Shown here: positions 1 through 64,000 of the stretch, one piece after another
How positions within the stretch are numbered: the first letter of the stretch is position 1
How the letters are laid out: every line of letters starts with the position of its first letter
Assembly (NCBI GenBank): GCA_015654525.1
Contig: JAATGT010000183.1
Location: 25,705 to 89,704 of the forward strand
From: Bacteroidales bacterium
GTDB taxonomy: Bacteria; Bacteroidota; Bacteroidia; Bacteroidales; Paludibacteraceae
Direction: 5' to 3'
Length of the DNA stretch: 64,000 nucleotides
Program-made: the position numbers and the translations under genes
Notes under the pieces: model-generated
What the model saw: the letters and a program-made list of their open reading frames with translations, nothing else
Database searches by the model: none
Told to the model about the DNA's origin: nothing

Positions 1-213
1 TCGGGAGTAACCAATGGCATTCAGTTCTGGGGGAACAGTTTTGTAGCCGGACCGCAAGGTGAACTACTCGCTCGGGCTTCAAACAGGAATGACGAAAACA
101 TTATGCTGGATATAGATCTTTCACGCACCGAAACGGTTCGCCGCATGTGGCCTTTTTTCAGGGACAGAAGAATTGATGCATTTGGTGATATCGCTAAAAG
201 GTGGAGAGAATAA
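1..213 (+). CDS. C-terminal part of a carbon-nitrogen hydrolase, probably N-carbamoylputrescine amidase (truncated by window edge)
   Basis: Frame 1 reads SGVTNGIQFWGNSFVAGPQGELLARASNRNDENIMLDIDLSRTETVRRMWPFFRDRRIDAFGDIAKRWRE*, typical of the AguB/nitrilase C-terminus. Confidence 0.8.
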   Translation, partial: SGVTNGIQFWGNSFVAGPQGELLARASNRNDENIMLDIDLSRTETVRRMWPFFRDRRIDAFGDIAKRWRE

Positions 214-327
214 TTTTGTCAACGGCATTATAAGCTGCGCACTATTACTCCCTACGGTCGTGATAGTTCCCTGCGGCGATGTTAATTATTATCCGCTCCT
301 TTCGTAACAATGTGGACCATAAAATAA

Positions 328-366
328 ATACGGGTTTCAGAAGCACTAAACTTCTGAAACCCGTAT
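328..366. terminator. Hairpin terminator between convergent genes
   Basis: Perfect 16-bp arms ATACGGGTTTCAGAAG / CTTCTGAAACCCGTAT. Confidence 0.75.
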
Positions 367-392
367 TCTGTATAAGTCCCGATTGAGAGCGG

Positions 393-2783
393 TTAGAAAT
401 TAGGAAGTTTAAAACCTCCTTCTTCAAGTTGCTGTTCTACATTCCGTTTTTGTTTCTCTATGCTTTTTCCTATTTTAAAATTATAGCTATAAGCCACTGC
501 AAAAGCTACCTGTGCCTTCATATAAGTATCCGTTCGTTGATAGAGACTACTGTTTTGTACAGTGGCCTTGCTATTAAAAAACTTACTGGAAAAGGGATTA
601 AATGACAACAAAGTCAGCGAACTATTATTCTTGAACTGCTTAATAAGCCCCACCAAATAAAAAGGAGACATTTTTGTTTCTGTTTGTCCGTCCAACACCG
701 GGCCACTTACCTGAAACATCGAAATCACTTTCAGATCCAACGGCAGCGGAGCCATCACAAAAGAGTTCCAGTTCCAGCTTCGTTGATTGGTTGCTGTTAT
801 CTGATCCAGATAGCTGTTTATATGATTAAATGAATATCGGAAATTAGAATTAAACATCACCTTACCTATTTGCGAGTTTAAAGACAAAGCCCCTCCTGCT
901 TCGTAACCATTGGATACATTAGCAGGTGCACTTTCAAATACCTTGGTAGTACCGACCTGATTAACGATGGTTTGAATTAATCCCGTTTTATACTCGTAGA
1001 AAAGCTGTGGAGCCAAATTTACCGTCACTTTACTTACTGTAACCTTTACGTTGTAAGTAAACTGAAAATTATCCCGGTAGGCCGGCTTCAGATTCGTATT
1101 TCCATGGCTCACCGTCTGGCTGTCCACTTGACTCACAAAAGGATTCAATTGCGAAGCACTAGGTCTGATCACTCTACGGGAATAAGCAAGCTTAATGCTG
1201 TTATTATCGTCGAACTTAAGTGAAGCATTGGCATAAGGCAACGGAGAGAAATAATCGCTCTTTGCTGTTGAGTTAATCACTACGTGTGATGTTTCAAAGC
1301 GCGAGCCCAGCTTAATACTACCCTTCTTAAAGTTACGTGACAGCTCGGCATATCCACCCATGCGTAAATCGGAATAATCCAAATTCGGAGACTGAGTGAG
1401 AGAGCTTGTATTATCAATTTTATACTTATTGAAATTGCCACTCAAACCGGCATTCAGCGAAAAGACACTATCGAAAGGTAAAGTGTAGTTTGCCTGCCCC
1501 GAAAGAGTTTGCGTTTTGGTTTTACTCTTTTCTCTCAACCAGGCACCAACAGAAGTTACAACTGTATCAATCGGATTAAAATTGTTGGTTTGATAATCAG
1601 TCGTTGAATTATTATCCAAACTATTGAAATAGCTTAACTCCACTTCGTAACCATGCTGGGTCTTTTTATCAAACTTATGTTTGTAAAAGAGCGACGATGT
1701 CAGTCCATCATTATTTGTTTTCGCATTGCTCAAAGTCCGGGAAATACTGTTCATAACACTGTTTGAACTATTGTAATTCCAGCTATCGGTATTATTTTTA
1801 GATCCGTTGCCATTATACGATACATTCAGGTTCAGGTTATTCATTTCATCAGGATCGTAAATAAGACCGAAATTGACGTTTCGGTTATTACCCTTCATAA
1901 GCAGATCACTATTCCGTTGTAATTGATTTGCTCCGGCTATACGGGTCATATCTGTGTTGATATTAAAATCCTGAACCATACCGGTAGCAGCCACATAATA
2001 CGATATTTTTTCTAAGCCATAGTCCAGACTTACGTTTCCCCGACCCATATAAGCATCCGACCCGACAGGCAATGCCATCACGTTTACCGTCCCTTTCAGA
2101 CCATATTTCATGGCCGGATTCGTTACAACATTGATTACCGCATCTACATCAGCATCATATTTTCCGGAAGGACTGGTAATCACTTCCATTTTGGCTATCT
2201 GCGACGGGTGCAGTCTCTTCAGATATTCCTTATCACGCGTTACTCCGTCTACTTCAATTCTTACATTCGATTTTCCATTCACCGTGATGTTCTCATTCAA
2301 ATAATCGACTTTTATGGAAGGAACTTTCCGTATTACATCCAATCCATCGGTCGAAGTTTTTCGAATGCCGTCAGGAATTCCGTAAATAGTCCGGTCACCC
2401 AGTTCGGTTACCTTTACTTTAGTTCCGTTTACTACTACTTCTTTAAAGTTGAAGGTCATAGGTTCTAAAGTTATAGATCCCATATTATTAATCATCCCTT
2501 TCTTTTTAGAAGGCACAGGCAGTAAGGTGGTTTTGTATGCCAGATGTTTTACTCTTACACAATACGTTCTGGCTGTGTCGGCTCTGTAAAAGAGAAAAAC
2601 TCCCTCCGAGCTGGTTTTTGCTGTTTCAATGGCATTACTATCCGGCAACTGTAACAGCTCAACCCCGGCACCATCTACCGGTTTGGATGTTTCTTTATCA
2701 GTAAGGCTTCCGGTTATTACCTGTCGCGCATGAATATTCACCGCTACCAGACATAACAAGGCCAGGAAAATTTTAGTTTTCAT
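393..2783 (-). CDS. TonB-dependent receptor-like outer membrane beta-barrel protein with N-terminal carboxypeptidase-regulatory-like domain
   Basis: 796 aa, signal peptide, plug region (GLDVIRKVPSIKVD...NGKSNVRIEVDGV) and beta-barrel repeats. Confidence 0.85.
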   Translation of the reverse strand: MKTKIFLALLCLVAVNIHARQVITGSLTDKETSKPVDGAGVELLQLPDSNAIETAKTSSEGVFLFYRADTARTYCVRVKHLAYKTTLLPVPSKKKGMINNMGSITLEPMTFNFKEVVVNGTKVKVTELGDRTIYGIPDGIRKTSTDGLDVIRKVPSIKVDYLNENITVNGKSNVRIEVDGVTRDKEYLKRLHPSQIAKMEVITSPSGKYDADVDAVINVVTNPAMKYGLKGTVNVMALPVGSDAYMGRGNVSLDYGLEKISYYVAATGMVQDFNINTDMTRIAGANQLQRNSDLLMKGNNRNVNFGLIYDPDEMNNLNLNVSYNGNGSKNNTDSWNYNSSNSVMNSISRTLSNAKTNNDGLTSSLFYKHKFDKKTQHGYEVELSYFNSLDNNSTTDYQTNNFNPIDTVVTSVGAWLREKSKTKTQTLSGQANYTLPFDSVFSLNAGLSGNFNKYKIDNTSSLTQSPNLDYSDLRMGGYAELSRNFKKGSIKLGSRFETSHVVINSTAKSDYFSPLPYANASLKFDDNNSIKLAYSRRVIRPSASQLNPFVSQVDSQTVSHGNTNLKPAYRDNFQFTYNVKVTVSKVTVNLAPQLFYEYKTGLIQTIVNQVGTTKVFESAPANVSNGYEAGGALSLNSQIGKVMFNSNFRYSFNHINSYLDQITATNQRSWNWNSFVMAPLPLDLKVISMFQVSGPVLDGQTETKMSPFYLVGLIKQFKNNSSLTLLSFNPFSSKFFNSKATVQNSSLYQRTDTYMKAQVAFAVAYSYNFKIGKSIEKQKRNVEQQLEEGGFKLPNF

Positions 2784-2816
2784 TCAATATCGATTATTTA
2801 CAATAAACTAAAGTGA

Positions 2817-3719
2817 CTATTTAATCATGATTGTCTCCGATTCCGAATCCAGCTGCATTTTCATTTCTGAATTATTCGCTTTCACGGTCATAGTTCCTTC
2901 AATATGTCCTTTTGCAGTATTTTTCAACATCAGGCCAGTGACCACATCAACCGTTCCATCGGCAGTCATAGTACCTTTCAGGTTTTGAGTCATCTGAGCA
3001 GCAGGATCATTAGAAGGTAAAGACTCAATTTCTGACTTACCGGAAACAGTAGCCACATTGCTTGCTATACCTTTTAAAGTAAATGTATTCAACGATAATA
3101 AAGTAGCATTGTTTGCCGACAAGCTATAAGTGCTTTCCCAAGTATCTCCGGTTTTTACCGCTTTTTCGGGTAAATAAGCAAACAAAGGTTCGATACGGGT
3201 TCTGATAGCCGATTCCTGAATAAGGGCATCAGCCACCATTTTTGCCTGATCTCTTTTGCCAGCAGGAATAGAATCCAATACAAACAACACACGATCTTTA
3301 AACTTCGGATAATTTACAAAATCAATAAACTTACCGGCTGTAGAGATTTTTGCAACAATCGTGGAAGTACTTATTTTATTCATGATTCTTTCCATAGGAT
3401 CATTCATATTGGGTTTAGCTGAATTAGTTTCCTTGTTACCCATAGGCGAATTGCTTTTTGAAGCAATAGTATCAAACTTTAATTCAACATCCATGATGTC
3501 GTTTTCTTGTTTAAGCACTTTGTAAGTAACAACATTGTTGGAGAAAACATCAATATTAAACTGTTGTCCTGCAGCATCAATTTTTACAGTTTGTTTGCTG
3601 GTACTTTTGGCGGTATACACTTTGCCTTTTTCAAGATTCAGTTTTAGTGTTACCGGAGCTTGTGCCATCAACGAAATGCCCAGTAAGGCAAAAAAAACGG
3701 ATAAGAATACTTTTTTCAT
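2817..3719 (-). CDS. Secreted DUF6263-like protein
   Basis: 300 aa with signal peptide; LNLEKGKVYTAKSTSKQTVK...GTMTADGTVDVVTGLML pattern. Confidence 0.6.
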   Translation of the reverse strand: MKKVFLSVFFALLGISLMAQAPVTLKLNLEKGKVYTAKSTSKQTVKIDAAGQQFNIDVFSNNVVTYKVLKQENDIMDVELKFDTIASKSNSPMGNKETNSAKPNMNDPMERIMNKISTSTIVAKISTAGKFIDFVNYPKFKDRVLFVLDSIPAGKRDQAKMVADALIQESAIRTRIEPLFAYLPEKAVKTGDTWESTYSLSANNATLLSLNTFTLKGIASNVATVSGKSEIESLPSNDPAAQMTQNLKGTMTADGTVDVVTGLMLKNTAKGHIEGTMTVKANNSEMKMQLDSESETIMIK

Positions 3720-4025
3720 TTTGTAAAATAGATTAGTGAATTGTATTTAGGGAATTAAATTTATATAAGTGTATGGCAATATCAATTACGGCACAAACAT
3801 ACTTATTTTTATAGTACCATGCAATACATAGTACTGTATTGCCACTATAGAAATAGACATAAATTACATTAAACTAAACATAATTAGAGAATTAATTCAA
3901 TTTACAGTATTTTATAATTAATATTATTTAACCGTATATGAATGTAAATTACCGATAGGACTTAAAATGAGATTGCCACACTATGCAACCAGCACATCAT
4001 CTACTAACTACATGTCCTGAAAAAT

Positions 4026-4063
4026 AAAAACCGTTTCCGGAACAATTTCCGAAAACGGTTTTT
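4026..4063. terminator. Hairpin terminator downstream of the SPFH gene
   Basis: AAAAACCGTTTCCGGAACAATTTCCGAAAACGGTTTTT inverted repeat flanked by A/T runs. Confidence 0.7.
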
Positions 4064-4076
4064 AAAGAAGACTTAT

Positions 4077-5006
4077 TTATTCAGCTTTATCGCTCATTTT
4101 CATCATGCCCATCATTTGGTTGATTGTTTTTGTCATACCATCGGTGGAACCATCCAGAAAAATCACATTACCTTTACCTGTTTCGCCAAAATGCTTAATG
4201 GCTTCGGTCCACATACTGAACAACAAAAATGAAGCATCCAGATCGGCATCAGTCATTTCCTTAGCAGCTTGTGCCATACCTTTGGCCACTTCTTCGCGGA
4301 ACAACGCAATACCTTGTCCACGTTGTTGTGCAGCTTCTTTTTCGGCCAGAGCTGAAATCTTGATAGCATTACCTTCAGCTTCAGCAGCTTTTGTTTTGGT
4401 AATCAACAAAGCTTGTCCTTCATTTTCGGCAGCAGCTTTCAGGTTGTTCGAAGCCACAACACGCGACATGGATTTGATGATCTCTTCGTCGAACGTAATA
4501 TCATTCAGTTGAATATCAATCATATGATAACCCCATTGTTCTAAGGTATCATCCAGATGTTTTTTTACTTCCTGAATAATTTCGGTACGAAGGCTCAGAA
4601 TTTCAGCCTGCTTTTTAGTAGCCACAAAACTACGAATGGTACCTTCAATGGTACGAATCAGTGCCTGCATAAAGTTTCGGTCATCCACAAACTTAAAAGC
4701 CACGTTTTTAATGGTTTCGTCAGCCTGATTAAATACGGCATAAAGCAACATAGCTTTAAAATACACATTAGCCTGATCCTGAGTTACTGCCTGAAATTCG
4801 AGTTCTACCGAACGATTCTGAATAGAGATACGTTTATGAACCATTTCAATAAACGGAATCTTAAAGTTTAGCCCAGGAGGCATAATACGACGATATTTAC
4901 CAAAAACAGTGATAACGGCTACACTACCCTGATTAACAGTTACAAGCCCTGAAGCAATGAACAGCAATATCAATACTCCAATAATAATAAAAGGAATTGA
5001 AATCAT
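4077..5006 (-). CDS. SPFH/band 7 (stomatin/prohibitin-like) membrane protein
   Basis: N-terminal TM, VNQGSVAVITVFGKYRRIMPPGLNFKIPFIE, and AEAEGNAIKISALAEKEAAQQRGQGIA. Confidence 0.9.
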   Translation of the reverse strand: MISIPFIIIGVLILLFIASGLVTVNQGSVAVITVFGKYRRIMPPGLNFKIPFIEMVHKRISIQNRSVELEFQAVTQDQANVYFKAMLLYAVFNQADETIKNVAFKFVDDRNFMQALIRTIEGTIRSFVATKKQAEILSLRTEIIQEVKKHLDDTLEQWGYHMIDIQLNDITFDEEIIKSMSRVVASNNLKAAAENEGQALLITKTKAAEAEGNAIKISALAEKEAAQQRGQGIALFREEVAKGMAQAAKEMTDADLDASFLLFSMWTEAIKHFGETGKGNVIFLDGSTDGMTKTINQMMGMMKMSDKAE

Positions 5007-5396
5007 TTGATGTAATTTTTAAATAATTAATAGCTTATTTTTCGGAAACTTAGTTTGTTTACTGACAACAAATGTCGCAGCAAAAATACATATTATATTG
5101 ATACAATTAACTTTTTTAGGAAAAAATCTTTAATTCAAAGCCTACTTTCGGCAAAAATAAGTCTTTTGTATGTAAAACAAAGATTTTGATAAGCTTACAA
5201 CGATTGTAGCTAGAAGGAAAATGGAAGGGATTGAAATTACTCCTGTTTGTCCCGATAAATCAGAATATCAATAGATGATATTGAACCAACATTACTTTGT
5301 ATGGATATGGATATAAAGCTTCTAAAAACTATGGAAAACAACTTATCCTCTGCCCACACTACTTCTGCAATTTTCGTTCAATTCTATGCCATTATC

Positions 5397-6026
5397 TCAC
5401 AACACATAACTTTTTATCACATCACTCCAGATACGGGCAGGGTCAGTACGCGCTGCGGCTATGCGAAAGCAGTATTCCTGTCCGCTAATCAGCCCTTCAA
5501 TAAGAATTTTTCGTCGGGAACTGGTCACTTGTATCCATACACTATCCGGTCTCTGCGGAGACAGGCAATATTCTACAACATAAAACAGCGCACGTTTTAC
5601 AACGTCGCAACTAATATACAGACTCCCTTTGGAATCGCCCACTTGCAGCTTCACGTTGGTGGGTCTTTCCAGCGGCCCTACACGCGAAGCCCTGAAATGC
5701 ACCGAAAAACCGGCACTATACACTATAGCTGCATTCCCTTTACAAGCTTGCTGGACATAGATGGACATATTTTGCAGACTATCCTCCAATTTCTTGCGCG
5801 CGTCTTTTTTGACTATCGTATCTACCCTCGATCTGTCCTGCAAATTGCTCACACACACTTCAAAGTCAGCAACATTGATCTTTAAGTCGGCAATTAAATC
5901 TGCCGCATTCGGAAAATTCGGATTATCAACCATCCTTTCCAATACCGAAGAAGCAAATAACGCCAGCTCAAGATCCTTGTATTTGGCCGGAGCAAAATTC
6001 TTTGACACAATAACTTTTCTTATCAT
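5397..6026 (-). CDS. Small protein with N-terminal helical region and C-terminal fibronectin type III-like domain
   Basis: 209 aa; C-terminus ...PTNVKLQVGDSKGSLYISCDVVKRALFYVVEY...LIEGLISGQEYCFRIAAARTDPARIWSDV is FN3-like. Confidence 0.6.
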   Translation of the reverse strand: MIRKVIVSKNFAPAKYKDLELALFASSVLERMVDNPNFPNAADLIADLKINVADFEVCVSNLQDRSRVDTIVKKDARKKLEDSLQNMSIYVQQACKGNAAIVYSAGFSVHFRASRVGPLERPTNVKLQVGDSKGSLYISCDVVKRALFYVVEYCLSPQRPDSVWIQVTSSRRKILIEGLISGQEYCFRIAAARTDPARIWSDVIKSYVL

Positions 6027-6073
6027 ACCAGTCCTATTTTAAGATTAAACCCTTCGATATAAAATTGATTCGT

Positions 6074-6520
6074 AAAACTAGACAAACAACGGATTGCTGA
6101 CACAAAACAGGGCAATCGTTTAGTTGAATACCCCTTTTGCCTGTTCTATTCCAGCATTATTTGAAACAAACCGGCTCTTATTGATCTAAAACAGGGCATT
6201 ATACTAAAATAATACGTCGTTCATGTACCATTCCGGTCTGTTAGTGTGAAACAATACGCAATCTTTCATATACAACAGCATATTATTCATAAATAATAAA
6301 TTATTTTTCATTATAAACAGAATATTTCTTATGAATAACAGAATAGAATGGATATAAAATAGCCTATTATTTTGAGAGAATAAAGCAAAAATTGAAAAGT
6401 ATGCTTCAGTGGTTGAAGCTAATACGGCAGAATAAACAGAAAAGGGTTGTATAGTGGAATGAAACAAAAGATTAGAAACAAAAGAGAAAGTATTACAGAT
6501 ACAAAACACAACCGAAAGGG
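6074..6520. repeat. Degenerate tandem array of ~21-bp units (array 1), about 20 units
   Basis: Consecutive 21-mers: TTCATATACAACAGCATATTA / TTCATAAATAATAAATTATTT / TTCATTATAAACAGAATATTT / CTTATGAATAACAGAATAGAA / TGGATATAAAATAGCCTATTA; occasional 18- and 24-mers. Confidence 0.75.
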
Positions 6521-6813
6521 AAAGAAAAAAGCCGTTTTAATCAACTAAATACGTAGAAGAATATAATTTTGATCTATAAAAATGCGCTTTACATCTCTTA
6601 AAAATTGAATGGATACCGCTTCTTTGCCATTTTCTCCGAATGTTTCTACATGTCAACGGACAAACACTTAACATCACCATTTTAGTTGCCAGAAATAAAT
6701 AACTTGTTTTTATACAAAATCGTTGTTGGCAATTTTTTGCAGAAGAAGTTATCAATATCCGGTAACCCCTTGTGGACAGGTCAAAAATTCGCGCTTCAGA
6801 GTACGCTATTTTC

Positions 6814-7710
6814 TCAGAAACTGACTTGTTTCAGAATACTTTCCACGTCTTCTTTGCTTATTCGTTCAAAATGGCTTTCGATGGGTGTGATAAAGATGCC
6901 GCACATCTCCACGGTAGCCGGACTAACCAGTAATTGTTGGTCACCCTCAGCACTATATTGCCAGGGGCGAAAAGCTTTGCGGGGAAGCACGAAAGTAAAC
7001 CATTTATCTTCCTCGAAGGTGCAAACGATATTCATCATGGGTTCCTCATTTTCATTAGTTGAGTAATGAGTGTATAACTTTTCAAACGAATCTCTGGCAC
7101 TTTCAATATCAGTGGACTCAATGCAATAAACAGTGCGCAGGTAGTTGTTGAAGCTGAAAAGCTGAAAGGTTTCCGATTCAACCAATAGCAGAGCATGGGT
7201 ATCTTTCAGTCGCTTATAATCATTTACCAACGGCAGAAAATCCTTCGTTCCGGCCTGAAAGTGCAGGTGGTCGGGAGCCGAAGCACCACATCGGGGACCG
7301 TTATAAAAAACGAGATAATTGTCCAACACCCGGGCCAGTTCCAGCATGTCTGCAAAGTAAGGTTTTATTTGCTGGTTGATATGCTCCTTATGCGGAATGG
7401 TAAAGTGTTCGGGGAAGATCGGGAAGGGATTTACCAGAATTTCGTAATTGCCAAACTCCAGGGCCCGTTGTTCGGCAGGTCGGTTAGCAGCACATAAAAA
7501 GCACTTACGCTCGGCAATCGTTTTGGCATCTACCTTAGCTCCCGATGAAACAATACGTGCCGGATTAAACTGCACGTTGACCTCGAAATCGCCAAAGGAA
7601 AATGATTTGGTACGAACTCCGGCAAGATTAGAATACGATTCCTTTGCCTGTGCCCAGTTTGTTGTTTGATCTTGGAAAAGTGTGTTTGTCAACTGATTCA
7701 GATTACCCAT
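6814..7710 (-). CDS. DUF4922 domain-containing protein (HIT/GalT-like fold)
   Basis: 298 aa; AERKCFLCAANRPAEQ...ILVNPFPIFPEHFTIPHKEH...GPRCGASAPDHLHFQAG. Confidence 0.8.
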   Translation of the reverse strand: MGNLNQLTNTLFQDQTTNWAQAKESYSNLAGVRTKSFSFGDFEVNVQFNPARIVSSGAKVDAKTIAERKCFLCAANRPAEQRALEFGNYEILVNPFPIFPEHFTIPHKEHINQQIKPYFADMLELARVLDNYLVFYNGPRCGASAPDHLHFQAGTKDFLPLVNDYKRLKDTHALLLVESETFQLFSFNNYLRTVYCIESTDIESARDSFEKLYTHYSTNENEEPMMNIVCTFEEDKWFTFVLPRKAFRPWQYSAEGDQQLLVSPATVEMCGIFITPIESHFERISKEDVESILKQVSF

Positions 7711-7765
7711 GTATATATTTTGTAAAATGTTTTACTGATTATTTCAAATTAAAAACAGATTTATA

Positions 7766-7834
7766 TATCTTTGCATCAACATGCTTGCCCCCCTTCCCAT
7801 AAGAACAGGGCGCTTAGGGTAAGCCTTTTTTATT
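7766..7834 (+). ncRNA. Candidate short transcription unit (promoter plus ~60-nt RNA plus terminator)
   Basis: TATCTTTG (-7-like) at 7766-7773, then hairpin GGCGCTTAGGGTAAGCC followed by TTTTTTATTT; no + strand gene here. Confidence 0.3.
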
Positions 7835-7868
7835 TAAACTTTTCTCCCCTTTAGGGGTTGGGGGTCTT

Positions 7869-9350
7869 TTATTTGTTTCTCCTTGCCTTCAATTCCACCG
7901 TCCGTATCTTATCCTTGTATAAGTTGTGTCCGTTCATTTTCACCACATCCAGTGATGCATCGGAGTTTTCGTCCCAGCGTCGGCAAAGGTAAAGCGAAGT
8001 ATAAATACGCCCAATCTGATATTCGCGACTAATGCGCAGACCGAGTGCATAATCTTCGCCATAGCTCGTGTTTGGTACTTTTATGTCGCGTAGTACGGGA
8101 GTATAAAAGGCGCGTGGTGCACCCAGTCCATTAATGCGCAATGCATTGTTTCTTCCGTTTTCGGGTGTCCATTCTTTGTGGTCAATCAGTCCGGGAGCAA
8201 TGGTCTCCATGGCAAAGTTGGTCATGGTGTACGACCCGATAACCATGGCGCAGTTTTGCTCGTAAAAAGCATCGACTATGGTTTGCAGGGTGTTTTCATC
8301 CTGATATACATCGTCACTGTCCAACTGTACGGCAAATTTTCCACAAAGAGCCGAATGTACTCCTTCGTTCCAGCAACCACCGATGCCCAGATCGTTGCGG
8401 TTCGGAATCAGGTGAACGACGCGACTGTCCAGCTTGGCATATTTCTCAATCAATTCTGATGTCCCGTCGGTAGAAAAGTTATCAATAATAATCAGGTTGA
8501 AGTCAAAGGCGGTTTTCTGCATCAATACCGACTTGATGGCATCTTCCACCGTTTTTACCCGATTGCGAATAGGAATAATCACCGAGGCCGCTACCGGAAA
8601 ATTGCTTTCGTTGAATGCTATTGTTTTGAATTCCGGAGTCAGATAAGCTCCAATCTTCTTTAGATGGTCGGTGCAGGCGGCTTCCATTTCCAGTTGTACG
8701 GAACGATTCTTCGGATCTACATAATCAAACTGTTTCTCCCCGCTTTTACGTGTATCATATTCTACTTCCGAATACAGGTATTCGTTGATGTGAACCAATT
8801 CGGCCTGTTGCGACACTTTTAGGCGGAGGTTATACAAACATGCAAATTGATAGTTCACAGAGGTTTCAGCTACGGCTTTTTTCAACGATTCGGAACGGAA
8901 GAAAAGTACCGATCCGAAATTAAAATCGTCGCGCAAACTACCTTCCTGATAATCGATAACGGGACAAGCGGAGCGAACACCGTCTTTAATCTCATAATAA
9001 TCCGAATAAACCAGTCCGGCCTGCGTGTCGCGGGCAATATGACAAAACCGTTCGATGGCAAACTGACCCAGCTCAAGGGTAGTATCTTTTGTGTAAATAA
9101 ACGAATAATCGGTGTCGGCTTTTTCTGCAATTTTCCGGATGGTTTCCGAGCTTTGCATTGAGTCGATTTCCAAGGTTTGGCACCCATCTAGTTGGATGTT
9201 GTTTCCACTTTTTACAAGCAGATAAATAGTCTGAACGAGCGAAGATTGTTTGATTTGTTCAACGGTCTTAAGAGTCTCGGCGGCGTTATTGCAGGTTAGA
9301 AAGCAATTGATTTGTTTCATGTTTGTTGAGTAGTTGTTTTCAGTTGTCAA
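7869..9350 (-). CDS. Family 2 glycosyltransferase
   Basis: 493 aa; VAASVIIPIRNRVKTVEDAIKSVLMQ...FNLIIIDNFSTDGT...VQLDSDDVYQ. Confidence 0.9.
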   Translation of the reverse strand: MTTENNYSTNMKQINCFLTCNNAAETLKTVEQIKQSSLVQTIYLLVKSGNNIQLDGCQTLEIDSMQSSETIRKIAEKADTDYSFIYTKDTTLELGQFAIERFCHIARDTQAGLVYSDYYEIKDGVRSACPVIDYQEGSLRDDFNFGSVLFFRSESLKKAVAETSVNYQFACLYNLRLKVSQQAELVHINEYLYSEVEYDTRKSGEKQFDYVDPKNRSVQLEMEAACTDHLKKIGAYLTPEFKTIAFNESNFPVAASVIIPIRNRVKTVEDAIKSVLMQKTAFDFNLIIIDNFSTDGTSELIEKYAKLDSRVVHLIPNRNDLGIGGCWNEGVHSALCGKFAVQLDSDDVYQDENTLQTIVDAFYEQNCAMVIGSYTMTNFAMETIAPGLIDHKEWTPENGRNNALRINGLGAPRAFYTPVLRDIKVPNTSYGEDYALGLRISREYQIGRIYTSLYLCRRWDENSDASLDVVKMNGHNLYKDKIRTVELKARRNK

Positions 9351-9412
9351 AAATACGACTAAATTTTAAATTTCCATTGAAAAAGGAATCCTGTTCTTAT
9401 GAAAATATATTC

Positions 9413-9420
9413 TATCTTTG
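9413..9420 (+). promoter_or_regulatory. Bacteroidota-type -7 element upstream of GlcNAc-kinase/murQ pair
   Basis: TATCTTTG matching TAnnTTTG about 28 bp upstream of the start codon. Confidence 0.5.
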
Positions 9421-9447
9421 TATTGTTATAAGTAAAATATTAATGGA

Positions 9448-10329
9448 ATGATAGATAACAAACTAACTTCAAAGTCCCCTTTAGGGGATTCAGGGGTCAT
9501 TTTAATAGCCGATAGTGGTTCTACCAAAACACACTGGTGTGTGGTGTCGGGCGGAATAATAAAAAGTGAGATTTCTACAGATGGCATTAATCCGTTTTAT
9601 CAAACTGACATGGAAATCATTGCTTTGCTCGAATCTCAACTCGTTCCGAACTTAGCAAACGAAGAAATAGAACAAATTTATTTTTATGGTGCAGGCTGTT
9701 CGTTTCCTGATAAAAAGATATTGGTAAGTAGGGCATTGGTTCGTTTTTTCGGAAATGCAATCATTGATATTCAAAGTGATTTGCTGGGCGCCGCCCGGTC
9801 GCTATTCCAACACGAAAAAGGCATTGCATGCATACTTGGTACCGGTTCCAATTCCTGTTTCTACGACGGAGTTGAAATTACACAAAATGTATCGCCGTTG
9901 GGTTTTATTTTGGGTGATGAAGGCAGCGGGGCTGTACTTGGAAAACTCTTTATAGCCGATTGCCTGAAAAATCAAATGCCCGAATGGATTGCCGAAAAAT
10001 TGTTGGACGAATATGAACTGACACCTGCCATTATCATGGACAACATATACAAAAAGCCTTTCCCCAATCGCTTTTTGGCCAAATTCACTCCATTTATCCT
10101 CGAACATATTGAAGAACCCGCTATTTTTAATCTGGTATACGATAGTTTTGATGCTTTCTTTATTCGCAATGTGATGCAATATCCGTTGGAAAACGTGCAA
10201 GTTGGATTTATTGGTTCTATAGCTCATTATTTCCGCCATACCCTCGAAATTGTAGCATCTGAACGGGGTATTATGCTATCGGAAATTGTACAAGAGCCAA
10301 TGGAAGGGCTGGTGAGGTTTCATACATAA
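9448..10329 (+). CDS. BadF/BadG/BcrA/BcrD-type N-acetylglucosamine kinase-like ATPase
   Basis: LIADSGSTKTHWCVV phosphate loop, GTGSNSCFYDG, GFILGDEGSGAVLGK. Confidence 0.88.
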   Translation: MIDNKLTSKSPLGDSGVILIADSGSTKTHWCVVSGGIIKSEISTDGINPFYQTDMEIIALLESQLVPNLANEEIEQIYFYGAGCSFPDKKILVSRALVRFFGNAIIDIQSDLLGAARSLFQHEKGIACILGTGSNSCFYDGVEITQNVSPLGFILGDEGSGAVLGKLFIADCLKNQMPEWIAEKLLDEYELTPAIIMDNIYKKPFPNRFLAKFTPFILEHIEEPAIFNLVYDSFDAFFIRNVMQYPLENVQVGFIGSIAHYFRHTLEIVASERGIMLSEIVQEPMEGLVRFHT

Positions 10330-10391
10330 ATAACCCCTAACCCCTAAAGGGGAATAAAGAAAGACCCCCGACCCCTAAAAGGGAGAAAAAA

Positions 10392-11282
10392 ATGTTACTG
10401 TCGATTATTATGAGTCAACAAGAAAATACAGAAAATAAAATAGAAGACGAAACTAACCTAGTTCCCCTTCTGGGGCTAGGGGTGATTACCGAACAACCGT
10501 CTCTTCATACCGATCTCGATAAGAAATCGGTTGGAGAGTTGCTCAAAGAAATGAACAAGGAAGATCAAAAGGTGGCATTGGCAGTTCAAAAAGCAATTCC
10601 GCAAATTGAAATTCTGGTAGAGAAAATCGTGGAGCGAATGAAACGTAGTGGCCGTATTTTTTATATTGGTGCCGGAACCAGCGGTCGTTTAGGCGTGTTG
10701 GACGCTTCGGAAATTCCACCCACCTTTGGTATGACAGCAGGTTTGGTTATTGGCCTAATTGCCGGTGGTGACAAAGCACTTCGGAATCCGGTAGAAAATG
10801 CTGAAGATGACGCTGAGAAAGCCTGGAAAGAGTTACAGGAATATCAGGTGAATCAAAATGACACGGTAATTGGTTTGGCTGCTTCGGGAACGACGCCCTA
10901 CGTAATCGGTGCATTGAAAAACGCACGTGTTCATGGTATCCTGACTGCTTCTGTTGCGTGTAATCCAGATTCGCCCATGGCACAGGAAGCCGACATCCGT
11001 ATTGAAGTGATTGTAGGACCTGAATTTGTTACCGGAAGTACACGCCTGAAATCCGGCACAGCCGAAAAGCTGGTTCTGAATATGATCTCAACCGCTACAA
11101 TGATAAAACTAGGGCGTGTAAAAGGCAATAAAATGGTGAATATGCAACTCAGCAATGCCAAGTTGGTAGACAGAGGAGCACGGATGATTATGGAAGAGCT
11201 ACAAATAGAATATGAACAGGCTAAGAATTTATTGTTACTTCATGGTTCGGTGAAAAAAGCTTTGGAGAGTTATTCCCGATAA
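10392..11282 (+). CDS. murQ: N-acetylmuramic acid 6-phosphate etherase (start may be 10410)
   Basis: ITEQPSLHTDLDKKSVGELLKEMNKEDQKV, GRIFYIGAGTSGRLGVLDASEIPPTFG, VIGLAASGTTPYVIGAL. Confidence 0.95.
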   Translation: MLLSIIMSQQENTENKIEDETNLVPLLGLGVITEQPSLHTDLDKKSVGELLKEMNKEDQKVALAVQKAIPQIEILVEKIVERMKRSGRIFYIGAGTSGRLGVLDASEIPPTFGMTAGLVIGLIAGGDKALRNPVENAEDDAEKAWKELQEYQVNQNDTVIGLAASGTTPYVIGALKNARVHGILTASVACNPDSPMAQEADIRIEVIVGPEFVTGSTRLKSGTAEKLVLNMISTATMIKLGRVKGNKMVNMQLSNAKLVDRGARMIMEELQIEYEQAKNLLLLHGSVKKALESYSR

Positions 11283-11291
11283 TATTTTCCA

Positions 11292-11489
11292 TTAATCCTT
11301 ATAAGGACTAATTGCATCGAATTTACAAGCTTGTACGCACTTCAGGCAACCGATACACTTAGCTGCATCGTACATGCGTACTTGTTCAGATATCAGTGTG
11401 TTCGCAATAAAAAGAAGCGATTGATCAATGACTTTGTTTGGACAGGCATCAATACACTCTCTACACGCCGTGCAGGCATAAACGTTCAA
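11292..11489 (-). CDS. 4Fe-4S ferredoxin-like protein
   Basis: 65 aa; CTACRECIDACPNKVI and CIGCLKCVQACKFDAI. Confidence 0.85.
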   Translation of the reverse strand: MNVYACTACRECIDACPNKVIDQSLLFIANTLISEQVRMYDAAKCIGCLKCVQACKFDAISPYKD

Positions 11490-11596
11490 TTGAACGAATG
11501 CTGTACGGGTATTGTCATTATTAATTAATGTTGATTTCAGCTTTTATCGAATGTAAGAAATGATACATTCATATAGTTATTTTACGGGTTCAAATC

Positions 11597-12706
11597 TTAG
11601 TTCTTTTTCTTATAACTCAATACTGCCCATGTATTGAAAAAAACAGCAAATCCTATCAATGCCAACAATTGATTCAATAGTTGGAGTGGATTGCTTCCTT
11701 TTAAATAAATGGATCGCATCACGATCATAAAATGTTTCAGCGGATTAAAAGCTGCTATCCATTTAGCCCATTCGGGCATACTGTCAATAGGCGTGTACAA
11801 TCCACTCAACATGATGAATAACATCATAAAGAAGAATATCATAAACATGGCTTGTTGCAAGGTCGCAGCATAATTTGAGACAACTAATCCCAAACCGGAA
11901 ATAGCCAGGACATAGATGGCAGTAAATAAGTAGATGGATGCAAAATATCCGACAGGTATCAATCCGTAAACGGCCCAGGCAACCAGAAAGCCAATGGTGA
12001 TAGCAATAAAACCAATAATCCAGAATGGAATCAACTTAGCCAGAATAAACATGGTTTTGGAAACCGGGCTTACATTAATCTGTTCCATAGTTCCTTTTTC
12101 TTTTTCAGTAACAATGGATACAGCTGGTAAAAAGCCACACAGCAAGGTCAGAATCATAACCATCAGTGCCGGAACCATAAAAACCCGGTAGTTTAAATGA
12201 GGGTTGAAACGATATTGTGTGTCAAGTTGAATGTTCGGAGTGTTATTGGTTGCTGCAGGCGACAGATCTTCAATGATCTGCCCGTTAAAGTCAGTCACAA
12301 TACTTGATAGGTAAGTCATTCCAATACTACCTTTCGTTCCATTCACTGCATTGGCCGAAATCATTACTTTTCCTCCCTGACGGTTTACCAGATCTTTTTC
12401 AAAGTGTGGCGGAATCTCAAGAATGATATCCGATTCATTTTTCTCGATGCTTTGTAATGCTTTCTTGTAATTTGGCGAAACATTCGTCAGCTTAAAATAA
12501 TTCGATGAAATAATTTTCTGAGTAAGCAGTTGTGAGTAGCTACTATGGTCGTTATCAATCACACTCAAATTCAGATTTTTTATTTCGTAACTGGCTGCCC
12601 ATGGAAAAATGAGTAACACATTGAGTGGAAACATGAAAATCATTTTCGGAAGAAAACCATTCCGAAGTATTTGTTTAAATTCTTTTTTAAGAAGATATTT
12701 TATCAT
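11597..12706 (-). CDS. ABC-2 type transporter permease
   Basis: 369 aa, VSIVTEKEKGTMEQINVSPVSKTMFILAKLIPFW, multiple TM helices. Confidence 0.9.
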   Translation of the reverse strand: MIKYLLKKEFKQILRNGFLPKMIFMFPLNVLLIFPWAASYEIKNLNLSVIDNDHSSYSQLLTQKIISSNYFKLTNVSPNYKKALQSIEKNESDIILEIPPHFEKDLVNRQGGKVMISANAVNGTKGSIGMTYLSSIVTDFNGQIIEDLSPAATNNTPNIQLDTQYRFNPHLNYRVFMVPALMVMILTLLCGFLPAVSIVTEKEKGTMEQINVSPVSKTMFILAKLIPFWIIGFIAITIGFLVAWAVYGLIPVGYFASIYLFTAIYVLAISGLGLVVSNYAATLQQAMFMIFFFMMLFIMLSGLYTPIDSMPEWAKWIAAFNPLKHFMIVMRSIYLKGSNPLQLLNQLLALIGFAVFFNTWAVLSYKKKN

Positions 12707-12750
12707 AATGTTGTCTATTTTTTTCTCGCCTCTTACTCCTTGCCTCTGTA

Positions 12751-13857
12751 TTATTCCAACCTGATCTTAAATTTTCGTAGACTTATTGTAACTAAAATCA
12801 ACCCCATCAAACAAAGAACTCCTATTTCTTTTAGAACAGAACTAATACCTAGTCCTTCAATCATAATGGCTTTTACCGCTGCAATATACCATCTTGCCGG
12901 AACAATACATGAGAGCCACTGAAGAGGTAGAGGCATATTTTCGATAGGAAAAATCATACCGGATAACAACATGACCGGAATCATGAGTCCCATTCCCGAA
13001 ACCAACATAGCGGCCTGTTGTGAGGTAGTTATGGTCGAAACAAGTAATCCAAATGATAATGCTACGAAAATATAAAGCAATGAAACCACCACTAAACTTA
13101 TAAAACTTCCGGCAATTGGTACTTTCAGAACAAAAACAGACAATACCATGATGGTGGCAAAATTCACACATGAAAGTACAAAGTAGGGGGTGATTTTAGA
13201 TAGAATGATGTAAATGGGTTTCATGGGCGAGACCAGTAAGATTTCCATGGTTCCCATTTCTTTTTCCCTAACAATGGCTATAGATGTCATCATAGCACAG
13301 ATCAGAATCAGAATCATCCCTAGTACACCCGGTACAAAGTTGAAAGCTCCTTCCATTTGCGGATTGTAAAGCATTTTTATTTCTGGAGTGATCTGATATG
13401 GATTCTTACTTTCGCCCATCAACTCCTGTTGATATGAAGTAATAATGTTACTTGCATAAGAGGTGAATGAAGTAGCAGCATTCGGATCAGTGGCGTCAGC
13501 AATAAGTTGTATGTGAGCTTTCCCGTTATGGCGAAGCTTCTCGCCAAAATGATCTTCAAAAACAACTACCAGTTTCGCTTTGCCATCGCGAAAGGTGGAC
13601 TGAATTTCGTTGGTATTATGAAGTCTTGCCGTAACATCAAAATAAGCACTGGCATTTATCTTGTCGATGATACGACTGCTGGCTTCGTCATTCGCAGGTG
13701 CCAATATTGCCACCTGCGTGTCTTTCACTTCTGTGGTAAGTGCAAAGCCAAACAAAATAATCTGAATGATCGGCATCAATAACAGAATCATCATAGTGGT
13801 TTTGTCACGCAGGATATGGTAAAATTCTTTTCGAATAAAAGATAATAGTTGTTTCAT
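12751..13857 (-). CDS. ABC-2 type transporter permease
   Basis: 368 aa, TSIAIVREKEMGTMEILLVSPMKPIYIILSKITPYF. Confidence 0.9.
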   Translation of the reverse strand: MKQLLSFIRKEFYHILRDKTTMMILLLMPIIQIILFGFALTTEVKDTQVAILAPANDEASSRIIDKINASAYFDVTARLHNTNEIQSTFRDGKAKLVVVFEDHFGEKLRHNGKAHIQLIADATDPNAATSFTSYASNIITSYQQELMGESKNPYQITPEIKMLYNPQMEGAFNFVPGVLGMILILICAMMTSIAIVREKEMGTMEILLVSPMKPIYIILSKITPYFVLSCVNFATIMVLSVFVLKVPIAGSFISLVVVSLLYIFVALSFGLLVSTITTSQQAAMLVSGMGLMIPVMLLSGMIFPIENMPLPLQWLSCIVPARWYIAAVKAIMIEGLGISSVLKEIGVLCLMGLILVTISLRKFKIRLE

Positions 13858-13893
13858 GTACTTAGTTGACAGTTGATAGTTGAAAATTGACAG

Positions 13894-14256
13894 TTAATAC
13901 TTTTTGCTATTTTCTTTTGATGACTTGATTATGCTTACTAACATCTTGATTAATTCCTGACAATCCGATATTATAGATTGAAATGATTTTTCGTCAAAGA
14001 ATTCACTGTCATGCAAAAGCATCAACCAGTATTCAGTCTCATTTGCTTCTTTCAAAGCAATGCTCATCTTATGAATAAAATCAGCCTTTGATTCTGCGTG
14101 CTCAGCTTCTCTGATTAAAGCACCAACTGCGGTTCCGCTTCGTAGCATTTGTTTAGATAATACAAACTCTTTTTGCTCTGAGCTAAGAAATTTATATGCT
14201 TTAATTATGCGTAATGCAAATGTGTATGATTTAAATTTTACTGTTTTCTCTTCCAT
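13894..14256 (-). CDS. Four-helix bundle protein (S23/TIGR02436-like, Avd-related fold)
   Basis: KQMLRSGTAVGALIREAEHAESKADFIHKMSIALKEANETEYWLMLLHDSEF. Confidence 0.85.
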   Translation of the reverse strand: MEEKTVKFKSYTFALRIIKAYKFLSSEQKEFVLSKQMLRSGTAVGALIREAEHAESKADFIHKMSIALKEANETEYWLMLLHDSEFFDEKSFQSIISDCQELIKMLVSIIKSSKENSKKY

Positions 14257-14302
14257 ATAAATGTGTTATAAATCTTCACTATCAACTGTCAACTATACAC
14301 TG

Positions 14303-15067
14303 TCAACTGTCAATTCTTGTTGCTTTGCGTGCCAGTTGCTGAAATACTTCATCCATGCTATTGGCCTTAAATTGATTTTTGAGATTTCTTGGTGAATCTA
14401 GTGCTTCAATTTTTCCATCCACCATGATGGAAACCCGGTTGCAATATTCGGCTTCATCCATATAATGTGTAGTGACAAAAACAGTTATTCCACGTGAGGT
14501 AGCGTCGTAAATCAATTCCCAAAACTGACGGCGTGTGATCGGATCCACACCTCCGGTTGGTTCGTCCAAAAATACAACCTGCGGATTATGGAAAATCGAA
14601 ACCGAGAATGCCAGTTTTTGTTTGAAACCTAATGGTAACGAACCTACCAATTTATTCCGTTCGCTTTCAAAATCTAAGACCTGCATTAATTTATCGGTTT
14701 TCTCTTTGATCTCTTTGTCTTTCATTCCGTAGATACCACCAAAAAGTTCTATGTTTTCCAAAACCTTTAAGTCATCATAAAGAGAAAACTTCTGGCTCAT
14801 ATAACCTATATTTTTCTTTACCAGCTCCGTTTGCGTACCAATGTCGTATCCGGCAACAATACCTTTTCCTCCGGTGGGGATGCTGAGTCCGCTCAACATA
14901 CGCATAGCCGTAGTTTTTCCCGCACCGTTGGCACCAAGGAATCCGAAGATTTCACCCCGTTCCACTTCGAATGAAATATGATCGACTGCTGTAAAGTGCC
15001 CAAATTTCTTAGTCAGATTTTCGGCAATGATTACCTTGTTAGAATTATGTTCGATTATATCGTTCAT
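14303..15067 (-). CDS. ABC transporter ATP-binding protein
   Basis: Walker A GANGAGKT, VVFLDEPTGGVDP, TTHYMDEAEYCNR. Confidence 0.93.
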   Translation of the reverse strand: MNDIIEHNSNKVIIAENLTKKFGHFTAVDHISFEVERGEIFGFLGANGAGKTTAMRMLSGLSIPTGGKGIVAGYDIGTQTELVKKNIGYMSQKFSLYDDLKVLENIELFGGIYGMKDKEIKEKTDKLMQVLDFESERNKLVGSLPLGFKQKLAFSVSIFHNPQVVFLDEPTGGVDPITRRQFWELIYDATSRGITVFVTTHYMDEAEYCNRVSIMVDGKIEALDSPRNLKNQFKANSMDEVFQQLARKATRIDS

Positions 15068-15094
15068 CTTTATTATCTCCTTTATTTTCGCACT

Positions 15095-16027
15095 TTATTT
15101 CAGACTTAGTTGCATAAAACAATCTTCAATAGTCGGCTCTATTTCCCGGATCTCAATATTTGTGTGTCCTTTCTGTTGCAGGTAACTATTTAAACTATCA
15201 ACAGTCAATTGAGCATTGTCGACTGAAACATGATGTTTGTCTCCAAAGGCAAAGCAGTTTTTAGATAATTCATTCGCACGCAAATCTGTTAGCAGTTTGT
15301 ACATGTTGTCACTTTTTACCGCCCATAGTTTGGTTTCATATTGTTTCACTATGTTTGCAGGACTGTCTATTTTGAGAAACTGTCCGTTTTGAATTAAAGC
15401 AATCCGGTCGCACAAACCGGCTTCGTCCATATAGGGAGTAGAAACCAAAATGGTGATGCCTTGCTTTTTTAGATTTTTAAGCATTCCCCAAAATTCCTTA
15501 CGTGAAACAGGATCTACACCGGTAGTCGGTTCATCTAGGAACAGAACACTTGGTTTATGTATCAGAGCACAGCTTAAAGCCAGTTTTTGTTTCATCCCAC
15601 CCGACAGTTTTCCGGCACGACGGTTCTTGAATGGTTCAATCTGTTGGTAAATATCCTTGACCAGTTCATAATTTTCTTCAATCGTTGTATTGAAAACAGT
15701 GGCGAAGAACTTTAAATTTTCTTCAACAGTCAAATCCTGATAAAGCGAAAACCGTCCGGGCATATAACCAACCCGCTTCCGAATCTCCTTGTAATCTTTT
15801 ACCACATCAAAACCGTCAATTGCAGATATTCCGCTATCGGCTAAAATCAATGTCGCCAGTATTCTGAAAAGAGTGGTTTTGCCAGCCCCGTCAGGACCAA
15901 TGATGCCGAATATTTCACCGTCGGTGACATCAAAAGTGACATCCTTTAATGCTTCTGTCTCTCCGTAACTTTTACTTACCGATACACAGTGAATGGCCGA
16001 TGGTAAAACTTTATTTCCTTTATCCAT
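15095..16027 (-). CDS. ABC transporter ATP-binding protein
   Basis: Walker A GPDGAGKT, LSGGMKQKLALSCALIHKPSVLFLDEPTTGVDP. Confidence 0.93.
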   Translation of the reverse strand: MDKGNKVLPSAIHCVSVSKSYGETEALKDVTFDVTDGEIFGIIGPDGAGKTTLFRILATLILADSGISAIDGFDVVKDYKEIRKRVGYMPGRFSLYQDLTVEENLKFFATVFNTTIEENYELVKDIYQQIEPFKNRRAGKLSGGMKQKLALSCALIHKPSVLFLDEPTTGVDPVSRKEFWGMLKNLKKQGITILVSTPYMDEAGLCDRIALIQNGQFLKIDSPANIVKQYETKLWAVKSDNMYKLLTDLRANELSKNCFAFGDKHHVSVDNAQLTVDSLNSYLQQKGHTNIEIREIEPTIEDCFMQLSLK

Positions 16028-16051
16028 GAAACTTTATCTTATTAGGAATAA

Positions 16052-16990
16052 TCAATTGAATTTTACGTTTCCGTACATTCCGATTTTAATTAATCCGTCA
16101 TTCTTTACATTGATTTTTACAGCATAAACCAGATTGGCGCGTTCGTCGCGCGTTTGAATTGTTTTTGGAGTAAATTCTGCTTTACTTGAGATCCAGGCCA
16201 GCGTACCAGCGTAATCACGATTCTTATCTTTTCCAAAATCGGATGTTACCTTTACTTTATGTCCGATTTTAAGTTGGCTTAGCTGATCGGCAGTGATATA
16301 AGCCCGAAGAATCATATGGTTGGTATCTGCTATTTTAAATAAAGCTTTTCCCGGTGAAGCCACTTCGCCCATTTCGGCATATTTTACCAGAACAGTTCCG
16401 GCTATCGGGCTTATAATTTTACACTTTTGCAGCTGATCATCGAGTTGTTCTGCCTGAAATGTTACCCCTTCACTATTGTCACTGATTCCCTGATTCGTAG
16501 TTTGTAATGTGGTCTTCTGAGCATCCAGTTGTTTCTCCAGTACGGCAATTTGTGCATTAATATCGTCTACTTGTTTTTGGTTGGACGCATTTGCTTTTAC
16601 CAGATTCTCAAACCGTTTACGTTCAGATTTTGCTGTTGTGATTTGCTGTTGTATGGCAGCAATTTGTTTCTTTATATCAGGACGATTGCTTTGTAAGGCT
16701 TTCTTGTTGCTTATAATCTGTTGTTTGTGCAGGTAAAGCTGAGTGCTGTCAATTCGTCCAATCAACTCATTGCATGTAAGTGTTTGTCCTTCTTCAATGT
16801 CGAATGAGAGAATTCTACCGGTTGCTTCAGCCGATACAATCACTTCTGTAGCTTCGAAAGTGCCGGAAGCATCGTAATCATCTTTCGATTTTCCACAAGA
16901 AGTGAGCAAAGAGGAAAGAGTGAAGATTAGTAAGCCGTAAGTAAATGCCTTGCTGAAATAGGATCGACTTTTGATGATAGTTGTTTTCAT
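16052..16990 (-). CDS. HlyD-family efflux periplasmic adaptor (lipoprotein)
   Basis: Lipobox LLTSCGKS, biotinyl-lipoyl-like segments, coiled coil. Confidence 0.88.
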   Translation of the reverse strand: MKTTIIKSRSYFSKAFTYGLLIFTLSSLLTSCGKSKDDYDASGTFEATEVIVSAEATGRILSFDIEEGQTLTCNELIGRIDSTQLYLHKQQIISNKKALQSNRPDIKKQIAAIQQQITTAKSERKRFENLVKANASNQKQVDDINAQIAVLEKQLDAQKTTLQTTNQGISDNSEGVTFQAEQLDDQLQKCKIISPIAGTVLVKYAEMGEVASPGKALFKIADTNHMILRAYITADQLSQLKIGHKVKVTSDFGKDKNRDYAGTLAWISSKAEFTPKTIQTRDERANLVYAVKINVKNDGLIKIGMYGNVKFN

Positions 16991-17005
16991 ATTCTGTATG
17001 CAGGA

Positions 17006-18298
17006 TTAATTATTTATATTGTTCTTAAGTTCATACACACTCATAATCAGTTGAATTTCGTGTAGTGACTTTAATTGTCTTGCCTGATTTTCGGCATTTA
17101 TTTCGCGAATCAGATCAGTGATAGTCAGTGTTCCATTATCCACCTTAGCTGAAGCCGATTTTTTTATGTTGGTACGTAAACGAATAATTTCGTCATCGTT
17201 GGAGAGTGTAGACTGCAACTTTTCAATCTCTGTTTTTTGCTGTCTGGTTTTCAAATCGCTATTGAACAGAAAAGTTTCTTTCTGAATTTCGTTTGACCGT
17301 TTGTTGATTTCCAGTTTAGTTATATTGTTTTTCTGCGTATATAAGCCACTAAAATTCCACGACAGTTTTAAACCTCCGATGTAAAAGGGCGAAAATCCGG
17401 GTACAAACATATTCAGTCCTGGTTGTCCGTATCCTCCTTGTATAAATGCACCTAATCTGGGTCGGTTACCAGCATTCAACAGTAATTTCTGACTGTCATA
17501 GAGTTGGTTCTGGGCATTGAAAAGGGTTAGTTCCGGACGATGATTGGTTGTATCGTTCAAAACAGCAAGATTAATTTCCGGTTTAGCTAAGGATGTGCTT
17601 TCATCAATTTTCAATCGGGTAAAAACTGAAAGCATGATAAAATAGGATTTACGGGTGCTTTTTAATTCGGTGTCATGTTGAGTTGCATTTAATTGTTCCA
17701 CTTTTAATGCATCTATGTCTGCCTGATTAGCCACTCCGTTTTGCTGATAGGCAATCACTCTGTTCAGATTAGTTGCCAACTCACTTTGCAGAATGTCGTT
17801 TTGTTTGATTTGCTCATCCAATAAAAGAATGCCGAAAAACAGCTGATTAACACGTTCGTTCAGTGAAAACAGATCTACTTCCAGCTTTTGTTTTTCTACT
17901 TCTGCACTTGCTTTGGTAGTTTTCTTTTGTGAAGAAATCATACCTCCGTCCCATATAACCTGACTGGCTTCTACTACCGCTTGATATTGATCTTTATTCT
18001 GTGATGGAAAACTTATCGGAGTTTGCGATACTTTAGATAGAATCTGCCCCAAAACTGCCGGGATTTCGGTTACATCCGATTGATAGGTTGCTTTGGCCGA
18101 AAGTGAAAGCTGAGGTAAATATCCTTTGTTAGCGTTGCTCAAATTAAACTGAGTGGTTTGTTCTATCAGTCCGTATTGTTGTATTAGCGGATAATTAGCT
18201 TTTGCTTTTGCCTGACATTCATCCAGAGTGAGTTGCTGTGAAAATGAAGCTAAAGGGACAACAAGTAATAGCAGGCTGTTTAAAATCAATCTTTTCAT
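17006..18298 (-). CDS. TolC-family outer membrane efflux protein
   Basis: 430 aa, signal peptide, QQLTLDECQAKAKANYPLI... Confidence 0.88.
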   Translation of the reverse strand: MKRLILNSLLLLVVPLASFSQQLTLDECQAKAKANYPLIQQYGLIEQTTQFNLSNANKGYLPQLSLSAKATYQSDVTEIPAVLGQILSKVSQTPISFPSQNKDQYQAVVEASQVIWDGGMISSQKKTTKASAEVEKQKLEVDLFSLNERVNQLFFGILLLDEQIKQNDILQSELATNLNRVIAYQQNGVANQADIDALKVEQLNATQHDTELKSTRKSYFIMLSVFTRLKIDESTSLAKPEINLAVLNDTTNHRPELTLFNAQNQLYDSQKLLLNAGNRPRLGAFIQGGYGQPGLNMFVPGFSPFYIGGLKLSWNFSGLYTQKNNITKLEINKRSNEIQKETFLFNSDLKTRQQKTEIEKLQSTLSNDDEIIRLRTNIKKSASAKVDNGTLTITDLIREINAENQARQLKSLHEIQLIMSVYELKNNINN

Positions 18299-18309
18299 AT
18301 TGAGTTGTA

Positions 18310-18933
18310 TTAGGGTCTTATATATCGAAGTACTACCTGTACGTTCTCTTCTCTTCGGTGTTCAATGACTTCTTTGGCTTGTTCCTCGGTCCATTGCAAC
18401 AAGCCGGTACTCATAGGTAGCATGATGAAGCATCCTACATTTTGCGTTACCATAGTCATAACAATGTCGAGCATATCGACTTTGCGAACACGTCCAGCTG
18501 CAATTTCCTTTTGCAGTTCTGCATTCATATGCGACAAAAGTTCTTGTGGCATTGGTTGCAAGTTTTCTCTTATACTCTGAATTTGTTCTGGCAGACGAAC
18601 AAGTTCATTGGACACCAACAGAGGCAACTTTGGATTTTGACGTAGCAGATCAAAATGAGATTCGACAACCCGCCTCACTTTTTCTTCGAATGATAAATTC
18701 TCCATATTCTTTTTCTCGAAGATATGTTCAAAGAAGTTTTTAAATTTTTGTTCGAAGATGGTGTTGAATAGATTCTCTTTTGTCCGGAAATAGTAATGAA
18801 CCAATGCCTGATTGCAACCTACCGTTTTTGCAATTTGGGTGGTTGAAGTCGACGCAAATCCTTTTTCTAAAAAGAGCTGTTCCGCAACAGTCAATATGGT
18901 TTGTTCAGTCGTTTGTTCGCTTTTAATGCTCAT
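18310..18933 (-). CDS. TetR/AcrR-family transcriptional regulator
   Basis: ILTVAEQLFLEKGFASTSTTQIAKTVGCNQALVHYYFRTKENLF. Confidence 0.92.
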   Translation of the reverse strand: MSIKSEQTTEQTILTVAEQLFLEKGFASTSTTQIAKTVGCNQALVHYYFRTKENLFNTIFEQKFKNFFEHIFEKKNMENLSFEEKVRRVVESHFDLLRQNPKLPLLVSNELVRLPEQIQSIRENLQPMPQELLSHMNAELQKEIAAGRVRKVDMLDIVMTMVTQNVGCFIMLPMSTGLLQWTEEQAKEVIEHRREENVQVVLRYIRP

Positions 18934-19123
18934 GTTTAATGATTGTATTTAATAAGTCTATTAATTAGCTGCAAAGAAACAGCTTTTATTTGAAGAATCG
19001 CTTTTGTCTAGAATAAATATTTATTACAACTAAAAACTTTAACTATTTAGTACAAGTTAAAAACAACAATAGCTGATCTAACATTCATTAAATCAGCCAT
19101 TGTTTCTTTTATCTACCATGTAA

Positions 19124-19915
19124 TCAATGATAAATAATTGAGTCTTGACGTACAGTACAAGCACTGAAATAGCCTAATGCTCCGTTACTGATGTTCGACG
19201 TGGGATTTGTAGGGGAAGTAGATTGATCGCTGTTTCCTTTTGTGGTTCGGAAATATTCATATACACCTTTATCTATGCATTCAAATTGTATTTTCACTTT
19301 GTCACCGCTTTGTAATACACTATCTTCTTTAATTGATGATGATCCGAGTGAATAGGTGATAATCTTTCCGGGATAAAGTTTATCATTTCCCACATTTACT
19401 CCGGTTTTCAGACTATCATTAATATATTCGAGAACACGGTAGTAGTTATCAATGTCTGGTGGATCTTGAAAATCAAATGCGACTTCTCTGCCATTTCCAA
19501 CATCACTTTTCCGAATATAAATTCGGTCTATGTTTACTGGTTCCGGCATAGTAGATAGAGCTGTATATGTTTTACCTTCGGTTTCGACCGTTAATGTATA
19601 GGTCACTCCCGATTTTCCTTTTAGTGTAGATGTAATATACGTACCCGGGCTGGATTCTGTCAAGGTTTCGGAGTTTCCCAAATTATCGCTGATCGTAACC
19701 CTGGCATTTGTAACAGCCGGAAAGATGTTGGGCTCCGTAAAAGCTACTGTTTTTGATATTTGTATTTTATAGGGCCCGTCGTGATCAAATACATTGCCCT
19801 GTATGACAATACTTGGTGAAGACGTGTCCAGCTTGAGATCAATTACTTTTTCGCAGGATGAAAAAAAGCAGATTAATAGTAGGAATATAGTCAGCTGAAT
19901 TATATGATGTTTCAT
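19124..19915 (-). CDS. DUF4249 domain-containing lipoprotein
   Basis: Likely start MKHHIIQLTIFLLLICFFSSCEKVIDL, then SPSIVIQGNVFDHDGPYKIQISKT; the ORF-track upstream start overlaps the previous gene. Confidence 0.8.
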   Translation of the reverse strand: MKHHIIQLTIFLLLICFFSSCEKVIDLKLDTSSPSIVIQGNVFDHDGPYKIQISKTVAFTEPNIFPAVTNARVTISDNLGNSETLTESSPGTYITSTLKGKSGVTYTLTVETEGKTYTALSTMPEPVNIDRIYIRKSDVGNGREVAFDFQDPPDIDNYYRVLEYINDSLKTGVNVGNDKLYPGKIITYSLGSSSIKEDSVLQSGDKVKIQFECIDKGVYEYFRTTKGNSDQSTSPTNPTSNISNGALGYFSACTVRQDSIIYH

Positions 19916-19919
19916 TCTT

Positions 19920-22238
19920 TTAGAATTTGAAATTATAAGAAAATGAAGGAACAAACTTGAATAAAGTTGTTTGAATTGCTTCTGTTTTAGTCGGATCCAA
20001 TTCATTGTTTCTGAATCGAATCATGTACGCATTATCTCGTCCGTAGGCATTGTATATGGAGAATGTCCAGCTTGATTCAAAGTCTTTGGTCTTTTTTACA
20101 AGCCATGTAGCTCCAAAATCCAGACGATGATAGGCAGGCATTCTGTTGGCATTTCGATTGGAATAATACATCATCGTTTTTCCGTCTATCTGGTATTTTG
20201 CGGTAGGAAACGTAACAGCATTGCCAGTGTTATAAACCCAGGTTGAAGAGAAAGTCCAGTGTTTGTTCAGTTCGTAGATACCCACTATCGAAATATCGTG
20301 CGTTTTATCCTGTCTTGCCGGATAATAATTACCATTGTTTATACCATCAAACTGGCGTTCGGTCCGCGATAGGGTATAACTGATCCAACCATTAAACTTA
20401 CCGTATTTTTTTTTCAGAAACATTTCCAGTCCGTAAGCACGCCCTTTTCCAAATAAAATCTGTGATTCAACATTCTCATTAAAGTTGAGTTCGGCTCCTG
20501 TTTTATAATCAATTTGATTCTGAAGCTTTTTGTAATAAATCTCAGTAAAAAACTCATATTGATTATCTGCAAAGTTACGGTAATATCCCAGCGATACCTG
20601 ATCGGAAATTTCCGGTTTTACATTATTACTACTCGGAATCCATAAATCAGTGGGGCTACCTGAGGTAGAATTGGACAACTGATGTAAATTCTGCACATTG
20701 CGGGAATAAGAGGCTTTCAGAGAACTGGCATCATTCAAAATATAATTAAAGCTGACGCGTGGTTCGATGTTGAAATAGGTTCTCATAAACTGACCGGTTT
20801 TATAAGTCATCGTATCTCTGGGGTCAGCAATAGAATCGTACGTGTAAAATTTACCCGGTCCCAGGATACTGAAAGTCGTGAAGCGTGCACCGTACTCCAT
20901 ACTTAGTTTCTTTGACAGACTATACTGATGGGAGATGTAAATGGCATTTTCCCAAGCATGTTTGTTTGTCAAACTTTTTAAATCCACGTCGCTGATGGCG
21001 GTAATGATTCCGGGGATTATTTTATGAAGGGTGGAGTTAATGCCAAACCGCAGAGTACTGTTATTGCCCGAGTATAGCTGTAAGTCTTGTTTCAAACTAT
21101 AGTCCTGAATACGGGAGATAATATTCATTTCGATTCCATTATTCACATTAATCTTGTAATTATAGTTGCTGAATATTAGTGAAGTGTTTGAAAATAGACG
21201 ATCGGAAACCAGGTGATTCAACCGAATGGTAGCTGTACTGTTTCCCCAGTGTATACCATAGGTATTGCTTAATCCCAAGACATCCCTTCCAAAATATCCG
21301 GACAGGAAAATACGGTTCTTATTATTTATCCGATAGTTGGCTTTTACATTAAAGTCGTAAAAGTATAGGCGTGCATTGTTTATTGTGCTGTCGTTAGACA
21401 GTTTTGCGAATAAGTCGGCGTATGTTCTGCGGGCGGAGATGATAAACGAACCCTTGTCTTTTACAATAGGGCCTTCGAGTGTTACCCGGGAAGAAATTAA
21501 TCCAATTCCACCACTGACCGATAACTTCTTATCATTACCATCATTCATCTTTATATCCAGTACCGATGATAGTCTTCCACCATATTCTGCCGGTTCATTT
21601 CCTTTGTATACCGAAATGTCTTTAATGGCATCGGAATTGAAAACCGAGAAAAACCCCATCAAGTGGGAGGCGTTATACACGGTGGCTTCATCGAGCAATA
21701 TCAGATTTTGATCGGTAGCGCCACCACGAACATTAAATCCACTGCTACCTTCACCGGCCGATTTGATTCCAGGTAGTAACTGAATGGTTTTTAAAACATC
21801 TTTTTCTCCAAAAATAACCGGTATGTTTTTTAGATCTTTGGTGTCAAGCTTTTGCACGCCCATCTGGAGCTTGGTAATATTCTCATTCTTTCGCTGACTC
21901 GAAACCACTACCTCTTTCAGTTCATTTACCTGTTCGGTAAGTTGGAAATCAAGCTTCTGGGATTGGTTTAAATTCACGGTTTGAACCTGTGGTGTATAAC
22001 CCATAAACTGTGCTGAGATTTGATAATGTCCCGCAGGCAAGGTGATAGAGTAATAACCGTAGGTATTGGCCGAAGATCCGGTGCCGGGAAGTTCTTTGAC
22101 TGTTACCGTTGCACCAATCATATCTTCTCCTGTTTTTGCATCCCTGACGTAACCACTGATCGTAAAGTGCTGTTGAGCATTTACGGAATAAACCAAACAA
22201 GTAAAAAAAATAAAGATATATAATTTGCTTCTGTGCAT
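19920..22238 (-). CDS. TonB-dependent receptor
   Basis: Likely start MHRSKLYIF; CarboxypepD_reg domain, plug (GEKDVLKTIQLLPGIKSAGEGSSGFNVRGGATDQNLILLDEATVYN), barrel. Confidence 0.92.
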   Translation of the reverse strand: MHRSKLYIFIFFTCLVYSVNAQQHFTISGYVRDAKTGEDMIGATVTVKELPGTGSSANTYGYYSITLPAGHYQISAQFMGYTPQVQTVNLNQSQKLDFQLTEQVNELKEVVVSSQRKNENITKLQMGVQKLDTKDLKNIPVIFGEKDVLKTIQLLPGIKSAGEGSSGFNVRGGATDQNLILLDEATVYNASHLMGFFSVFNSDAIKDISVYKGNEPAEYGGRLSSVLDIKMNDGNDKKLSVSGGIGLISSRVTLEGPIVKDKGSFIISARRTYADLFAKLSNDSTINNARLYFYDFNVKANYRINNKNRIFLSGYFGRDVLGLSNTYGIHWGNSTATIRLNHLVSDRLFSNTSLIFSNYNYKINVNNGIEMNIISRIQDYSLKQDLQLYSGNNSTLRFGINSTLHKIIPGIITAISDVDLKSLTNKHAWENAIYISHQYSLSKKLSMEYGARFTTFSILGPGKFYTYDSIADPRDTMTYKTGQFMRTYFNIEPRVSFNYILNDASSLKASYSRNVQNLHQLSNSTSGSPTDLWIPSSNNVKPEISDQVSLGYYRNFADNQYEFFTEIYYKKLQNQIDYKTGAELNFNENVESQILFGKGRAYGLEMFLKKKYGKFNGWISYTLSRTERQFDGINNGNYYPARQDKTHDISIVGIYELNKHWTFSSTWVYNTGNAVTFPTAKYQIDGKTMMYYSNRNANRMPAYHRLDFGATWLVKKTKDFESSWTFSIYNAYGRDNAYMIRFRNNELDPTKTEAIQTTLFKFVPSFSYNFKF

Positions 22239-22453
22239 GTTTGTCTCAATAATGAAGGAATGCCTTGTTTGTGCTGATCGGATTTGACCTTTCAACCAAT
22301 TCAAGTGAATTAACGCAAAATTAATCGGATTGTTTCATATATGCAACTTATTCACAAAAGTTTACAGACTAATAGTTTTATGTAAATATATTTAAGTTGA
22401 AACGGACCGGAAACAGACCGATAGATAGATAGTAAAGAATGTATTCCGACGGA

Positions 22454-23962
22454 TTATTTTCGGAATGATTGATAAGCTTTTCCCAGTGCGGCTATAGTAT
22501 CACCGGACATAAGCGATTCTTCCGATTGGGTTTCCAACGCCAGATCACCTGCCAGTCCGTGAAGATAAACAGCTGTTTTAGCTGCATCTTCCGGGAAGTA
22601 ACCCTGTGCCAACAATCCCACTAGTATGCCGGTTAATACATCACCCGACCCGGCTGTAGCCATGCCGGAGTTTCCGGTACTATTGAAGTACAGTTTAGCG
22701 TCGGGAGTGGCAATGATGGTATACGTTCCTTTCAGAATAATGATCAGTTCCAGATCCTGAGCAGCCAGTGAAGCTTTTTTCATTCGTTCGTATGTCGAGA
22801 TGCTGGGTCCAAAAAGCCGGTCAAATTCTTTCGGGTGTGGAGTCAGTATACTATTTTCAGGAATCAGTTTCAACAAATCCTTGTGTTGGGATAAAATGTT
22901 GAGGGCATCGGCATCCAGTACGCAGGGTTTATGCTGTTTCTTCAGAAAGTTTTTCAGCATTTCCGTAGTTTCGGCATGAACGCCTATTCCCGGTCCGATA
23001 GCAATAGCATTATGTTTTTCAGACGCCTCTACATTGCTCACCAGGTCGGTGGCATAGTCGGATTGGAAGATTACTTCCGGAATAATGGTTTGCACAATGT
23101 TTCGGTTGCATTCCGGTCCGTGAATAGTTACCAATCCGGCTCCTGATCTGAGTGCAGCTTTAGCAGCTAATACCGAAGCACCCGACATTCCTTTACTGCC
23201 TGCCACAATAAGTGCATGACCAAAAGTTCCTTTGTGCGAAAACTTCGACCTTTTTTTGATTAGAGAGGCAATATCCTCTTTTTCGAGATAATAAAAATCG
23301 CTTTCAGTTTCTTCAATTGCTGCAGGATGAATGCCAATGTCAACCATTTTCCATTCGCCCACGTAAATTTCATTTTCAGGAAACAAAAATGCCAGTTTGG
23401 GACATTGCAAACTGAAGGTATAGTCGGCTTGTACGATGACTGACTTTTCATGGAGTGGGTTTTCTTCGCCCAGTAAACCCGAAGGCACATCGATAGCTAC
23501 TACGGTATACGCACTACGATTAATCCATTTTACCGCTTCAGCAAAAATACCGGTCAGTATCCGGTTAATTCCCGAACCAAAAAGACCATCAATAATAATG
23601 GTGTCATTCGTGATCTCAGGAACTGCGAATTTTTCGGAAAGTTCGGTTAACACATCGGGATACATTTCCACCAAGCGATTCCGGTTTGTTTCACAGTCTT
23701 TCGAAAGCTTATCCGCATGCAGCAAAATGACTTTTACATCAAGCCTTGTATGAAGAAGCATGCGCGCCAATGCCAGTGCATCACCGCCATTGTTACCCGG
23801 TCCGGCCAGAATAAGTACAGGCCGCTGATACGGGAAAGTTTCTAAATAGGATGTGTAAAGAGCGTCGGCTGCTCTTTCCATTAAATCAATGGAAGTAATC
23901 GGCTCATACTCGATGGTATACTTGTCCAGTTGACGAATCTGAGTTGTTGCGAAAAACTTCAT
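22454..23962 (-). CDS. nnr: Bifunctional NAD(P)H-hydrate epimerase / ADP-dependent NAD(P)H-hydrate dehydratase
   Basis: VLILAGPGNNGGDALALARML plus HALIVAGSKGMSGASVLAAKAALRSGAGLVT and NSGMATAGSGDVLTGIL. Confidence 0.93.
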   Translation of the reverse strand: MKFFATTQIRQLDKYTIEYEPITSIDLMERAADALYTSYLETFPYQRPVLILAGPGNNGGDALALARMLLHTRLDVKVILLHADKLSKDCETNRNRLVEMYPDVLTELSEKFAVPEITNDTIIIDGLFGSGINRILTGIFAEAVKWINRSAYTVVAIDVPSGLLGEENPLHEKSVIVQADYTFSLQCPKLAFLFPENEIYVGEWKMVDIGIHPAAIEETESDFYYLEKEDIASLIKKRSKFSHKGTFGHALIVAGSKGMSGASVLAAKAALRSGAGLVTIHGPECNRNIVQTIIPEVIFQSDYATDLVSNVEASEKHNAIAIGPGIGVHAETTEMLKNFLKKQHKPCVLDADALNILSQHKDLLKLIPENSILTPHPKEFDRLFGPSISTYERMKKASLAAQDLELIIILKGTYTIIATPDAKLYFNSTGNSGMATAGSGDVLTGILVGLLAQGYFPEDAAKTAVYLHGLAGDLALETQSEESLMSGDTIAALGKAYQSFRK

Positions 23963-23980
23963 AGAATGAATTATTTTAAA

Positions 23981-24961
23981 TTATTGAAAAGCATTACTTG
24001 CCCAACGAGTGCTTATCCAACCATTCTGTTGGTCTTTTTTCAGGAAGGTCCATGCTACAATGCGACTCACTTTTGTTCCCTGATTCATCGGAATGGTTTT
24101 TACTTCCAACGCTCCGGCATGTTTCAGGGCTTCATATACACCGGGCAGATGCGATTGTTTTGATATTTGGGTAGTAAACCAAAAGCAATTGGACCCAAAC
24201 TGCTTGCTTTGACGAATCATGTCGCGCACAAAACGTTCTTCGCCACCGTCACACCATAGTTCGGAGTTCTGACCACCAAAGTTCAGCGTGGGAGTAGTTA
24301 TTTTTTTATGATTCAAGCTGCTTAGTTTTTTGAGTGTTCCTTCCTGCGCTTCTTCGGCTGAAGAATGGAAAGGCGGATTGCAAATAGTCACGTCAACAGG
24401 TTCACTGCGTTCCATGATGCCATGAAAAATGTCTTTGGGATTTTCCTGATAACGAAGATCAACATTTCGGTTCAAAAAATTATTGTAGGTGATGATCTTG
24501 GTTGCCGAGTCAAGCGCTGAGGTATCAGTATCCGATCCGATAAAAGACCAACCATACTCCTTATTCCCAATGATAGGGAACACACAACTGGCACCAACGC
24601 CAATATCCATACACCGGATTTTGAATCCGGTTGGAATTTTCCCGTTATTACTGGATGCCAACAGATCGGCAACGAGATGAATATAATCGGCTCTGCCCGG
24701 AATAGGCGGACACAGATAACCACTCGGAATATCCCAGTATTCAACGCCGTAATATTGTTTCAGCAAAGCTTTGTTCAACCATTTTACCGCTTTCGGGTTG
24801 GCAAAGTCTATCGACTCGTTGCCGTAGGCATTGGGTTTTACATATTTGCCCAGTTCCGGACAAGTAATGATGAGTTGTTTAAAGTCATAAAGTCCCCGGT
24901 GTTTGTTTCGGGGATGTAAAACGGTTTTCTCTGTCGGTAGTTCTTTTTTTATATCGGGCAT
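23981..24961 (-). CDS. rlmF: 23S rRNA (adenine(1618)-N(6))-methyltransferase
   Basis: LHPRNKHRGLYDFKQLI, DIGVGASCVFPIIGNKEYGW, CNPPFHSSAEEA; start at MPDIKK more likely than the track start. Confidence 0.92.
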   Translation of the reverse strand: MPDIKKELPTEKTVLHPRNKHRGLYDFKQLIITCPELGKYVKPNAYGNESIDFANPKAVKWLNKALLKQYYGVEYWDIPSGYLCPPIPGRADYIHLVADLLASSNNGKIPTGFKIRCMDIGVGASCVFPIIGNKEYGWSFIGSDTDTSALDSATKIITYNNFLNRNVDLRYQENPKDIFHGIMERSEPVDVTICNPPFHSSAEEAQEGTLKKLSSLNHKKITTPTLNFGGQNSELWCDGGEERFVRDMIRQSKQFGSNCFWFTTQISKQSHLPGVYEALKHAGALEVKTIPMNQGTKVSRIVAWTFLKKDQQNGWISTRWASNAFQ

Positions 24962-25274
24962 CTGGGTTGAATTTGTTCGTTTGATTGCAAAGGTAAACAA
25001 TGTCTGCGTAGTTTAATCCGATTTTGTCAGGATAATTCACTTTCACTGCTCAGCCGTTTCATTATTCCACCTTATTCCTCTCATTTTTCTCCAAACCCCT
25101 GATTTTTTGAACCAAAAAGAGCGATTCGGTAGCACATCACTTGCCAAAATTTCGGAAAATTGCATAAATACACAAGCAATTTATTGTAAATCAAAACATT
25201 TGACCGCCGAACTTGTTCTAACGCCATGTACTTGAAAAGCAGTACATGAATTTATTTACAATAACAAACTGAAT

Positions 25275-26825
25275 ATGCAACAATCGCAAAACACAAGTTC
25301 AGCTAAACCAGAACCTTCCATTGAAAAGGAAGAACCGGTTCAGCCTTTCGAGTCATTTATTCAAAACTTTAAGAATACGTTGAAAAGAGTATTCCACGAT
25401 GAAAATGACATTGACAAAATGGGGATAACCCGCGGCATTTGCCCCAAGGTATGGGGACAAATTATGGATTGTAATCCACTTTCGGTAGTGATTCCTACCG
25501 AATATGGTGGCAGAGGAGGAGCTGTGCAGGATAGTCTGGAGCTTTTATCCGCCGCCTCTTACGAATCGTTGGCCTTATCTCTTACGCTGGGGATTAACAG
25601 TGCTCTTTTTCTTCAACCTTTTGCCAAGTACGGGCAGGATTGCATGAAGCCAGAAGTGTTTAGTCGGTTTTTGAATAACCAAAACATGGGCGGACTCATG
25701 ATTACAGAATTGGGATTCGGGAGTGATGCCCTGAACATGCAGACTTCGTATACCGATGAAGGCAATCATTATAATCTGAAAGGAACAAAACACTGGGCGG
25801 GATTAACCGGACAAGCAGATTACTGGTTGCTCTCGGCCAGAAAACAAACAGAGCAGGGCGGGCTTCAACGGGACATCGACTTCTTTGTATGCGACAATAC
25901 CCAACCGGATCAAAACATTGTGGTGGATGAATATTTCGAAAATCTGGGTCTCTACCAGATTCCTTACGGGCGTAATATTGTGGATGTAAAGATCCCAAAA
26001 CTGCAAAAACTCATTCCTCATACCAACGGCATTCAACTTATGCTAGATCTGTTGCATCGTAGTCGCCTGCATTTTCCGGGTATGGGCATGGGATTTGTAA
26101 AGCGCATGCTCGATGAAGCCATTACGCATTGTCAGGGTCGTCTTATCGGAGGAAAACCTTTGTTTGTATACGATCAGGTTCAACAACATCTGGCACGCCT
26201 GCAAGCTAACTTTACCATTCTTTCTGCTTTTTGCAAACATAGTGCAGGAGTAGCCGGTATTGAAAACGATTTAACCAGCTTAGGTCTCGAAGCCAACATT
26301 ATTAAAACCGTAACCACCGACCTCATGCAGGATTCGTCGCAGACTTTGCTTACCTTGGTGGGAGCTAAAGGGTATAAACTGAACCATATTGCCGGTCGCG
26401 GAACGGTAGATAGTCGTCCGTTCCAGATTTTTGAAGGATCTAACGACATTCTCTACGCTCAGATTGGCGAAGCCTTGGTAAAACTGATGAAAAATGCCAA
26501 ACAGAACGGATTGTATCTGTATCTGGAAGGACACCGACTTACCGAACGCGCTGCTAAATACCTGAAAGAGTTGATTAATTTCGATATTGATATTCAAATG
26601 TCACAACGCAAGCTAGTAGAGATAGGACGCGTGATGAGTCGTATTGCTTCCATGGATTTAGTGATGAAGTTGGGCGACGCAGGCTTCCGTACCGACCTGA
26701 TTGATGGAGCAGTTTCCATTCTTCGTCAGGAAATCACGGCACTTCTCAGCTTTTTCTCAACCAATCAGACCACGTTGGTTGTGGCCGATTATCAGGCCGA
26801 CAGTTCGTGGCGTAAATTTGTATAG
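25275..26825 (+). CDS. Acyl-CoA dehydrogenase family protein
   Basis: MITELGFGSDALNMQTSY...GTKHWAGLTGQADYWLLSAR, GRGTVDSRPFQIFEGSNDILY. Confidence 0.9.
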   Translation: MQQSQNTSSAKPEPSIEKEEPVQPFESFIQNFKNTLKRVFHDENDIDKMGITRGICPKVWGQIMDCNPLSVVIPTEYGGRGGAVQDSLELLSAASYESLALSLTLGINSALFLQPFAKYGQDCMKPEVFSRFLNNQNMGGLMITELGFGSDALNMQTSYTDEGNHYNLKGTKHWAGLTGQADYWLLSARKQTEQGGLQRDIDFFVCDNTQPDQNIVVDEYFENLGLYQIPYGRNIVDVKIPKLQKLIPHTNGIQLMLDLLHRSRLHFPGMGMGFVKRMLDEAITHCQGRLIGGKPLFVYDQVQQHLARLQANFTILSAFCKHSAGVAGIENDLTSLGLEANIIKTVTTDLMQDSSQTLLTLVGAKGYKLNHIAGRGTVDSRPFQIFEGSNDILYAQIGEALVKLMKNAKQNGLYLYLEGHRLTERAAKYLKELINFDIDIQMSQRKLVEIGRVMSRIASMDLVMKLGDAGFRTDLIDGAVSILRQEITALLSFFSTNQTTLVVADYQADSSWRKFV

Positions 26826-26861
26826 TCCGTTGAATTAATTTCGGAATAAACCAGAACTCAC

Positions 26862-26891
26862 AAACCCGCTTCCTGAAAATGGAGCGGGTTT
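26862..26891. terminator. Hairpin terminator after acyl-CoA dehydrogenase
   Basis: AAACCCGCT..AGCGGGTTT followed by T-rich tract. Confidence 0.7.
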
Positions 26892-26929
26892 GTTTTATTT
26901 TCACCTGATAGTTGTTCTTTTTCCTCCAT

Positions 26930-27157
26930 TCATTCTTCCAGTTCTTTCTGAATAATTTCCTGTATTTTTTCCAATTTCTCCAGCGGGGCACTGTTCATCA
27001 GCTGAGTTACGTTGTTCAGGAAAGCCTCGTTGCGTTTCAGGGCATTCAATGAGTGCGTGGTGTTTGCCGCCATATCTTTGGATGGCACCCACTCCAGCAA
27101 ATCGTTGGGTGTACAGTTGAGCGACAGACGACCCTGCTGCAAAGTAATCGTTTTCAC
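26930..27157 (-). CDS. Small orphan protein of unknown function
   Basis: 75-aa ORF ending in a helical LEKLEKIQEIIQKELEE segment; no recognised family. Confidence 0.4.
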   Translation of the reverse strand: MKTITLQQGRLSLNCTPNDLLEWVPSKDMAANTTHSLNALKRNEAFLNNVTQLMNSAPLEKLEKIQEIIQKELEE

Positions 27158-27170
27158 TCCTTATCGAAAG

Positions 27171-27192
27171 GGCTTCATACGGTATGAAGCCT
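27171..27192. terminator. Perfect hairpin GGCTTCATAC..GTATGAAGCC followed by TTTTCTTTTT
   Basis: 10-bp arms with T-rich tract on + strand. Confidence 0.55.
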
Positions 27193-27230
27193 TTTCTTTT
27201 TAATCATTTACTACCTGTTAGCACTCGGGG

Positions 27231-27376
27231 GCGACTAAAACCCACTAATTAGTGGCATCAAGTCGCTAATTAGCGATAAAAGCTGCTCCGGAGCGACTGC
27301 AACCTGCTAATTAGTGGCAACAAGTCGCTAATTAGCGACTAAAGGTTACTCCGGAGCGACAATGAACCACTAATTT
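27231..27376. repeat. Tandem array of seven ~21-bp units with palindromic junctions (array 2)
   Basis: Units begin at 27231, 27252, 27273, 27293, 27314, 27335, 27356 (steps 21,21,20,21,21,21); palindromes GTCGCTAATTAGCGAC, CACTAATTAGTG, CTCCGGAG. Confidence 0.9.
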
Positions 27377-27520
27377 TAAGGGTCTATTCAATAAACTGTA
27401 AAATTCAAAGATAAGATTCAAAGATATGTTGCTTCCGAAGTATAGAAAAAAATAAACCATCGAATGAATTGCTCATCCGATGGTTTATTTATGTTCTCCA
27501 AAATAATGGATAGTGTGGTT

Positions 27521-29935
27521 TTACTTCAGGTATTTTTCCAGAAACTGATCCTGTTCCCAAAGCAGATGCAGAATATTCTCGCGTGCCACATAGCTGTGTT
27601 GTTCTTTAGGCAGAATCACCATGCGAGCCGGTGCTCCAAGGCCTTTGAGTGCCTGAAAGTAACGCTCTGTTTGCAGGGTAAAGGTGCCGGGGTTGTTGTC
27701 GGCTTCGCCATGTACCAATAACAGCGGTGTTTTCATTTTATCGGCATTCTGAAACGGCGACATAGCATTGTATACCTCGGGTGCATCCCAGTAGTTGCGT
27801 TGTTCACTCTGAAAACCGAAAGGTGTGAGCGTACGGTTGTAAGCTCCGCTGCGTGCAATGCCGCAAGCAAAGAGCTTGGAATGAGTCAGCAGGTTGGCAG
27901 TCATAAAAGCACCATACGAGTGTCCGCCTACAGCCACCTTGGCACGATTTATATAGCCCAATGAATCCACAGCATCGATGGCTGCTTTGGCATTGGAAAC
28001 CAATTGTTCGATAAAGTTATCGTTAGGTTCGGTTTTGCCTTCGCCGATAATGGGGAAAGCCGCATCGTCGAGCACGGCATAGCCACGGGATACCCAATAC
28101 ACAAACGAACCGTAATACGGGTAGGTAAATTCGTTAGGATTGGCCGTACTTTGTCCGGCGCTGTTTTTATCTTTGTATTCGGCCGGGTAAGCCCAGATGA
28201 GCAGCGGCAGTTTTTCGGTCTTTGCTTTGCGATTGTAACCTGCCGGCAAATACAGCGTGCCCGATAGTTCCACGCCATCGGCCCGGTGATATTTAATCAC
28301 CTCTTTGTACACATCTTTAATGCTTTCGAACGGATTAGGAAAATGGGTGACCTGCGTCAGAGCATCCTTTTTACGGAAATTGCGGAAGAAATAGTTGGGA
28401 TATTCGTTTTTCGACTGAATACGTACCAATGCTTCTCCTTTTTTATAGTCCTCAATGTCGAAAATCTCTTCCACTTTGTCGGTGTAGGTCGACTGATACA
28501 GTCGTTTTGTTTTCAAGGTAGTCAGGTTTAGTTCGTCTATAAACGGAAACTGTCCTTTTGGGGTGTGTCCGTCGCCAATAAGGAAAAGCGCATTGTCGGC
28601 AATAGCCAACACGTATTTTCCATATTCGTTTTTCCATGTTTCAAAATGTCCGGGATCGGAATATACATCCTGAAAGTTTCGGTCGGTAATCACCTTTGGG
28701 CTTTCGCCGGGCTTTGACGGATTGACGAGGTAAGTTTTCTCGTTGCGGGTGTCGTACCATTCATCCTGCACAATAGCTACCGATTCATTTCCCCAAATAA
28801 TATTCATAAACCGCTGAGGAAGATTAATCAGCAAGTCGGCATCCTGAGTAAACGGAGCTTTCCACAGGTAAATGGCATCGCGGTAGTCGGCTTTTGTTTG
28901 CGGATCGCCACCATCCAACGCTTCCACATAATACAGCGTAGCCGGTTCGTCGTAACGCCAGTTCATTTGTCGTTTCCCCTTACGTACAGCCATAAAACCT
29001 TTGGGCAATACTTCCGAAAGCGGAACGTCGTTCACCGTTTTCACCACATTACCGTGCAAATCGTACACCGTGCTCACCTGTGGAAACTTATTGAGAGGAA
29101 CTACATACGAGAAAGGTTTGTGCAGGATGGTGGTGAGTAGATATTTTCCGTCGGGCGAGAAGGATTCGCCGGCATACATAGCCCCTGCTTTAAACAAACT
29201 GGTCTTTCCGGCCAGATCCACCGTATATAATTCGGACGTAGCCAGCGTAACGAAGTTCGTTTCGTCGGTCGCGTTTTTCAACAAATCGGGATAAGTCCGG
29301 TTTTGTGATTTAGAGCCGTTGCTCACCGAAACTGTAGGTCCAAGAGGTAGTTCTTTTTTAGGGTCAATAAGAGCCGGACGATTGGCAGGAAGCAGCCGAA
29401 CCAATAATTGTTTGCTATCCCGGTACCAGTTAAACGGACTGCCCAGGTTGGCATTGATCACCGGTTCCGTTAGTCGTATTGCCTGAGCCGAAGCCATATC
29501 CAGCACCCAAAGTTCCACGCCACCTGCCACGGTATTGGTAAATGCAATTTTCGTTTCGTCGGGCGACCAGGCTATATAAGTGATGCGCGGGTTCACCGGC
29601 AATCCTTTTACCTGAACCGCCTCTTTGGCTACCACTTTTCGTACTTTCAGGTTGTTGATGTAGCTGGCTGCCGAAGCAATATTGGTTACCGGATTAATGC
29701 GTAAACCACCCATGCTCATCTCCTGCTGATTCAGGTCTTCCAGGTTTTTGTATGTGCTGCGATAAGTCAGCAACATATATTCTTTTTTCGTGTCGATGGA
29801 TACTTGCGGAGCGCGCTCGTAATCGGCAAGCTTCATAATGCTTGCAGGCGGAGTTTTGTAAGTCAGGTTTTCTTGTGCCATGTTATGTGTCAGTGCTAAC
29901 AGAATAAATAAAAGAGATGAAGTAAGCTTTTTCAT
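27521..29935 (-). CDS. S9-family prolyl oligopeptidase-like serine peptidase
   Basis: 804 aa, signal peptide, VAVGGHSYGAFMTANLLTHS nucleophile motif, LLLVHGEADNNPG, EQHSY. Confidence 0.93.
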   Translation of the reverse strand: MKKLTSSLLFILLALTHNMAQENLTYKTPPASIMKLADYERAPQVSIDTKKEYMLLTYRSTYKNLEDLNQQEMSMGGLRINPVTNIASAASYINNLKVRKVVAKEAVQVKGLPVNPRITYIAWSPDETKIAFTNTVAGGVELWVLDMASAQAIRLTEPVINANLGSPFNWYRDSKQLLVRLLPANRPALIDPKKELPLGPTVSVSNGSKSQNRTYPDLLKNATDETNFVTLATSELYTVDLAGKTSLFKAGAMYAGESFSPDGKYLLTTILHKPFSYVVPLNKFPQVSTVYDLHGNVVKTVNDVPLSEVLPKGFMAVRKGKRQMNWRYDEPATLYYVEALDGGDPQTKADYRDAIYLWKAPFTQDADLLINLPQRFMNIIWGNESVAIVQDEWYDTRNEKTYLVNPSKPGESPKVITDRNFQDVYSDPGHFETWKNEYGKYVLAIADNALFLIGDGHTPKGQFPFIDELNLTTLKTKRLYQSTYTDKVEEIFDIEDYKKGEALVRIQSKNEYPNYFFRNFRKKDALTQVTHFPNPFESIKDVYKEVIKYHRADGVELSGTLYLPAGYNRKAKTEKLPLLIWAYPAEYKDKNSAGQSTANPNEFTYPYYGSFVYWVSRGYAVLDDAAFPIIGEGKTEPNDNFIEQLVSNAKAAIDAVDSLGYINRAKVAVGGHSYGAFMTANLLTHSKLFACGIARSGAYNRTLTPFGFQSEQRNYWDAPEVYNAMSPFQNADKMKTPLLLVHGEADNNPGTFTLQTERYFQALKGLGAPARMVILPKEQHSYVARENILHLLWEQDQFLEKYLK

Positions 29936-30413
29936 ATACTCCCGGTTTTTTAATTAAACAAGGTGCAAATGTAAGCCTTTCTTTTTATTTGCTTATAAAA
30001 CCAATGAAATTAAAATGTAATATCAAGCTAAACAAACAGGGGTCAATCGGGCAAATATTTCATTTACCCGGAGTATGTGGGCTTAAAACTTTGAAAATAT
30101 GGATATAAAGAAGACTTTGCCTGCATCCATTTTTATATGGTCACTCCTTTATGCCAGATTGAGCGAATATTAGACTTAGTCCCCTTCTTCTGAAGTCGGA
30201 CTAATTTATATCAAAAAAATCAATATCCGGATTAAATACTGTTATATTTCAGCTTGCTGTTAGTCAAAAGTCTTTATTTCTTTCGCAGAACAAACTATTT
30301 TTTCTAATTTTACGAACTTTAAGTTTTAAAATAGTTTGTATTTTTGCTTTGGTACTGTTATTGCTACTAAATTACCGTTTTAATTATCTAAAAGGTTACA
30401 CATTTTTTACTCT

Positions 30414-30770
30414 ATGCATATGAAGAAAACTTTTACTCTATTTTTACTTTTTATTTCACTTCTCGCGTCTGCACAAGCACCAACTGGAGGCCCGGCAGAT
30501 GGTAAAAATTCAAAAATCGTTGGAGAAGTATCTCAAAACAATGACGATCAGAAATTCAATTTAATTTCATGGTCTGTAGTCCCTGAAGGAATCTGTGTTC
30601 GGAATGTTCCACTCAACTCCAGAATAAAAGTATTGGATCTGATTGGGAAACAAATTCTGGATATTCAGAATAGTTCCTCCGAAATCACATTAAACCTTCC
30701 TCACAAGGGAATTTACTTATTACAAATAAGACAAAGTCAAGAGCTTAAAACCTTCAAGGTACTATTCTAA
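30414..30770 (+). CDS. Small secreted protein with T9SS-type C-terminal sorting-like domain
   Basis: Signal peptide, C-terminus VLDLIGKQILDIQNSSSEITLNLPHKGIYLLQIRQSQELKTFKVLF. Confidence 0.65.
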   Translation: MHMKKTFTLFLLFISLLASAQAPTGGPADGKNSKIVGEVSQNNDDQKFNLISWSVVPEGICVRNVPLNSRIKVLDLIGKQILDIQNSSSEITLNLPHKGIYLLQIRQSQELKTFKVLF

Positions 30771-30981
30771 CCTCAGTGATTAGCATTGAAGTTCAGTTGA
30801 AATTTCTACTATTTAATCGACCCGATTCTAATGAATCGGGTCGATTTGCATTTAAAGAATCAACATTTGGATAAAGAAACTGTTATATTTCAGTTCGTTG
30901 TTATTCAAAAGTCTTGATTTTATTCTTTGAATAAACTATTTTCTTTAATTTTACGGACTTTAAATTCAAAACAAAAATAGT

Positions 30982-32289
30982 ATGAGCACTAAATCACCGT
31001 TTTCAATTGACAGATTCCTGTCAGTTTGTTCTTTTGCTTTGCTCCTATTTCTGCTTCCAAATCAGGCAGCAGCAATAAATACTTATGAATCCACACAAAA
31101 AGAGGACTCGGAAACTTTTACAGAATATAGAGGAAAAATCATCGACAAAAAAAATGGAAGTCCTCTAGCCTTTGCAGGCCTGATCGTTGTTGGAACAAAT
31201 ATTTCTACAATATCTAATTCAGAGGGAGAGTTTTCACTCAAAATTTCAAAAGATATTCCGGAGCCGAAAATTACTGTCAGTTTTATCGGCTATAAAAATA
31301 AGCAAATAGCTTTGGCTGATTTAAAAAGTCAGAAATCACGTATTGAAATGGAGTCCTCTGCTGTGGAATTACCAGAACTCAATGTAATTTCAAAAAATGC
31401 AGAAGTCCTGATTCAATCTGTATTGGAAAAAAGAGGTGAGAACTATTTTAATAAGCCAACCCTCATGACAGCTTTCTATCGCGAAACAATAAAAAAAGGA
31501 AGATCTTATGTTTCGCTTGCAGAAGCAGTAGTAGAGATTGATAAACAGTCATACACATCGAACAAATCGGATGCTGTGAAACTATATAAAGCTCGCAAAA
31601 AGGCAGACTACTCCAAACTAGATACACTGGCGTTTAAACTTCAGGGCGGCCCATTCAACTCATTGTATCTTGATATTATGAAGTATCCGGAATATATATT
31701 CACCGAAGAGATGCTCTCTAATTATCAATTTACTTTCGATCATTCAACGCACATTGACAACAGATTAATTTACATTGTAGATTTTAAGCAACGCCCGAAT
31801 AAAACCGACCCTCTTTACGCAGGTAAACTTTACATCGATGCGGGAAATCTGGCTTTAAAGAGTGCGGTATTTACGCTTAACCTATCTAACAAAGAAGAAG
31901 CAGCTCTGATGTTTATTAAAAAGAAACCTTTCAATGCCCGGGTTTATCCCACCGAAGCCAAATACAGAATAGACTACCTTGAGAAAGACGGCAGGTGGTA
32001 TTATTCCTACAGCCGCATTGAACTTGGGTTAAAAATAAACTGGAAAAAAAGGCTGTTTAATACCAATTATTTTTCAACCGTTGAGATGGCCGTAACCAAT
32101 TGGGGAAAAGGAGCCGAAGATAAATCAACAGATTTTAAAGAAAAACTCAGACCATCGGTCATTATCAGCGACGAGGCATCCGGTTTTACAGACCATCAGT
32201 TTTGGGGTGAATTTAATGTAATAGAGCCCGAAAAATCAATCGAGTCGGCCATAAAAAAAATACAGAAAAAACTGGAAAACAACAAATAA
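30982..32289 (+). CDS. Secreted protein with CarboxypepD_reg-like N-terminal domain
   Basis: YRGKIIDKKNGSPLAFAGLIVVGTNISTISNSEGEFSLKI. Confidence 0.8.
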   Translation: MSTKSPFSIDRFLSVCSFALLLFLLPNQAAAINTYESTQKEDSETFTEYRGKIIDKKNGSPLAFAGLIVVGTNISTISNSEGEFSLKISKDIPEPKITVSFIGYKNKQIALADLKSQKSRIEMESSAVELPELNVISKNAEVLIQSVLEKRGENYFNKPTLMTAFYRETIKKGRSYVSLAEAVVEIDKQSYTSNKSDAVKLYKARKKADYSKLDTLAFKLQGGPFNSLYLDIMKYPEYIFTEEMLSNYQFTFDHSTHIDNRLIYIVDFKQRPNKTDPLYAGKLYIDAGNLALKSAVFTLNLSNKEEAALMFIKKKPFNARVYPTEAKYRIDYLEKDGRWYYSYSRIELGLKINWKKRLFNTNYFSTVEMAVTNWGKGAEDKSTDFKEKLRPSVIISDEASGFTDHQFWGEFNVIEPEKSIESAIKKIQKKLENNK

Positions 32290-32481
32290 ATATGACTGCA
32301 ATGGGACAGCTTTTCAATTTAAAAGAAAGTGTGAAACCTTTTTATTTTCAGTTCAACCAGCCTTCTTCTTTTGCCTAAATAAAGCCAATATACCTGTAAT
32401 CTGAAACAAATGGCAGACCATTTACGTTATGGTTGTCTAATCTATTAAGTCAAAGAAGTATGTTCTAAAACACATTTTTTG

Positions 32482-32489
32482 TATCTTTG
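32482..32489 (+). promoter_or_regulatory. Bacteroidota-type -7 element upstream of sufB
   Basis: TATCTTTG matching TAnnTTTG, ~110 bp upstream of sufB. Confidence 0.55.
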
Positions 32490-32596
32490 TAGCATTAATT
32501 CTCTTTGCAATTCATATTTAAACAGATAGCGTTTAAATAATGGACTGCTGAGAAAGAATAAGAAACCAACGGTCAACGTAGTTAATAAAAAACATC

Positions 32597-34033
32597 ATGT
32601 CAACAGATATATTAGACCAGGTCACCCAGGGAGATTACAAATACGGCTTCACCACCGATATTGAAACCGATATTATTCCTATTGGACTCAGCGAAGAAGT
32701 AGTTCGCCTTATTTCGGCAAAGAAAAACGAGCCGGAATGGATGTTAGAGTTTCGCTTAAAAGCTTATCGGCACTGGCTCACCATGGAGATGCCAACCTGG
32801 GCACACCTTACAGTCCCGAATATTGATTATCAAAGTATAGCATATTATGCTGCTCCTCGGAAAAATGCACCGAAAAGCTTGGACGAAGTGGATCCTGAAT
32901 TGCTTAAAACATTCGAGAAGCTGGGCATTCCACTTCAGGAACGAATGGCTTTATCGGGAATAGCGGTAGATGCAGTTATGGATAGCGTCTCAGTAAAAAC
33001 GACTTTCAAAGAAAGTTTATCAGAACTGGGTATCATCTTTTGTTCATTCAGCGAAGCGGTGGAACATCACCCCGATTTGGTACAGAAATACATGAGCTCA
33101 GTAGTTCCATATACCGACAACTTTTTTGCCACATTAAACTGCGCCGTATTTTCGGATGGTTCATTTGTGTACATTCCCAAGGGCGTTCGTTGTCCTATGG
33201 AACTTTCGACTTATTTCCGCATCAACGCGATGAATACCGGTCAGTTTGAACGGACTTTAATTGTAGCCGACGAAGATAGTTACGTTTCATATCTCGAAGG
33301 TTGTACAGCACCTATGCGCGACGAGAATCAACTGCATGCAGCCATTGTGGAAATTGTGGCCATGAAAAATGCCGAAGTGAAGTACTCTACGGTACAAAAC
33401 TGGTATCCGGGCGATAAAGAAGGTAAAGGTGGAATCTATAACTTTGTAACGAAACGGGGTATTTGCAAGGGTGATAACTCGAAGATTTCGTGGACTCAGG
33501 TAGAAACCGGCTCAGCCATAACATGGAAATACCCAAGTTGTATTTTGTTAGGTGATAATTCATCGGCCGAATTTTATTCGGTGGCTGTAACCAATCATCA
33601 CCAACAAGCCGACACCGGAACAAAGATGCTCCACATTGGAAAAAACACCAGTAGCCATATTCTTTCCAAAGGAATTTCAGCAGGAAAGAGCCAAAACAGC
33701 TATCGTGGATTAGTGAAAGTGAATCCGGCAGCTGAAAATGCCCGGAACTTTTCGCAATGCGACAGCTTATTGCTCGGCGACAAGTGTGGTGCACATACCT
33801 TTCCATATATGGAGGTAAATAATGATACAGCCATTGTGGAACACGAAGCTACCACATCAAAAATAAACGAAGATCAGATATTTTATTGCAATCAGCGCGG
33901 TATTTCTACTGAAGATGCTGTGGGTTTAATTGTAAATGGTTATGCCAAAGAAGTATTGAACAAACTTCCCATGGAGTTTGCTGTGGAAGCACAAAAACTG
34001 CTGCAAATAACACTGGAAGGTTCGGTAGGGTAA
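32597..34033 (+). CDS. sufB: Fe-S cluster assembly protein SufB
   Basis: [57 protein letters not shown]. Confidence 0.98.
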
Positions 34034-34142
34034 AAGTTATTAGCCTGACGGCGATATTTGCCTTGCGATATTTACTCCCTCCGGTCGCGATATTAATTGT
34101 TTGCCGACAGAAACTTTAGATAAAAGACATTAGACAAAACAT

Positions 34143-34904
34143 ATGTTAGAAATAAAAAACTTACACGCCAACATCAATGGCAAAGAAATTATAAAAGGAT
34201 TAAGTCTCACTGTTAACGCAGGCGAAATACATGCCATCATGGGACCAAACGGTGCCGGCAAGTCAACATTATCTTCGGTACTCACCGGAAATCCTGCATT
34301 TACAGTGACCGAAGGACAGGTTACTTTCAATGGTAAAAATCTGTTAGAACTAACCCCTGAGGATCGTTCACGCGAGGGAATTTTTCTGAGCTTTCAGTAT
34401 CCGGTGGAAATTCCCGGCGTAAGCATGGTCAACTTTATGCGTACGGCAGTGAATGAACACCGTAAATATAAAAATCTGGATCCTATTTCAGCTACCGATT
34501 TTCTTCGACTAATGCGAGAGAAAAAAGAGTTGGTGGAAATGGATAACAAACTGGCAAACCGTTCGGTAAACGAAGGTTTTTCGGGTGGTGAGAAAAAACG
34601 TAACGAGATTTTTCAAATGGCCATGCTGAATCCTCTTTTGTCTATTCTGGACGAAACCGATTCCGGTCTGGACATTGACGCTTTGCGCATTGTTGCCAAT
34701 GGGGTAAACAAACTAAAAAGCCCTGATAACGCCAGCATCGTCATTACCCACTATCAACGTCTGCTGGATTATATTATCCCTGATTTTGTACACGTATTGT
34801 ACGACGGACGCATTGTGAAGTCGGGCGGTAAAGAGCTGGCTTACGAGCTCGAAGAAAGAGGTTACGACTGGATTAAGAAAGAAGTTGAGGAAGCCGCCAT
34901 CTAA
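34143..34904 (+). CDS. sufC: Fe-S cluster assembly ATPase SufC
   Basis: IMGPNGAGKSTLSSVLTG, GFSGGEKKRNEIFQMAMLNPLLSILDETDSGLDIDAL. Confidence 0.98.
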   Translation: MLEIKNLHANINGKEIIKGLSLTVNAGEIHAIMGPNGAGKSTLSSVLTGNPAFTVTEGQVTFNGKNLLELTPEDRSREGIFLSFQYPVEIPGVSMVNFMRTAVNEHRKYKNLDPISATDFLRLMREKKELVEMDNKLANRSVNEGFSGGEKKRNEIFQMAMLNPLLSILDETDSGLDIDALRIVANGVNKLKSPDNASIVITHYQRLLDYIIPDFVHVLYDGRIVKSGGKELAYELEERGYDWIKKEVEEAAI

Positions 34905-34939
34905 GTTCCTCATAAGGAATGTAAAGAAAAATTGTACAA

Positions 34940-36340
34940 ATGGAAAACAAAACTATAATAGCCGAAACTAACTCAAAAAGCCTCTCTTTGGCAGGCGTTG
35001 GGGAGGCTTCGTATATCGACTTATACAAACAACATCACGAAAGCATAAAAAAGCATTCGGCTGCGGTGATGAACGATTCTCGCGACGCATCATTTGCGCT
35101 GTTCGAAGAATTACGATTTCCTACTACAGCGTTGGAAAACTATAAATACTCCGACCTTAAAGCGGCTCTGGCTATTGATTATGGCTTAAACATTAATCGT
35201 ATTCCTATCCCGGTAAATCCGTATGATGTGTTTAAATGCGATGTGCCGGGCATTCAATCTTACCTTTTCTTTGTGGTAAACGATGCGTTTTATCCAACCA
35301 TGGATACGAAAGCATTAAAACTTCCCGAAGGAGTAATTATAGGCAGCCTGAAAGAGATTGCTGAAACACGTCCGGAATTATTAAAAGAATATTATGGCAA
35401 GCTAAGCACTTCCAAAAAAGATGGACTGGTTGCTTTCAACGGAGCTTTTGCTCAGGATGGATTCTTTATGTACGTACCAAAAAATGTACAACTGACTAAA
35501 CCTGTGCAGCTCGTAAATATTATGCGCTCGGATGTCGATTTTATGGCGAATAGTCACAATCTGATTATTCTGGAAGAAGGTGCCAAAGCGCAACTATTGG
35601 TGTGCGACCACACGGTGGATGAAGTTCGCTTCTTATCCAATCGCGTCACCGAAGTGTTTGTGGGCGAACATGCCACTTACGAACATTACAAACTCGAAAA
35701 TACACATACCAAAACCACCAATCTATCCACGCTACTAATCGATCAACGTGCATCGTCGAATGTGATAGCCAATGTAATCACGTTGCATAACGGTGTGACG
35801 CGTAATACGGTTGAAATAGACTTGGATGGAGAACATTGCGAAACTCAGCTTTGCGGTATGGTCATTGGAGATAAAAACCAGCAGGTAGATAACTTTACCT
35901 CCATTATTCATAACAAACCAAATTGCAATAGTCACGAGCTCTTTAAATATGTGTTGGATGGTTTTGCAAAAGGTGGGTTTACCGGAAAATTATTGGTCGC
36001 AAAAGATGCACAAAAAACTACTGCATTCCAGACAAACCGGAATATCTTACTGAATAAAACAGCTAAGATGCGTACTAAACCACAACTGGAAATTTATGCC
36101 GACGATGTAAAATGTTCGCATGGTGCTACTATCGGGTCGTTGGACGAAACCGCTAAATTTTACATGCAGTCGCGTGGTATCTCCGAACCCGAAGCGCGCT
36201 TGCTGCTGATGTTTGCTTTCACCAACGATGTGATTGAATTCATCCGTATTCCGGCATTGCAAGACAGGATAAAAATGTTGGTAGAAAAACGCCTGCGTGG
36301 AGAATTATCCAAATGCGAAGGCTGTGTGATTTGCCAATAA
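34940..36340 (+). CDS. sufD: Fe-S cluster assembly protein SufD
   Basis: KTTAFQTNRNILLNKTAKMRTKPQLEIYADDVKCSHGATIGSLDETAKFYMQSRGI. Confidence 0.97.
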   Translation: MENKTIIAETNSKSLSLAGVGEASYIDLYKQHHESIKKHSAAVMNDSRDASFALFEELRFPTTALENYKYSDLKAALAIDYGLNINRIPIPVNPYDVFKCDVPGIQSYLFFVVNDAFYPTMDTKALKLPEGVIIGSLKEIAETRPELLKEYYGKLSTSKKDGLVAFNGAFAQDGFFMYVPKNVQLTKPVQLVNIMRSDVDFMANSHNLIILEEGAKAQLLVCDHTVDEVRFLSNRVTEVFVGEHATYEHYKLENTHTKTTNLSTLLIDQRASSNVIANVITLHNGVTRNTVEIDLDGEHCETQLCGMVIGDKNQQVDNFTSIIHNKPNCNSHELFKYVLDGFAKGGFTGKLLVAKDAQKTTAFQTNRNILLNKTAKMRTKPQLEIYADDVKCSHGATIGSLDETAKFYMQSRGISEPEARLLLMFAFTNDVIEFIRIPALQDRIKMLVEKRLRGELSKCEGCVICQ

Positions 36341-36355
36341 ATAGCCATTTGAAGC

Positions 36356-36500
36356 TTCTGAAATTTTCAAAAGCTTTGCGACGACTGTTTTTGCCTTTCT
36401 GAAAATTTCAAAAGCTTCCCAACGACCGTTTTGGTCCTTCTGAAATTTTCAGAAGCTTCGCGACGACTGTTTTAGTGTTTCTGAAAATTTCAAAAACACA
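36356..36500. repeat. Alternating 21+20-bp (41-bp period) direct-repeat array (array 3)
   Basis: TTCTGAAA/TTTTC cores start at 36356, 36397, 36438, 36479 (exactly 41 bp apart), alternating with TGCGACGACTGTTTTTGCC-type half-units. Confidence 0.9.
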
Positions 36501-36623
36501 TACCCTGCGATATTCAGTTTTCTCTATTTAGACAAAGCTTGTTTTCCGATAAAATTGCAGAAGAAAATATTTAAACAGTTCGGAAAACAGCAAAGAATCT
36601 AATTTATACTGCTATTTTTAAGA

Positions 36624-37253
36624 ATGAACCTAAGTATTGACCAACTAAAATCCAAATTCCAACAACCATTGCCTGGTACAGCTTCACACCTGAAGTTGGC
36701 ACCACCAAACAGGGGCAAGGAGCTGTTGGAGAAACAAAACTATCTCCTTTCGGCCAGACAAAGTGCCGTAATGGTTCTGTTATACCCTGTCAACAATCAG
36801 CTTCGGACGGTATTTATTAAACGCAGCGAATACGATGGTATACACAGCGGTCAAATTGCTTTTCCGGGAGGGAAAAAGGAAAAAACTGATCAAAATTTTG
36901 AAGAAACAGCACTGCGGGAAACATGGGAAGAAGTAGGAATCAAATCCGATGAAATAGAGCTGATCGGGCAACTCTCCGACCTGTTTATACCACCAAGCAA
37001 CTTTATAGTGAAACCTTTCGTCGGATATTGTACAGGTCAACCGACATATAAGCTTGATCCGAGGGAAATTCAATCTGTAGTTGAAATAGATTTAGCTGAT
37101 TTTTACTCGGAAAACCGTATCTTTGAAAAAGAATTTAGTTCGGGGACATCCGGACAAGCGATCAAAGCACCATACTTTAACATTAGAAACATTGAAATAT
37201 GGGGAGCAACAGCTATGATAACAAGCGAGTTGTTGGATGTGTTAAAGTCTTAG
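36624..37253 (+). CDS. NUDIX CoA pyrophosphatase
   Basis: SGQIAFPGGKKEKTDQNFEETALRETWEEVGI NUDIX box. Confidence 0.9.
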   Translation: MNLSIDQLKSKFQQPLPGTASHLKLAPPNRGKELLEKQNYLLSARQSAVMVLLYPVNNQLRTVFIKRSEYDGIHSGQIAFPGGKKEKTDQNFEETALRETWEEVGIKSDEIELIGQLSDLFIPPSNFIVKPFVGYCTGQPTYKLDPREIQSVVEIDLADFYSENRIFEKEFSSGTSGQAIKAPYFNIRNIEIWGATAMITSELLDVLKS

Positions 37254-37383
37254 TTACTCCCCGAATATTTATCTAAAGAATAAATTATACACTTAGGTAC
37301 TTTCGCACTGATCAATTATTCAGTACCGGATTTACAAAAGTTTTCTGACTTATATTATAGCCACAACTTAAAAAAATCCGACA

Positions 37384-38358
37384 TTGAATACTTACATTCG
37401 TCTCAATAAGTTTATCAGCGATAGCGGAGTTTGTTCGCGTCGTGAAGCCGACAAATACATCGAACAAGGGCATGTTTTCGTCAATGGGCGCAGAGCTAGC
37501 GTGGGCGATCAAGTTACAGCCAAAGACAAAGTATTGCTCAACGGCAACCCCATCGAAGCAAAAACCGGAACCGACTTTGTATTTCTTGCCTTTAATAAAC
37601 CTGTAGGCATTATCAGTACCACCGAAATTGGAGTCAAAGATTCCATCGTCGATTACATAGGCTACCACGAGCGTATTTTCCCCATCGGTAGGCTCGACAA
37701 GGAGTCGCAGGGCTTGATCTTTATGACCAACAACGGAGACATCGTCAATAAGATTCTTCGTGCCGGAAATAATCACGAAAAAGAATATCTGGTCACCGTC
37801 AACAAACCTATTACCGATGAGTTTATCCAGAAAATGGGTGCAGGTGTTCCTATTTTGGGTGAAATGACTAAGAAATGTAAGGTAACAAAGGAGTCCACTT
37901 TTTCGTTTCGTCTGGTACTAATACAAGGGCTAAACCGACAAATACGACGGATGTGCGAGTACTTCGAGTACGAAGTAACCAAACTGGAACGTGTACGCAT
38001 TATGAATATAAGTGTGAAAGGCATACCAGTAGGTGAGTGGCGACAACTGCAACCCGAAGAAATGGAGCAAATCATGGTAGCCATAGCCAATTCGTCATCC
38101 ACTCAGGAAACTTCGGGTAAAAAGCCAAAAGCTCAAAATACAGCCCCCAAAAAAACAGAAAGTCCCATTGCCCAACGCGCTCCAAAGCAGGTCACAACAA
38201 AGAGACCCGATCGTTCAGCAGGTTTAAACCCAAAGTCCAGAGAACTTAGAAGTCAATCCACTAATGCCAATGGGAAAAAGAGTGGCTCAGCCAAAAACAT
38301 CAAACCAACTTCAGTAACTTATAAAAACAAAGGGAATAGTAAACCGAAGAGGAAATAG
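37384..38358 (+). CDS. rluF: 23S rRNA pseudouridine(2604) synthase-like RluF (TTG start) with basic C-terminal tail
   Basis: S4 domain ([29 protein letters not shown]), [38 protein letters not shown]. Confidence 0.88.
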
Positions 38359-38392
38359 GTTATGTTACCTCCACGTGTCGGGTGGCAATATT

Positions 38393-39124
38393 TCACCGTC
38401 CTTCACTCGATAAACCCCATACAATAAGTCCGCTAATAACAGCAGTCCAACCCATAAACATTCCAAAACCAGTATTTTTGCGTATATAGAATTGGTTAGC
38501 GGGAGCATTTACAATTTGCGACGGGCTATCCGACGTCCGGAAAATCTCGGAAACCCAAAAAGAGTCATCAAAAAAGATTGGTGATGACAAGTTCTCATGG
38601 GTGGTTAATGATAATATACTTCGAAAATAAACAGGACTGTTATTTTCATCGTATAAATGGATTTTACTTTTATCTTTCTTGCTTTCGGCTTTGTTTCCCA
38701 AGGAATCCAATGGCGCGGTGTCGACAAACTGAGCAATTAAAGTATTGCTAGAAAACGAAGCATACGACTTGGGAGCTATGGAGTTAATTTGTTGATCATT
38801 ATAGAAAGAACCATCCTCTTGTATTCCATTTACTATCAAAGTTGTTCTACCCCAATCAATATAAACAGGTTTTTCTAACTTATTGAGAATTGTAATTTCA
38901 ATACCGAAATTTTCTCTTGCAAAGGAATATTTGATCAAAAAAGAATCTGTTTCATGCACAAATTCTTTGTTTCCGCTCTTAGGTAGGCTGCTATTAATAT
39001 AAACATATTGATATTGAGAGCAACTCGTTAATATTATAATGCTAACGAGCCCAACAAAGAAAAGTTTCAGCTTTGAGCAAGAAGCCGAATTACGTTTCTT
39101 TTGATATGAATCTACCGGTTTCAT
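38393..39124 (-). CDS. Hypothetical lipoprotein
   Basis: Signal/lipobox IIILTSCSQY; 243 aa. Confidence 0.6.
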   Translation of the reverse strand: MKPVDSYQKKRNSASCSKLKLFFVGLVSIIILTSCSQYQYVYINSSLPKSGNKEFVHETDSFLIKYSFARENFGIEITILNKLEKPVYIDWGRTTLIVNGIQEDGSFYNDQQINSIAPKSYASFSSNTLIAQFVDTAPLDSLGNKAESKKDKSKIHLYDENNSPVYFRSILSLTTHENLSSPIFFDDSFWVSEIFRTSDSPSQIVNAPANQFYIRKNTGFGMFMGWTAVISGLIVWGLSSEGR

Positions 39125-39326
39125 AAGTTATCTTTATTTCAATTCAAATTTCTTAAAAGAAATCACCTACAAAACTACAAAAAATGTTGATTCTACAATC
39201 AAATTTCTCAATTACTTGATCATTTCCATTTGTTTTTTTTAATTCAATCGCTCTATGCGGACTAAATAGTTATAATGTCTACGATCTTTCTCTTTTTTAT
39301 ATTAAACTCGTAATAACAATTAAAGA

Positions 39327-39366
39327 AAAAGTCCCTTAGAAATCAATTGATTTCTAAGGGACTTTT
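39327..39366. terminator. Perfect 40-bp palindrome, likely the original tRNA-Leu terminator
   Basis: AAAAGTCCCTTAGAAATCAATTGATTTCTAAGGGACTTTT equals its own reverse complement. Confidence 0.75.
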
Positions 39367-39368
39367 AA

Positions 39369-39387
39369 AAACGTACCCGAAGCGGGA
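39369..39387. repeat. attL (tRNA-Leu 3'-end fragment)
   Basis: Identical 19 bp to 48448-48466. Confidence 0.9.
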
Positions 39388-39499
39388 ACACAACCCACTA
39401 TAAAAGGCAAAAATAAGAAAGATAACTATACTACATTTCAATCGATTATATTTTTTACTTTCTTATGGTTTCAGATATTTTCACTTATTTCGTGTTACT

Positions 39500-39518
39500 T
39501 TGTTACTATTTTGTTACT
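39500..39518. promoter_or_regulatory. Candidate arm-type integrase-binding repeat, left end
   Basis: TTGTTACTATTTTGTTACT, identical to 48375-48393; extra GTTACT copies at about 39494 and 39542. Confidence 0.55.
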
Positions 39519-39583
39519 CAAAATTTGCTTTGTACCCTTTTTGTTACTACATTTGCAAACATAAACAAACAAAGGCAATTAGC

Positions 39584-40735
39584 ATGGAAACTAACAAGCG
39601 TAAAACCAACCCCCGAAAAGGGACTAAAAAGAACAACGTAATTTTGAGAGAGAAACCGTTGAGCAATGGAAATAAAAGTTTGTATTTGGACATTTACCGA
39701 GATGGGACTCGAAGCTATGAGTTTTTGAAATTGTATGTAAATTCAAAAGCCCGAACCCCTATTGAAAGGCAGTCAAATAATGAAGTTTTGGAATTAGCCG
39801 AAAAGATAAGAACCCAAAAAGAAAGCGACCTCAACCACCAAACACACGGGCAAATTTCGCCAAATACCAAACGAATAAACTTTTTAGATTATTATCAAAC
39901 TTATATTGACAAATATACAAAAGCCGATATACGAATGATAAAAGCATCTTTTGAGCGTTTCAAAGATTTTTTAAAAGAGTTTTACCCTCAATATAAAACC
40001 AATATTAAACCCGATCAGCTTACTAAAGATATGATGAGTTCATTTGTTGAGTATTTGGAAAGCAAAAGCACGGGCGAGGGGGCGTTGACTTTTTACAAAC
40101 GCTTTAAAAAAGTGATAAAGTATGCAGTTGAGCACAATGTAATATCAAAGAACCCTTGCACGGGGGTTGTTTGTAAGGTTGACGAAAACGCCCTCACTAA
40201 AGACATATTGAGCGTTGACGAAATGAAGAAACTTATTGCCACACGTTACCCCGAACAAAACCTCAATACAAGGCGGGCGTTTATTTTTACACTTTACACG
40301 GGTATACGCTTTTGCGATATTATCGAATTGAAATTTAGCGATGTAGATTACTCAAACAAAACATTAAAGTTCAACCAATCCAAAACCAAAGGGCACAGCT
40401 CAACCAGTTGGGTAAACATACCGCTCAACGATGCCCTTTTGTCTTTGATTGGCAAAAAACCCGAAAAGGACGATTTTATATTTAAGTTGCCCAGCCAATC
40501 GATGTGTTTAAAAGCATTGAGGCATTGGGTAGCTAAAGCAAAAATTGATAAGCATATTACATGGCATTGTGGCCGGCATTCTTTTGCCGTGAATATATTG
40601 AACAACGGGGCGAACATTAAAACCGTTGCCAGCCTATTGGGACATTCAGGGTTGAAACATACTGAAAAGTACACCAGAGCGGTTGACAGCCTCAAAGAAC
40701 AAGCGATAAACAGTTTACCAACGTTTGAAGTTTAA
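39584..40735 (+). CDS. Tyrosine recombinase/integrase with phage SAM-like N-terminal domain
   Basis: FTLYTGIRFCDIIELKFSDVD, HITWHCGRHSFAVNILNNGANIKTVASLLGHSGLKHTEKYTR; METNKRK start preferred over track start 39500. Confidence 0.95.
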   Translation: METNKRKTNPRKGTKKNNVILREKPLSNGNKSLYLDIYRDGTRSYEFLKLYVNSKARTPIERQSNNEVLELAEKIRTQKESDLNHQTHGQISPNTKRINFLDYYQTYIDKYTKADIRMIKASFERFKDFLKEFYPQYKTNIKPDQLTKDMMSSFVEYLESKSTGEGALTFYKRFKKVIKYAVEHNVISKNPCTGVVCKVDENALTKDILSVDEMKKLIATRYPEQNLNTRRAFIFTLYTGIRFCDIIELKFSDVDYSNKTLKFNQSKTKGHSSTSWVNIPLNDALLSLIGKKPEKDDFIFKLPSQSMCLKALRHWVAKAKIDKHITWHCGRHSFAVNILNNGANIKTVASLLGHSGLKHTEKYTRAVDSLKEQAINSLPTFEV

Positions 40736-40746
40736 AATTGTGAAAG

Positions 40747-41397
40747 ATGGAAATAGAATATAAAAACGGTGCAACTCGTTACTCTGATTTTGAAATAGAA
40801 AAAGCATTAACAAACCTCGAGCGTGGAATATCACTTGAAACCTTTTTTAAATATGAAGCCAAACGCTTTGAATTTGGGGAAAATGAGTATTTTAATATGC
40901 TAATAAGAGAGGTTGAAATAGAAAGTCAAATGTACAGTTCTGAACAATGGGAGTATTACGAAATTGCTTTTGGAGTTGGTTTGAAAGAGGTTGAAAAAGT
41001 TATTAATGATTTGCAAAAATTGAATATACAACCCCCAGCCAAACAATCTAAAACAAACCTCAAAAATGAATATAGATTTAATACTGATTTAGCCGAAAGC
41101 GTACCCGATTTATTTGATGAGCTGTTAAAAAGAAAAATGATTACAGGAAATAAAGACCATTTTATATGGGCGTTTGGCATTGGAAAAGATAAGCCGACCG
41201 ATTTTAAACAGCTTGTTTGGAATGGTGAGAATACCTTATTAGCATATTTGATTAATGAAGTATGTACTAACAGAAAAAAATGGGAAGTTGCAAAGATGAT
41301 TTTTGGCGTTACAGGATTGGCACAAACATTTAAAAACTGTAAAGGAAACCCAAGAGGCAAAGAGATAATTGATAGTATAATTCTTGAAATAGGGTAA
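40747..41397 (+). CDS. Hypothetical element-borne protein
   Basis: 216-aa ORF following the integrase; no recognised family. Confidence 0.6.
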   Translation: MEIEYKNGATRYSDFEIEKALTNLERGISLETFFKYEAKRFEFGENEYFNMLIREVEIESQMYSSEQWEYYEIAFGVGLKEVEKVINDLQKLNIQPPAKQSKTNLKNEYRFNTDLAESVPDLFDELLKRKMITGNKDHFIWAFGIGKDKPTDFKQLVWNGENTLLAYLINEVCTNRKKWEVAKMIFGVTGLAQTFKNCKGNPRGKEIIDSIILEIG

Positions 41398-41641
41398 CAA
41401 AAAAAAAGGTTGTTTTAAACTTCACGTTTTTCACTTTTTACACAAAGGGGGCAATTTTAGCCCTCTTTTTTATGCTTTATATTGAAAAAATCATTTATAG
41501 TATTTATACTTACATTTACTGTAAATGTTTTATTTTCAGTTGTTTATAAATTCTTAGTTTCTTTGCATTGATTAATCAGAACAAACCAGCAAAGGGAGTG
41601 CACGCCCCGAGCTTTTTAATCAATTGTAAAAAGTAAAAAAA

Positions 41642-41884
41642 ATGGAAACTAAAAAAGTATTGACATTTGAAGAGGCAGCAAATTACATGGGTATGAGTAA
41701 AAGTTGTTTGTATAAAATGACCTCACAAAAAATTGTGCCACATTACAAACCAAACGGAAAAATGATATTTTTTGACCGTGAAGAGCTTGAAACCTATCTT
41801 TTGAGTGTAAGGGTAAAACCTCAATCCGAAATTGAAGAGGCAGCCAGCACGTACGTTGTAACGGGTAAACATAAAAAGGCGTAA
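41642..41884 (+). CDS. Helix-turn-helix (excisionase/MerR-like) DNA-binding protein
   Basis: LTFEEAANYMGMSKSCLYKMTSQKIVPHYKPNGKMIFFDREELETYLL. Confidence 0.85.
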   Translation: METKKVLTFEEAANYMGMSKSCLYKMTSQKIVPHYKPNGKMIFFDREELETYLLSVRVKPQSEIEEAASTYVVTGKHKKA

Positions 41885-41886
41885 CG

Positions 41887-43545
41887 ATGGAAACAAAACA
41901 AACAGAGGCGACAGCCACCGCCCCCGAAACGTTACATAAAGATAGTGATAATTTACATACTGTCAAACAATTAAAGCCTATATTCGACAGTTTGACCGCA
42001 ACGGATATAAAAAAGCACGTTTCAGGATTGGCAAAGAGAACCGAACCAATTGAACACGGTGCAATTTTAAAAAAGTTGCTTGAATGTATTGAGCCGTTCG
42101 ATTTTGAAAAGGCAGCATTTAAAGGGATTGAAGAAATAAGGGCAAAATGTTTGGAACTGCAAAGCCAGCTCACAAATACCGATGGCAGTTATAAAAAAAA
42201 TGCTATTGTTGAGGGGGAACTCAAAGAGATACAAAAGCAGCTCAACGGGTTTAAGTTGACACAAAAACACTTTGCTATTTTAAGTATTGAAAACGTGTTA
42301 AATATAGCAGATCGCAACAAATGGGGTATTTGCAAAAATAATGATTTCATTTATTTGTATAATGGAGCGTATTGGGCAAACATTGAAAAAGAGGCGTTTC
42401 AGGCATTTTTAGGAGAGGCAGCCGAAAAAATGGGGGTTGTTCGTTTTGTAAGCCGATGGCATGAGTTTAGAGATACGTTGTTCAAACAATTTATTTCAAC
42501 AAGCTATTTGCCAAAGCCCGAACGTAACAAAGATATTGTATTGATAAACTTACAAAATGGGACGTTTGAAATAACACCCACAGAACGCAAATTAAGACCG
42601 TTTAATAGTGCTGATTTTCTTACTTATCAATTACCCTTTTCGTACGAACCTAACACCACAGCCCCATTGTTTGAAAGGTATTTAAACCAAGTGCAACCCG
42701 ACCAACAAAGGCGATATATTTTAGCTGAATTTATTGGCAGCGTGTTTATACCAGTTGCCCGAATGAAATTTGAAAAAGCATTGATATTGTTTGGCGGGGG
42801 CGCAAATGGGAAAAGTGTATTTTTTGACATTATAAACGCTTTATTAGGCAATGAAAATGTGAGCGGGTATAGTTTGGAAAGCTTGACCGATAAAGAGGGA
42901 TATTTCAGAGCTATGATAGTAGACAAATTACTAAACTATGCAAGTGAATTAAACGTAAACCAAGCAGCATCAGACAAAACAAAACAATTGATTTCAGGCG
43001 AAAAAATGCAAGCCCGTTTACCTTATGGGCAGCCGTTTAATATGACTGATTATGCTAAATTGATGTTTAATGCAAATGAATTGCCAAAAAATGCAGAACA
43101 AACAAACGCTTACTTCAGGCGGTTTATGATCGTGAATTTTGAGCAAACAATACCCGAGCACGAACAAGACAGAGAGCTAAGTAAAAAAATAATTGAGGGC
43201 GAACTTTCAGGCGTTTTTAATTGGGTTTTATTGGGACTTAACCGATTATTAGAACAAAAAGCATTTACTCAAAGCGAGGCAGTAAATAACGCCCGTAGAC
43301 AATACGAACTCGAAAGCGACAGCGTAAATCAGTTTATTGAAGATGGTGGTTATATTGCCAGCGCAACATATTACACAATAATCAAACCTCTTTATGAGGA
43401 ATATAGAACATTTTGTAATGATGATGGTTGTCAAGCCGTAAAAAAGAGCAATTTTATAAAACGGTTGAAACATTTAAAATTCACTATTGATAGACTAAAT
43501 GTTGGAAACGTTGCGTATTTATCAAAGACAAATACCCCATATTAA
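41887..43545 (+). CDS. Phage/plasmid primase-helicase, P4 family (D5-like)
   Basis: KALILFGGGANGKSVFFDIINALLGNENVSGYSLESL...KLMFNANELPKNAEQTNAYFRRFMIVNF. Confidence 0.93.
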   Translation: METKQTEATATAPETLHKDSDNLHTVKQLKPIFDSLTATDIKKHVSGLAKRTEPIEHGAILKKLLECIEPFDFEKAAFKGIEEIRAKCLELQSQLTNTDGSYKKNAIVEGELKEIQKQLNGFKLTQKHFAILSIENVLNIADRNKWGICKNNDFIYLYNGAYWANIEKEAFQAFLGEAAEKMGVVRFVSRWHEFRDTLFKQFISTSYLPKPERNKDIVLINLQNGTFEITPTERKLRPFNSADFLTYQLPFSYEPNTTAPLFERYLNQVQPDQQRRYILAEFIGSVFIPVARMKFEKALILFGGGANGKSVFFDIINALLGNENVSGYSLESLTDKEGYFRAMIVDKLLNYASELNVNQAASDKTKQLISGEKMQARLPYGQPFNMTDYAKLMFNANELPKNAEQTNAYFRRFMIVNFEQTIPEHEQDRELSKKIIEGELSGVFNWVLLGLNRLLEQKAFTQSEAVNNARRQYELESDSVNQFIEDGGYIASATYYTIIKPLYEEYRTFCNDDGCQAVKKSNFIKRLKHLKFTIDRLNVGNVAYLSKTNTPY

Positions 43546-43546
43546 T

Positions 43547-44596
43547 ATGGAAAAGCAATATAAATACAACCTACAAAAAGGCAGTTCAAAAAGCATTTGC
43601 CCAGAATGTAATAAAAAAACATTTGTCCGATACGTTGATAGCATAACGGGCGAGTGTTTGCCCTCTCAATTTGGGCGGTGCGACCGTGAAAGTAAGTGTG
43701 GCTATCATAACAAGCCAGCATTTGAAAAAGACCAGGATTTAAAACCTTATAAAGTATTTACACCAAAGCCCAAACCGCAACCAATAACGCCAATACCGCT
43801 TGAAGTATTGGCGGGCACGTTGACCGATTACAACAAAAATGTATTTATTCAAAATCTATTGGGGCGGGTTGCCTTTCCTTTTGAGCCTTGCGATATTGAA
43901 AGCGTTATTTCTTTATATTACTTGGGTACGGTTGCAAGTTTTGGCGGGGCGGTTGCCTTTCCCTTTATAGATATCAAAAACAATATCCGAGCTATTCAGG
44001 TAAAACAATTTGACGAAACGAACCACACCACTAAAACCAGCTTTTTACATTCTATACTGAAATATCAATACTCACAGCGTGGCGACAGTTTACCCGATTG
44101 GTTGCCAGCGTATGAGCTGAACGATTTAAAAGTAAGTTGTTTATTTGGCGAACACATATTGAGTAAATACCCGCTCAATCCGGTTGCATTGGTTGAAGCC
44201 CCAAAGAGTGCGATTTACGGGACTTTATATTTTGGACAGCCGAATGTACCGGAGCGGTTTATTTGGATTGCAGTGTACAACCTAAGCAGCCTCAACGTTG
44301 ATAAATGCAAAGCGTTGAAAGGCCGTGAAGTTGTTTTGTTTCCCGACCTTTCCCAAGATGGCAAAGCGTTTGATTTATGGAACTCAAAATTACACGAATT
44401 ACACACCATAAAAGGGGCGAGGTTTACAATATCCGATTTGTTGGAAAGCAAAGCCAGCGAGGCCGAACGGTTGAGCGGGTGCGATATAGCAGACTATTTG
44501 ATTTGTAAGGATTGGCGTTTATTTCGTGATAGTGAAAAACGTGAAGTTGAACCACACCAAGCAAAACCGAAACAGTACGCGCGCGCGAGGGAGTGA
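43547..44596 (+). CDS. DUF6371-like / toprim-type protein with N-terminal zinc-finger-like motif
   Basis: SICPECNKKTFVRYVDSITGECLPSQFGRCDRESKCGYH; ALVEAPKSAIYGTLYFG...VVLFPDLSQDGKAFDLW. Confidence 0.75.
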   Translation: MEKQYKYNLQKGSSKSICPECNKKTFVRYVDSITGECLPSQFGRCDRESKCGYHNKPAFEKDQDLKPYKVFTPKPKPQPITPIPLEVLAGTLTDYNKNVFIQNLLGRVAFPFEPCDIESVISLYYLGTVASFGGAVAFPFIDIKNNIRAIQVKQFDETNHTTKTSFLHSILKYQYSQRGDSLPDWLPAYELNDLKVSCLFGEHILSKYPLNPVALVEAPKSAIYGTLYFGQPNVPERFIWIAVYNLSSLNVDKCKALKGREVVLFPDLSQDGKAFDLWNSKLHELHTIKGARFTISDLLESKASEAERLSGCDIADYLICKDWRLFRDSEKREVEPHQAKPKQYARARE

Positions 44597-44996
44597 AGAC
44601 GAAAACAAAGATATTGTTTGCCCTTTTGATATTGTAAAAGAGCCACCGAGTGAAAAACGTGAAAAACGTGAAGACGAAACAAAACATTTTTTTTGTGCCC
44701 CTACACTTTCAAAACGTGAATATAGACCGCAACCCAAACAAAATTGGAGTGTTGAAATATCCGAAATTGAAAAGTATTTTGCAGCGGTTGAACTACCAAG
44801 CCAGCTCCTAAGATTAAACGAATGCAGTACTATTATCAATGTAAGTTTATTCATTGATAGTCATATTTCAACGGTAAAAGCAAACAACGGGGTAAATGTG
44901 TTTTTGCCTCACTTGAATAGATTACAAACTTTAAAACAAATTTTAGCAAACAACAAAAATCTACAAAAATATGGGACTGAAAAAAGGACAATGTAA
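44526..44996 (+). CDS. Hypothetical protein with C-terminal DUF6965-like segment
   Basis: EISEIEKYFAAVELPSQLLRLNECSTIINVSLFIDSHISTVKANNGVNVFLPHLNRLQTLKQIL; exact start uncertain. Confidence 0.5.
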   Translation: MIVKNVKLNHTKQNRNSTRARGSEDENKDIVCPFDIVKEPPSEKREKREDETKHFFCAPTLSKREYRPQPKQNWSVEISEIEKYFAAVELPSQLLRLNECSTIINVSLFIDSHISTVKANNGVNVFLPHLNRLQTLKQILANNKNLQKYGTEKRTM

Positions 44997-45237
44997 CAAT
45001 TTATCAGGGCGAAAAATTGGAAGTAAAAACCGAAACACGAACGAGATGAAAACAGCATTCCAAAACCTTTTGGATACAAATATTTCTCAAATGGAAAGCG
45101 ATTTAAAGAAATTAACGCCTAAAGATAGGATTAATGTACTTTTGAAGCTTGCAGACTTCATACTACCAAAAATACAGAGTACACCTGCAGAAAATTTAGA
45201 AACGGACAATGAGATTATTATTAGAATAGTTGAGTGA
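44971..45237 (+). CDS. Hypothetical DUF5681-like small protein
   Basis: GLKKGQCNNLSGRKIGSKNRNTNEMKTAFQNLLDTNISQMESDLKKLTPKDRINVLLKLADFILPKIQ. Confidence 0.5.
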   Translation: MGLKKGQCNNLSGRKIGSKNRNTNEMKTAFQNLLDTNISQMESDLKKLTPKDRINVLLKLADFILPKIQSTPAENLETDNEIIIRIVE

Positions 45238-45252
45238 AATTTATTTCGTATT

Positions 45253-45292
45253 AACAAACAGTCTGTCAATTCATTTTGATAGGCTGTTTGTT
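45253..45292 (+). terminator. Hairpin terminator-like inverted repeat
   Basis: AACAAACAGTCTGTCA....TGATAGGCTGTTTGTT. Confidence 0.6.
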
Positions 45293-45531
45293 GCTGTTGT
45301 GCAATTGCAAGTTAATATTTTCTATCAATTCAAACCGTGTCAATTAAATTTGAAAGGCTTTTATCGTACACATTACCAAAACCACAGCCGATGCCGTTCC
45401 CGCTTGATGAGGGGCTTAGAAATGCGAAACAAAGGAAATAAAACGATTGTAGTGGTAAAAGAAAGTTTGCCCGATAATTTAACGGGTGGACAATTAGAAC
45501 AGTATATTAATGACTTAAATTTAGATGACTT

Positions 45532-45762
45532 ATGAACACAAAAGATTTTATTTGCGACAAAGAGCAGTCGGTTGAAAATTGCTATGGTTGTAAACACATT
45601 GAGTTTAACGACGAAAAACGCACGTTTGATTGTGAATGTCAACGCCCTGTATCGTTTCATGCTATTGAATTGACACCCGAAGTAAAAAAGGTAATGTTTT
45701 ATGCAGTTAAAACAGGATTTATTCCTTATTGGAGTGTTGATTGCCTGTATAGTTTTTTATAA
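45532..45762 (+). CDS. Cysteine-rich hypothetical protein; may be extended to 45890 by -1 frameshift
   Basis: CYGCKHIEFNDEKRTFDCECQ; stop directly follows T TTT TTA heptamer, and the -1 frame stays open with protein-like sequence to 45890. Confidence 0.55.
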   Translation: MNTKDFICDKEQSVENCYGCKHIEFNDEKRTFDCECQRPVSFHAIELTPEVKKVMFYAVKTGFIPYWSVDCLYSFL

Positions 45763-45886
45763 AGAGCGGATATGAATTAGGCGCAAATTGTGAGAAGTGC
45801 GAAGCAGCAGATGCATATTTAATTTTTAAGGAAACTGGTAAATGGTCAGATAATCAAGAAAAAGACGAAGAAAATACCCAAATAAA

Positions 45887-46651
45887 TTAATCCCTAATGC
45901 AACGCACAGAGAACCCCTGCTGCCTCCCATAGCCGTACATGTCATCGAGGCTGGGCAAGTTAAATACTCCGGGGTAATTGGACTGCATAAATATGTATCG
46001 GGCGGTGGCAAAGCTGTACGGGACGCTGTTAACAGTATCCTTGGTAGAACTCCACCAATAAACAAGACTAGTTACACCTCTGAATTTACCATCACTTCCG
46101 CCACGCAAACCACCCGGAAGGGCAGAAAAGCCGGTAGAGTTATTGAGGGTAAGGTTGCAACCGATAGACCAAGGTTCGCTGTAAGCAATCCAGTCAGTGG
46201 TGGCAGCAAGGGCTTTGGTTTCGCTTAGAGAAGCGCCTAAGTGCGTAGTAACGTAATCGGTTAAGATTGTCCATTCGTCAATAGTAGGTACATGCCAGCC
46301 CACGGGAGCTATGTTGCGGCTGTCATCTACCGCAAAAAAGTTGTAAAGATGTCCGTATTTAGTACCGTTAGTTGCATCGTTGTAGTAATCGCACCTTGCA
46401 CCTGTCAATAAACTTTTCCAAGCAGTATTGTCAGTAACAACTGCAATAGCATCACCATTGCGGTAATGGGTGGTTTTCAGATTTTCAACCATCCATGTTT
46501 GAGTGCCAATCGTTACGGAATGATATAAATTGCCGTCAATATCCGCTACGGTAGTGCCTGCGGTAGTGGGTTCTGTCGAATCTTCAGTACATGCGATAAA
46601 TAAAGCTAGCACTACTATATGAGAGAGCAAAAAATAAATGTATTTTTTCAT
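45887..46651 (-). CDS. Lipoprotein with fibrobacter succinogenes major paralogous (FISUMP) domain
   Basis: DIDGNLYHSVTIGTQTWMVENLKTTHYRNGDAI...GHLYNFFAVDD...PVGWHVPTIDEWTIL. Confidence 0.9.
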   Translation of the reverse strand: MKKYIYFLLSHIVVLALFIACTEDSTEPTTAGTTVADIDGNLYHSVTIGTQTWMVENLKTTHYRNGDAIAVVTDNTAWKSLLTGARCDYYNDATNGTKYGHLYNFFAVDDSRNIAPVGWHVPTIDEWTILTDYVTTHLGASLSETKALAATTDWIAYSEPWSIGCNLTLNNSTGFSALPGGLRGGSDGKFRGVTSLVYWWSSTKDTVNSVPYSFATARYIFMQSNYPGVFNLPSLDDMYGYGRQQGFSVRCIRD

Positions 46652-46694
46652 GATGATATAATATCAAAATTTCATATTAAGTTGGTAAACTAGC

Positions 46695-47258
46695 TTACCA
46701 GTTATCAGCCTTTTTGTTATTTTCGTTTAAATCATCATATAGTTGACTTACTTGAATATTAAAGAAATTTTCTATTTGCATTTTCGCATCGGCTCTTTTT
46801 AAATCCCCCTTTTTATTGTAAATTCCCAAACTCATCATATTGCCAATAAGCAATAATCGATTAACACCGTTTTGAGTTCTAGTATTCATATCTAAGTTGA
46901 TAATCTCAAATTTCACTTTCCCATCTTTAAAATTCAACTCAGTTGTATAGTCTACATCAAATTTAGCTACTAAAAAAGAATTTTTAAATGAGATAAAATC
47001 AGAAGCATGAGTATCATACTTCAAATATTCACCATCGGTTTGACCCTTTATTACAAAGTTTGGATTATTGTAGGCTTTGTTGATAAACTTAACTGCTTTG
47101 TCATACAGTTGCTTTGCCGTCTTACCTTCCACATTTATGACTACATAACTTTTTTCAGTATCCAAAGAATCACGCAGACCATTTGGAGTTAAAACAAATG
47201 CTTGCCCATAACTTAACGAGCAAAAGAAAACCATTGATAGTAGAATTAATTTTTTCAT
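46695..47258 (-). CDS. Secreted DUF4468-like protein
   Basis: Signal peptide; VVINVEGKTAKQLYDKAVKFINKAYNNPNFVIKGQTDGEYLKYD. Confidence 0.55.
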   Translation of the reverse strand: MKKLILLSMVFFCSLSYGQAFVLTPNGLRDSLDTEKSYVVINVEGKTAKQLYDKAVKFINKAYNNPNFVIKGQTDGEYLKYDTHASDFISFKNSFLVAKFDVDYTTELNFKDGKVKFEIINLDMNTRTQNGVNRLLLIGNMMSLGIYNKKGDLKRADAKMQIENFFNIQVSQLYDDLNENNKKADNW

Positions 47259-47277
47259 AATAATTTATTTATCTATT

Positions 47278-47742
47278 TTAAAGTGCCTTTATAACTACAA
47301 AATTCTTATCCATGATAAAGCAATTCTCATCGAATACGACAGCACCCATTTTATTCTTTGCTCTATACTTGTGATTTATTATATATCCTTTAAATTCAGG
47401 TTTAAATTTTGAAACATTTGAATTATGTTGAATTTCTGCCGCTTCATATCTTTTCTTTGTTTCAATAAAAGTGTTTTGATAATCTACATTAATATCTCTA
47501 AATAAGCTGTCAGATTCATATTTACTTCTTATACTATCAAATACATCATCTTTTGCCGTATCATAATAACTGGTTGAATCACTTCTAAAATTACTAAACT
47601 CTACACTTTCATAACTCTTCGCATCATTTAGATTTTTTTGAAGGTAATCCTTAACTGATTGTTGGGCTTTTTGTTCCGGTGTCTTTGAGCAACTGGCAAA
47701 AATAGCGGATAAAAACACGAAAAATAAAATTGATTTTTTCAT
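47278..47742 (-). CDS. Hypothetical lipoprotein
   Basis: Lipobox LSAIFASCSKTPEQKAQQSVKDYL. Confidence 0.6.
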   Translation of the reverse strand: MKKSILFFVFLSAIFASCSKTPEQKAQQSVKDYLQKNLNDAKSYESVEFSNFRSDSTSYYDTAKDDVFDSIRSKYESDSLFRDINVDYQNTFIETKKRYEAAEIQHNSNVSKFKPEFKGYIINHKYRAKNKMGAVVFDENCFIMDKNFVVIKAL

Positions 47743-47926
47743 AATATTGTTTTTGAATTAATAAATAATATAATATTTTCACAAAGATGCTCAATTATGT
47801 TTTAAACTATGCAGTTTCAGTCATTTATTTTAAAGATAATAGTAGATAATTTTATCTAAATTTGATATTGCCGTTTTTTCTTAGGCTAAAAGAATCTGCA
47901 ACAAAGAAACAAATATAACCACAACC

Positions 47927-47980
47927 TGTCATATATGACATTACAGGCAGCAAATATATAGACTTTCTTTGACATGTCAA
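47927..47980. promoter_or_regulatory. Candidate operators for XRE regulator
   Basis: TGTCATATATGACA (47927-47940) and TTGACATGTCAA (47969-47980), both perfect palindromes directly upstream of the HTH gene. Confidence 0.5.
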
Positions 47981-48243
47981 ACATGTCAAGTATGGAAAAA
48001 GCGGATTTATTGAAATTAGTAGGAAAACGGATAAAAGAGATTCGGGAAAGTAAAGGATTGGCGCAACTGGATGTGGCTGTAAGAATGGAAGGAAACATCG
48101 ACACAACAAATATATCACGTATTGAATCAGGCAGAACAAACCCGACTGTTTATACTCTTTTTAGAATAAGTCAAGCCTTAGAAGTTCCAATGTCGGATTT
48201 ATTCAACATTGAATATTCCAACTCAATGCAAGATGAAGTATAG
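47974..48243 (+). CDS. XRE-family HTH transcriptional regulator (start may be 47992)
   Basis: VGKRIKEIRESKGLAQLDVAVRMEGNIDTTNISRIESGRTNPTVYTLFRISQAL. Confidence 0.9.
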   Translation: MSNMSSMEKADLLKLVGKRIKEIRESKGLAQLDVAVRMEGNIDTTNISRIESGRTNPTVYTLFRISQALEVPMSDLFNIEYSNSMQDEV

Positions 48244-48374
48244 AACGTTTTTCTTTCAATCACTAATAGAATAGAGTAAGCCGTTGCAATTAAATTGAAG
48301 CGGTTTTTTTGTGTTCAATAGTAACGAAACACATTTGACAATAAAAAGCCTTTTTGCACTTCTTTTGTCGAACA

Positions 48375-48393
48375 TTGTTACTATTTTGTTACT
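48375..48393. promoter_or_regulatory. Candidate arm-type integrase-binding repeat, right end
   Basis: TTGTTACTATTTTGTTACT identical to left end 39500-39518. Confidence 0.55.
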
Positions 48394-48405
48394 TGCAAAA
48401 TAAAA

Positions 48406-48446
48406 AACCTCGATAACTCGCTGAATTTCAGCAAACTATCGAGGTT
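48406..48446. terminator. Hairpin directly downstream of tRNA-Leu, element-supplied
   Basis: AACCTCGATA...TATCGAGGTT with nested GCTGAATTTCAGC. Confidence 0.7.
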
Positions 48447-48447
48447 C

Positions 48448-48466
48448 AAACGTACCCGAAGCGGGA
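48448..48466. repeat. attR (within intact tRNA-Leu 3' end)
   Basis: Identical 19 bp to 39369-39387. Confidence 0.9.
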
Positions 48467-48535
48467 CTTGAACCCGCACAGCCGTGAAGCCAAAGGATTT
48501 TAAGTCCTTCGTGTCTACCATTCCACCATCCGGGC
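48453..48535 (-). tRNA. tRNA-Leu (anticodon TAA)
   Basis: Reverse complement GCCCGGATGGTGGAATGGTAGACACGAAGGACTTAAAATCCTTTGGCTTCACGGCTGTGCGGGTTCAAGTCCCGCTTCGGGTA folds as class II tRNA with loop CTTAAAA. Confidence 0.95.
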
Positions 48536-48550
48536 AGAATACGCTTTGTG

Positions 48551-48623
<73 letters not shown>

Positions 48624-48733
48624 AATACTATTTCTTGGATAAAGAATCTTTAATCCATTGAATGCTTTTCTCTCAAAGCGGCTGCAAAGATACGTTTTTT
48701 TTTCAATTTCCGAAATATTTAGGAAGAAAAAAA

Positions 48734-50095
48734 TCAAAAAGCAAATATCGTTTCTTTGAAAATTTCGCTAACCGTAGGGTGAGGAAATACAACTTTCTGC
48801 ATTTCAGCCAAAGTCATCTCCTGTTCAATAGCCATACAAGCTCCATAAATAATTTCGCTACATGGGTTTCCCAACATATGAACGCCTATCACTTCTCCGA
48901 ATTTCTCTCCAATCAATATTTTGCACAAGCCGTTTCCACCTTCATTCTCGGCAACAAACCGTCCGGCATACGCCATCGGCAGTTTGGCTACTTTGTAGGC
49001 TATTCCTTTCCGCGTTGCCGATTCTTCTGTTTCTCCAACACCGGCTACCTCAGGATTAGTATAAACCACGCCTGGAATAGAGTCGTAACGCATCTTATCT
49101 TCTATTCCGGTCAGATTATTCACCACCACTTCACCTTCGCGACTGGCAGTATGAGCCAATAGTGAGAAACCGGTTACATCGCCGGCGGCAAACACATTGG
49201 GAATATTAGTCCGAAGTTTTGCATCAACTTTAATTCCCCCACGATCCATTTCTATCTGTAAGTTTTCCAACCCGAAGCCTTTTGTAACGGCACGACGCCC
49301 AACGCTAACCAATATCTTATCTCCTTCTATTCCCTCTGTTTTTCCATCTTTCTCGAAGAATACTTTATTTCCTTCTACTTTTACCACCTTAGCTTCGAGG
49401 TTGAATTCAATTCCTTTCTTAGTGTAAATCTCGCGGAGCATGGCGCTAATCTCAAAGTCCAGACCACCTAAAATCTCAGGAAGCATTTCAATTACCGTTA
49501 CTTTTGTACCTAAGCTATTATACAGGCTGGCAAACTCCATCCCGATGACTCCGCCTCCGATGATTACCAACGAAGCTGGTTGCTCTTTTAAGCCCAAAAT
49601 TTCACGATTAGTCAATATAATGTCACCCGACTCTGCTAAACCCGGAATAGGAGGAACAAAGGCTTCGGAACCGGTACAGACAAGTAAATTAGCACCAAGA
49701 TAAGACTCTCCGTTGCAAGCTACCTCAATTCCATCAGAGCTTTTTCCCTGAATCATTGCTTCACCTTTAATAACGGTCACCTGATTAGCTTTCATCTTGC
49801 TCTCTACGCCAATCACCAGCTTGCGAACGATCTTATTCTTACGGGCAACAATTTTTCCGTAATCGAAACGTATATTATCTCCGTAGATGCCATATTTATC
49901 GCCATGTAAGGCGTTCTCATACGTTTTGGCGCTATAAAGCATGGTTTTGGTGGGAATGCAACCCTCGTTTAAACACACACCACCCATTGCTTTCTTTTCA
50001 AAAAGAATAACGGAAAGTCCTTTGTGACCCGCACGCTCTGCTGCCACATATCCGGCAGGACCACCACCGATTATTATCAAATCATACATAGTCAT
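48734..50095 (-). CDS. lpdA: Dihydrolipoyl dehydrogenase
   Basis: YDLIIIGGGPAGYVAAERAGHKGLSVILFEKKAMGGVCLNEGCIPTKTMLYSAK. Confidence 0.96.
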   Translation of the reverse strand: MTMYDLIIIGGGPAGYVAAERAGHKGLSVILFEKKAMGGVCLNEGCIPTKTMLYSAKTYENALHGDKYGIYGDNIRFDYGKIVARKNKIVRKLVIGVESKMKANQVTVIKGEAMIQGKSSDGIEVACNGESYLGANLLVCTGSEAFVPPIPGLAESGDIILTNREILGLKEQPASLVIIGGGVIGMEFASLYNSLGTKVTVIEMLPEILGGLDFEISAMLREIYTKKGIEFNLEAKVVKVEGNKVFFEKDGKTEGIEGDKILVSVGRRAVTKGFGLENLQIEMDRGGIKVDAKLRTNIPNVFAAGDVTGFSLLAHTASREGEVVVNNLTGIEDKMRYDSIPGVVYTNPEVAGVGETEESATRKGIAYKVAKLPMAYAGRFVAENEGGNGLCKILIGEKFGEVIGVHMLGNPCSEIIYGACMAIEQEMTLAEMQKVVFPHPTVSEIFKETIFAF

Positions 50096-50226
50096 ATATT
50101 TTTTATTTCAAGGCTTATTAAACAAAACCGTAAAGAGATAGTTTATCTTCTGCAAAATATTTATTCTTCACATCAGTCTCTCAAGACCTGATTGCAAAAT
50201 AGAAGTATTTCAGCAACTCATTAAAT

Positions 50227-51492
50227 TTAATCAAGAGAACTGTCTTTAGTCCGAATATATCGCACAGGATAATAAGCCGCTAGAAATCCCATAAATAGAA
50301 CAGTAATAAAAACAAGTATCATGTCCAGCGGTTTTGTTACCACAGGATAAGCATCGACTACGTAGCCAGTACCAAGTTTCAATAAACCAAGATGCTCTTG
50401 TAATAAACATAAACCAGCACCCAAGCCAATACCAACTAATGCCCCAACACAGGAAATCATCCAACCCTCAAACAGAAATATTCGTTTGATCAGGCCGTTA
50501 TCTGCCCCCAGATTTCGAAGAGTTTCTATATCGCCCCTTTTATCAATAATCAGCATGGAAAGAGAACCAATAATATTAAAACTAGCTATCAATAATATAA
50601 AACAAAGAATCAGATACGTAATCCATTTCTCAATTTTCATAATCTTGAAAAAGCTTTCTTGCTGTTCATAGCGGTTTTTTACCTGAAAGCCATCGCCCAG
50701 AAGCGTCTTAATTTGTTTTTGAACTTTATCCTGATCCACCCCTTTCGCCAGTTTCAATTCAATAGCAGAGGCAGTGGATTTATTATACTCAAATAATTCG
50801 CGAGCCAAATCGATAGACACCAATACATAATGGTCGTCGTACTGCAACTGTTTTACAGAAAAGATTCCCGAAACAAAAGTTCCCATCTGATTAAAACTGC
50901 TCTCGGGATGCAGCAGATTAATCTCTTCCGTTCGTTTCGGGGCATAAATATAAAGTGGATCAATGAAATGGGCACCCAGACCTAATATGCTGGCAACACC
51001 CACTCCGGGAACAGCCCGTTGGAAAGCACCGTCGTAAAGTTGGAACTTGCCATCGTACATAATACTATCAATGCGCGTCATCTTTTCAAAATCGCTACTT
51101 ACGCCTTTGATAATGGCAGGCATTTGCTTGTCTTTGAATCGCAGCAATGCATTTTGTTCCACCACTTCAGTAAAACAGGCAACGGATTTCATGTTGTGCA
51201 ACTCTTTGAACTTTGGCGAGCTGATATCAAAAGTTTTTCCTTGAGTCAGGGTGATCTTTAAATCCGGATCGAAGGATGAAAACATATCGGAGATCAGCGA
51301 TTCGAAGCCATTAAACACGGACAGCACGCAGACCAAAGCCATTGTTCCCACCCCGACACCTGTTGCCGAAATACCGGAAATTATATTAATGGCATTGTGC
51401 GATTTTTTGGAAAACAAATAGCGTCGGGCTATCCTGAATGAAAAGGACAGGCTCCGTAGTTTATTTTTTTCTGTTGAGTTTTTGTTGGACAT
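50227..51492 (-). CDS. FtsX/LolE-like ABC transporter permease
   Basis: FRIARRYLFSKKSHNAINIISGISATGVGVGTMALVCVLSVFNGFE; MLIIDKRGDIETLRNLGADNGLIKRIFLFEGW. Confidence 0.88.
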   Translation of the reverse strand: MSNKNSTEKNKLRSLSFSFRIARRYLFSKKSHNAINIISGISATGVGVGTMALVCVLSVFNGFESLISDMFSSFDPDLKITLTQGKTFDISSPKFKELHNMKSVACFTEVVEQNALLRFKDKQMPAIIKGVSSDFEKMTRIDSIMYDGKFQLYDGAFQRAVPGVGVASILGLGAHFIDPLYIYAPKRTEEINLLHPESSFNQMGTFVSGIFSVKQLQYDDHYVLVSIDLARELFEYNKSTASAIELKLAKGVDQDKVQKQIKTLLGDGFQVKNRYEQQESFFKIMKIEKWITYLILCFILLIASFNIIGSLSMLIIDKRGDIETLRNLGADNGLIKRIFLFEGWMISCVGALVGIGLGAGLCLLQEHLGLLKLGTGYVVDAYPVVTKPLDMILVFITVLFMGFLAAYYPVRYIRTKDSSLD

Positions 51493-51506
51493 TGGGAACC
51501 GATATA

Positions 51507-51887
51507 CTAATCTAATTCAATAACCTCACCTTCTTTAAGTGGTGCAGGAGGATCGCTTTTCAATAAATTATCAATGTTTTCAAGATAATCCAGCGAATCG
51601 TCGACGTGGAAAAATAGTTCGGGCACAATGCGTAGCTGATGACGGACACGTTTTCCGAGATCAAACCGGATGGCACGTGCGTCTTCTTGTACCTTTGCCA
51701 GTACTTCTTTCGTATTTGCACTGGGGAAAATACTTAAATGTGTCCGGGCTATCCCTAAATCAGGACTGATACGTACTGCTGTTACAGTAATCAAAGTGCC
51801 GTGCAGTTCACGAGCATACAACAAAAAGATTTCTCCTAACTCTTTCTGCAACATTCGCGATATTTTTTGTTGTCTTGTCGTTTCCAT
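51507..51887 (-). CDS. rbfA: 30S ribosome-binding factor RbfA
   Basis: RQQKISRMLQKELGEIF...VTAVRISPDLGIARTHLSIFP...VRHQLRIVPELFFHVDDSLDY. Confidence 0.93.
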   Translation of the reverse strand: METTRQQKISRMLQKELGEIFLLYARELHGTLITVTAVRISPDLGIARTHLSIFPSANTKEVLAKVQEDARAIRFDLGKRVRHQLRIVPELFFHVDDSLDYLENIDNLLKSDPPAPLKEGEVIELD

Positions 51888-51934
51888 TATTTCTTAGTTT
51901 TTTGTATAACGAGGTTTCTCCCTCATTTTTTGTA

Positions 51935-53401
51935 TTAAATCTTCCACTCAAACCCATCCTTGGTATCTTTTATTTCAAATCCAAGAGCGGTTAGTTCATT
52001 GCGGATTTTATCGCTGGTTGCCCAGTCTTTGTTTTGTTTTGCTTCTAGGCGCATATTCAGCAGTAAGTCGATAGCGCCTTTGTATGCTTCATTGCCCCCT
52101 GAAGTTTCATCCTCTGATTTTAGTCCCAATACATCTTCAATAAAGACACTGAAAACAGTCTTTAATTCCTCTAAATCCTCAGCCGAAATAGTTTCCTTTC
52201 CGTCGTGTACCAGATTAATTGCTTTTAGTGCTTCAAACAGATGAGCAATTACAATGGGTGTATTGAAGTCATCGTTCATGGCCTCCTCGCATTTAGATCT
52301 CAGCGAAGTAGTGTCGACCGAAGAAACAGCCGAAGCCTGAAGTTTTTGTAAGCGGGAATAACCGTCCATAAGCCGTTCAAAGCCTTTTTCGGAGGCCTGA
52401 AGAGCCTCGTTCGAAAAATCCAGCGTGCTCCGATAGTGCGATTGTGCCATAAAGAATCGGACAGTCATGGGCGAGTATCCTCTTTCGAGCAAAGGGTGCG
52501 CCCCTGTAAACAGTTCTTTGGGCAAAAAGCCGTTTCCTGCAGTTTTCGACATTCTGACTCCATTTACCGTGAGCATATTGGTATGCATCCAGTATTTAGC
52601 CGGGGCGGTATGATTACAAGCCTGTGATTGCGCAATTTCATTTGTATGATGAGTAGCCTGCAAATCCATTCCTCCACCGTGAATATCGAATGTAGTTCCA
52701 AGATATTTTGTGCTCATGGCCGAACATTCAATGTGCCATCCCGGGAAACCCCAGCCCCAGGGAGAAGGCCATTGCATAAGTGTTTCCGACTTGGCTTTTA
52801 TCCATAAAGCAAAGTCCAGACGGCCTTTTTTCTCGTTTTGCCCACCCAGCTCGCGTGTACCTTCAAGCAGGTCTTCCAACTTTCGGTTGGTAAGTATTCC
52901 GTAAGGTAAATCTTTATTATATTTTTCAACATCAAAGTAAACCGTTCCGTCAATTTCGTAAGCATAACCGCTTTCCAATATGGCTTTCACCATTTCAATC
53001 TGCTCGGAAATGTGCCCAGTTGCAGTGGGTTCGATACTTGGCGGAAGCGTATTGAAAATAGATAAAATTTCATGAAAACCGATGCTGTATTTTTGTACAA
53101 TCTCCATGGGTTCCAGCTGCTCCAGCTTTGCCTTTTTGGCAAACTTATCATCGCCTTCGTCGCGGTCGCCTTCCAAATGTCCGGCATCGGTTATGTTTCT
53201 GACGTATCTCACTTTATAACCCAGATAAAGCAAGTAACGATAAATCAGATCAAAGGAAATAAAGGTGCGGCAATTTCCTAAATGAACATCGCTGTAAACG
53301 GTAGGACCGCAAACGTACATGCCCACTCTATCATCGTGAAGTGGGATGAATTGTTCCTTTTTGCGGCTTAATGTGTTGTAAATATATAATTTGTGTTCCA
53401 T
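51935..53401 (-). CDS. cysS: Cysteinyl-tRNA synthetase
   Basis: [44 protein letters not shown]. Confidence 0.97.
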
Positions 53402-53473
53402 AATTTGATTTTAAATTTACGATTTCGGATTTACGATTACCGATTGCGGATTTATGATTTACGATTGCGGATG

Positions 53474-53839
53474 TTATGCTTTTTTCTGATTGATCCTATT
53501 TCGAACTGTATTAATGGAGGCAACTATTATTGCCAGTATCTCATTGGTTTCTTTTTTTATGGTTGCGGTTTTTTCAAAAGCAATTAGTCCGCTTTCTTCC
53601 AATACCTCCAACCAATAAATTGTTTCATCTGCTTCCTCTTCAACTATTTTCAGTTTATTGATGAAATCTGCATCCGATTTTGCTCTGCAAGCTGCCCTGT
53701 AGTTTGCCCCAATAGAAGTGGAACATCGTATAATTTGAGCAGCTATGGCTTTCGAAGACGTCTTTACGGGCAAATCATCAATAAGTCTGATGACCTCCAG
53801 CCCTATATTTTTTGTTCGTCTCTTTATTTCTTCTTTCAT
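53474..53839 (-). CDS. Four-helix bundle protein (S23/TIGR02436-like, Avd-related fold)
   Basis: AAQIIRCSTSIGANYRAACRAKSDADFINKLKIVEEEADETIYWLEVLEESGLI. Confidence 0.88.
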   Translation of the reverse strand: MKEEIKRRTKNIGLEVIRLIDDLPVKTSSKAIAAQIIRCSTSIGANYRAACRAKSDADFINKLKIVEEEADETIYWLEVLEESGLIAFEKTATIKKETNEILAIIVASINTVRNRINQKKA

Positions 53840-53906
53840 CCTTTTCTAAAGAAGTAATTCAATCTTATACTATCCAATCGTCAATCTAAAAATCGCAAAT
53901 CGTAAT

Positions 53907-54641
53907 TTAAACTATTCCCCGTTGTTTTTTCAGGCTTTCGTATGCTTCGTTTATCGAACGGAATTTTTCGGTAGCCGATTTTTTTACGTCTTCACCTAAA
54001 TCATTGACTTTATCGGGGTGATATTTCATGGCCATCTGGCGATATGCCTTTTTTATTTCATCGTTGGTAGCAGAAGGCTCTATTTCGAGTGATTTATAGG
54101 CCCAGTCGCTATCCACGTGTTTCAGATATGGCGCTTTGACCGACTCAAAATCGAGACGATCGATACGGAAGATATTCGCAATGCGCTGGATGGTGGCTAA
54201 TTCAGAAGAAACTATTTCGCCATCGGCATAAGCAATATCAAAAAGCAAGTGCAAGAGTTCCAGCTTGGAGGAATAATTCAGATTCTGACTGATTTGCATC
54301 GCCACTTCCGTTTCATCGATATGCTGATCCAGCAGATTTTTGAGAATTTGCAAGGCATCGAGCGCGCCCTGTTCGCCGAAATTAGCAACAAGAAACTTCT
54401 TGACTACTGCTAATTCCGATTTGTCGACGCGACCGTCGGCTTTCATAATGCAGGCCATCAAAACAAGCAGGCTCATTTTGAAATCACCTTCGTTGGTGCT
54501 GCCCGTACCCAGTGTATGTGCCGAAGCTGATATCTGACCTCCATCGAACATGGAGCCTAAGGTAAAGCCAATGAGCGCACCTATCGGGCCTCCCAACGCC
54601 CATCCTAAGCCTCCGCCTATCCATTTTCCGAAACTTCCCAT
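53907..54641 (-). CDS. TerB-like plus DnaJ domain protein (DjlA-like)
   Basis: [35 protein letters not shown]-terminal [33 protein letters not shown]; start 54641 preferred to track start. Confidence 0.88.
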
Positions 54642-54816
54642 AAAGACTTTATTTGAAATGATTTTAGGGGTACAAAGATACAAAAAAATGTACCAATATG
54701 CCAACCTTATGCTGCCAGAAACTAAATAGCGCGTTTTATACGCCGAGACGGAAAACACAAACTCCTACAAATCTTTGCCCGTGATACTGATTTTGTGATC
54801 GGGATATGCAAAATAA

Positions 54817-54861
54817 GAAAACCGACAACCGGGATTTGTTACCCCCGATTGTCGGTTTTTT
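54817..54861. terminator. Hairpin terminator downstream of gpmA
   Basis: AAAACCGACAACCGGG...CCCCCGATTGTCGGTTTTTT. Confidence 0.7.
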
Positions 54862-54892
54862 AAAAGTTTATTCTTTCTGTTTCCGATTTCGA

Positions 54893-55570
54893 TTAGAATT
54901 CGGCTTTTACCAGCGAGTTGTCTTTGAACTCGTAAAGCAACGGAACGCCGGTAGGAATTTCCAGCTTGAGGACTTCCTCCTGAGTAAGTTTTTCGATAAA
55001 CATCACGATAGATCGAAGGCTGTTGCCATGGGCCGAAACCAGCACATTTTTTCCATCACGCAGCTTCGAAAGAATATTTTCTTCAAAAAAAGGAATAGTG
55101 CGTGCAGCTGTATCTTTCAGACATTCTCCTTTGGGAGGGGCAATGTCGTAACTGCGACGCCAGAGGTGCACTTGTTCGTCGCCATACACCGCAGCCGTTT
55201 CGGCTTTGTTTTTTCCCTGCAACTCACCATAGTAGCGTTCGTTCAGGTGCCAGTCGCGATACACGGGAATGATGCTTTCGTTCATCGCATCGCTGTAGAT
55301 GGTTGTCCACTCACCCATTTTGCCATCGGTATGAATTACCACAGGCGTTTTGTCACTCTTATTGGCAGCCAACGCAATCATGGCTGTTTCGATAGCGCGG
55401 ATCTGAACCGAGGTGTACACCACATCAAATTCTATATCCGCTATTTTTTCTCCCGCTTTACTTGCTTCCGCAATGCCTTCCTGCGACAGGGGCACATCTA
55501 CCCAACCTGTAAATACATTTTTTTTATTCCATACCGATTGTCCGTGACGGACTAAAATTAGTTTTGCCAT
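54893..55570 (-). CDS. gpmA: 2,3-bisphosphoglycerate-dependent phosphoglycerate mutase
   Basis: LILVRHGQSVWNKKNVFTGWVDVPLSQEG, LNERYYGELQGKNKAE. Confidence 0.96.
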   Translation of the reverse strand: MAKLILVRHGQSVWNKKNVFTGWVDVPLSQEGIAEASKAGEKIADIEFDVVYTSVQIRAIETAMIALAANKSDKTPVVIHTDGKMGEWTTIYSDAMNESIIPVYRDWHLNERYYGELQGKNKAETAAVYGDEQVHLWRRSYDIAPPKGECLKDTAARTIPFFEENILSKLRDGKNVLVSAHGNSLRSIVMFIEKLTQEEVLKLEIPTGVPLLYEFKDNSLVKAEF

Positions 55571-55738
55571 ATTCTGAATGATCTTAGATTATACAATAAG
55601 TTTTTTTGTCTTTTAGTTTTGTTATTAAAAAACACTCCACAACCTGTATTGTTGAAAAAAAAAGAAAAAAATATGTTGATCTACGTCTTTCCTTCTCATC
55701 CGTTGGTTTCATCTCAATATTTTATACCGGGAAAAATT

Positions 55739-56224
55739 TCAGTCACGCACTATCACTGTTTTTTGATCTATCAAATCCTGAATTTCATTTAAATGTAGCT
55801 CAATATGCCAAAGATATCCTTCAATCATTTCCTGAAGAGTAACCTTTGTCTTTTCATAGTCGTACCAGTAATTGTTTAGTGCCGACAGATCGACCGACCT
55901 GATAACCTGAATCATATGCAGGTTAAAATATTTCCAGAGCTGTATCATATTATTCCAGTCTTCGTTCTGAAAATTCTGAAGTTTTATCCACAAGTCGTTA
56001 TCCTGCCGGTAGTCGGGAAATACGAGCATGGGATTGTATTGTAACCGAACCATTCGTTGATGATTGTTGGATGCCGAATCAATCAGATGCCCCAGAATTT
56101 GTTTTATTGTCCGGTTCTGTTTATTCCATTTATACATAATTGTATTAGTCGGCAACTCTGTCAGTTTCGGTTCCCAGATTGCAATTAGGTTTGTAATTCC
56201 ACTTGTAACGGTTGAAAATCCCAT
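55739..56224 (-). CDS. DinB-like family protein
   Basis: NRTIKQILGHLIDSASNNHQRMVRLQYN; MIEGYLWHIELHLNEI. Confidence 0.75.
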   Translation of the reverse strand: MGFSTVTSGITNLIAIWEPKLTELPTNTIMYKWNKQNRTIKQILGHLIDSASNNHQRMVRLQYNPMLVFPDYRQDNDLWIKLQNFQNEDWNNMIQLWKYFNLHMIQVIRSVDLSALNNYWYDYEKTKVTLQEMIEGYLWHIELHLNEIQDLIDQKTVIVRD

Positions 56225-56548
56225 ATCAAATTAGTTTTTTATTTTACTCCAGGTTTGTATTTCTTTTTTGGAAAAACGGTAAGAGATTGTATTTTTCCGC
56301 AGTAATATAAGTAGTTACAAGTGAATAGTTACGAGTTTCAAGACTGTTTATCTGAATTTTGCTTTCAGAGAGAGCAGATCATTAAACAGTATTGCCTATT
56401 TATTTCTTTAGTAGCCACTTCTGTTTTCTTTTTCTCTACAAACGTACAAAAAAAAAGAATTAAGCGAATAATATATTTCTGAATTTATTTGTGGAGCTGC
56501 ATAAAAAAGCAGAGTTGCACTCGTGTACAGCTCTGCTAAATAAAGGAT

Positions 56549-57214
56549 TCAACCTGCAATGATGGCACTTAGCGTAGTACTCCACGGACCATGTTCGCCG
56601 CGGGTATTTACCCATCGTAGCCAATAATAAGCCAGGATGTTTGCCTGCTTACCTTCATAATTGGTTATGTACGAATTGCCGGTAGATGTGCCCAGATAAG
56701 TAAGTTCGGAAACGTCTTTGGGCGCTTCGCCACCCAGTTTTACCCATACTTCACAACCATGCACTCCTGCGGGTTTAGCCTTGCTTTGAGGCGTAGCTTC
56801 GTCGCTAATGTGAATGGTGTGTTGCAAACGTACCCCAAAATCCAGCGTTCCCAATGGACTGGTAGCAGGCACAGCTGCAGGTGTACGTGTTTCCGACTTC
56901 ACCGTTAAGCCCATCTGGACGCGGTCGCTGTCGGTCACCTTACTGTTGTTTGCCAAAAACTCAGCCACGAAACTACGAATTTCTTTTTTGTAGTCAACCA
57001 GAGCATCGTTTTTAGCCTGCACATCAGCAGCCGTACGATTTTGTTTGTTACTCGCTTTGGAAAACGCATTGTCCCAAACGCCTTGTTTTGATTCCAGTGA
57101 TGTTGTAGCATCAGCACTGATTCCCCATGTGGTTTGTTTAGCTTTGACATTAGTCAGCAAGCCTTTCTGCCACAAATCAAATCCGGGGTCGGTAGATGGA
57201 ATATAGTCTGCCAT
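56549..57214 (-). CDS. Small protein with N-terminal helical region and C-terminal fibronectin type III-like domain
   Basis: 221 aa; C-terminus GCEVWVKLGGEAPKDVSELTYLGTSTGNSYITNYEGKQANILAYYWLRWVNTRGEHGPWSTTLSAIIAG. Confidence 0.65.
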   Translation of the reverse strand: MADYIPSTDPGFDLWQKGLLTNVKAKQTTWGISADATTSLESKQGVWDNAFSKASNKQNRTAADVQAKNDALVDYKKEIRSFVAEFLANNSKVTDSDRVQMGLTVKSETRTPAAVPATSPLGTLDFGVRLQHTIHISDEATPQSKAKPAGVHGCEVWVKLGGEAPKDVSELTYLGTSTGNSYITNYEGKQANILAYYWLRWVNTRGEHGPWSTTLSAIIAG

Positions 57215-57267
57215 TTCTATCGTTTTTTTTTGTGTGAAACATTATTTTACCTAACTCTTAAAAAATT

Positions 57268-57765
57268 CAGATCAGAAAAAGAGCTTTTTACTTTCGGCAT
57301 ATTAGAATAACTAAGAGGAAAGAAACTTTTTCCCTCTGGAGCAAAAAACTCTTTTCAGCATAATATTGCATATTGTCTGAGTAAAAAAGATCTTTGTTTT
57401 GTTAAATAATATATTCGCTTAAATCAAAAACTTTTTCACTTAGGCATGGATAAATCTAACTTGAGTCAAAATGAATCTGACTAAGGCGAATATAACACCG
57501 GTTTGAGCCAAAATGGATGTTGCTTAAGACATACATATTCAGCCCGGTGTACATTATCTTCGGATAAAGCGAAGAAGGTTTTGAACAAAATGGAAAAGGT
57601 TTTGGCTTAAGTGAAAAACAGATCAGCCTAAGTGGAACTGATTTTGAATGAAGTGAGATTATTTTTAAACCGAGCAAGAACCATTTTGGCTCTAGTTGGA
57701 AACTTATTTGCTTAAGCAAGGATGCTTTTTTATCGAAAAAAGAGGAATGATTCCAAGAAACAGCC
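57268..57765. repeat. Degenerate tandem array of ~21-bp units (array 4), about 24 units
   Basis: TTCACTTAGGCATGGATAAAT / CTAACTTGAGTCAAAATGAAT / CTGACTAAGGCGAATATAACA / CCGGTTTGAGCCAAAATGGAT / GTTGCTTAAGACATACATATT ... TGGCTTAAGTGAAAAACAGAT / CAGCCTAAGTGGAACTGATTT. Confidence 0.8.
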
Positions 57766-58407
57766 CTTTTGTTTATATATGAAATTTGGTATTTAAATAC
57801 TGATAAATAATTATTTAGCTTCGATGAAAAATGAGTAAGCGGGTGTAGTGACCGGGAAACAGAAAAAAATGAGCACAGAAGGGTTTTGCCCGATTGCCAA
57901 CAAGGGTCGACAAAGGCTTTGGAAATGAAATATGAACGATTAGGTGAGCCTACTGAAGGGCTACAAATAAAGGTTGAGTTCATTGGCAAACAACAACTGT
58001 GAAACCGACAGAAAAAGATAGTTAACGGGTACAAATATAGCAATTTATTTTTGATCAAAACAAGAATTTAATTGTGATATTTTTATGTTATAAAGCATAA
58101 AAATTAGCATCTACAAAAGAATTAAGCAGGGTTGAATAAGTTCTGCTCACAAAATAAAATTTGGGTTCTTTTAAATCAATAATTCTAACTCCTTTCCGAC
58201 CGTATAATGCATTCTGCTTCACAGATTTTCTGCCTCTCTAATTTATATTATTTGCAAAAGTGATAGCCAATACAGAATATTTCTATATTTTTGTCTGTAA
58301 GAATCAGAGGCCTTATTCTGGCATCGATTGGCTTTTCATGGCCGGATCTGTGCCGCGTTAATTCTTATTTATATACATGTACTATTAGCTCACTAAACTG
58401 TCAAACA

Positions 58408-61155
58408 ATGAACAATGAATTGGATAAGCCCTTATTAACAGGGCAAATCAAAAAAAACGAGCTGCAAAAAACCCGGGAGGATTTACATGCCCTGGTAAGT
58501 CTTTTCAAACAGGTACTTTGCGACCACGATGAAGAAGCTGTTGCCGCCACGCTCTCGTTGCTTGAAGATTCCATTATCGAGAATAAGCACATCGAATCCG
58601 ATATTCCCGATGAGAAGCTAATTCAGGCACTGAGTATTTTATTCCAGGTGATGAATCTGGTAGAAGAAAACTCGGGCGTGCAATCGCGACGGAAACTCGA
58701 AAACCAACTGGGACCATCGGGCGTTCGCGGTTCATGGGGCGAAACCTTCGATCACTGGATTAGCAAAGGGGTAACTGAAAATCAGATAGCCGAACTGTTG
58801 CCGACCATACGCATTATGCCGGTGCTTACCGCCCACCCCACCGAGGCCAAGCGAATTTCGATACTGGAACTGCACCGCGAACTGTACCTCTTACTGGTAA
58901 AAAAAGAAAATAAGGTGTGGACCTGCATGGAAAATCAGATGATAGATGATAACATGAAGGCATTGCTCGAACGCTGGTGGCGAAGTGGCGAAGTATATCT
59001 GGAAAAACCATCGCTTGCTTCGGAACGTAATAATGTGATGCACTTTTTCAGCCGCGTTTTTCCTGAAGCTTTAAAGGTAAGCGACAAGCGACTGAAATTT
59101 ATCTGGAAATCCTATGGGTTCAATGAGCGCAAACTCTCGAAACCGGAGAACTTTCCGATTATAGAATTTGGTAGCTGGGTAGGTGGCGACCGCGACGGAC
59201 ACCCTTACGTAACTGCCGATATAACCCGCGAAACCCTCCAGGAACACCGACGGGCAGCTATGCAACTGGTAAAACATGGCATGCTGGATCTGGTACGCGA
59301 GTTCAGCTTTTCGGAAACCAAGCAACGTGCTCCCCAAATACTGTCGGAAGCTATTGAAAAGAACCGCATCCTTTTTGGCGAAGCCGGCAACGCAGCTGTG
59401 CAACGTAATCCGTTGGAACCGTGGAGGCAATTTATCAATATGATTTTACTGAAACTCGAAAACACGATACAAGACACACAACAGATTGCCCATACCTATT
59501 ACCATACAGCCGCCGATCTACAGGTAGCTTTGCGCATCCTGCGCAACAGCCTCGAAGAAGTGGGTGGACAACGCATTATCGACGAGTGGTTATTCCCCGT
59601 TGAGCGGCAGGTGCAATGCTTCGGCTTCCATCTGGCAAAACTGGATATTCGCCAAAACAGCGACTTCCACAGCAAAGCCCTGGAGCAAATGCTGCGTCAG
59701 GCTGAGTTTGAAGATAGTGAATATACCAGCTGGAGCGAAGAAAAACGCGTTGCTTTTATCACCGAAGAGTTGAAAAGCAATCGTCCTTTTATCATTGCCG
59801 GACAAACACTGGAACCGGAAGCCGAACAATTAATGGGCTGCTATCGGGTACTGAAACAGCATATCGATCGCTACGGCATGGAAGGCATCGGTTCCTTTAT
59901 TGTGAGCATGACCCACGAGCTAAGCGATCTGCTCATTGTGTACCTGTTTTTACGCGAAGTGGGTATGCTGGGATTACCCCTGCAGGTTGTTCCGCTTTTC
60001 GAAACCATTGAAGATTTGCACGTTTCCAGTCAGGTGCTGGATGCTTATCTGTCGCATCCCGTTACACAAAAATATAAATCGACCCATACCGACATTCAGG
60101 AAGTAATGCTCGGTTATAGCGACAGTAACAAAGACGGCGGTATCATGGCCAGTCGCTGGAATATTTACGAAACAGAGATTGGTCTTACCGAAGTAGCCGC
60201 ACATCATGGCCTTCAGTTGCGATTCTTCCACGGCATTGGCGGAACTATTAGTCGTGGTGGCGGTAAATATCACCGTTTTCTGGAAAGTATGCCCCGTCGC
60301 ACCATGAGTGGCGAGATAAAACTAACCGTTCAGGGCGAATCCATTGCTCAGCAGTTTGCCAACTTGCTGAACGCAACCTTCAACCTGGAAATGCTTCTCT
60401 CGGGCACTGCCCTGCAAGCAGGGTACCGGCATTTCGACTGTGAGCAACCGGATTATCCGATAGCTGCCGTTGAAAAACTTTCGGAAATAAGCCAGCATAA
60501 ATACCAGGAGCTGATTGAACATCCCGACTTTATCCGTTTCTACAGTGAAGTAACACCTATTGATGTATTGGAACAAAGTAAAATTGGTTCCCGCCCATCG
60601 CGCCGTACAGGGAAACGGAGTCTGGCTGACCTGCGTGCCATTCCGTGGGTATTCAGCTGGAAACAATGCCGCTTCAACATTACCGGTTGGTACGGGATTG
60701 GTGCCGGATTACGCACCCTGCGCGAAGATTATCCGGAGATGTATCAACAAATCCGGGATTTTGCCGAAGCATGGCCCTTCCTGCGCTACAATCTGATTCA
60801 GATAGAGACCAATACCCTGAACTCCGACCGCGATATGATGAAGGAGTACGCCACCCTGGTGACCGATGATGCGTTGCGAAACGAAATGGTAAGTCTTATC
60901 ATGGACGAGCATCTTGAAGCTTTAAACCAAATAGCCGATTTACTCGGTGAAAACGTCGAGACGCGACGTGTTTCCATGCTTTATAATGTCCGTTCGCGCA
61001 AGAGTCCCCTCCACGCCCTGCATCGCTTGCAAATAGCCAAGCTAAAAGAATGGAGAGGCTGTAAAGAGACCGACCCCGTAAAGGCAGACACACTACTAAT
61101 ACAATTGCTGATGATTACTTCGGCCATCTCAGGTGGACTAAAAAGCACCGGATGA
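58408..61155 (+). CDS. ppc: Phosphoenolpyruvate carboxylase
   Basis: PVLTAHPTEAKRISILELHRELY, GGDRDGHPYVT, VMLGYSDSNKDGGIMASRW, FFHGIGGTISRGGGKYHRFL; start MNNELDK at 58408. Confidence 0.96.
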   Translation: MNNELDKPLLTGQIKKNELQKTREDLHALVSLFKQVLCDHDEEAVAATLSLLEDSIIENKHIESDIPDEKLIQALSILFQVMNLVEENSGVQSRRKLENQLGPSGVRGSWGETFDHWISKGVTENQIAELLPTIRIMPVLTAHPTEAKRISILELHRELYLLLVKKENKVWTCMENQMIDDNMKALLERWWRSGEVYLEKPSLASERNNVMHFFSRVFPEALKVSDKRLKFIWKSYGFNERKLSKPENFPIIEFGSWVGGDRDGHPYVTADITRETLQEHRRAAMQLVKHGMLDLVREFSFSETKQRAPQILSEAIEKNRILFGEAGNAAVQRNPLEPWRQFINMILLKLENTIQDTQQIAHTYYHTAADLQVALRILRNSLEEVGGQRIIDEWLFPVERQVQCFGFHLAKLDIRQNSDFHSKALEQMLRQAEFEDSEYTSWSEEKRVAFITEELKSNRPFIIAGQTLEPEAEQLMGCYRVLKQHIDRYGMEGIGSFIVSMTHELSDLLIVYLFLREVGMLGLPLQVVPLFETIEDLHVSSQVLDAYLSHPVTQKYKSTHTDIQEVMLGYSDSNKDGGIMASRWNIYETEIGLTEVAAHHGLQLRFFHGIGGTISRGGGKYHRFLESMPRRTMSGEIKLTVQGESIAQQFANLLNATFNLEMLLSGTALQAGYRHFDCEQPDYPIAAVEKLSEISQHKYQELIEHPDFIRFYSEVTPIDVLEQSKIGSRPSRRTGKRSLADLRAIPWVFSWKQCRFNITGWYGIGAGLRTLREDYPEMYQQIRDFAEAWPFLRYNLIQIETNTLNSDRDMMKEYATLVTDDALRNEMVSLIMDEHLEALNQIADLLGENVETRRVSMLYNVRSRKSPLHALHRLQIAKLKEWRGCKETDPVKADTLLIQLLMITSAISGGLKSTG

Positions 61156-61178
61156 TACCCCGAAAATGGAAGTCATGA

Positions 61179-61232
61179 GGCTAACAACAAAAACAGCGAC
61201 CCCGTAAGGAGTCGCTGTTTTTGTTGTTAGCC
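61179..61232 (+). terminator. Strong hairpin terminator after ppc
   Basis: Perfect 22-bp arms GGCTAACAACAAAAACAGCGAC / GTCGCTGTTTTTGTTGTTAGCC. Confidence 0.85.
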
Positions 61233-61290
61233 TGATTTGAGAATTCCTCCCAGAAAATGGAGAATCAGATGAATTAAACGTCGAAAAATA

Positions 61291-61433
61291 GTCCGTAGGA
61301 CTTACATATCCATAGAATAAACGGCTATCTCAGCTTATTGCCCGTAGGGCATTCACATTTTTCAATGTTTATCCCCTACGGGGAATTGGTTGTGGTTGCT
61401 TTCATTTTCTATTGATATGTTTTCCCTACGGGA
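61291..61433. repeat. Intergenic cluster of four short palindromes of the CCCTACGGG type
   Basis: GTCCGTAGGAC (61291), GCCCGTAGGGC (61340), CCCCTACGGGG (61373), TCCCTACGGGA (61423). Confidence 0.75.
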
Positions 61434-61517
61434 AACGACTTATTGGAAACAATATATGCGCTCAATCTTTCATTCGCATTAATCATTGAATCTGAGTATT
61501 TCACAAATCAACCTTTC

Positions 61518-62819
61518 TCAAAAATCAATATCCCATACACCCGTAGACCGTTGCAGTTCCACCAGCGCAGCATTGCAATTATACAGTGTTTGGTAATAGG
61601 AGGTTTGCAAATCGTTGTAGGTGCGCTGTGCATTGAGGACTTCGAGTAAGGAAGTTTCACCACGCGAATAGCTGTAAATCTTACCATTCAACACTTCTTT
61701 ACCCTGATCGAGCATGCCCTTGTTGTAATTATCCACCTGTCTGCATAAAGATTTGTATTGATTGAAGTTTTGCGATACTTCATTCTGAACCTTTAGCTGA
61801 ACCTGCCTGTATGTCAACTCCGATTGATCAACCTGATGTTTGGCAATCCGTACTGTACTTTTGTTCAGGTTCGAAAACTTCAATGGTATGGCAAATCCGG
61901 TGGAAATGGTTGATTCACCGGGAGAATAAACACTCCCCACAGCATATGCATTGGTAAGCCCCACATTAAAATCGACATCCAGTATCCGCTCTTTTTTGAC
62001 CAATGTCAGTTGGCTTTCGTTGCTGGCTACCGTTAGCCTGGCGGCCTGCAAATCGGCCCGGTTGTTCAGCGCCTTAGTTTGCAGATCACTCAGGGTATAC
62101 AGCCTCTCCATCTTTTCAAATTTGCTTTTGGGAAAGAAAAGAGTGTCACCATGCGATACACTTGTCTGAACAGCCAGTTTCAGGAAGGCATTCCGTCGAT
62201 CGGCAGCGGCCTGAGTAAGATTATTCAGGATTATCTCTGCTTCTATCTTACTTTGAGTTGCATCAATCACCTTTATGCTCCCCGATGCCGACCGTATACT
62301 GTCGGCATCAGCCAGTTTTTTCATCAACCGATAGGAATCGAGCATCACATCATACAACCTGTCTTGCTCCAAAGCCGCCAGATAGTCGAGCGTAGCATCA
62401 GCCTGAAGATTTCGCAAATAGTCTTTAAACGTTGCTTCGGTAAGTAAACTTTCACTTTTGGCATAATTAATCCGTGCCTTACGCTTTCCTCCCAGTTCAA
62501 TGGTTTGCGTAAGTTGCGTAGCCACCGAATAACCATTTCGGGATACATTTTCTTTGTTTCCCGTCCACTCCACCGATATAGAAGGATCCTGAAAAATCCG
62601 GGCAGCATCTATCTGCGCTTTTGCAATATCTACATTGTACTTCTGAGCAGCCAAATCAAGATTCTCTTCCACTACTTTTTTCAGATAGTCCTTATAGATC
62701 AGATCACGATGAACAAACGAGCTATCTGCCTGACCGTACAAAAGTGACGACAAGCACAACAGTATGCTCAGACAAAGTATGCGGTTGTTTTTTCTGTTAT
62801 AAAATATTGTATCAATCAT
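61518..62819 (-). CDS. TolC-family outer membrane protein (CusC/CzcC-like); start uncertain (62819-62855)
   Basis: AQIDAARIFQDPSISVEWTGNKENVSRNGYSVATQLTQTIELGGKRKARI; overlaps end of the RND gene. Confidence 0.85.
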   Translation of the reverse strand: MIDTIFYNRKNNRILCLSILLCLSSLLYGQADSSFVHRDLIYKDYLKKVVEENLDLAAQKYNVDIAKAQIDAARIFQDPSISVEWTGNKENVSRNGYSVATQLTQTIELGGKRKARINYAKSESLLTEATFKDYLRNLQADATLDYLAALEQDRLYDVMLDSYRLMKKLADADSIRSASGSIKVIDATQSKIEAEIILNNLTQAAADRRNAFLKLAVQTSVSHGDTLFFPKSKFEKMERLYTLSDLQTKALNNRADLQAARLTVASNESQLTLVKKERILDVDFNVGLTNAYAVGSVYSPGESTISTGFAIPLKFSNLNKSTVRIAKHQVDQSELTYRQVQLKVQNEVSQNFNQYKSLCRQVDNYNKGMLDQGKEVLNGKIYSYSRGETSLLEVLNAQRTYNDLQTSYYQTLYNCNAALVELQRSTGVWDIDF

Positions 62820-64000
62820 TCTCCTCTGATTTTTTGTTTTCATACCTTTTTTCAATCATATAATATAATGCCGGCAAGGTATACAGTGTTATTATGGTGG
62901 CAAAAAACAGTCCGTACACAATTACGGTAGCCAACGGACGCTGTACATCCGATCCGATATTGGTGGAAATGGAAGCCGGGAATAAACCCACGATGGCCAC
63001 GGTAGCCGTCATAATAGCCGGACGGAAGCGCTGACGGGCTCCTTCTATCACTGCACTTTTCAGTTCCATGCCTCCTTTTCGCAGAGAGTTGATGCGCGAG
63101 AAAATAATAATCCCGTTCTGAATAGAAACCCCAAACAGAGCAATAAACCCAACCGCTGAAGATACATTGAGCGTCATACCACGCACATTGAGAGCCAGCA
63201 TGCCCCCGAACAAGGCCAGCGGAATAATTCCCATCAGCGTGGCAGCCTGTCGGAGTTTACCGAATGCGCCATACAGCAGCAAGAAAATAATCATGAGTGA
63301 CAAGGGCACAATAAATGCCAGGCGGGTGTAGGCACGCACCTGATTCTCGAACTGACCTCCCCATTGAATATTGAATTTTTCGTGGTCGTACTTTACATTC
63401 CGGTCTATTCGGGTATGTGCTTCTTTCATAAATGAGGTCAGGTCCACATCCCGCAGGTTTACCCGGATGGCCAGATAGCGTTTATTCATCTCGCGGGTAA
63501 TGGTGCTGGCACCCGTGGTTAGTTTCACTTCGGCCACCTGCGACAGCGGAATCTTTATCCCACTGGAAGAGGTAAGCATCAGGTTTCCGATTTTTTCGGG
63601 TGTGCTCCGACTGTCCTCGTCGTAGCGGCAAATAATGTCGTACACTTTATCGCCAACAAAAACCTGCGAAACGGCTTTTCCTCCCACAGCTACCTCGATA
63701 AGTTCCGCAACGTCCGACACATTGAGCCCGTACATGGCTATTTTATCCCGGTCAGCATGAATTTGCAATTGTGGAAGTGGAGCTTCCTGATCGATAATCA
63801 CGTCTTCGGCTCCGTGAATGGTGCGAATGGTTTTGGCAACCTTTTCAGCCATGTGGCGGGCTTCCTGTTGGTCATCGCCAAAAATCTTTATCGCCAGATC
63901 GCTGTGAGCTCCGGCAATCTGATCCATCACCATATCAAAGATCGGTTGAGAAAAGCCAATGGTGTAGCCCGGCATTTTGTCAAACTCGCCAGACAACTCC
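62812..64000 (-). CDS. CusA/CzcA-type heavy-metal efflux RND transporter (N-terminal part beyond window)
   Basis: DQIAGAHSDLAIKIFGDD, VGGKAVSQVFVGDKVYDI, FIALFGVSIQNGIIIFSRINSLRKGG; frame continues past the window edge. Confidence 0.92.
   Translation of the reverse strand, partial: ELSGEFDKMPGYTIGFSQPIFDMVMDQIAGAHSDLAIKIFGDDQQEARHMAEKVAKTIRTIHGAEDVIIDQEAPLPQLQIHADRDKIAMYGLNVSDVAELIEVAVGGKAVSQVFVGDKVYDIICRYDEDSRSTPEKIGNLMLTSSSGIKIPLSQVAEVKLTTGASTITREMNKRYLAIRVNLRDVDLTSFMKEAHTRIDRNVKYDHEKFNIQWGGQFENQVRAYTRLAFIVPLSLMIIFLLLYGAFGKLRQAATLMGIIPLALFGGMLALNVRGMTLNVSSAVGFIALFGVSIQNGIIIFSRINSLRKGGMELKSAVIEGARQRFRPAIMTATVAIVGLFPASISTNIGSDVQRPLATVIVYGLFFATIITLYTLPALYYMIEKRYENKKSEEND

Follow-up and report, generated by a model that had tools for sequence, protein, structure and literature searches.

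In plasmid iteron and centromere arrays (ParR-parC, TubR-tubC, Rep iterons), tandem sites are set at whole helical turns beside the gene for a small protein; B-DNA has 10.5 bp per turn, so that 21 bp corresponds to two turns. In type III toxin-antitoxin systems, repeats of ~35-48 nt are followed by a terminator that precedes the gene for a toxin with an RNase fold. The BrickBuilt and PgRS MITEs of Porphyromonas gingivalis are intergenic tandem arrays of 23 and 41 nt (PMC4596501). The TAACTGA heptamers are directly repeated in the intergenic DNA 5' of genes, and the Bacteroidetes that carry them include P. propionicigenes (PMC4679880). Here, we analyzed a stretch of 64,000 nucleotides of Bacteroidales DNA (the window) in which a tandem array of 21-bp units lies 5' of each of two small genes. 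In the open full-text literature searched, no account of an association between such genes and such arrays was found.

Two 21-bp arrays and two predicted helical-FN3 proteins

The two genes, which we assign to families A and B, and their arrays are listed in Table 1. A preliminary description of this DNA had claimed that the region 5' of the family A gene reads as 21-bp units, and that their consensus differs from that of the other 21-bp array in the window. In the segment 6074-6520, base identity was 0.43, 0.45, 0.40 and 0.46 at lags of 21, 42, 63 and 84, relative to 0.30 (sd 0.03) at other lags. The sum of the lag-21 and lag-42 values gave z = 10.2 against dinucleotide shuffles and was reached by 0 of 2000 shuffles. 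A profile held in a single register retained 20 of 23 units over 6078-6539, with a mean pairwise identity between units of ~41%, and Tandem Repeats Finder detected 3.4 copies of a 21-bp unit at 6274-6345 (score 60). Array 1 is thus confirmed as a genuine, degenerate array of about 20 units of 21 bp 5' of the family A gene, as had been claimed; the four units quoted in the preliminary description are its best-preserved portion, and the consensus quoted there is the reverse complement of the gene-sense consensus. The same lag test gave z = 8.7 for array 2, which is therefore real and carries a single 1-bp shift between its two halves. The two arrays have no consensus in common, so that the second part of the claim also stands. 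The units are contiguous and head-to-tail without spacers, unlike a CRISPR array, in which unique spacers separate identical repeats and cas genes are present.

Table 1. Coordinates of the genes, arrays and spacer in the window.
Feature	Position	Strand	Description
Family A gene (P0001, 209 aa)	5397-6026	(-)	ORF; AlphaFold2 pLDDT 85; Foldseek FN3 matches; paralogues in own genome
Spacer, array 1 to start codon of family A gene	6027-6077	(-)	
Array 1	6078-6539	(-)	21-bp units (~22) sharing one register, best preserved at 6246-6371; consensus in gene sense roughly AATAATGnnCTGTTTTnT
Family B gene (P0002, 221 aa)	56549-57214	(-)	ORF; AlphaFold2 pLDDT 82.5; Foldseek FN3 matches; paralogues
Array 2	57324-57743	(-)	21-bp units (~20) with consensus CTTnagccAAAAnntTTttCA; flanks degenerate, reaching ~57300 and ~58060

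Arrays of other kinds were also seen in the window. A 62-bp array between convergent genes (27223-27375) alternates the palindromes CACTAATTAGTG and CGCTAATTAGCG and adjoins no family gene, and a 41-bp array of 3.4 copies (36356-36495) lies 5' of a Nudix hydrolase gene (36624-37253). Short 7-bp arrays at 53407-53472, 13864-13895 and 14278-14313 (ATTTACG, AGTTGAC and ACTGTCA) lie between genes or at their edges, and are reminiscent of the heptamer repeats of PMC4679880.

Both proteins are predicted by AlphaFold2, with alignments built from window and fetched sequences, to consist of three helices (residues 18-32, 42-60 and 67-95 of P0001, pTM 0.50; residues 11-25, 34-55 and 62-87 of P0002, pTM 0.49) followed by an FN3 sandwich. 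The best PDB matches of both proteins in Foldseek are FN3 domains, and with target-normalised TM of up to 0.82 for P0001 and 0.78 for P0002 the predicted sandwiches have the fibronectin type III fold; of 26 members of family A, 12 have fn3 matches with E up to 0.01. No Pfam domain covers the helical part in any member of alignments A3 and A4. Short FN3 matches to phage tail profiles and viral structures reflect the common fold only. Since the full-length profiles of the two families are collinear on alignment (E 1e-4 to 6e-4) and the helical N-terminal halves align on their own (hhalign E 2.5e-5, probability 75%), families A and B are probably homologous. The profile-profile and structure-prediction comparison therefore agrees with the preliminary description, which had ascribed the same layout to both proteins. 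Among close family B orthologues dN/dS is 0.05-0.19, and thus the proteins are maintained by purifying selection.

Association of arrays with the gene families and their fixed unit length

An array of 21, 42 or 63 bp was found directly 5' in 47 of the first 52 homologues (best lag 21, 42 or 63 within 1000 nt of the gene), as compared to 0 of 48 on the 3' side and 14 of 801 control genes (Fisher p = 9e-59). The controls were genes in 1.2 Mb of a relative's genome, G016, a single contig of 3,685,504 bp, each scored on whether a 21n array lay no more than 600 nt away. Two of the homologues, C358 and the second gene of the window, fell just below the score threshold although their best lag is 21, and therefore the count of 47 is conservative. 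These results support the earlier proposal that array and gene form a functional module, the scan of the 1.2 Mb placing their association far above chance. The distance from array end to start codon has a median of 118 nt, and array length a median of 247 bp.

The pairing extends beyond the window in several directions. Three further paralogues in the same genome have arrays of 21, 63 and 84 bp, homologues in other classes of Bacteroidota carry 21n arrays, and arrays were found at distant loci in a genome of 64% GC (L160), a Verrucomicrobiia bin (L153) and GC-rich IMG/VR contigs (L140 and L144). A detectable array was absent at C183, L028 and L141-L143, and at L060 the nearest array lies >900 nt from the gene. 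ORFs that match the FN3 half alone (L161-L168) have no arrays. The same pairing in unrelated bacteria points to a two-part genetic system, of which the open full-text literature searched gave no description.

Nearly all loci keep a period of 21n, yet each has a unit sequence of its own. Five arrays (L038, L055, L065, L074 and L076) have a period of 42 or 63 with almost no similarity at lag 21, and L224 is periodic at 63; therefore, unlike 21-mers are held at exact multiples of the unit. A single array, at L155, was measured at 85. Among 22 degenerate arrays tested for register (~38-58% unit identity), 13 showed zero phase shift between their halves and several others a shift of 1-2 bp, in a test that is partly circular because the arrays were delimited by constant lag. 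The constancy of length bears on the possibility that these are neutral minisatellites, and that the genes merely adjoin one of many intergenic tandem arrays, of which the 1.2 Mb of G016 holds 55 of all periods. Such chance adjacency is highly improbable given the 5' counts relative to the 3' side and to the control genes, a period fixed at 21n across phyla in DNA of 32-64% GC, and a register kept in many degenerate arrays. Elsewhere in G016, small helical genes at 1086835-1087521 (+) and 689090-690010 (+) have 61- and 85-bp arrays 5', and the second of these carries a carboxypeptidase-regulatory-like domain.

The distribution of both families is patchy. The window's own genome has ~13 family A places, some of which are broken; of family B, it has at least 3 genes that are intact. 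Family A was found in 20 and family B in 14 of 60 relatives, some of the weakest family A matches being FN3-only, and in 8 and 3, respectively, of 299 genomes of the phylum, the own genome counted. Plasmid records gave no match by tblastn, plasmid and phage records together gave no credible relatives, PADLOC gave no credible model match to an anti-phage defence system, and an Rfam search found tRNAs as the only families. Patchiness and many copies per genome are what would be expected of a minimal mobile cassette spread by an unlinked enzyme, with the array as its end or transfer site. Consistent with this, L023 (C326) and L221 (C276) are a recent duplication of array and gene, 89% identical and with a stop codon in one copy, and the duplicated copy starts at the 5' edge of the array; its right boundary, however, lies beyond the contig end. 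Most copies are old, diverged and provided with different arrays. Relatives of the window locus keep the Band_7 gene but have different upstream DNA, with no empty site or insertion boundary readable, and no transposase was noticed next to the window genes, so that we regard mobility of this kind as very unlikely. The neighbours of the family A window gene are Band_7 and DUF4922 genes, with no linked partner gene evident.

A second group of small, multi-copy helical proteins in the same genomes, DUF6261 (PF19775), also has locus-specific arrays 5' of its genes. An array was present at 26 of 30 fetched DUF6261 loci (L182-L211), mostly of 41-43 bp, and each of the four in the 1.2 Mb of G016 had a period of 42 bp; the own genome has 22 DUF6261 places, including one ~10 kb before the window (G000:C93:15174-15590). 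In contrast to families A and B, the period is 41-43 bp and not 21n, and an FN3 domain was not recognised. P0001 and P0002 have no PF19775 match and membership in DUF6261 was rejected, and profile comparison gave a sequence relation that is at best marginal. DUF6261 and its arrays are possibly a parallel module.

Unit sequence and the candidate ligand of the array

Dyads are frequent in the units, as in TTGGAA-n5-TTCCAA at L160 and TTCC-n9-GGAA at L140, and the consensus dyad test gave a mean z of 1.23; a clear dyad is absent in about a third of the arrays, both window arrays included. In predicted folding stability the arrays surpass their column-permuted versions (mean z -2.6, 69 arrays tested), and do so to the same extent on the two strands. 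Covariation within the dyads was considered as proof of hairpins and rejected, the value of 0.088 being no different from a null of 0.087 that includes best-axis selection.

A length of 21 bp is also seven codons, and the array might encode a peptide of heptad (7-residue) repeats. Both window arrays are crossed by an open frame, and arrays with an open frame somewhat outnumber what column permutation leads one to expect (39 as compared to 26.9, of 54). Nonetheless, 15 of the 54 have no open frame among the six, and an open sense frame exists in just 26, which makes a coding role the least probable of the explanations considered here: the arrays are mostly non-coding.

Could the array instead be recognized by a shared host factor, for example a nucleoid protein or a regulator of transcription, through which the expression of these genes is set, leaving the small proteins to unrelated work at the surface or as a scaffold? 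No known DNA-binding domain (RHH, wHTH) was found in P0001 or P0002 with Pfam, NCBIfam or Foldseek, and the arrays of DUF6261 genes suggest that such arrays may be regulatory regions of a more general kind. A shared factor should nevertheless give common sites within a genome, and the units differ at every locus. The C148 unit, searched genome-wide with up to 2 mismatches, has 7 occurrences, all inside its own array, which argues against a trans regulon for this motif. Unit sequence moreover tracks the protein clade: unit similarity follows protein identity with Mantel r of 0.65 in family B and 0.32 in family A (p 0.0005). On this evidence we consider a host factor unlikely.

The co-inheritance of unit and protein is explained in part by descent, as plain descent would also lead one to expect it. 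In the pairs L037/L039 and L039/L053, at 58-61% protein identity, the unit is common to both members and the spacers cannot be aligned; that the unit is kept where the spacer is not suggests selection on the motif, judging from these alignments. Below ~55% protein identity the units have no detectable similarity. Partial correlations hint at a closer tie of unit sequence to the FN3 half than to the helical half (0.36 and 0.00 in family B; 0.21 and -0.03 in family A), but are too weak to use.

The array might also act as RNA, transcribed as a long 5' leader whose 21-nt hairpin-like repeats bind the protein, in the manner of a type III toxin-antitoxin system or an autoregulated leader. Such a leader would fit a small gene that stands alone immediately behind a tandem array, its patchy distribution, and the better folding of the arrays relative to their column-permuted versions. 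In the first 50 loci, 8 matches to the Bacteroidetes promoter TTG-N17-25-TAnnTTTG fell within the 200 nt before the array, where 1.4 were expected, and the spacer had 2; with promoter matches commoner 5' of the array than in the spacer, the array would sit in the mRNA leader. In contrast, 16 more distant loci showed no promoter excess 5' of the array, and antisense matches were more numerous there. An intrinsic terminator (hairpin and T-run) was found in 0 of 49 spacers. Folding is as good for the antisense as for the sense strand (p = 0.39), giving no strand signature, and G-T mismatches in the dyads show no clear excess over A-C mismatches (145 vs 122). At L153, where the array lies 583-272 nt 5' of the gene, the last three units nearest the gene are inverted, so that units occur in both orientations. 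A Kid/PemK-like endoribonuclease or other RNase fold is absent from P0001 and P0002 by AlphaFold2 and Foldseek. We favour an array that acts as duplex DNA, with the RNA leader as a less likely but serious rival. As a separate observation, reverse-orientation units near array edges exceed the reversed control overall.

We propose that gene and array would form one self-contained genetic module, the gene encoding a small protein in which no catalytic domain is predicted. The array would be a run of ~5-20 binding sites spaced at exactly two B-DNA turns (21 bp, with composites of 42, 63 and 84 bp), a spacing that would bring each site to the face of the helix on which its neighbours lie. As ligand, the product of the gene itself would be the most likely, probably in dimeric form given the many palindromic units. 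Cooperative binding of this protein to its private array would give a nucleoprotein array, which may control transcription of its own gene or mark the locus. We give a probability of roughly 40% to this reading, in which the product of the gene binds a repeated, same-face site with a phase of two turns. Protein binding to the array, the identity of that protein with the product of the adjoining gene, a target of double-stranded DNA and not RNA, and the purpose of binding are all steps that we infer. The main weaknesses of binding by the gene's own product are that no known DNA-binding domain was found and that the helical domain is mildly acidic (pI ~5.4), the FN3 part being near neutral.

More tentatively still, the pairs may represent a class of modules, selfish or self-marking, that spans phyla. 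In each, a small helical-FN3 protein would go with a private array whose unit length stays fixed at two DNA turns and whose sequence drifts with the protein. Each address would then have its own orthogonal nucleoprotein or ribonucleoprotein array, and the 41-43-bp arrays of DUF6261 would be a parallel version at four turns. If the protein does read its own array, dozens of orthogonal protein/DNA-array pairs would exist in nature. They would open the way to a new recognition code built on an FN3-like scaffold, and the system would be a chromosomal one without known counterpart. Even with another ligand, a tie between tandem arrays and a gene family that holds across phyla through length and not through sequence is a rule of genome organisation, and no description of it was found in the literature searched.

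Comparison with known systems

The TAACTGA heptamers (PMC4679880) have a fixed 7-bp sequence, whereas the family A and B arrays have a fixed unit length and a free sequence. Like the family A and B arrays, BrickBuilt and PgRS are intergenic tandem arrays in Bacteroidales (PMC4596501); they are dispersed copies of one sequence with no tie to a gene family, whereas the units described here are locus-specific and gene-associated. Consistent with this difference, the confinement of the C148 unit to its own array is not the dispersed pattern of a MITE of this type.

The type III toxin-antitoxin systems (ToxIN, AbiQ, CptIN, TenpIN) likewise have a tandem array before a small gene and a patchy distribution. 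They differ from the window system in its 21-bp units, in its spacers without terminators, and in a protein that is helical and FN3-like. The window system also differs from plasmid iteron and centromere arrays, in that it lies on chromosomal contigs and is solitary, with no NTPase or Rep partner seen and no known DNA-binding fold, and in that its unit sequence differs from copy to copy within a genome. What it shares with them is the arrangement itself: tandem sites at whole helical turns, here with a period of 21n, adjoining the gene for a small protein.

Follow-up and report, generated by a model that had tools for sequence, protein, structure and literature searches.

The intervening sequence (IVS) in the 23S rRNA of Coxiella burnetii is a compact element of 428-444 nt that carries an S23p open reading frame and is closed by a 28-bp terminal stem within which RNase III cleaves. 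Tandem GACAGAT heptamers, two or three depending on the strain, stand before the reading frame, and the 5' cut falls at the first of these repeats (PMC4990558). A further source notes homology between PF05635 and Avd (PMC10053308), and another describes gene-less arrays of TAACTGA heptamers in Beggiatoaceae, cyanobacteria and Bacteroidetes, for which a role as regulatory sites was proposed (PMC4679880). A literature search, outside whose scope most subscription journals lay, found no paper describing such arrays at the flanks of IVP genes that lie outside rRNA.

We examined a window of 64,000 nucleotides (the whole stretch of DNA analysed) from a Bacteroidales bacterium of the Paludibacteraceae, which holds two such genes, here called cassettes A and B with their flanks. 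The cassette B gene (53474..53839, minus strand) was identified by profile searches and by matching of a model fold as encoding a four-helix-bundle IVP/S23 protein of 121 aa. The protein scores 67.2 bits against PF05635 (curated cut-off 33.8) and 94.8 bits against TIGR02436 (curated cut-off 24), its AlphaFold2 model has four helices in a bundle with a mean pLDDT of 95.1, and the top PDB matches of that model are 2rld and 2gsc, of the S23 family, followed by the DGR Avd chains 8ub7 and 4dwl. On profile and model evidence the protein is a member of the PF05635/TIGR02436 four-helix family with an S23 fold, and the structural matches bear out the IVP/Avd-like fold that had been proposed from the sequence. 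The likeness to DGRs is one of fold; unlike a DGR, the element carries no reverse transcriptase, and the two RVT_1 matches of its own genome lie on contigs C65 and C258, whereas the window lies on C93.

The neighbours of the cassette B gene were assigned from the ORF list and domain searches. Upstream lies a DjlA-like gene with TerB and DnaJ domains (53907..54758, with the start of the longest ORF), downstream lies cysS (51935..53401, beginning 9 bp past the tract), and all three genes run in one direction on the minus strand. The site is thus between the DjlA-like gene and cysS, not in a 23S rRNA helix. The arm on the cysS side (53410..53472; Tandem Repeats Finder, score 84) is a degenerate heptamer array with a period of 21, that is 3x7, at 81% matches, periods of 7 and 14 being reported too. 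The arm on the djlA side (53875..53911; inverted-repeat search and arm alignment) is inverted and covers the djlA stop codon (TTA, 53907-53909); no strand is assigned to either arm. This is the arrangement given in the original prediction, a gene between the DjlA-like gene and cysS with inverted tracts, the opposite one holding the djlA stop. The tracts, which had been called iterated, are indeed inverted, but the arrays, spanning from the djlA stop to just ahead of cysS, are degenerate and not perfect repeats, and their complementarity is only moderate, the best arm alignment being 22 nt at 82% complementarity with the arms 457 nt apart. Dinucleotide shuffles of the 100-bp flanks reached the observed arm score in 3 of 1000 cases.

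Cassette A, the second family member in the window, has its gene at 13894..14256 on the minus strand (PF05635, 100 bits; translation and ends checked). One arm (13863..13899) is a heptamer array of AGTTGAC type that overlaps the 3' end of the gene by 6 bases, and the opposite arm (14278..14313), found by repeat searches, is an inverted heptamer array, both again without assigned strand; none of 1000 dinucleotide shuffles of the 100-bp flanks reached the observed arm score. The two cassettes had been taken for unrelated loci. Their proteins are 29% identical and fall in one 12-row clade, and by this comparison they are divergent members of one subfamily, not unrelated families. RNA folds of both cassettes are better than those of shuffled sequences (z -2.6 for B and -3.0 for A). 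Elsewhere in the window, tandem repeats with longer units (27223-27375, period 62; 36356-36495, period 41) are apparently unrelated to the cassettes.

Cassette B resembles the Coxiella IVS in having an S23-family ORF, a length of 0.4-0.5 kb and terminal inverted repeats that would form a stem, in its degenerate heptamer arms, to be compared with the tandem heptamers before the Coxiella ORF, and, as a class, in sporadic distribution and recurrent use of the same sites (PMC4990558). Unlike the 23S rRNA IVSs, the host here is a protein-coding operon or gene, and the arms consist of locus-specific tandem units on both sides. Between the arms of cassette B the ORF list and domain search revealed the IVP gene alone and no transposase, unlike the situation in a classical IS or DNA transposon.

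To compare arms across the family, we aligned the upstream flank of each gene to the reverse complement of its downstream flank, with cross-locus pairings as controls. An arm score of at least 30 was reached by 85 of 151 family loci and by 5 of 604 cross-locus pairings, and the median was 31 within loci versus 17 across loci (Mann-Whitney p 4e-52; 151 loci, 604 controls); 49 of the 151 loci scored below 25. This count used all but one of 152 compiled loci, L234 being too short. Left out beforehand were L004, L006, L023, L030 and L055 (fragment or internal stop); left out as duplicates were L019 (a near-duplicate of L018) and L065, L072 and L082 (of L008, L013 and L011); and from the 80 motif-retrieved loci L182 (duplicate of L013) and L195, L216, L249 and L250 (short flank) were omitted. 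The loci are mostly the best-scoring family member per genome or motif-retrieved, and only the G024/G052/G001 set, with 15 of 19 loci at 25 or above and 9 of 95 controls, comes near to all copies. The other samples reached a score of 25 in 23/30, 13/28 (the phylum sample) and 51/74 loci. In 400 kb of the sister genome G001, 13 of 299 ordinary genes reached at least 25, and 3 of these 13 are IVP genes. Direct-orientation matching of flanks gave a control-like median of 18, yet 22 of 151 loci reached 25. Outside the Bacteroidota (a group of 44 in which two records, L212 and L233, bear no other name than 'uncultured bacterium'), 19 of 31 loci exceeded the 95% control level, among them Acidobacteriota, Planctomycetes, Kaiserbacteria, Omnitrophota, Atribacterota, Geobacter and Clostridiales. 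The proposed link between this family and paired inverted short-unit tracts, for which a large-scale survey finding no association had been named as the refutation, held when such a survey was run.

The array unit is 7, 8 or rarely 9 bases long and varies among loci, while both arms of one locus usually match. Among the 88 loci scoring at least 28, the unit length is 7 bp in 39 and in a further 21 that read as 14, 8 in 21, 9 in 2 and none clear in 5. An AGT motif with an inward bias of G over C is common (89/102 loci). Two loci, L181 and L186, combine an octameric left arm with a heptameric right arm, which counts against perfectly concerted change. The genome to which the window belongs contains five family copies, one of them frameshifted and each in a different setting; the four with clear arms have four different units, so that, unlike those of a classical IS, the terminal inverted repeats are not common to the copies. 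The frameshifted copy (L004, contig C50) has flanking arrays that do not match each other (score 16), a single case which suggests that arm matching decays together with the gene. The IVP protein itself is, as judged from dN/dS values of 0.03-0.21 in 10 pairs, under purifying selection. Mismatches between arms were sense-tolerated in 73 cases and antisense-tolerated in 91 (p 0.18), and because they carry no wobble bias, selection on RNA pairing is not shown by them.

The placement of the elements relative to host genes is also regular. Of the 102 loci scoring at least 25, 98 have an upstream neighbour that runs in the same direction, 2 have one in the opposite direction and for 2 none was found, against a baseline of 249 co-directional pairs among 299 in G001 (p 2.5e-6 for 98/100); for the downstream neighbour the co-directional fraction (86/98) is not significantly enriched (p 0.15). 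The left arm begins a median of 4 bp past the upstream stop, and the start of the next gene lies a median of 9 bp beyond the right arm, while co-directional gaps of up to 60 bp make up about 4% of the intergenic bases in G001. The overlap with an upstream stop that had been thought typical applies to the 48 of 98 left arms whose beginning falls within -6 to +10 bp of the stop and not to the rest of the loci with clear arms. By their neighbourhoods, the elements are strongly biased to sense placement behind a co-directional gene. An Rfam scan for rRNA hosts at 18 loci, mostly without clear arms, returned tRNAs and an FMN riboswitch but no rRNA.

Evidence for gain and loss comes from junctions that could be compared among genomes. 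A search for SdhA succeeded in 56 of the 61 family genomes, and the 30 sdhA-sdhB junctions fetched comprise 4 with an IVP element, 1 with a GxxExxY (PF13366) gene, 2 with a tract only (L140 and L144), 1 that ends before sdhB and 22 with none. In the genome most closely related to the host (SdhA 96%) the junction is empty. Junctions without an element often have gaps of 4-11 bp, which cannot be aligned base by base with the filled ones, and no target-site duplication is definable. The DjlA-like gene stands ahead of cysS in 9 of 30 fetched loci, with an IVP gene between them in the genome of the window only; G001 has a short repeat tract without a gene at this junction, and in G052 an IVP that is 71% identical and has the unit type of cassette B lies behind djlA, at a contig end. 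Twelve IVP residents of sdhA-sdhB have differing units (AGTAAACG, AGTTACR, AGTTGACR, ACAAGAAA, AGTTTTTA and others), and their arm scores have a median of 39.5 on the diagonal versus 20 off it. For 6 of the 12 the own partner arm ranks first in its row, and for 4 it ranks second. A single clade takes in 11 of the 12 proteins, together with two Dysgonomonas copies that by inspection are at sdhA-sdhB too; L221 falls outside. L221 and L183 share 97% SdhA identity, with IVP proteins 50% identical and different units, and L001 and L011 share 90% SdhA identity, with IVP proteins 60% identical and an 8-mer and a 7-mer unit. Since there is one main clade, yet SdhA and IVP identities are discordant, both persistence of residents and independent invasions have occurred at this junction. 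Over 66 non-independent pairs of the 12 loci, SdhA and IVP identity correlate at rho 0.22 (p 0.08).

Relocation is indicated by copies at different sites. The element lies between fadB and fadA (names given by recognition of the proteins, not by family search) in L222, from Flavobacterium fluvii, and in L248. A copy in L197, whose protein is 85.6% identical and whose tract is of a similar TGTATAAT type, lies ahead of fadB, the product of which is about 90% identical, and the comparison places related copies on opposite sides of one gene. L248 is labelled Limnohabitans; because the genes around its element match Flavobacterium, the contig has probably been misbinned. Different genes adjoin the elements of L042 (Bacteroidota) and L226 (Myxococcota), whose proteins are 65% identical and whose tracts have a 6-mer overlap of 0.92. 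Among pairs at different sites, a tract overlap of at least 0.3 was found in 5 of the 48 whose proteins are 60-75% identical versus about 16 of 3288 below 50% (the counts 5 and 16 being back-calculated from fractions), and on these alignments tract type follows the close relationship of the proteins, across sites as well as phyla. A plasmid search returned 38 records, mainly cyanobacterial. At the level of sequence comparison, the distribution is patchy; one junction occurs filled, empty and as a relict, and one has been occupied repeatedly. The mobile part of what had been called a non-autonomous mobile cassette is borne out by these empty, filled and relict sites, by reinvasion and by the two sides of fadB; neither the term non-autonomous nor the proposed repeat-targeting system is, and no transposase or integrase was identified.

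A second type of site lies within genes. At two of 152 loci a longer ORF, in the +2 frame of the IVP gene, encloses the entire IVP ORF; the host is a PglX gene in L036 and a type III methylase gene in L042. In the PADLOC PglX profile PDLC02522, the translated insert takes up positions 271-413 or thereabouts. This stretch is missing from most of the full-length PglX genes that the profile retrieves, and aligned PglX proteins lack some 140 residues just ahead of the motif DPACGSGH. A further four nested copies (L305-L308) came from hits to the insert stretch of PDLC02522; each lies in a DNA methylase gene in which frame +2 is open and frame +1 is broken by 2-12 stops. The hosts of the six nested copies are PglX, type III and Eco57I-like DNA methylases, a bias that may partly reflect ascertainment, L305-L308 having been retrieved via a methylase profile. 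L305 and L308 have clear arms; those of L307, L042 and L036 are weaker, and L306 has none by score. Rickettsia palindromic elements are likewise tolerated in frame within protein-coding genes; they are short and not known to carry a gene of their own, whereas a separate gene is present here and is read in another frame. Annotators should be aware that the element has entered protein models, as in the PADLOC PglX profile.

Comparable flanks surround other small genes. Of the 61 family genomes, 28 carry GxxExxY (PF13366) genes, and 16 of 27 loci reach an arm score of at least 26 versus 4 of 135 controls, the 27 retaining five mis-anchored truncated loci (L149, L157, L163, L167 and L170); the flanks carry inverted CACRRAG-type tracts with units mostly spaced 8-10 bp. 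A GxxExxY gene can also hold an IVP-type junction, as in L127 at sdhA-sdhB. IVP copy number and GxxExxY number correlate (rho 0.50), and each correlates with genome size (0.42 and 0.35), so no link between the two is claimed. DUF559 genes are found in 27 of 61 family genomes and frequently lie within long open frames; the 95% control level is exceeded at 10 of 18 loci, but here the repeats share a consensus across loci. Inverted CCCCCTAAA-type repeats lie on both sides of the DUF559 genes L311-L340, and the methylase ORF of L305 has one DUF559 gene in frame alongside the IVP element. Most period-7 arrays in 400 kb of G001 (C1:1000001-1400000; L255-L274) have no adjoining IVP gene, and several fill co-directional gaps. 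As arrays are also found without the gene, heptamer arrays are not exclusive to it. Unlike the elements studied here, the TAACTGA arrays are described without a partner arm and without an IVP gene (PMC4679880); some of them may be leftover arms.

We consider it likely that cassette B is a copy of a widespread, IVS-like and probably selfish element lodged in transcripts outside rRNA. Such an element would consist of a single IVP/S23 gene flanked by two tandem arrays of 7-9-bp units in inverted orientation, and it would lodge where the harm is small: between a stop and the next start, within a gene whose frame it keeps open, or in a helix of the 23S rRNA. Because the parts of the Coxiella IVS recur here outside rRNA, we infer that the arms could pair in mRNA and form an RNase III-type stem as in the rRNA IVSs. 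The IVP protein may be expressed from the host operon and bind the arms or their RNA. Spread would proceed through horizontal transfer and a putative transposition step with functions supplied in trans, and the arms would be renewed jointly through slippage and conversion between them.

Some sites look long-resident, with 11 of 12 sdhA-sdhB proteins in one clade, and this counts against the mobile-element reading. Also weighing against the preferred reading are the neutral wobble result, the common gene-less heptamer arrays of G001, the lack of a definable target-site duplication, the loci with low arm scores (49 of 151 below 25, and 15 of 28 in the phylum sample), the arms of unequal period in L181 and L186 and the non-significant downstream enrichment. 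An alternative, which we regard as improbable, is that the cassette is a resident and useful intercistronic device, vertically inherited and often lost, in which arms and protein form an RNA-processing or attenuation switch tuning the flanking genes. The related proteins at the conserved sdhA-sdhB location in several families, the strong constraint on the protein, the sense orientation and the better-than-shuffled folds would all suit such a device. It accommodates poorly the absence of the element from most sampled sdhA-sdhB junctions, the unrelated occupants of L221 and L183 despite their SdhA similarity, the great diversity of neighbour genes, the in-frame copies inside methylases, and the related copies on both sides of fadB.

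There is only a slim chance that the element is a retro-element whose Avd-like protein guides an in-trans reverse transcriptase in copying excised RNA into new transcripts or genes. This reading draws on the fold kinship with DGR Avd, on the PF05635-Avd homology noted in the literature (PMC10053308) and on sense-only placement in transcripts, but across 61 genomes IVP copy number shows no relation to RVT_1 (rho -0.04), G001, a genome in one contig, gives 9 matches to IVP and none to RVT_1, and 10 genomes without RVT_1 hold at least 5 IVP copies. A resident reverse transcriptase is accordingly not needed for high copy number.

A slightly slimmer chance still attaches to the view that the arrays are a general intercistronic sequence of Bacteroidota with IVP genes merely among them, which fits the gene-less arrays of G001 and the gene-less TAACTGA arrays reported in other bacteria (PMC4679880), but not the matching of arms within and not between loci, as at sdhA-sdhB, nor the tracking of close protein kinship by tract type across sites and phyla, nor the gene-less tract L140 at a junction where relatives carry the whole element.

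Beyond the preferred reading of a selfish, IVS-like element, a broader statement has in our estimate about an even chance of being correct: the rRNA IVSs would be the best-known outpost of a general, cross-phylum class of transcript-embedded mobile elements, each with a tiny gene (IVP, separately GxxExxY and perhaps DUF559) and locus-private inverted arrays renewed in concert, inserted in sense behind stops or in frame. If this is true, the in-frame copies would be DNA that codes for IVP in one frame and for an insert of the host protein in another. The orphan S23/IVP ('four helix bundle protein') family would then gain a biological context, elements within protein operons would be tied to the intervening sequences of rRNA, and the scattered reports of heptamer arrays would be connected.

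Follow-up and report, generated by a model that had tools for sequence, protein, structure and literature searches.

Two-turn dyad-symmetric repeat arrays located 5' of FN3-type and DUF6261 orphan genes in Bacteroidota

Introduction

Plasmid-origin iterons and the repeats of centromeres like pSK41 parC, which is bound by ParR, consist of tandem units of about 20–22 bp (two helical turns) located beside a gene. Dimers bind these units side by side, and they often autoregulate. A tandem array in front of a small gene is also characteristic of the type III toxin-antitoxin systems, wherein the repeat length is about 34–48. Clustered palindromic repeats between genes are likewise known from REP/BIME elements and their RAYT transposases.

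The degenerate 21-bp array at 57268–57765 of the window (the whole 64-kb stretch of DNA that was analysed) can be compared with each of these systems. It shares with iterons and parC the tandem two-turn units with inverted half-sites. However, arrays of this kind are chromosomal and multi-copy, their unit is private to each paralogue, and the partner protein is a helix bundle plus a fibronectin type III (FN3) domain. There is no Rep, ParM, ParR or ParB-type gene among the window neighbours of the array, which include genes for DinB_2, PEP carboxylase, Band_7 and DUF4922. With ToxIN, CptIN and TenpIN the arrays share the position 5' of a small gene, lineage specificity and probably a single promoter reading both array and gene, but the unit is 21 bp, the dyads lack an RNA strand signature and the protein is not ToxN-like. 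The CRISPR or TIGR layout of conserved repeats and unique spacers is not seen, as the units are contiguous and have no spacers.

REP/BIME sequences resemble these arrays in being clustered palindromic repeats between genes, but the units described here are contiguous and private to their loci. A RAYT transposase was considered as the maker of the arrays and was rejected because genome G063 carries five array genes yet has no Y1_Tnp match; Y1_Tnp matches also occur in genomes devoid of arrays. Y1/RAYT-like genes are found beside two array loci (L071:1385-1837 and L151:5341-5928), although this is not general.

The arrays of the window

An initial annotation had described the array as about 24 contiguous 21-bp units that keep their period with very few indels, and this description holds. 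Autocorrelation of 57268–57765 gives a lag-21 self-match of 0.442, versus 0.279 for dinucleotide-shuffled sequences (z 7.7), and thus the peak survives the shuffling control. The values at lags 42, 63, 84 and 105 are likewise raised. A cyclic profile HMM lays out about 26 degenerate contiguous units on the minus strand, which is that of the gene, with one single-base gap near 57560. By this model the array extends from about 57770 in the direction of the start codon (57214). It is strongest at about 57388–57725 and is weak at both ends. Tandem Repeats Finder does not report the array because its copies are too dissimilar, and Rfam gives just two sub-threshold matches nearby, which we take as chance.

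The minus-strand consensus of the unit is TCTTTTTTACTTAAGCAAAAA, and it is dyad symmetric (z 4.9, p 0.0025). The CTTAAG core that had been pointed out from the sequence is the dyad axis, and each unit is therefore a pair of inverted half-sites. The A-tracts that were considered part of the same core are present in this array and missing from several others, for example CTTCGGGACTTTAGTCCGGTT.

A period-21 signal of this strength recurs in the window just once, at 5965–6665. The array located there (6040–6550, minus strand) is of the same class by periodicity and layout, and it is also degenerate and dyad symmetric (z 4.0, p 0.0025). It sits 5' of an FN3-like gene at 5397–6026 (minus strand).

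The gene that follows the first array (56549–57214, minus strand) encodes a 221-amino acid orphan protein, P0001, that has no match in Pfam or NCBIfam. An AlphaFold2 model built from 28 aligned sequences (pLDDT 90.6) predicts an N-terminal helix bundle followed by a beta-sandwich, and the best Foldseek matches of the model are FN3 domains (E 2.7e-5, probability 1.00). On the basis of this model, the C-terminal part can be assigned to the FN3 beta-sandwiches. The gene behind the second array encodes P0002, a 209-amino acid orphan protein whose model (pLDDT 95.8) has the same plan. The profile of its family finds FN3 chains in the PDB, and of the 43 sequences in its alignment, 11 match Pfam fn3. 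There is no significant sequence similarity between P0001 and P0002. A phage or plasmid origin was rejected, since no protein match was found for P0001 or P0002 in plasmid records or for P0002 in phage records, and two array motifs that were searched in viral contigs are absent from them.

Association of arrays with FN3-type genes

Relatives of both proteins were pooled from the genomes of the order and from GTDB contigs. They were found by profiles made from the first finds, and the boundary of the class is therefore uncertain. An array within 900 bp on the 5' side was found for 66 of the 78 testable relatives, which are Bacteroidota genes of at least 180 amino acids whose upstream sequence is long enough. 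An array is here a repeat with a period of 20 or 21 or multiples thereof (42 and 63). Only 5 of 82 have one on the 3' side. The corresponding figure for control ORFs, which are other ORFs of at least 250 amino acids, is 17 of 532, which should be taken as a maximum, as array genes adjoin some of these ORFs. A second, phylum-wide sample that played no part in finding the pattern has arrays at 13 of 18 genes. The pairing with an FN3-like orphan gene that the initial annotation had pointed out is thus a recurring one. Outside Bacteroidota an array was found at only one of seven relatives, L071, and this comes from a draft genome of Verrucomicrobia and may therefore be a contaminant.

The genome of the window carries more paralogues of both FN3 types, most of which have a 21-bp array directly 5'. 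Within the order the family is patchy: one type occurs in 5 of 148 genomes and the other in 18 of 148, the latter count including weak matches to large FN3 proteins. A period scan of 674 kb gave 10 strong matches at period 21, two of them coding, and 0–2 for each of the other periods from 15 to 30.

There is one P0002 relative (L085, G000:C245:7391-8014) that has several in-frame stops and lacks an upstream array. At this locus, array and gene seem to decay together.

The initial annotation knew of no description of arrays paired with FN3-like genes, and we found none in the open-licence literature. The recurring gene-plus-array unit, which occurs up to tens of times per genome in many Bacteroidota families, is apparently without annotation: there is no family model dedicated to the FN3 types, and a third family, discussed below, is a domain of unknown function (DUF). 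The initial annotation had also missed the dyad motif, the lineage-private motifs, the probable leader position and the arrays of the DUF6261 type. The arrays may in addition break assemblies: the genome of the window is a draft of 361 contigs, several of which end just past an array.

Unit architecture and inheritance of motifs

Of 68 arrays, 47 have a dyad-symmetric consensus when tested by column permutation, which alters dinucleotides (p<0.05; cut-offs were set within this analysis), versus 2 of 68 in a mirror-symmetry control. Since there are two axes per unit in a periodic dyad, the dyad axes recur every 10.5 bp, or once per helical turn, on one face of the DNA. Indels are nearly absent from the degenerate arrays.

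The units of paralogues are unrelated in sequence, yet their length is nearly always 21 bp. Three arrays (L035, L113 and L118, from genomes G094 and G039) have a period of 20 instead. Between orthologues the motif is usually kept at about 70% identity or more, and it is generally lost below 60%. For example, TATTCTnAnAGTTnGnGAATA is common to L003, L062, L064 and L066, within which group the unit correlation has z values of 5.9–9.4. The corresponding value for the window array and its counterpart L058 is 6.9.

Promoters and leader sequences

A candidate Bacteroidota promoter (CTTG, 21 bp, TATATTTG) is located at 58032–58064 (minus strand), outside the window array, from where it would read through the array to the gene, with a transcription start predicted near 58024 (minus strand). 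It was recognised by inspection, by a strict scan and by its counterpart at L058, so that at both loci a promoter of this type (TAnnTTTG with an upstream TTG) is predicted outside the array. Between promoter and array lies an outer leader (57766–58031, minus strand) that is partly homologous to that of L058, with about 70% identity over 138 bp by blastn and MAFFT alignment. The two loci are homologous right before the ATG and then again outside the array. In the L003 group, a terminator-like hairpin followed by TAnnTTTG is found just before the array. No k-mer common to the outer leaders was found.

In the 400 bp outside the arrays, the strict promoter form is matched 9 times in the sense and 3 times in the antisense orientation, versus 1.6 times in shuffled sequences. 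A scan across the whole upstream region shows no sense bias; the bias arose after restriction to 400 bp and to the strict form, and the promoter result is therefore partly post hoc. The position of the candidate promoter indicates that the window array is probably transcribed, and we consider it probable from these sequence features that at least some arrays are transcribed within a leader.

DUF6261 genes and a possible wider class

Genes for DUF6261 (PF19775) resemble the FN3-type genes in that they form a small multi-copy orphan family, almost all sampled members of which have a dyad array on their 5' side. The protein is helical, distinct from the FN3 types and without an FN3 match, and the period is 41–43 rather than 21. 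A strong repeat (z above 6) with a period of 41, 42 or 43 is present within 900 bp 5' of 27 of 29 genes, one of which (L233) qualifies only at the far end. The sample (L220-L249) was drawn from genomes G000, G029, G092 and others, and there are 22 copies in the genome of the window. Many of these units hold two dyads. The spectrum of their dyad centres has peaks at 20.7 and 10.45 bp, above those of column-permuted arrays. That the unit length differs while the two-turn dyad spacing is the same argues for B-DNA geometry. Only one passing mention of DUF6261 was found in the open-licence literature.

In a de novo scan of 1.33 Mb, 21-bp arrays were recovered next to small helical orphans of other kinds, next to DUF6261 genes, and also on their own. 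It is conceivable, though we would not yet count on it, that Bacteroidota hold a large undescribed class in which several small helix-bundle families (the FN3 types, DUF6261 and others) share a role, and in which each copy has a private two-turn dyad array, giving sets of orthogonal DNA–protein pairs per genome. If each array were read by its own protein, the number of such pairs in one genome would be unusual. The two-turn dyad arrays also offer a sequence handle on the function of DUF6261 and of the FN3 orphans.

Possible functions of the arrays

Our tentatively favoured reading, which seems to us about as apt to fail as to hold, is that the array is a cis-acting platform on which dimers occupy adjacent sites on a single DNA face in a sequence-specific manner and control the orphan gene. 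It is suggested by the pairing on the 5' side, the specificity of the period, the near absence of indels and the dyad symmetry, together with the 20.7- and 10.45-bp dyad spacing at DUF6261 genes, the tests described below that favour DNA over RNA, the kept motifs and the promoter outside the array. We infer that a protein acting as a dimer reads the sequence of the half-sites, with cooperative alignment of the dimers along a single face at one dimer for every two helical turns. Given its position in the leader, the array would, once occupied, obstruct or gate transcription of the gene. This position is compatible with a role as DNA, since dimers bound there can block elongation. The inheritance of a lineage-own motif with the gene suggests a cognate pair. 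Perhaps most simply this would be autoregulation, wherein the binder is the encoded protein itself or a co-evolving partner.

Several observations count against such a platform. The array is absent from 12 testable Bacteroidota genes, promoters were found for a minority of arrays only, and three arrays have a period of 20. Strong 21-bp arrays also stand without a recognised orphan gene (L202:5659-6387, L203:1303-1953, L186:14145-14689, L201:4078-4642 and L141:10453-11078). Furthermore, the encoded proteins, with a median pI of 6.8 and a net charge of about zero, are close to neutral. No DNA-binding fold is recognised in them, and the fold search gives FN3 only.

Alternatively, the array might act as RNA, in the form of a row of hairpins in the transcribed leader that is bound by the encoded protein or serves as an RNA antitoxin, in the manner of type III systems. 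The candidate promoter and the ToxIN-like arrangement of lineage-private cognate repeats 5' of a small gene point in this direction, and the predicted folds of the arrays are more stable than those of column-permuted controls (z -2.3). However, the antisense strand folds equally well (z -2.29 for sense and -2.28 for antisense, p 0.52). RNA hairpins predict more G-U than A-C mismatches, and no such excess exists: G-T and A-C mismatches number 709 and 836, versus 704 and 835 in shuffles, and well-paired columns have 211 G-U versus 248 A-C. Moreover, neither the fixed 21-bp pitch nor the dyad spacing at DUF6261 genes would be explained, and the encoded proteins are not ToxN-like, since FN3 is essentially all that the fold search and Pfam return. 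We therefore regard a function as RNA as unlikely.

Another possibility is that shape rather than sequence matters, such that any two-turn palindrome array would serve a general nucleoid or cruciform-binding protein and the sequences drift freely. This would accommodate the unrelated motifs of paralogues. It would also suit a few arrays (L109, L106, L018, L050, L059 and L119) that mix two or three palindromes with covarying arms, a pattern that fits recognition of structure better than recognition of a single half-site. In the most degenerate arrays, however, including that of the window, the half-site arms do not covary (109 observed versus 105 expected in the window array), and each half-site is apparently held to the consensus independently. 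Orthologous arrays, although internally degenerate, mostly keep their motif as well. A purely shape-based role thus appears doubtful, and we read most arrays as candidate sites for sequence-specific recognition of double-stranded DNA, for which the mixed-palindrome minority remains a difficulty.

The arrays could also be a functionless product of slippage and template switching at a mutational hotspot 5' of these genes. Several arrays have homogenised centres and frayed ends, and units turn over between paralogues, as such an origin would lead one to expect. It does not fit a 21-bp period that is fixed across unrelated sequences, degenerate arrays that are nearly free of indels, or a constant side of the gene in many families, and we consider it improbable.

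Intrinsically curved DNA and side-by-side protein binding had both been offered as explanations of the two-turn period. Protein binding fits the dyad symmetry. Curvature through phased A-tracts agrees with the A-tracts of the window array and with a predicted bend above that of column-permuted arrays, but the effect is weak (mean z 0.58 over 61 arrays, z>1.64 in 23%, and 1.4 for the window array). It does not predict dyad symmetry, and several arrays lack A-tracts. As the explanation, curvature seems very unlikely, and it would be at most a small component.

That the array codes for a heptad-repeat peptide (21 bp being seven codons) was rejected as highly implausible: a frame is open in 54 of 64 arrays versus 45 expected, but no frame runs open through either window array, where in-frame stops close it, through any of the three period-20 arrays or through certain others, and conservation has no three-base periodicity (mean z -0.14), a signal that was seen in one of two coding controls. 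Two other 21-bp arrays do lie inside large genes (L147:1314-1952 and L153:1490-1738) and apparently code for coiled-coil heptads, which makes such genes a source of false positives for any period-21 scan.

Other repeats in the window

A short solitary array at 27223–27375, with no strand assigned, was detected by Tandem Repeats Finder, by the period scan and in the sequence itself. It lies between convergent genes and has no adjacent FN3 gene. Its 62–63-bp higher-order unit holds three palindromes, with a spacing of 21 bp from centre to centre (counted by hand), and it shows in miniature the two-turn dyad spacing in another unit length.

There are two further short repeats in the window. One comprises 3.4 copies of a period-41 repeat at 36356–36495, located 5' of a NUDIX gene (36624–37253, plus strand). 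The other is a short 21/14/7-bp repeat at 53407–53472, located 3' of a gene for a 23S rRNA intervening-sequence protein (53474–53839, minus strand).
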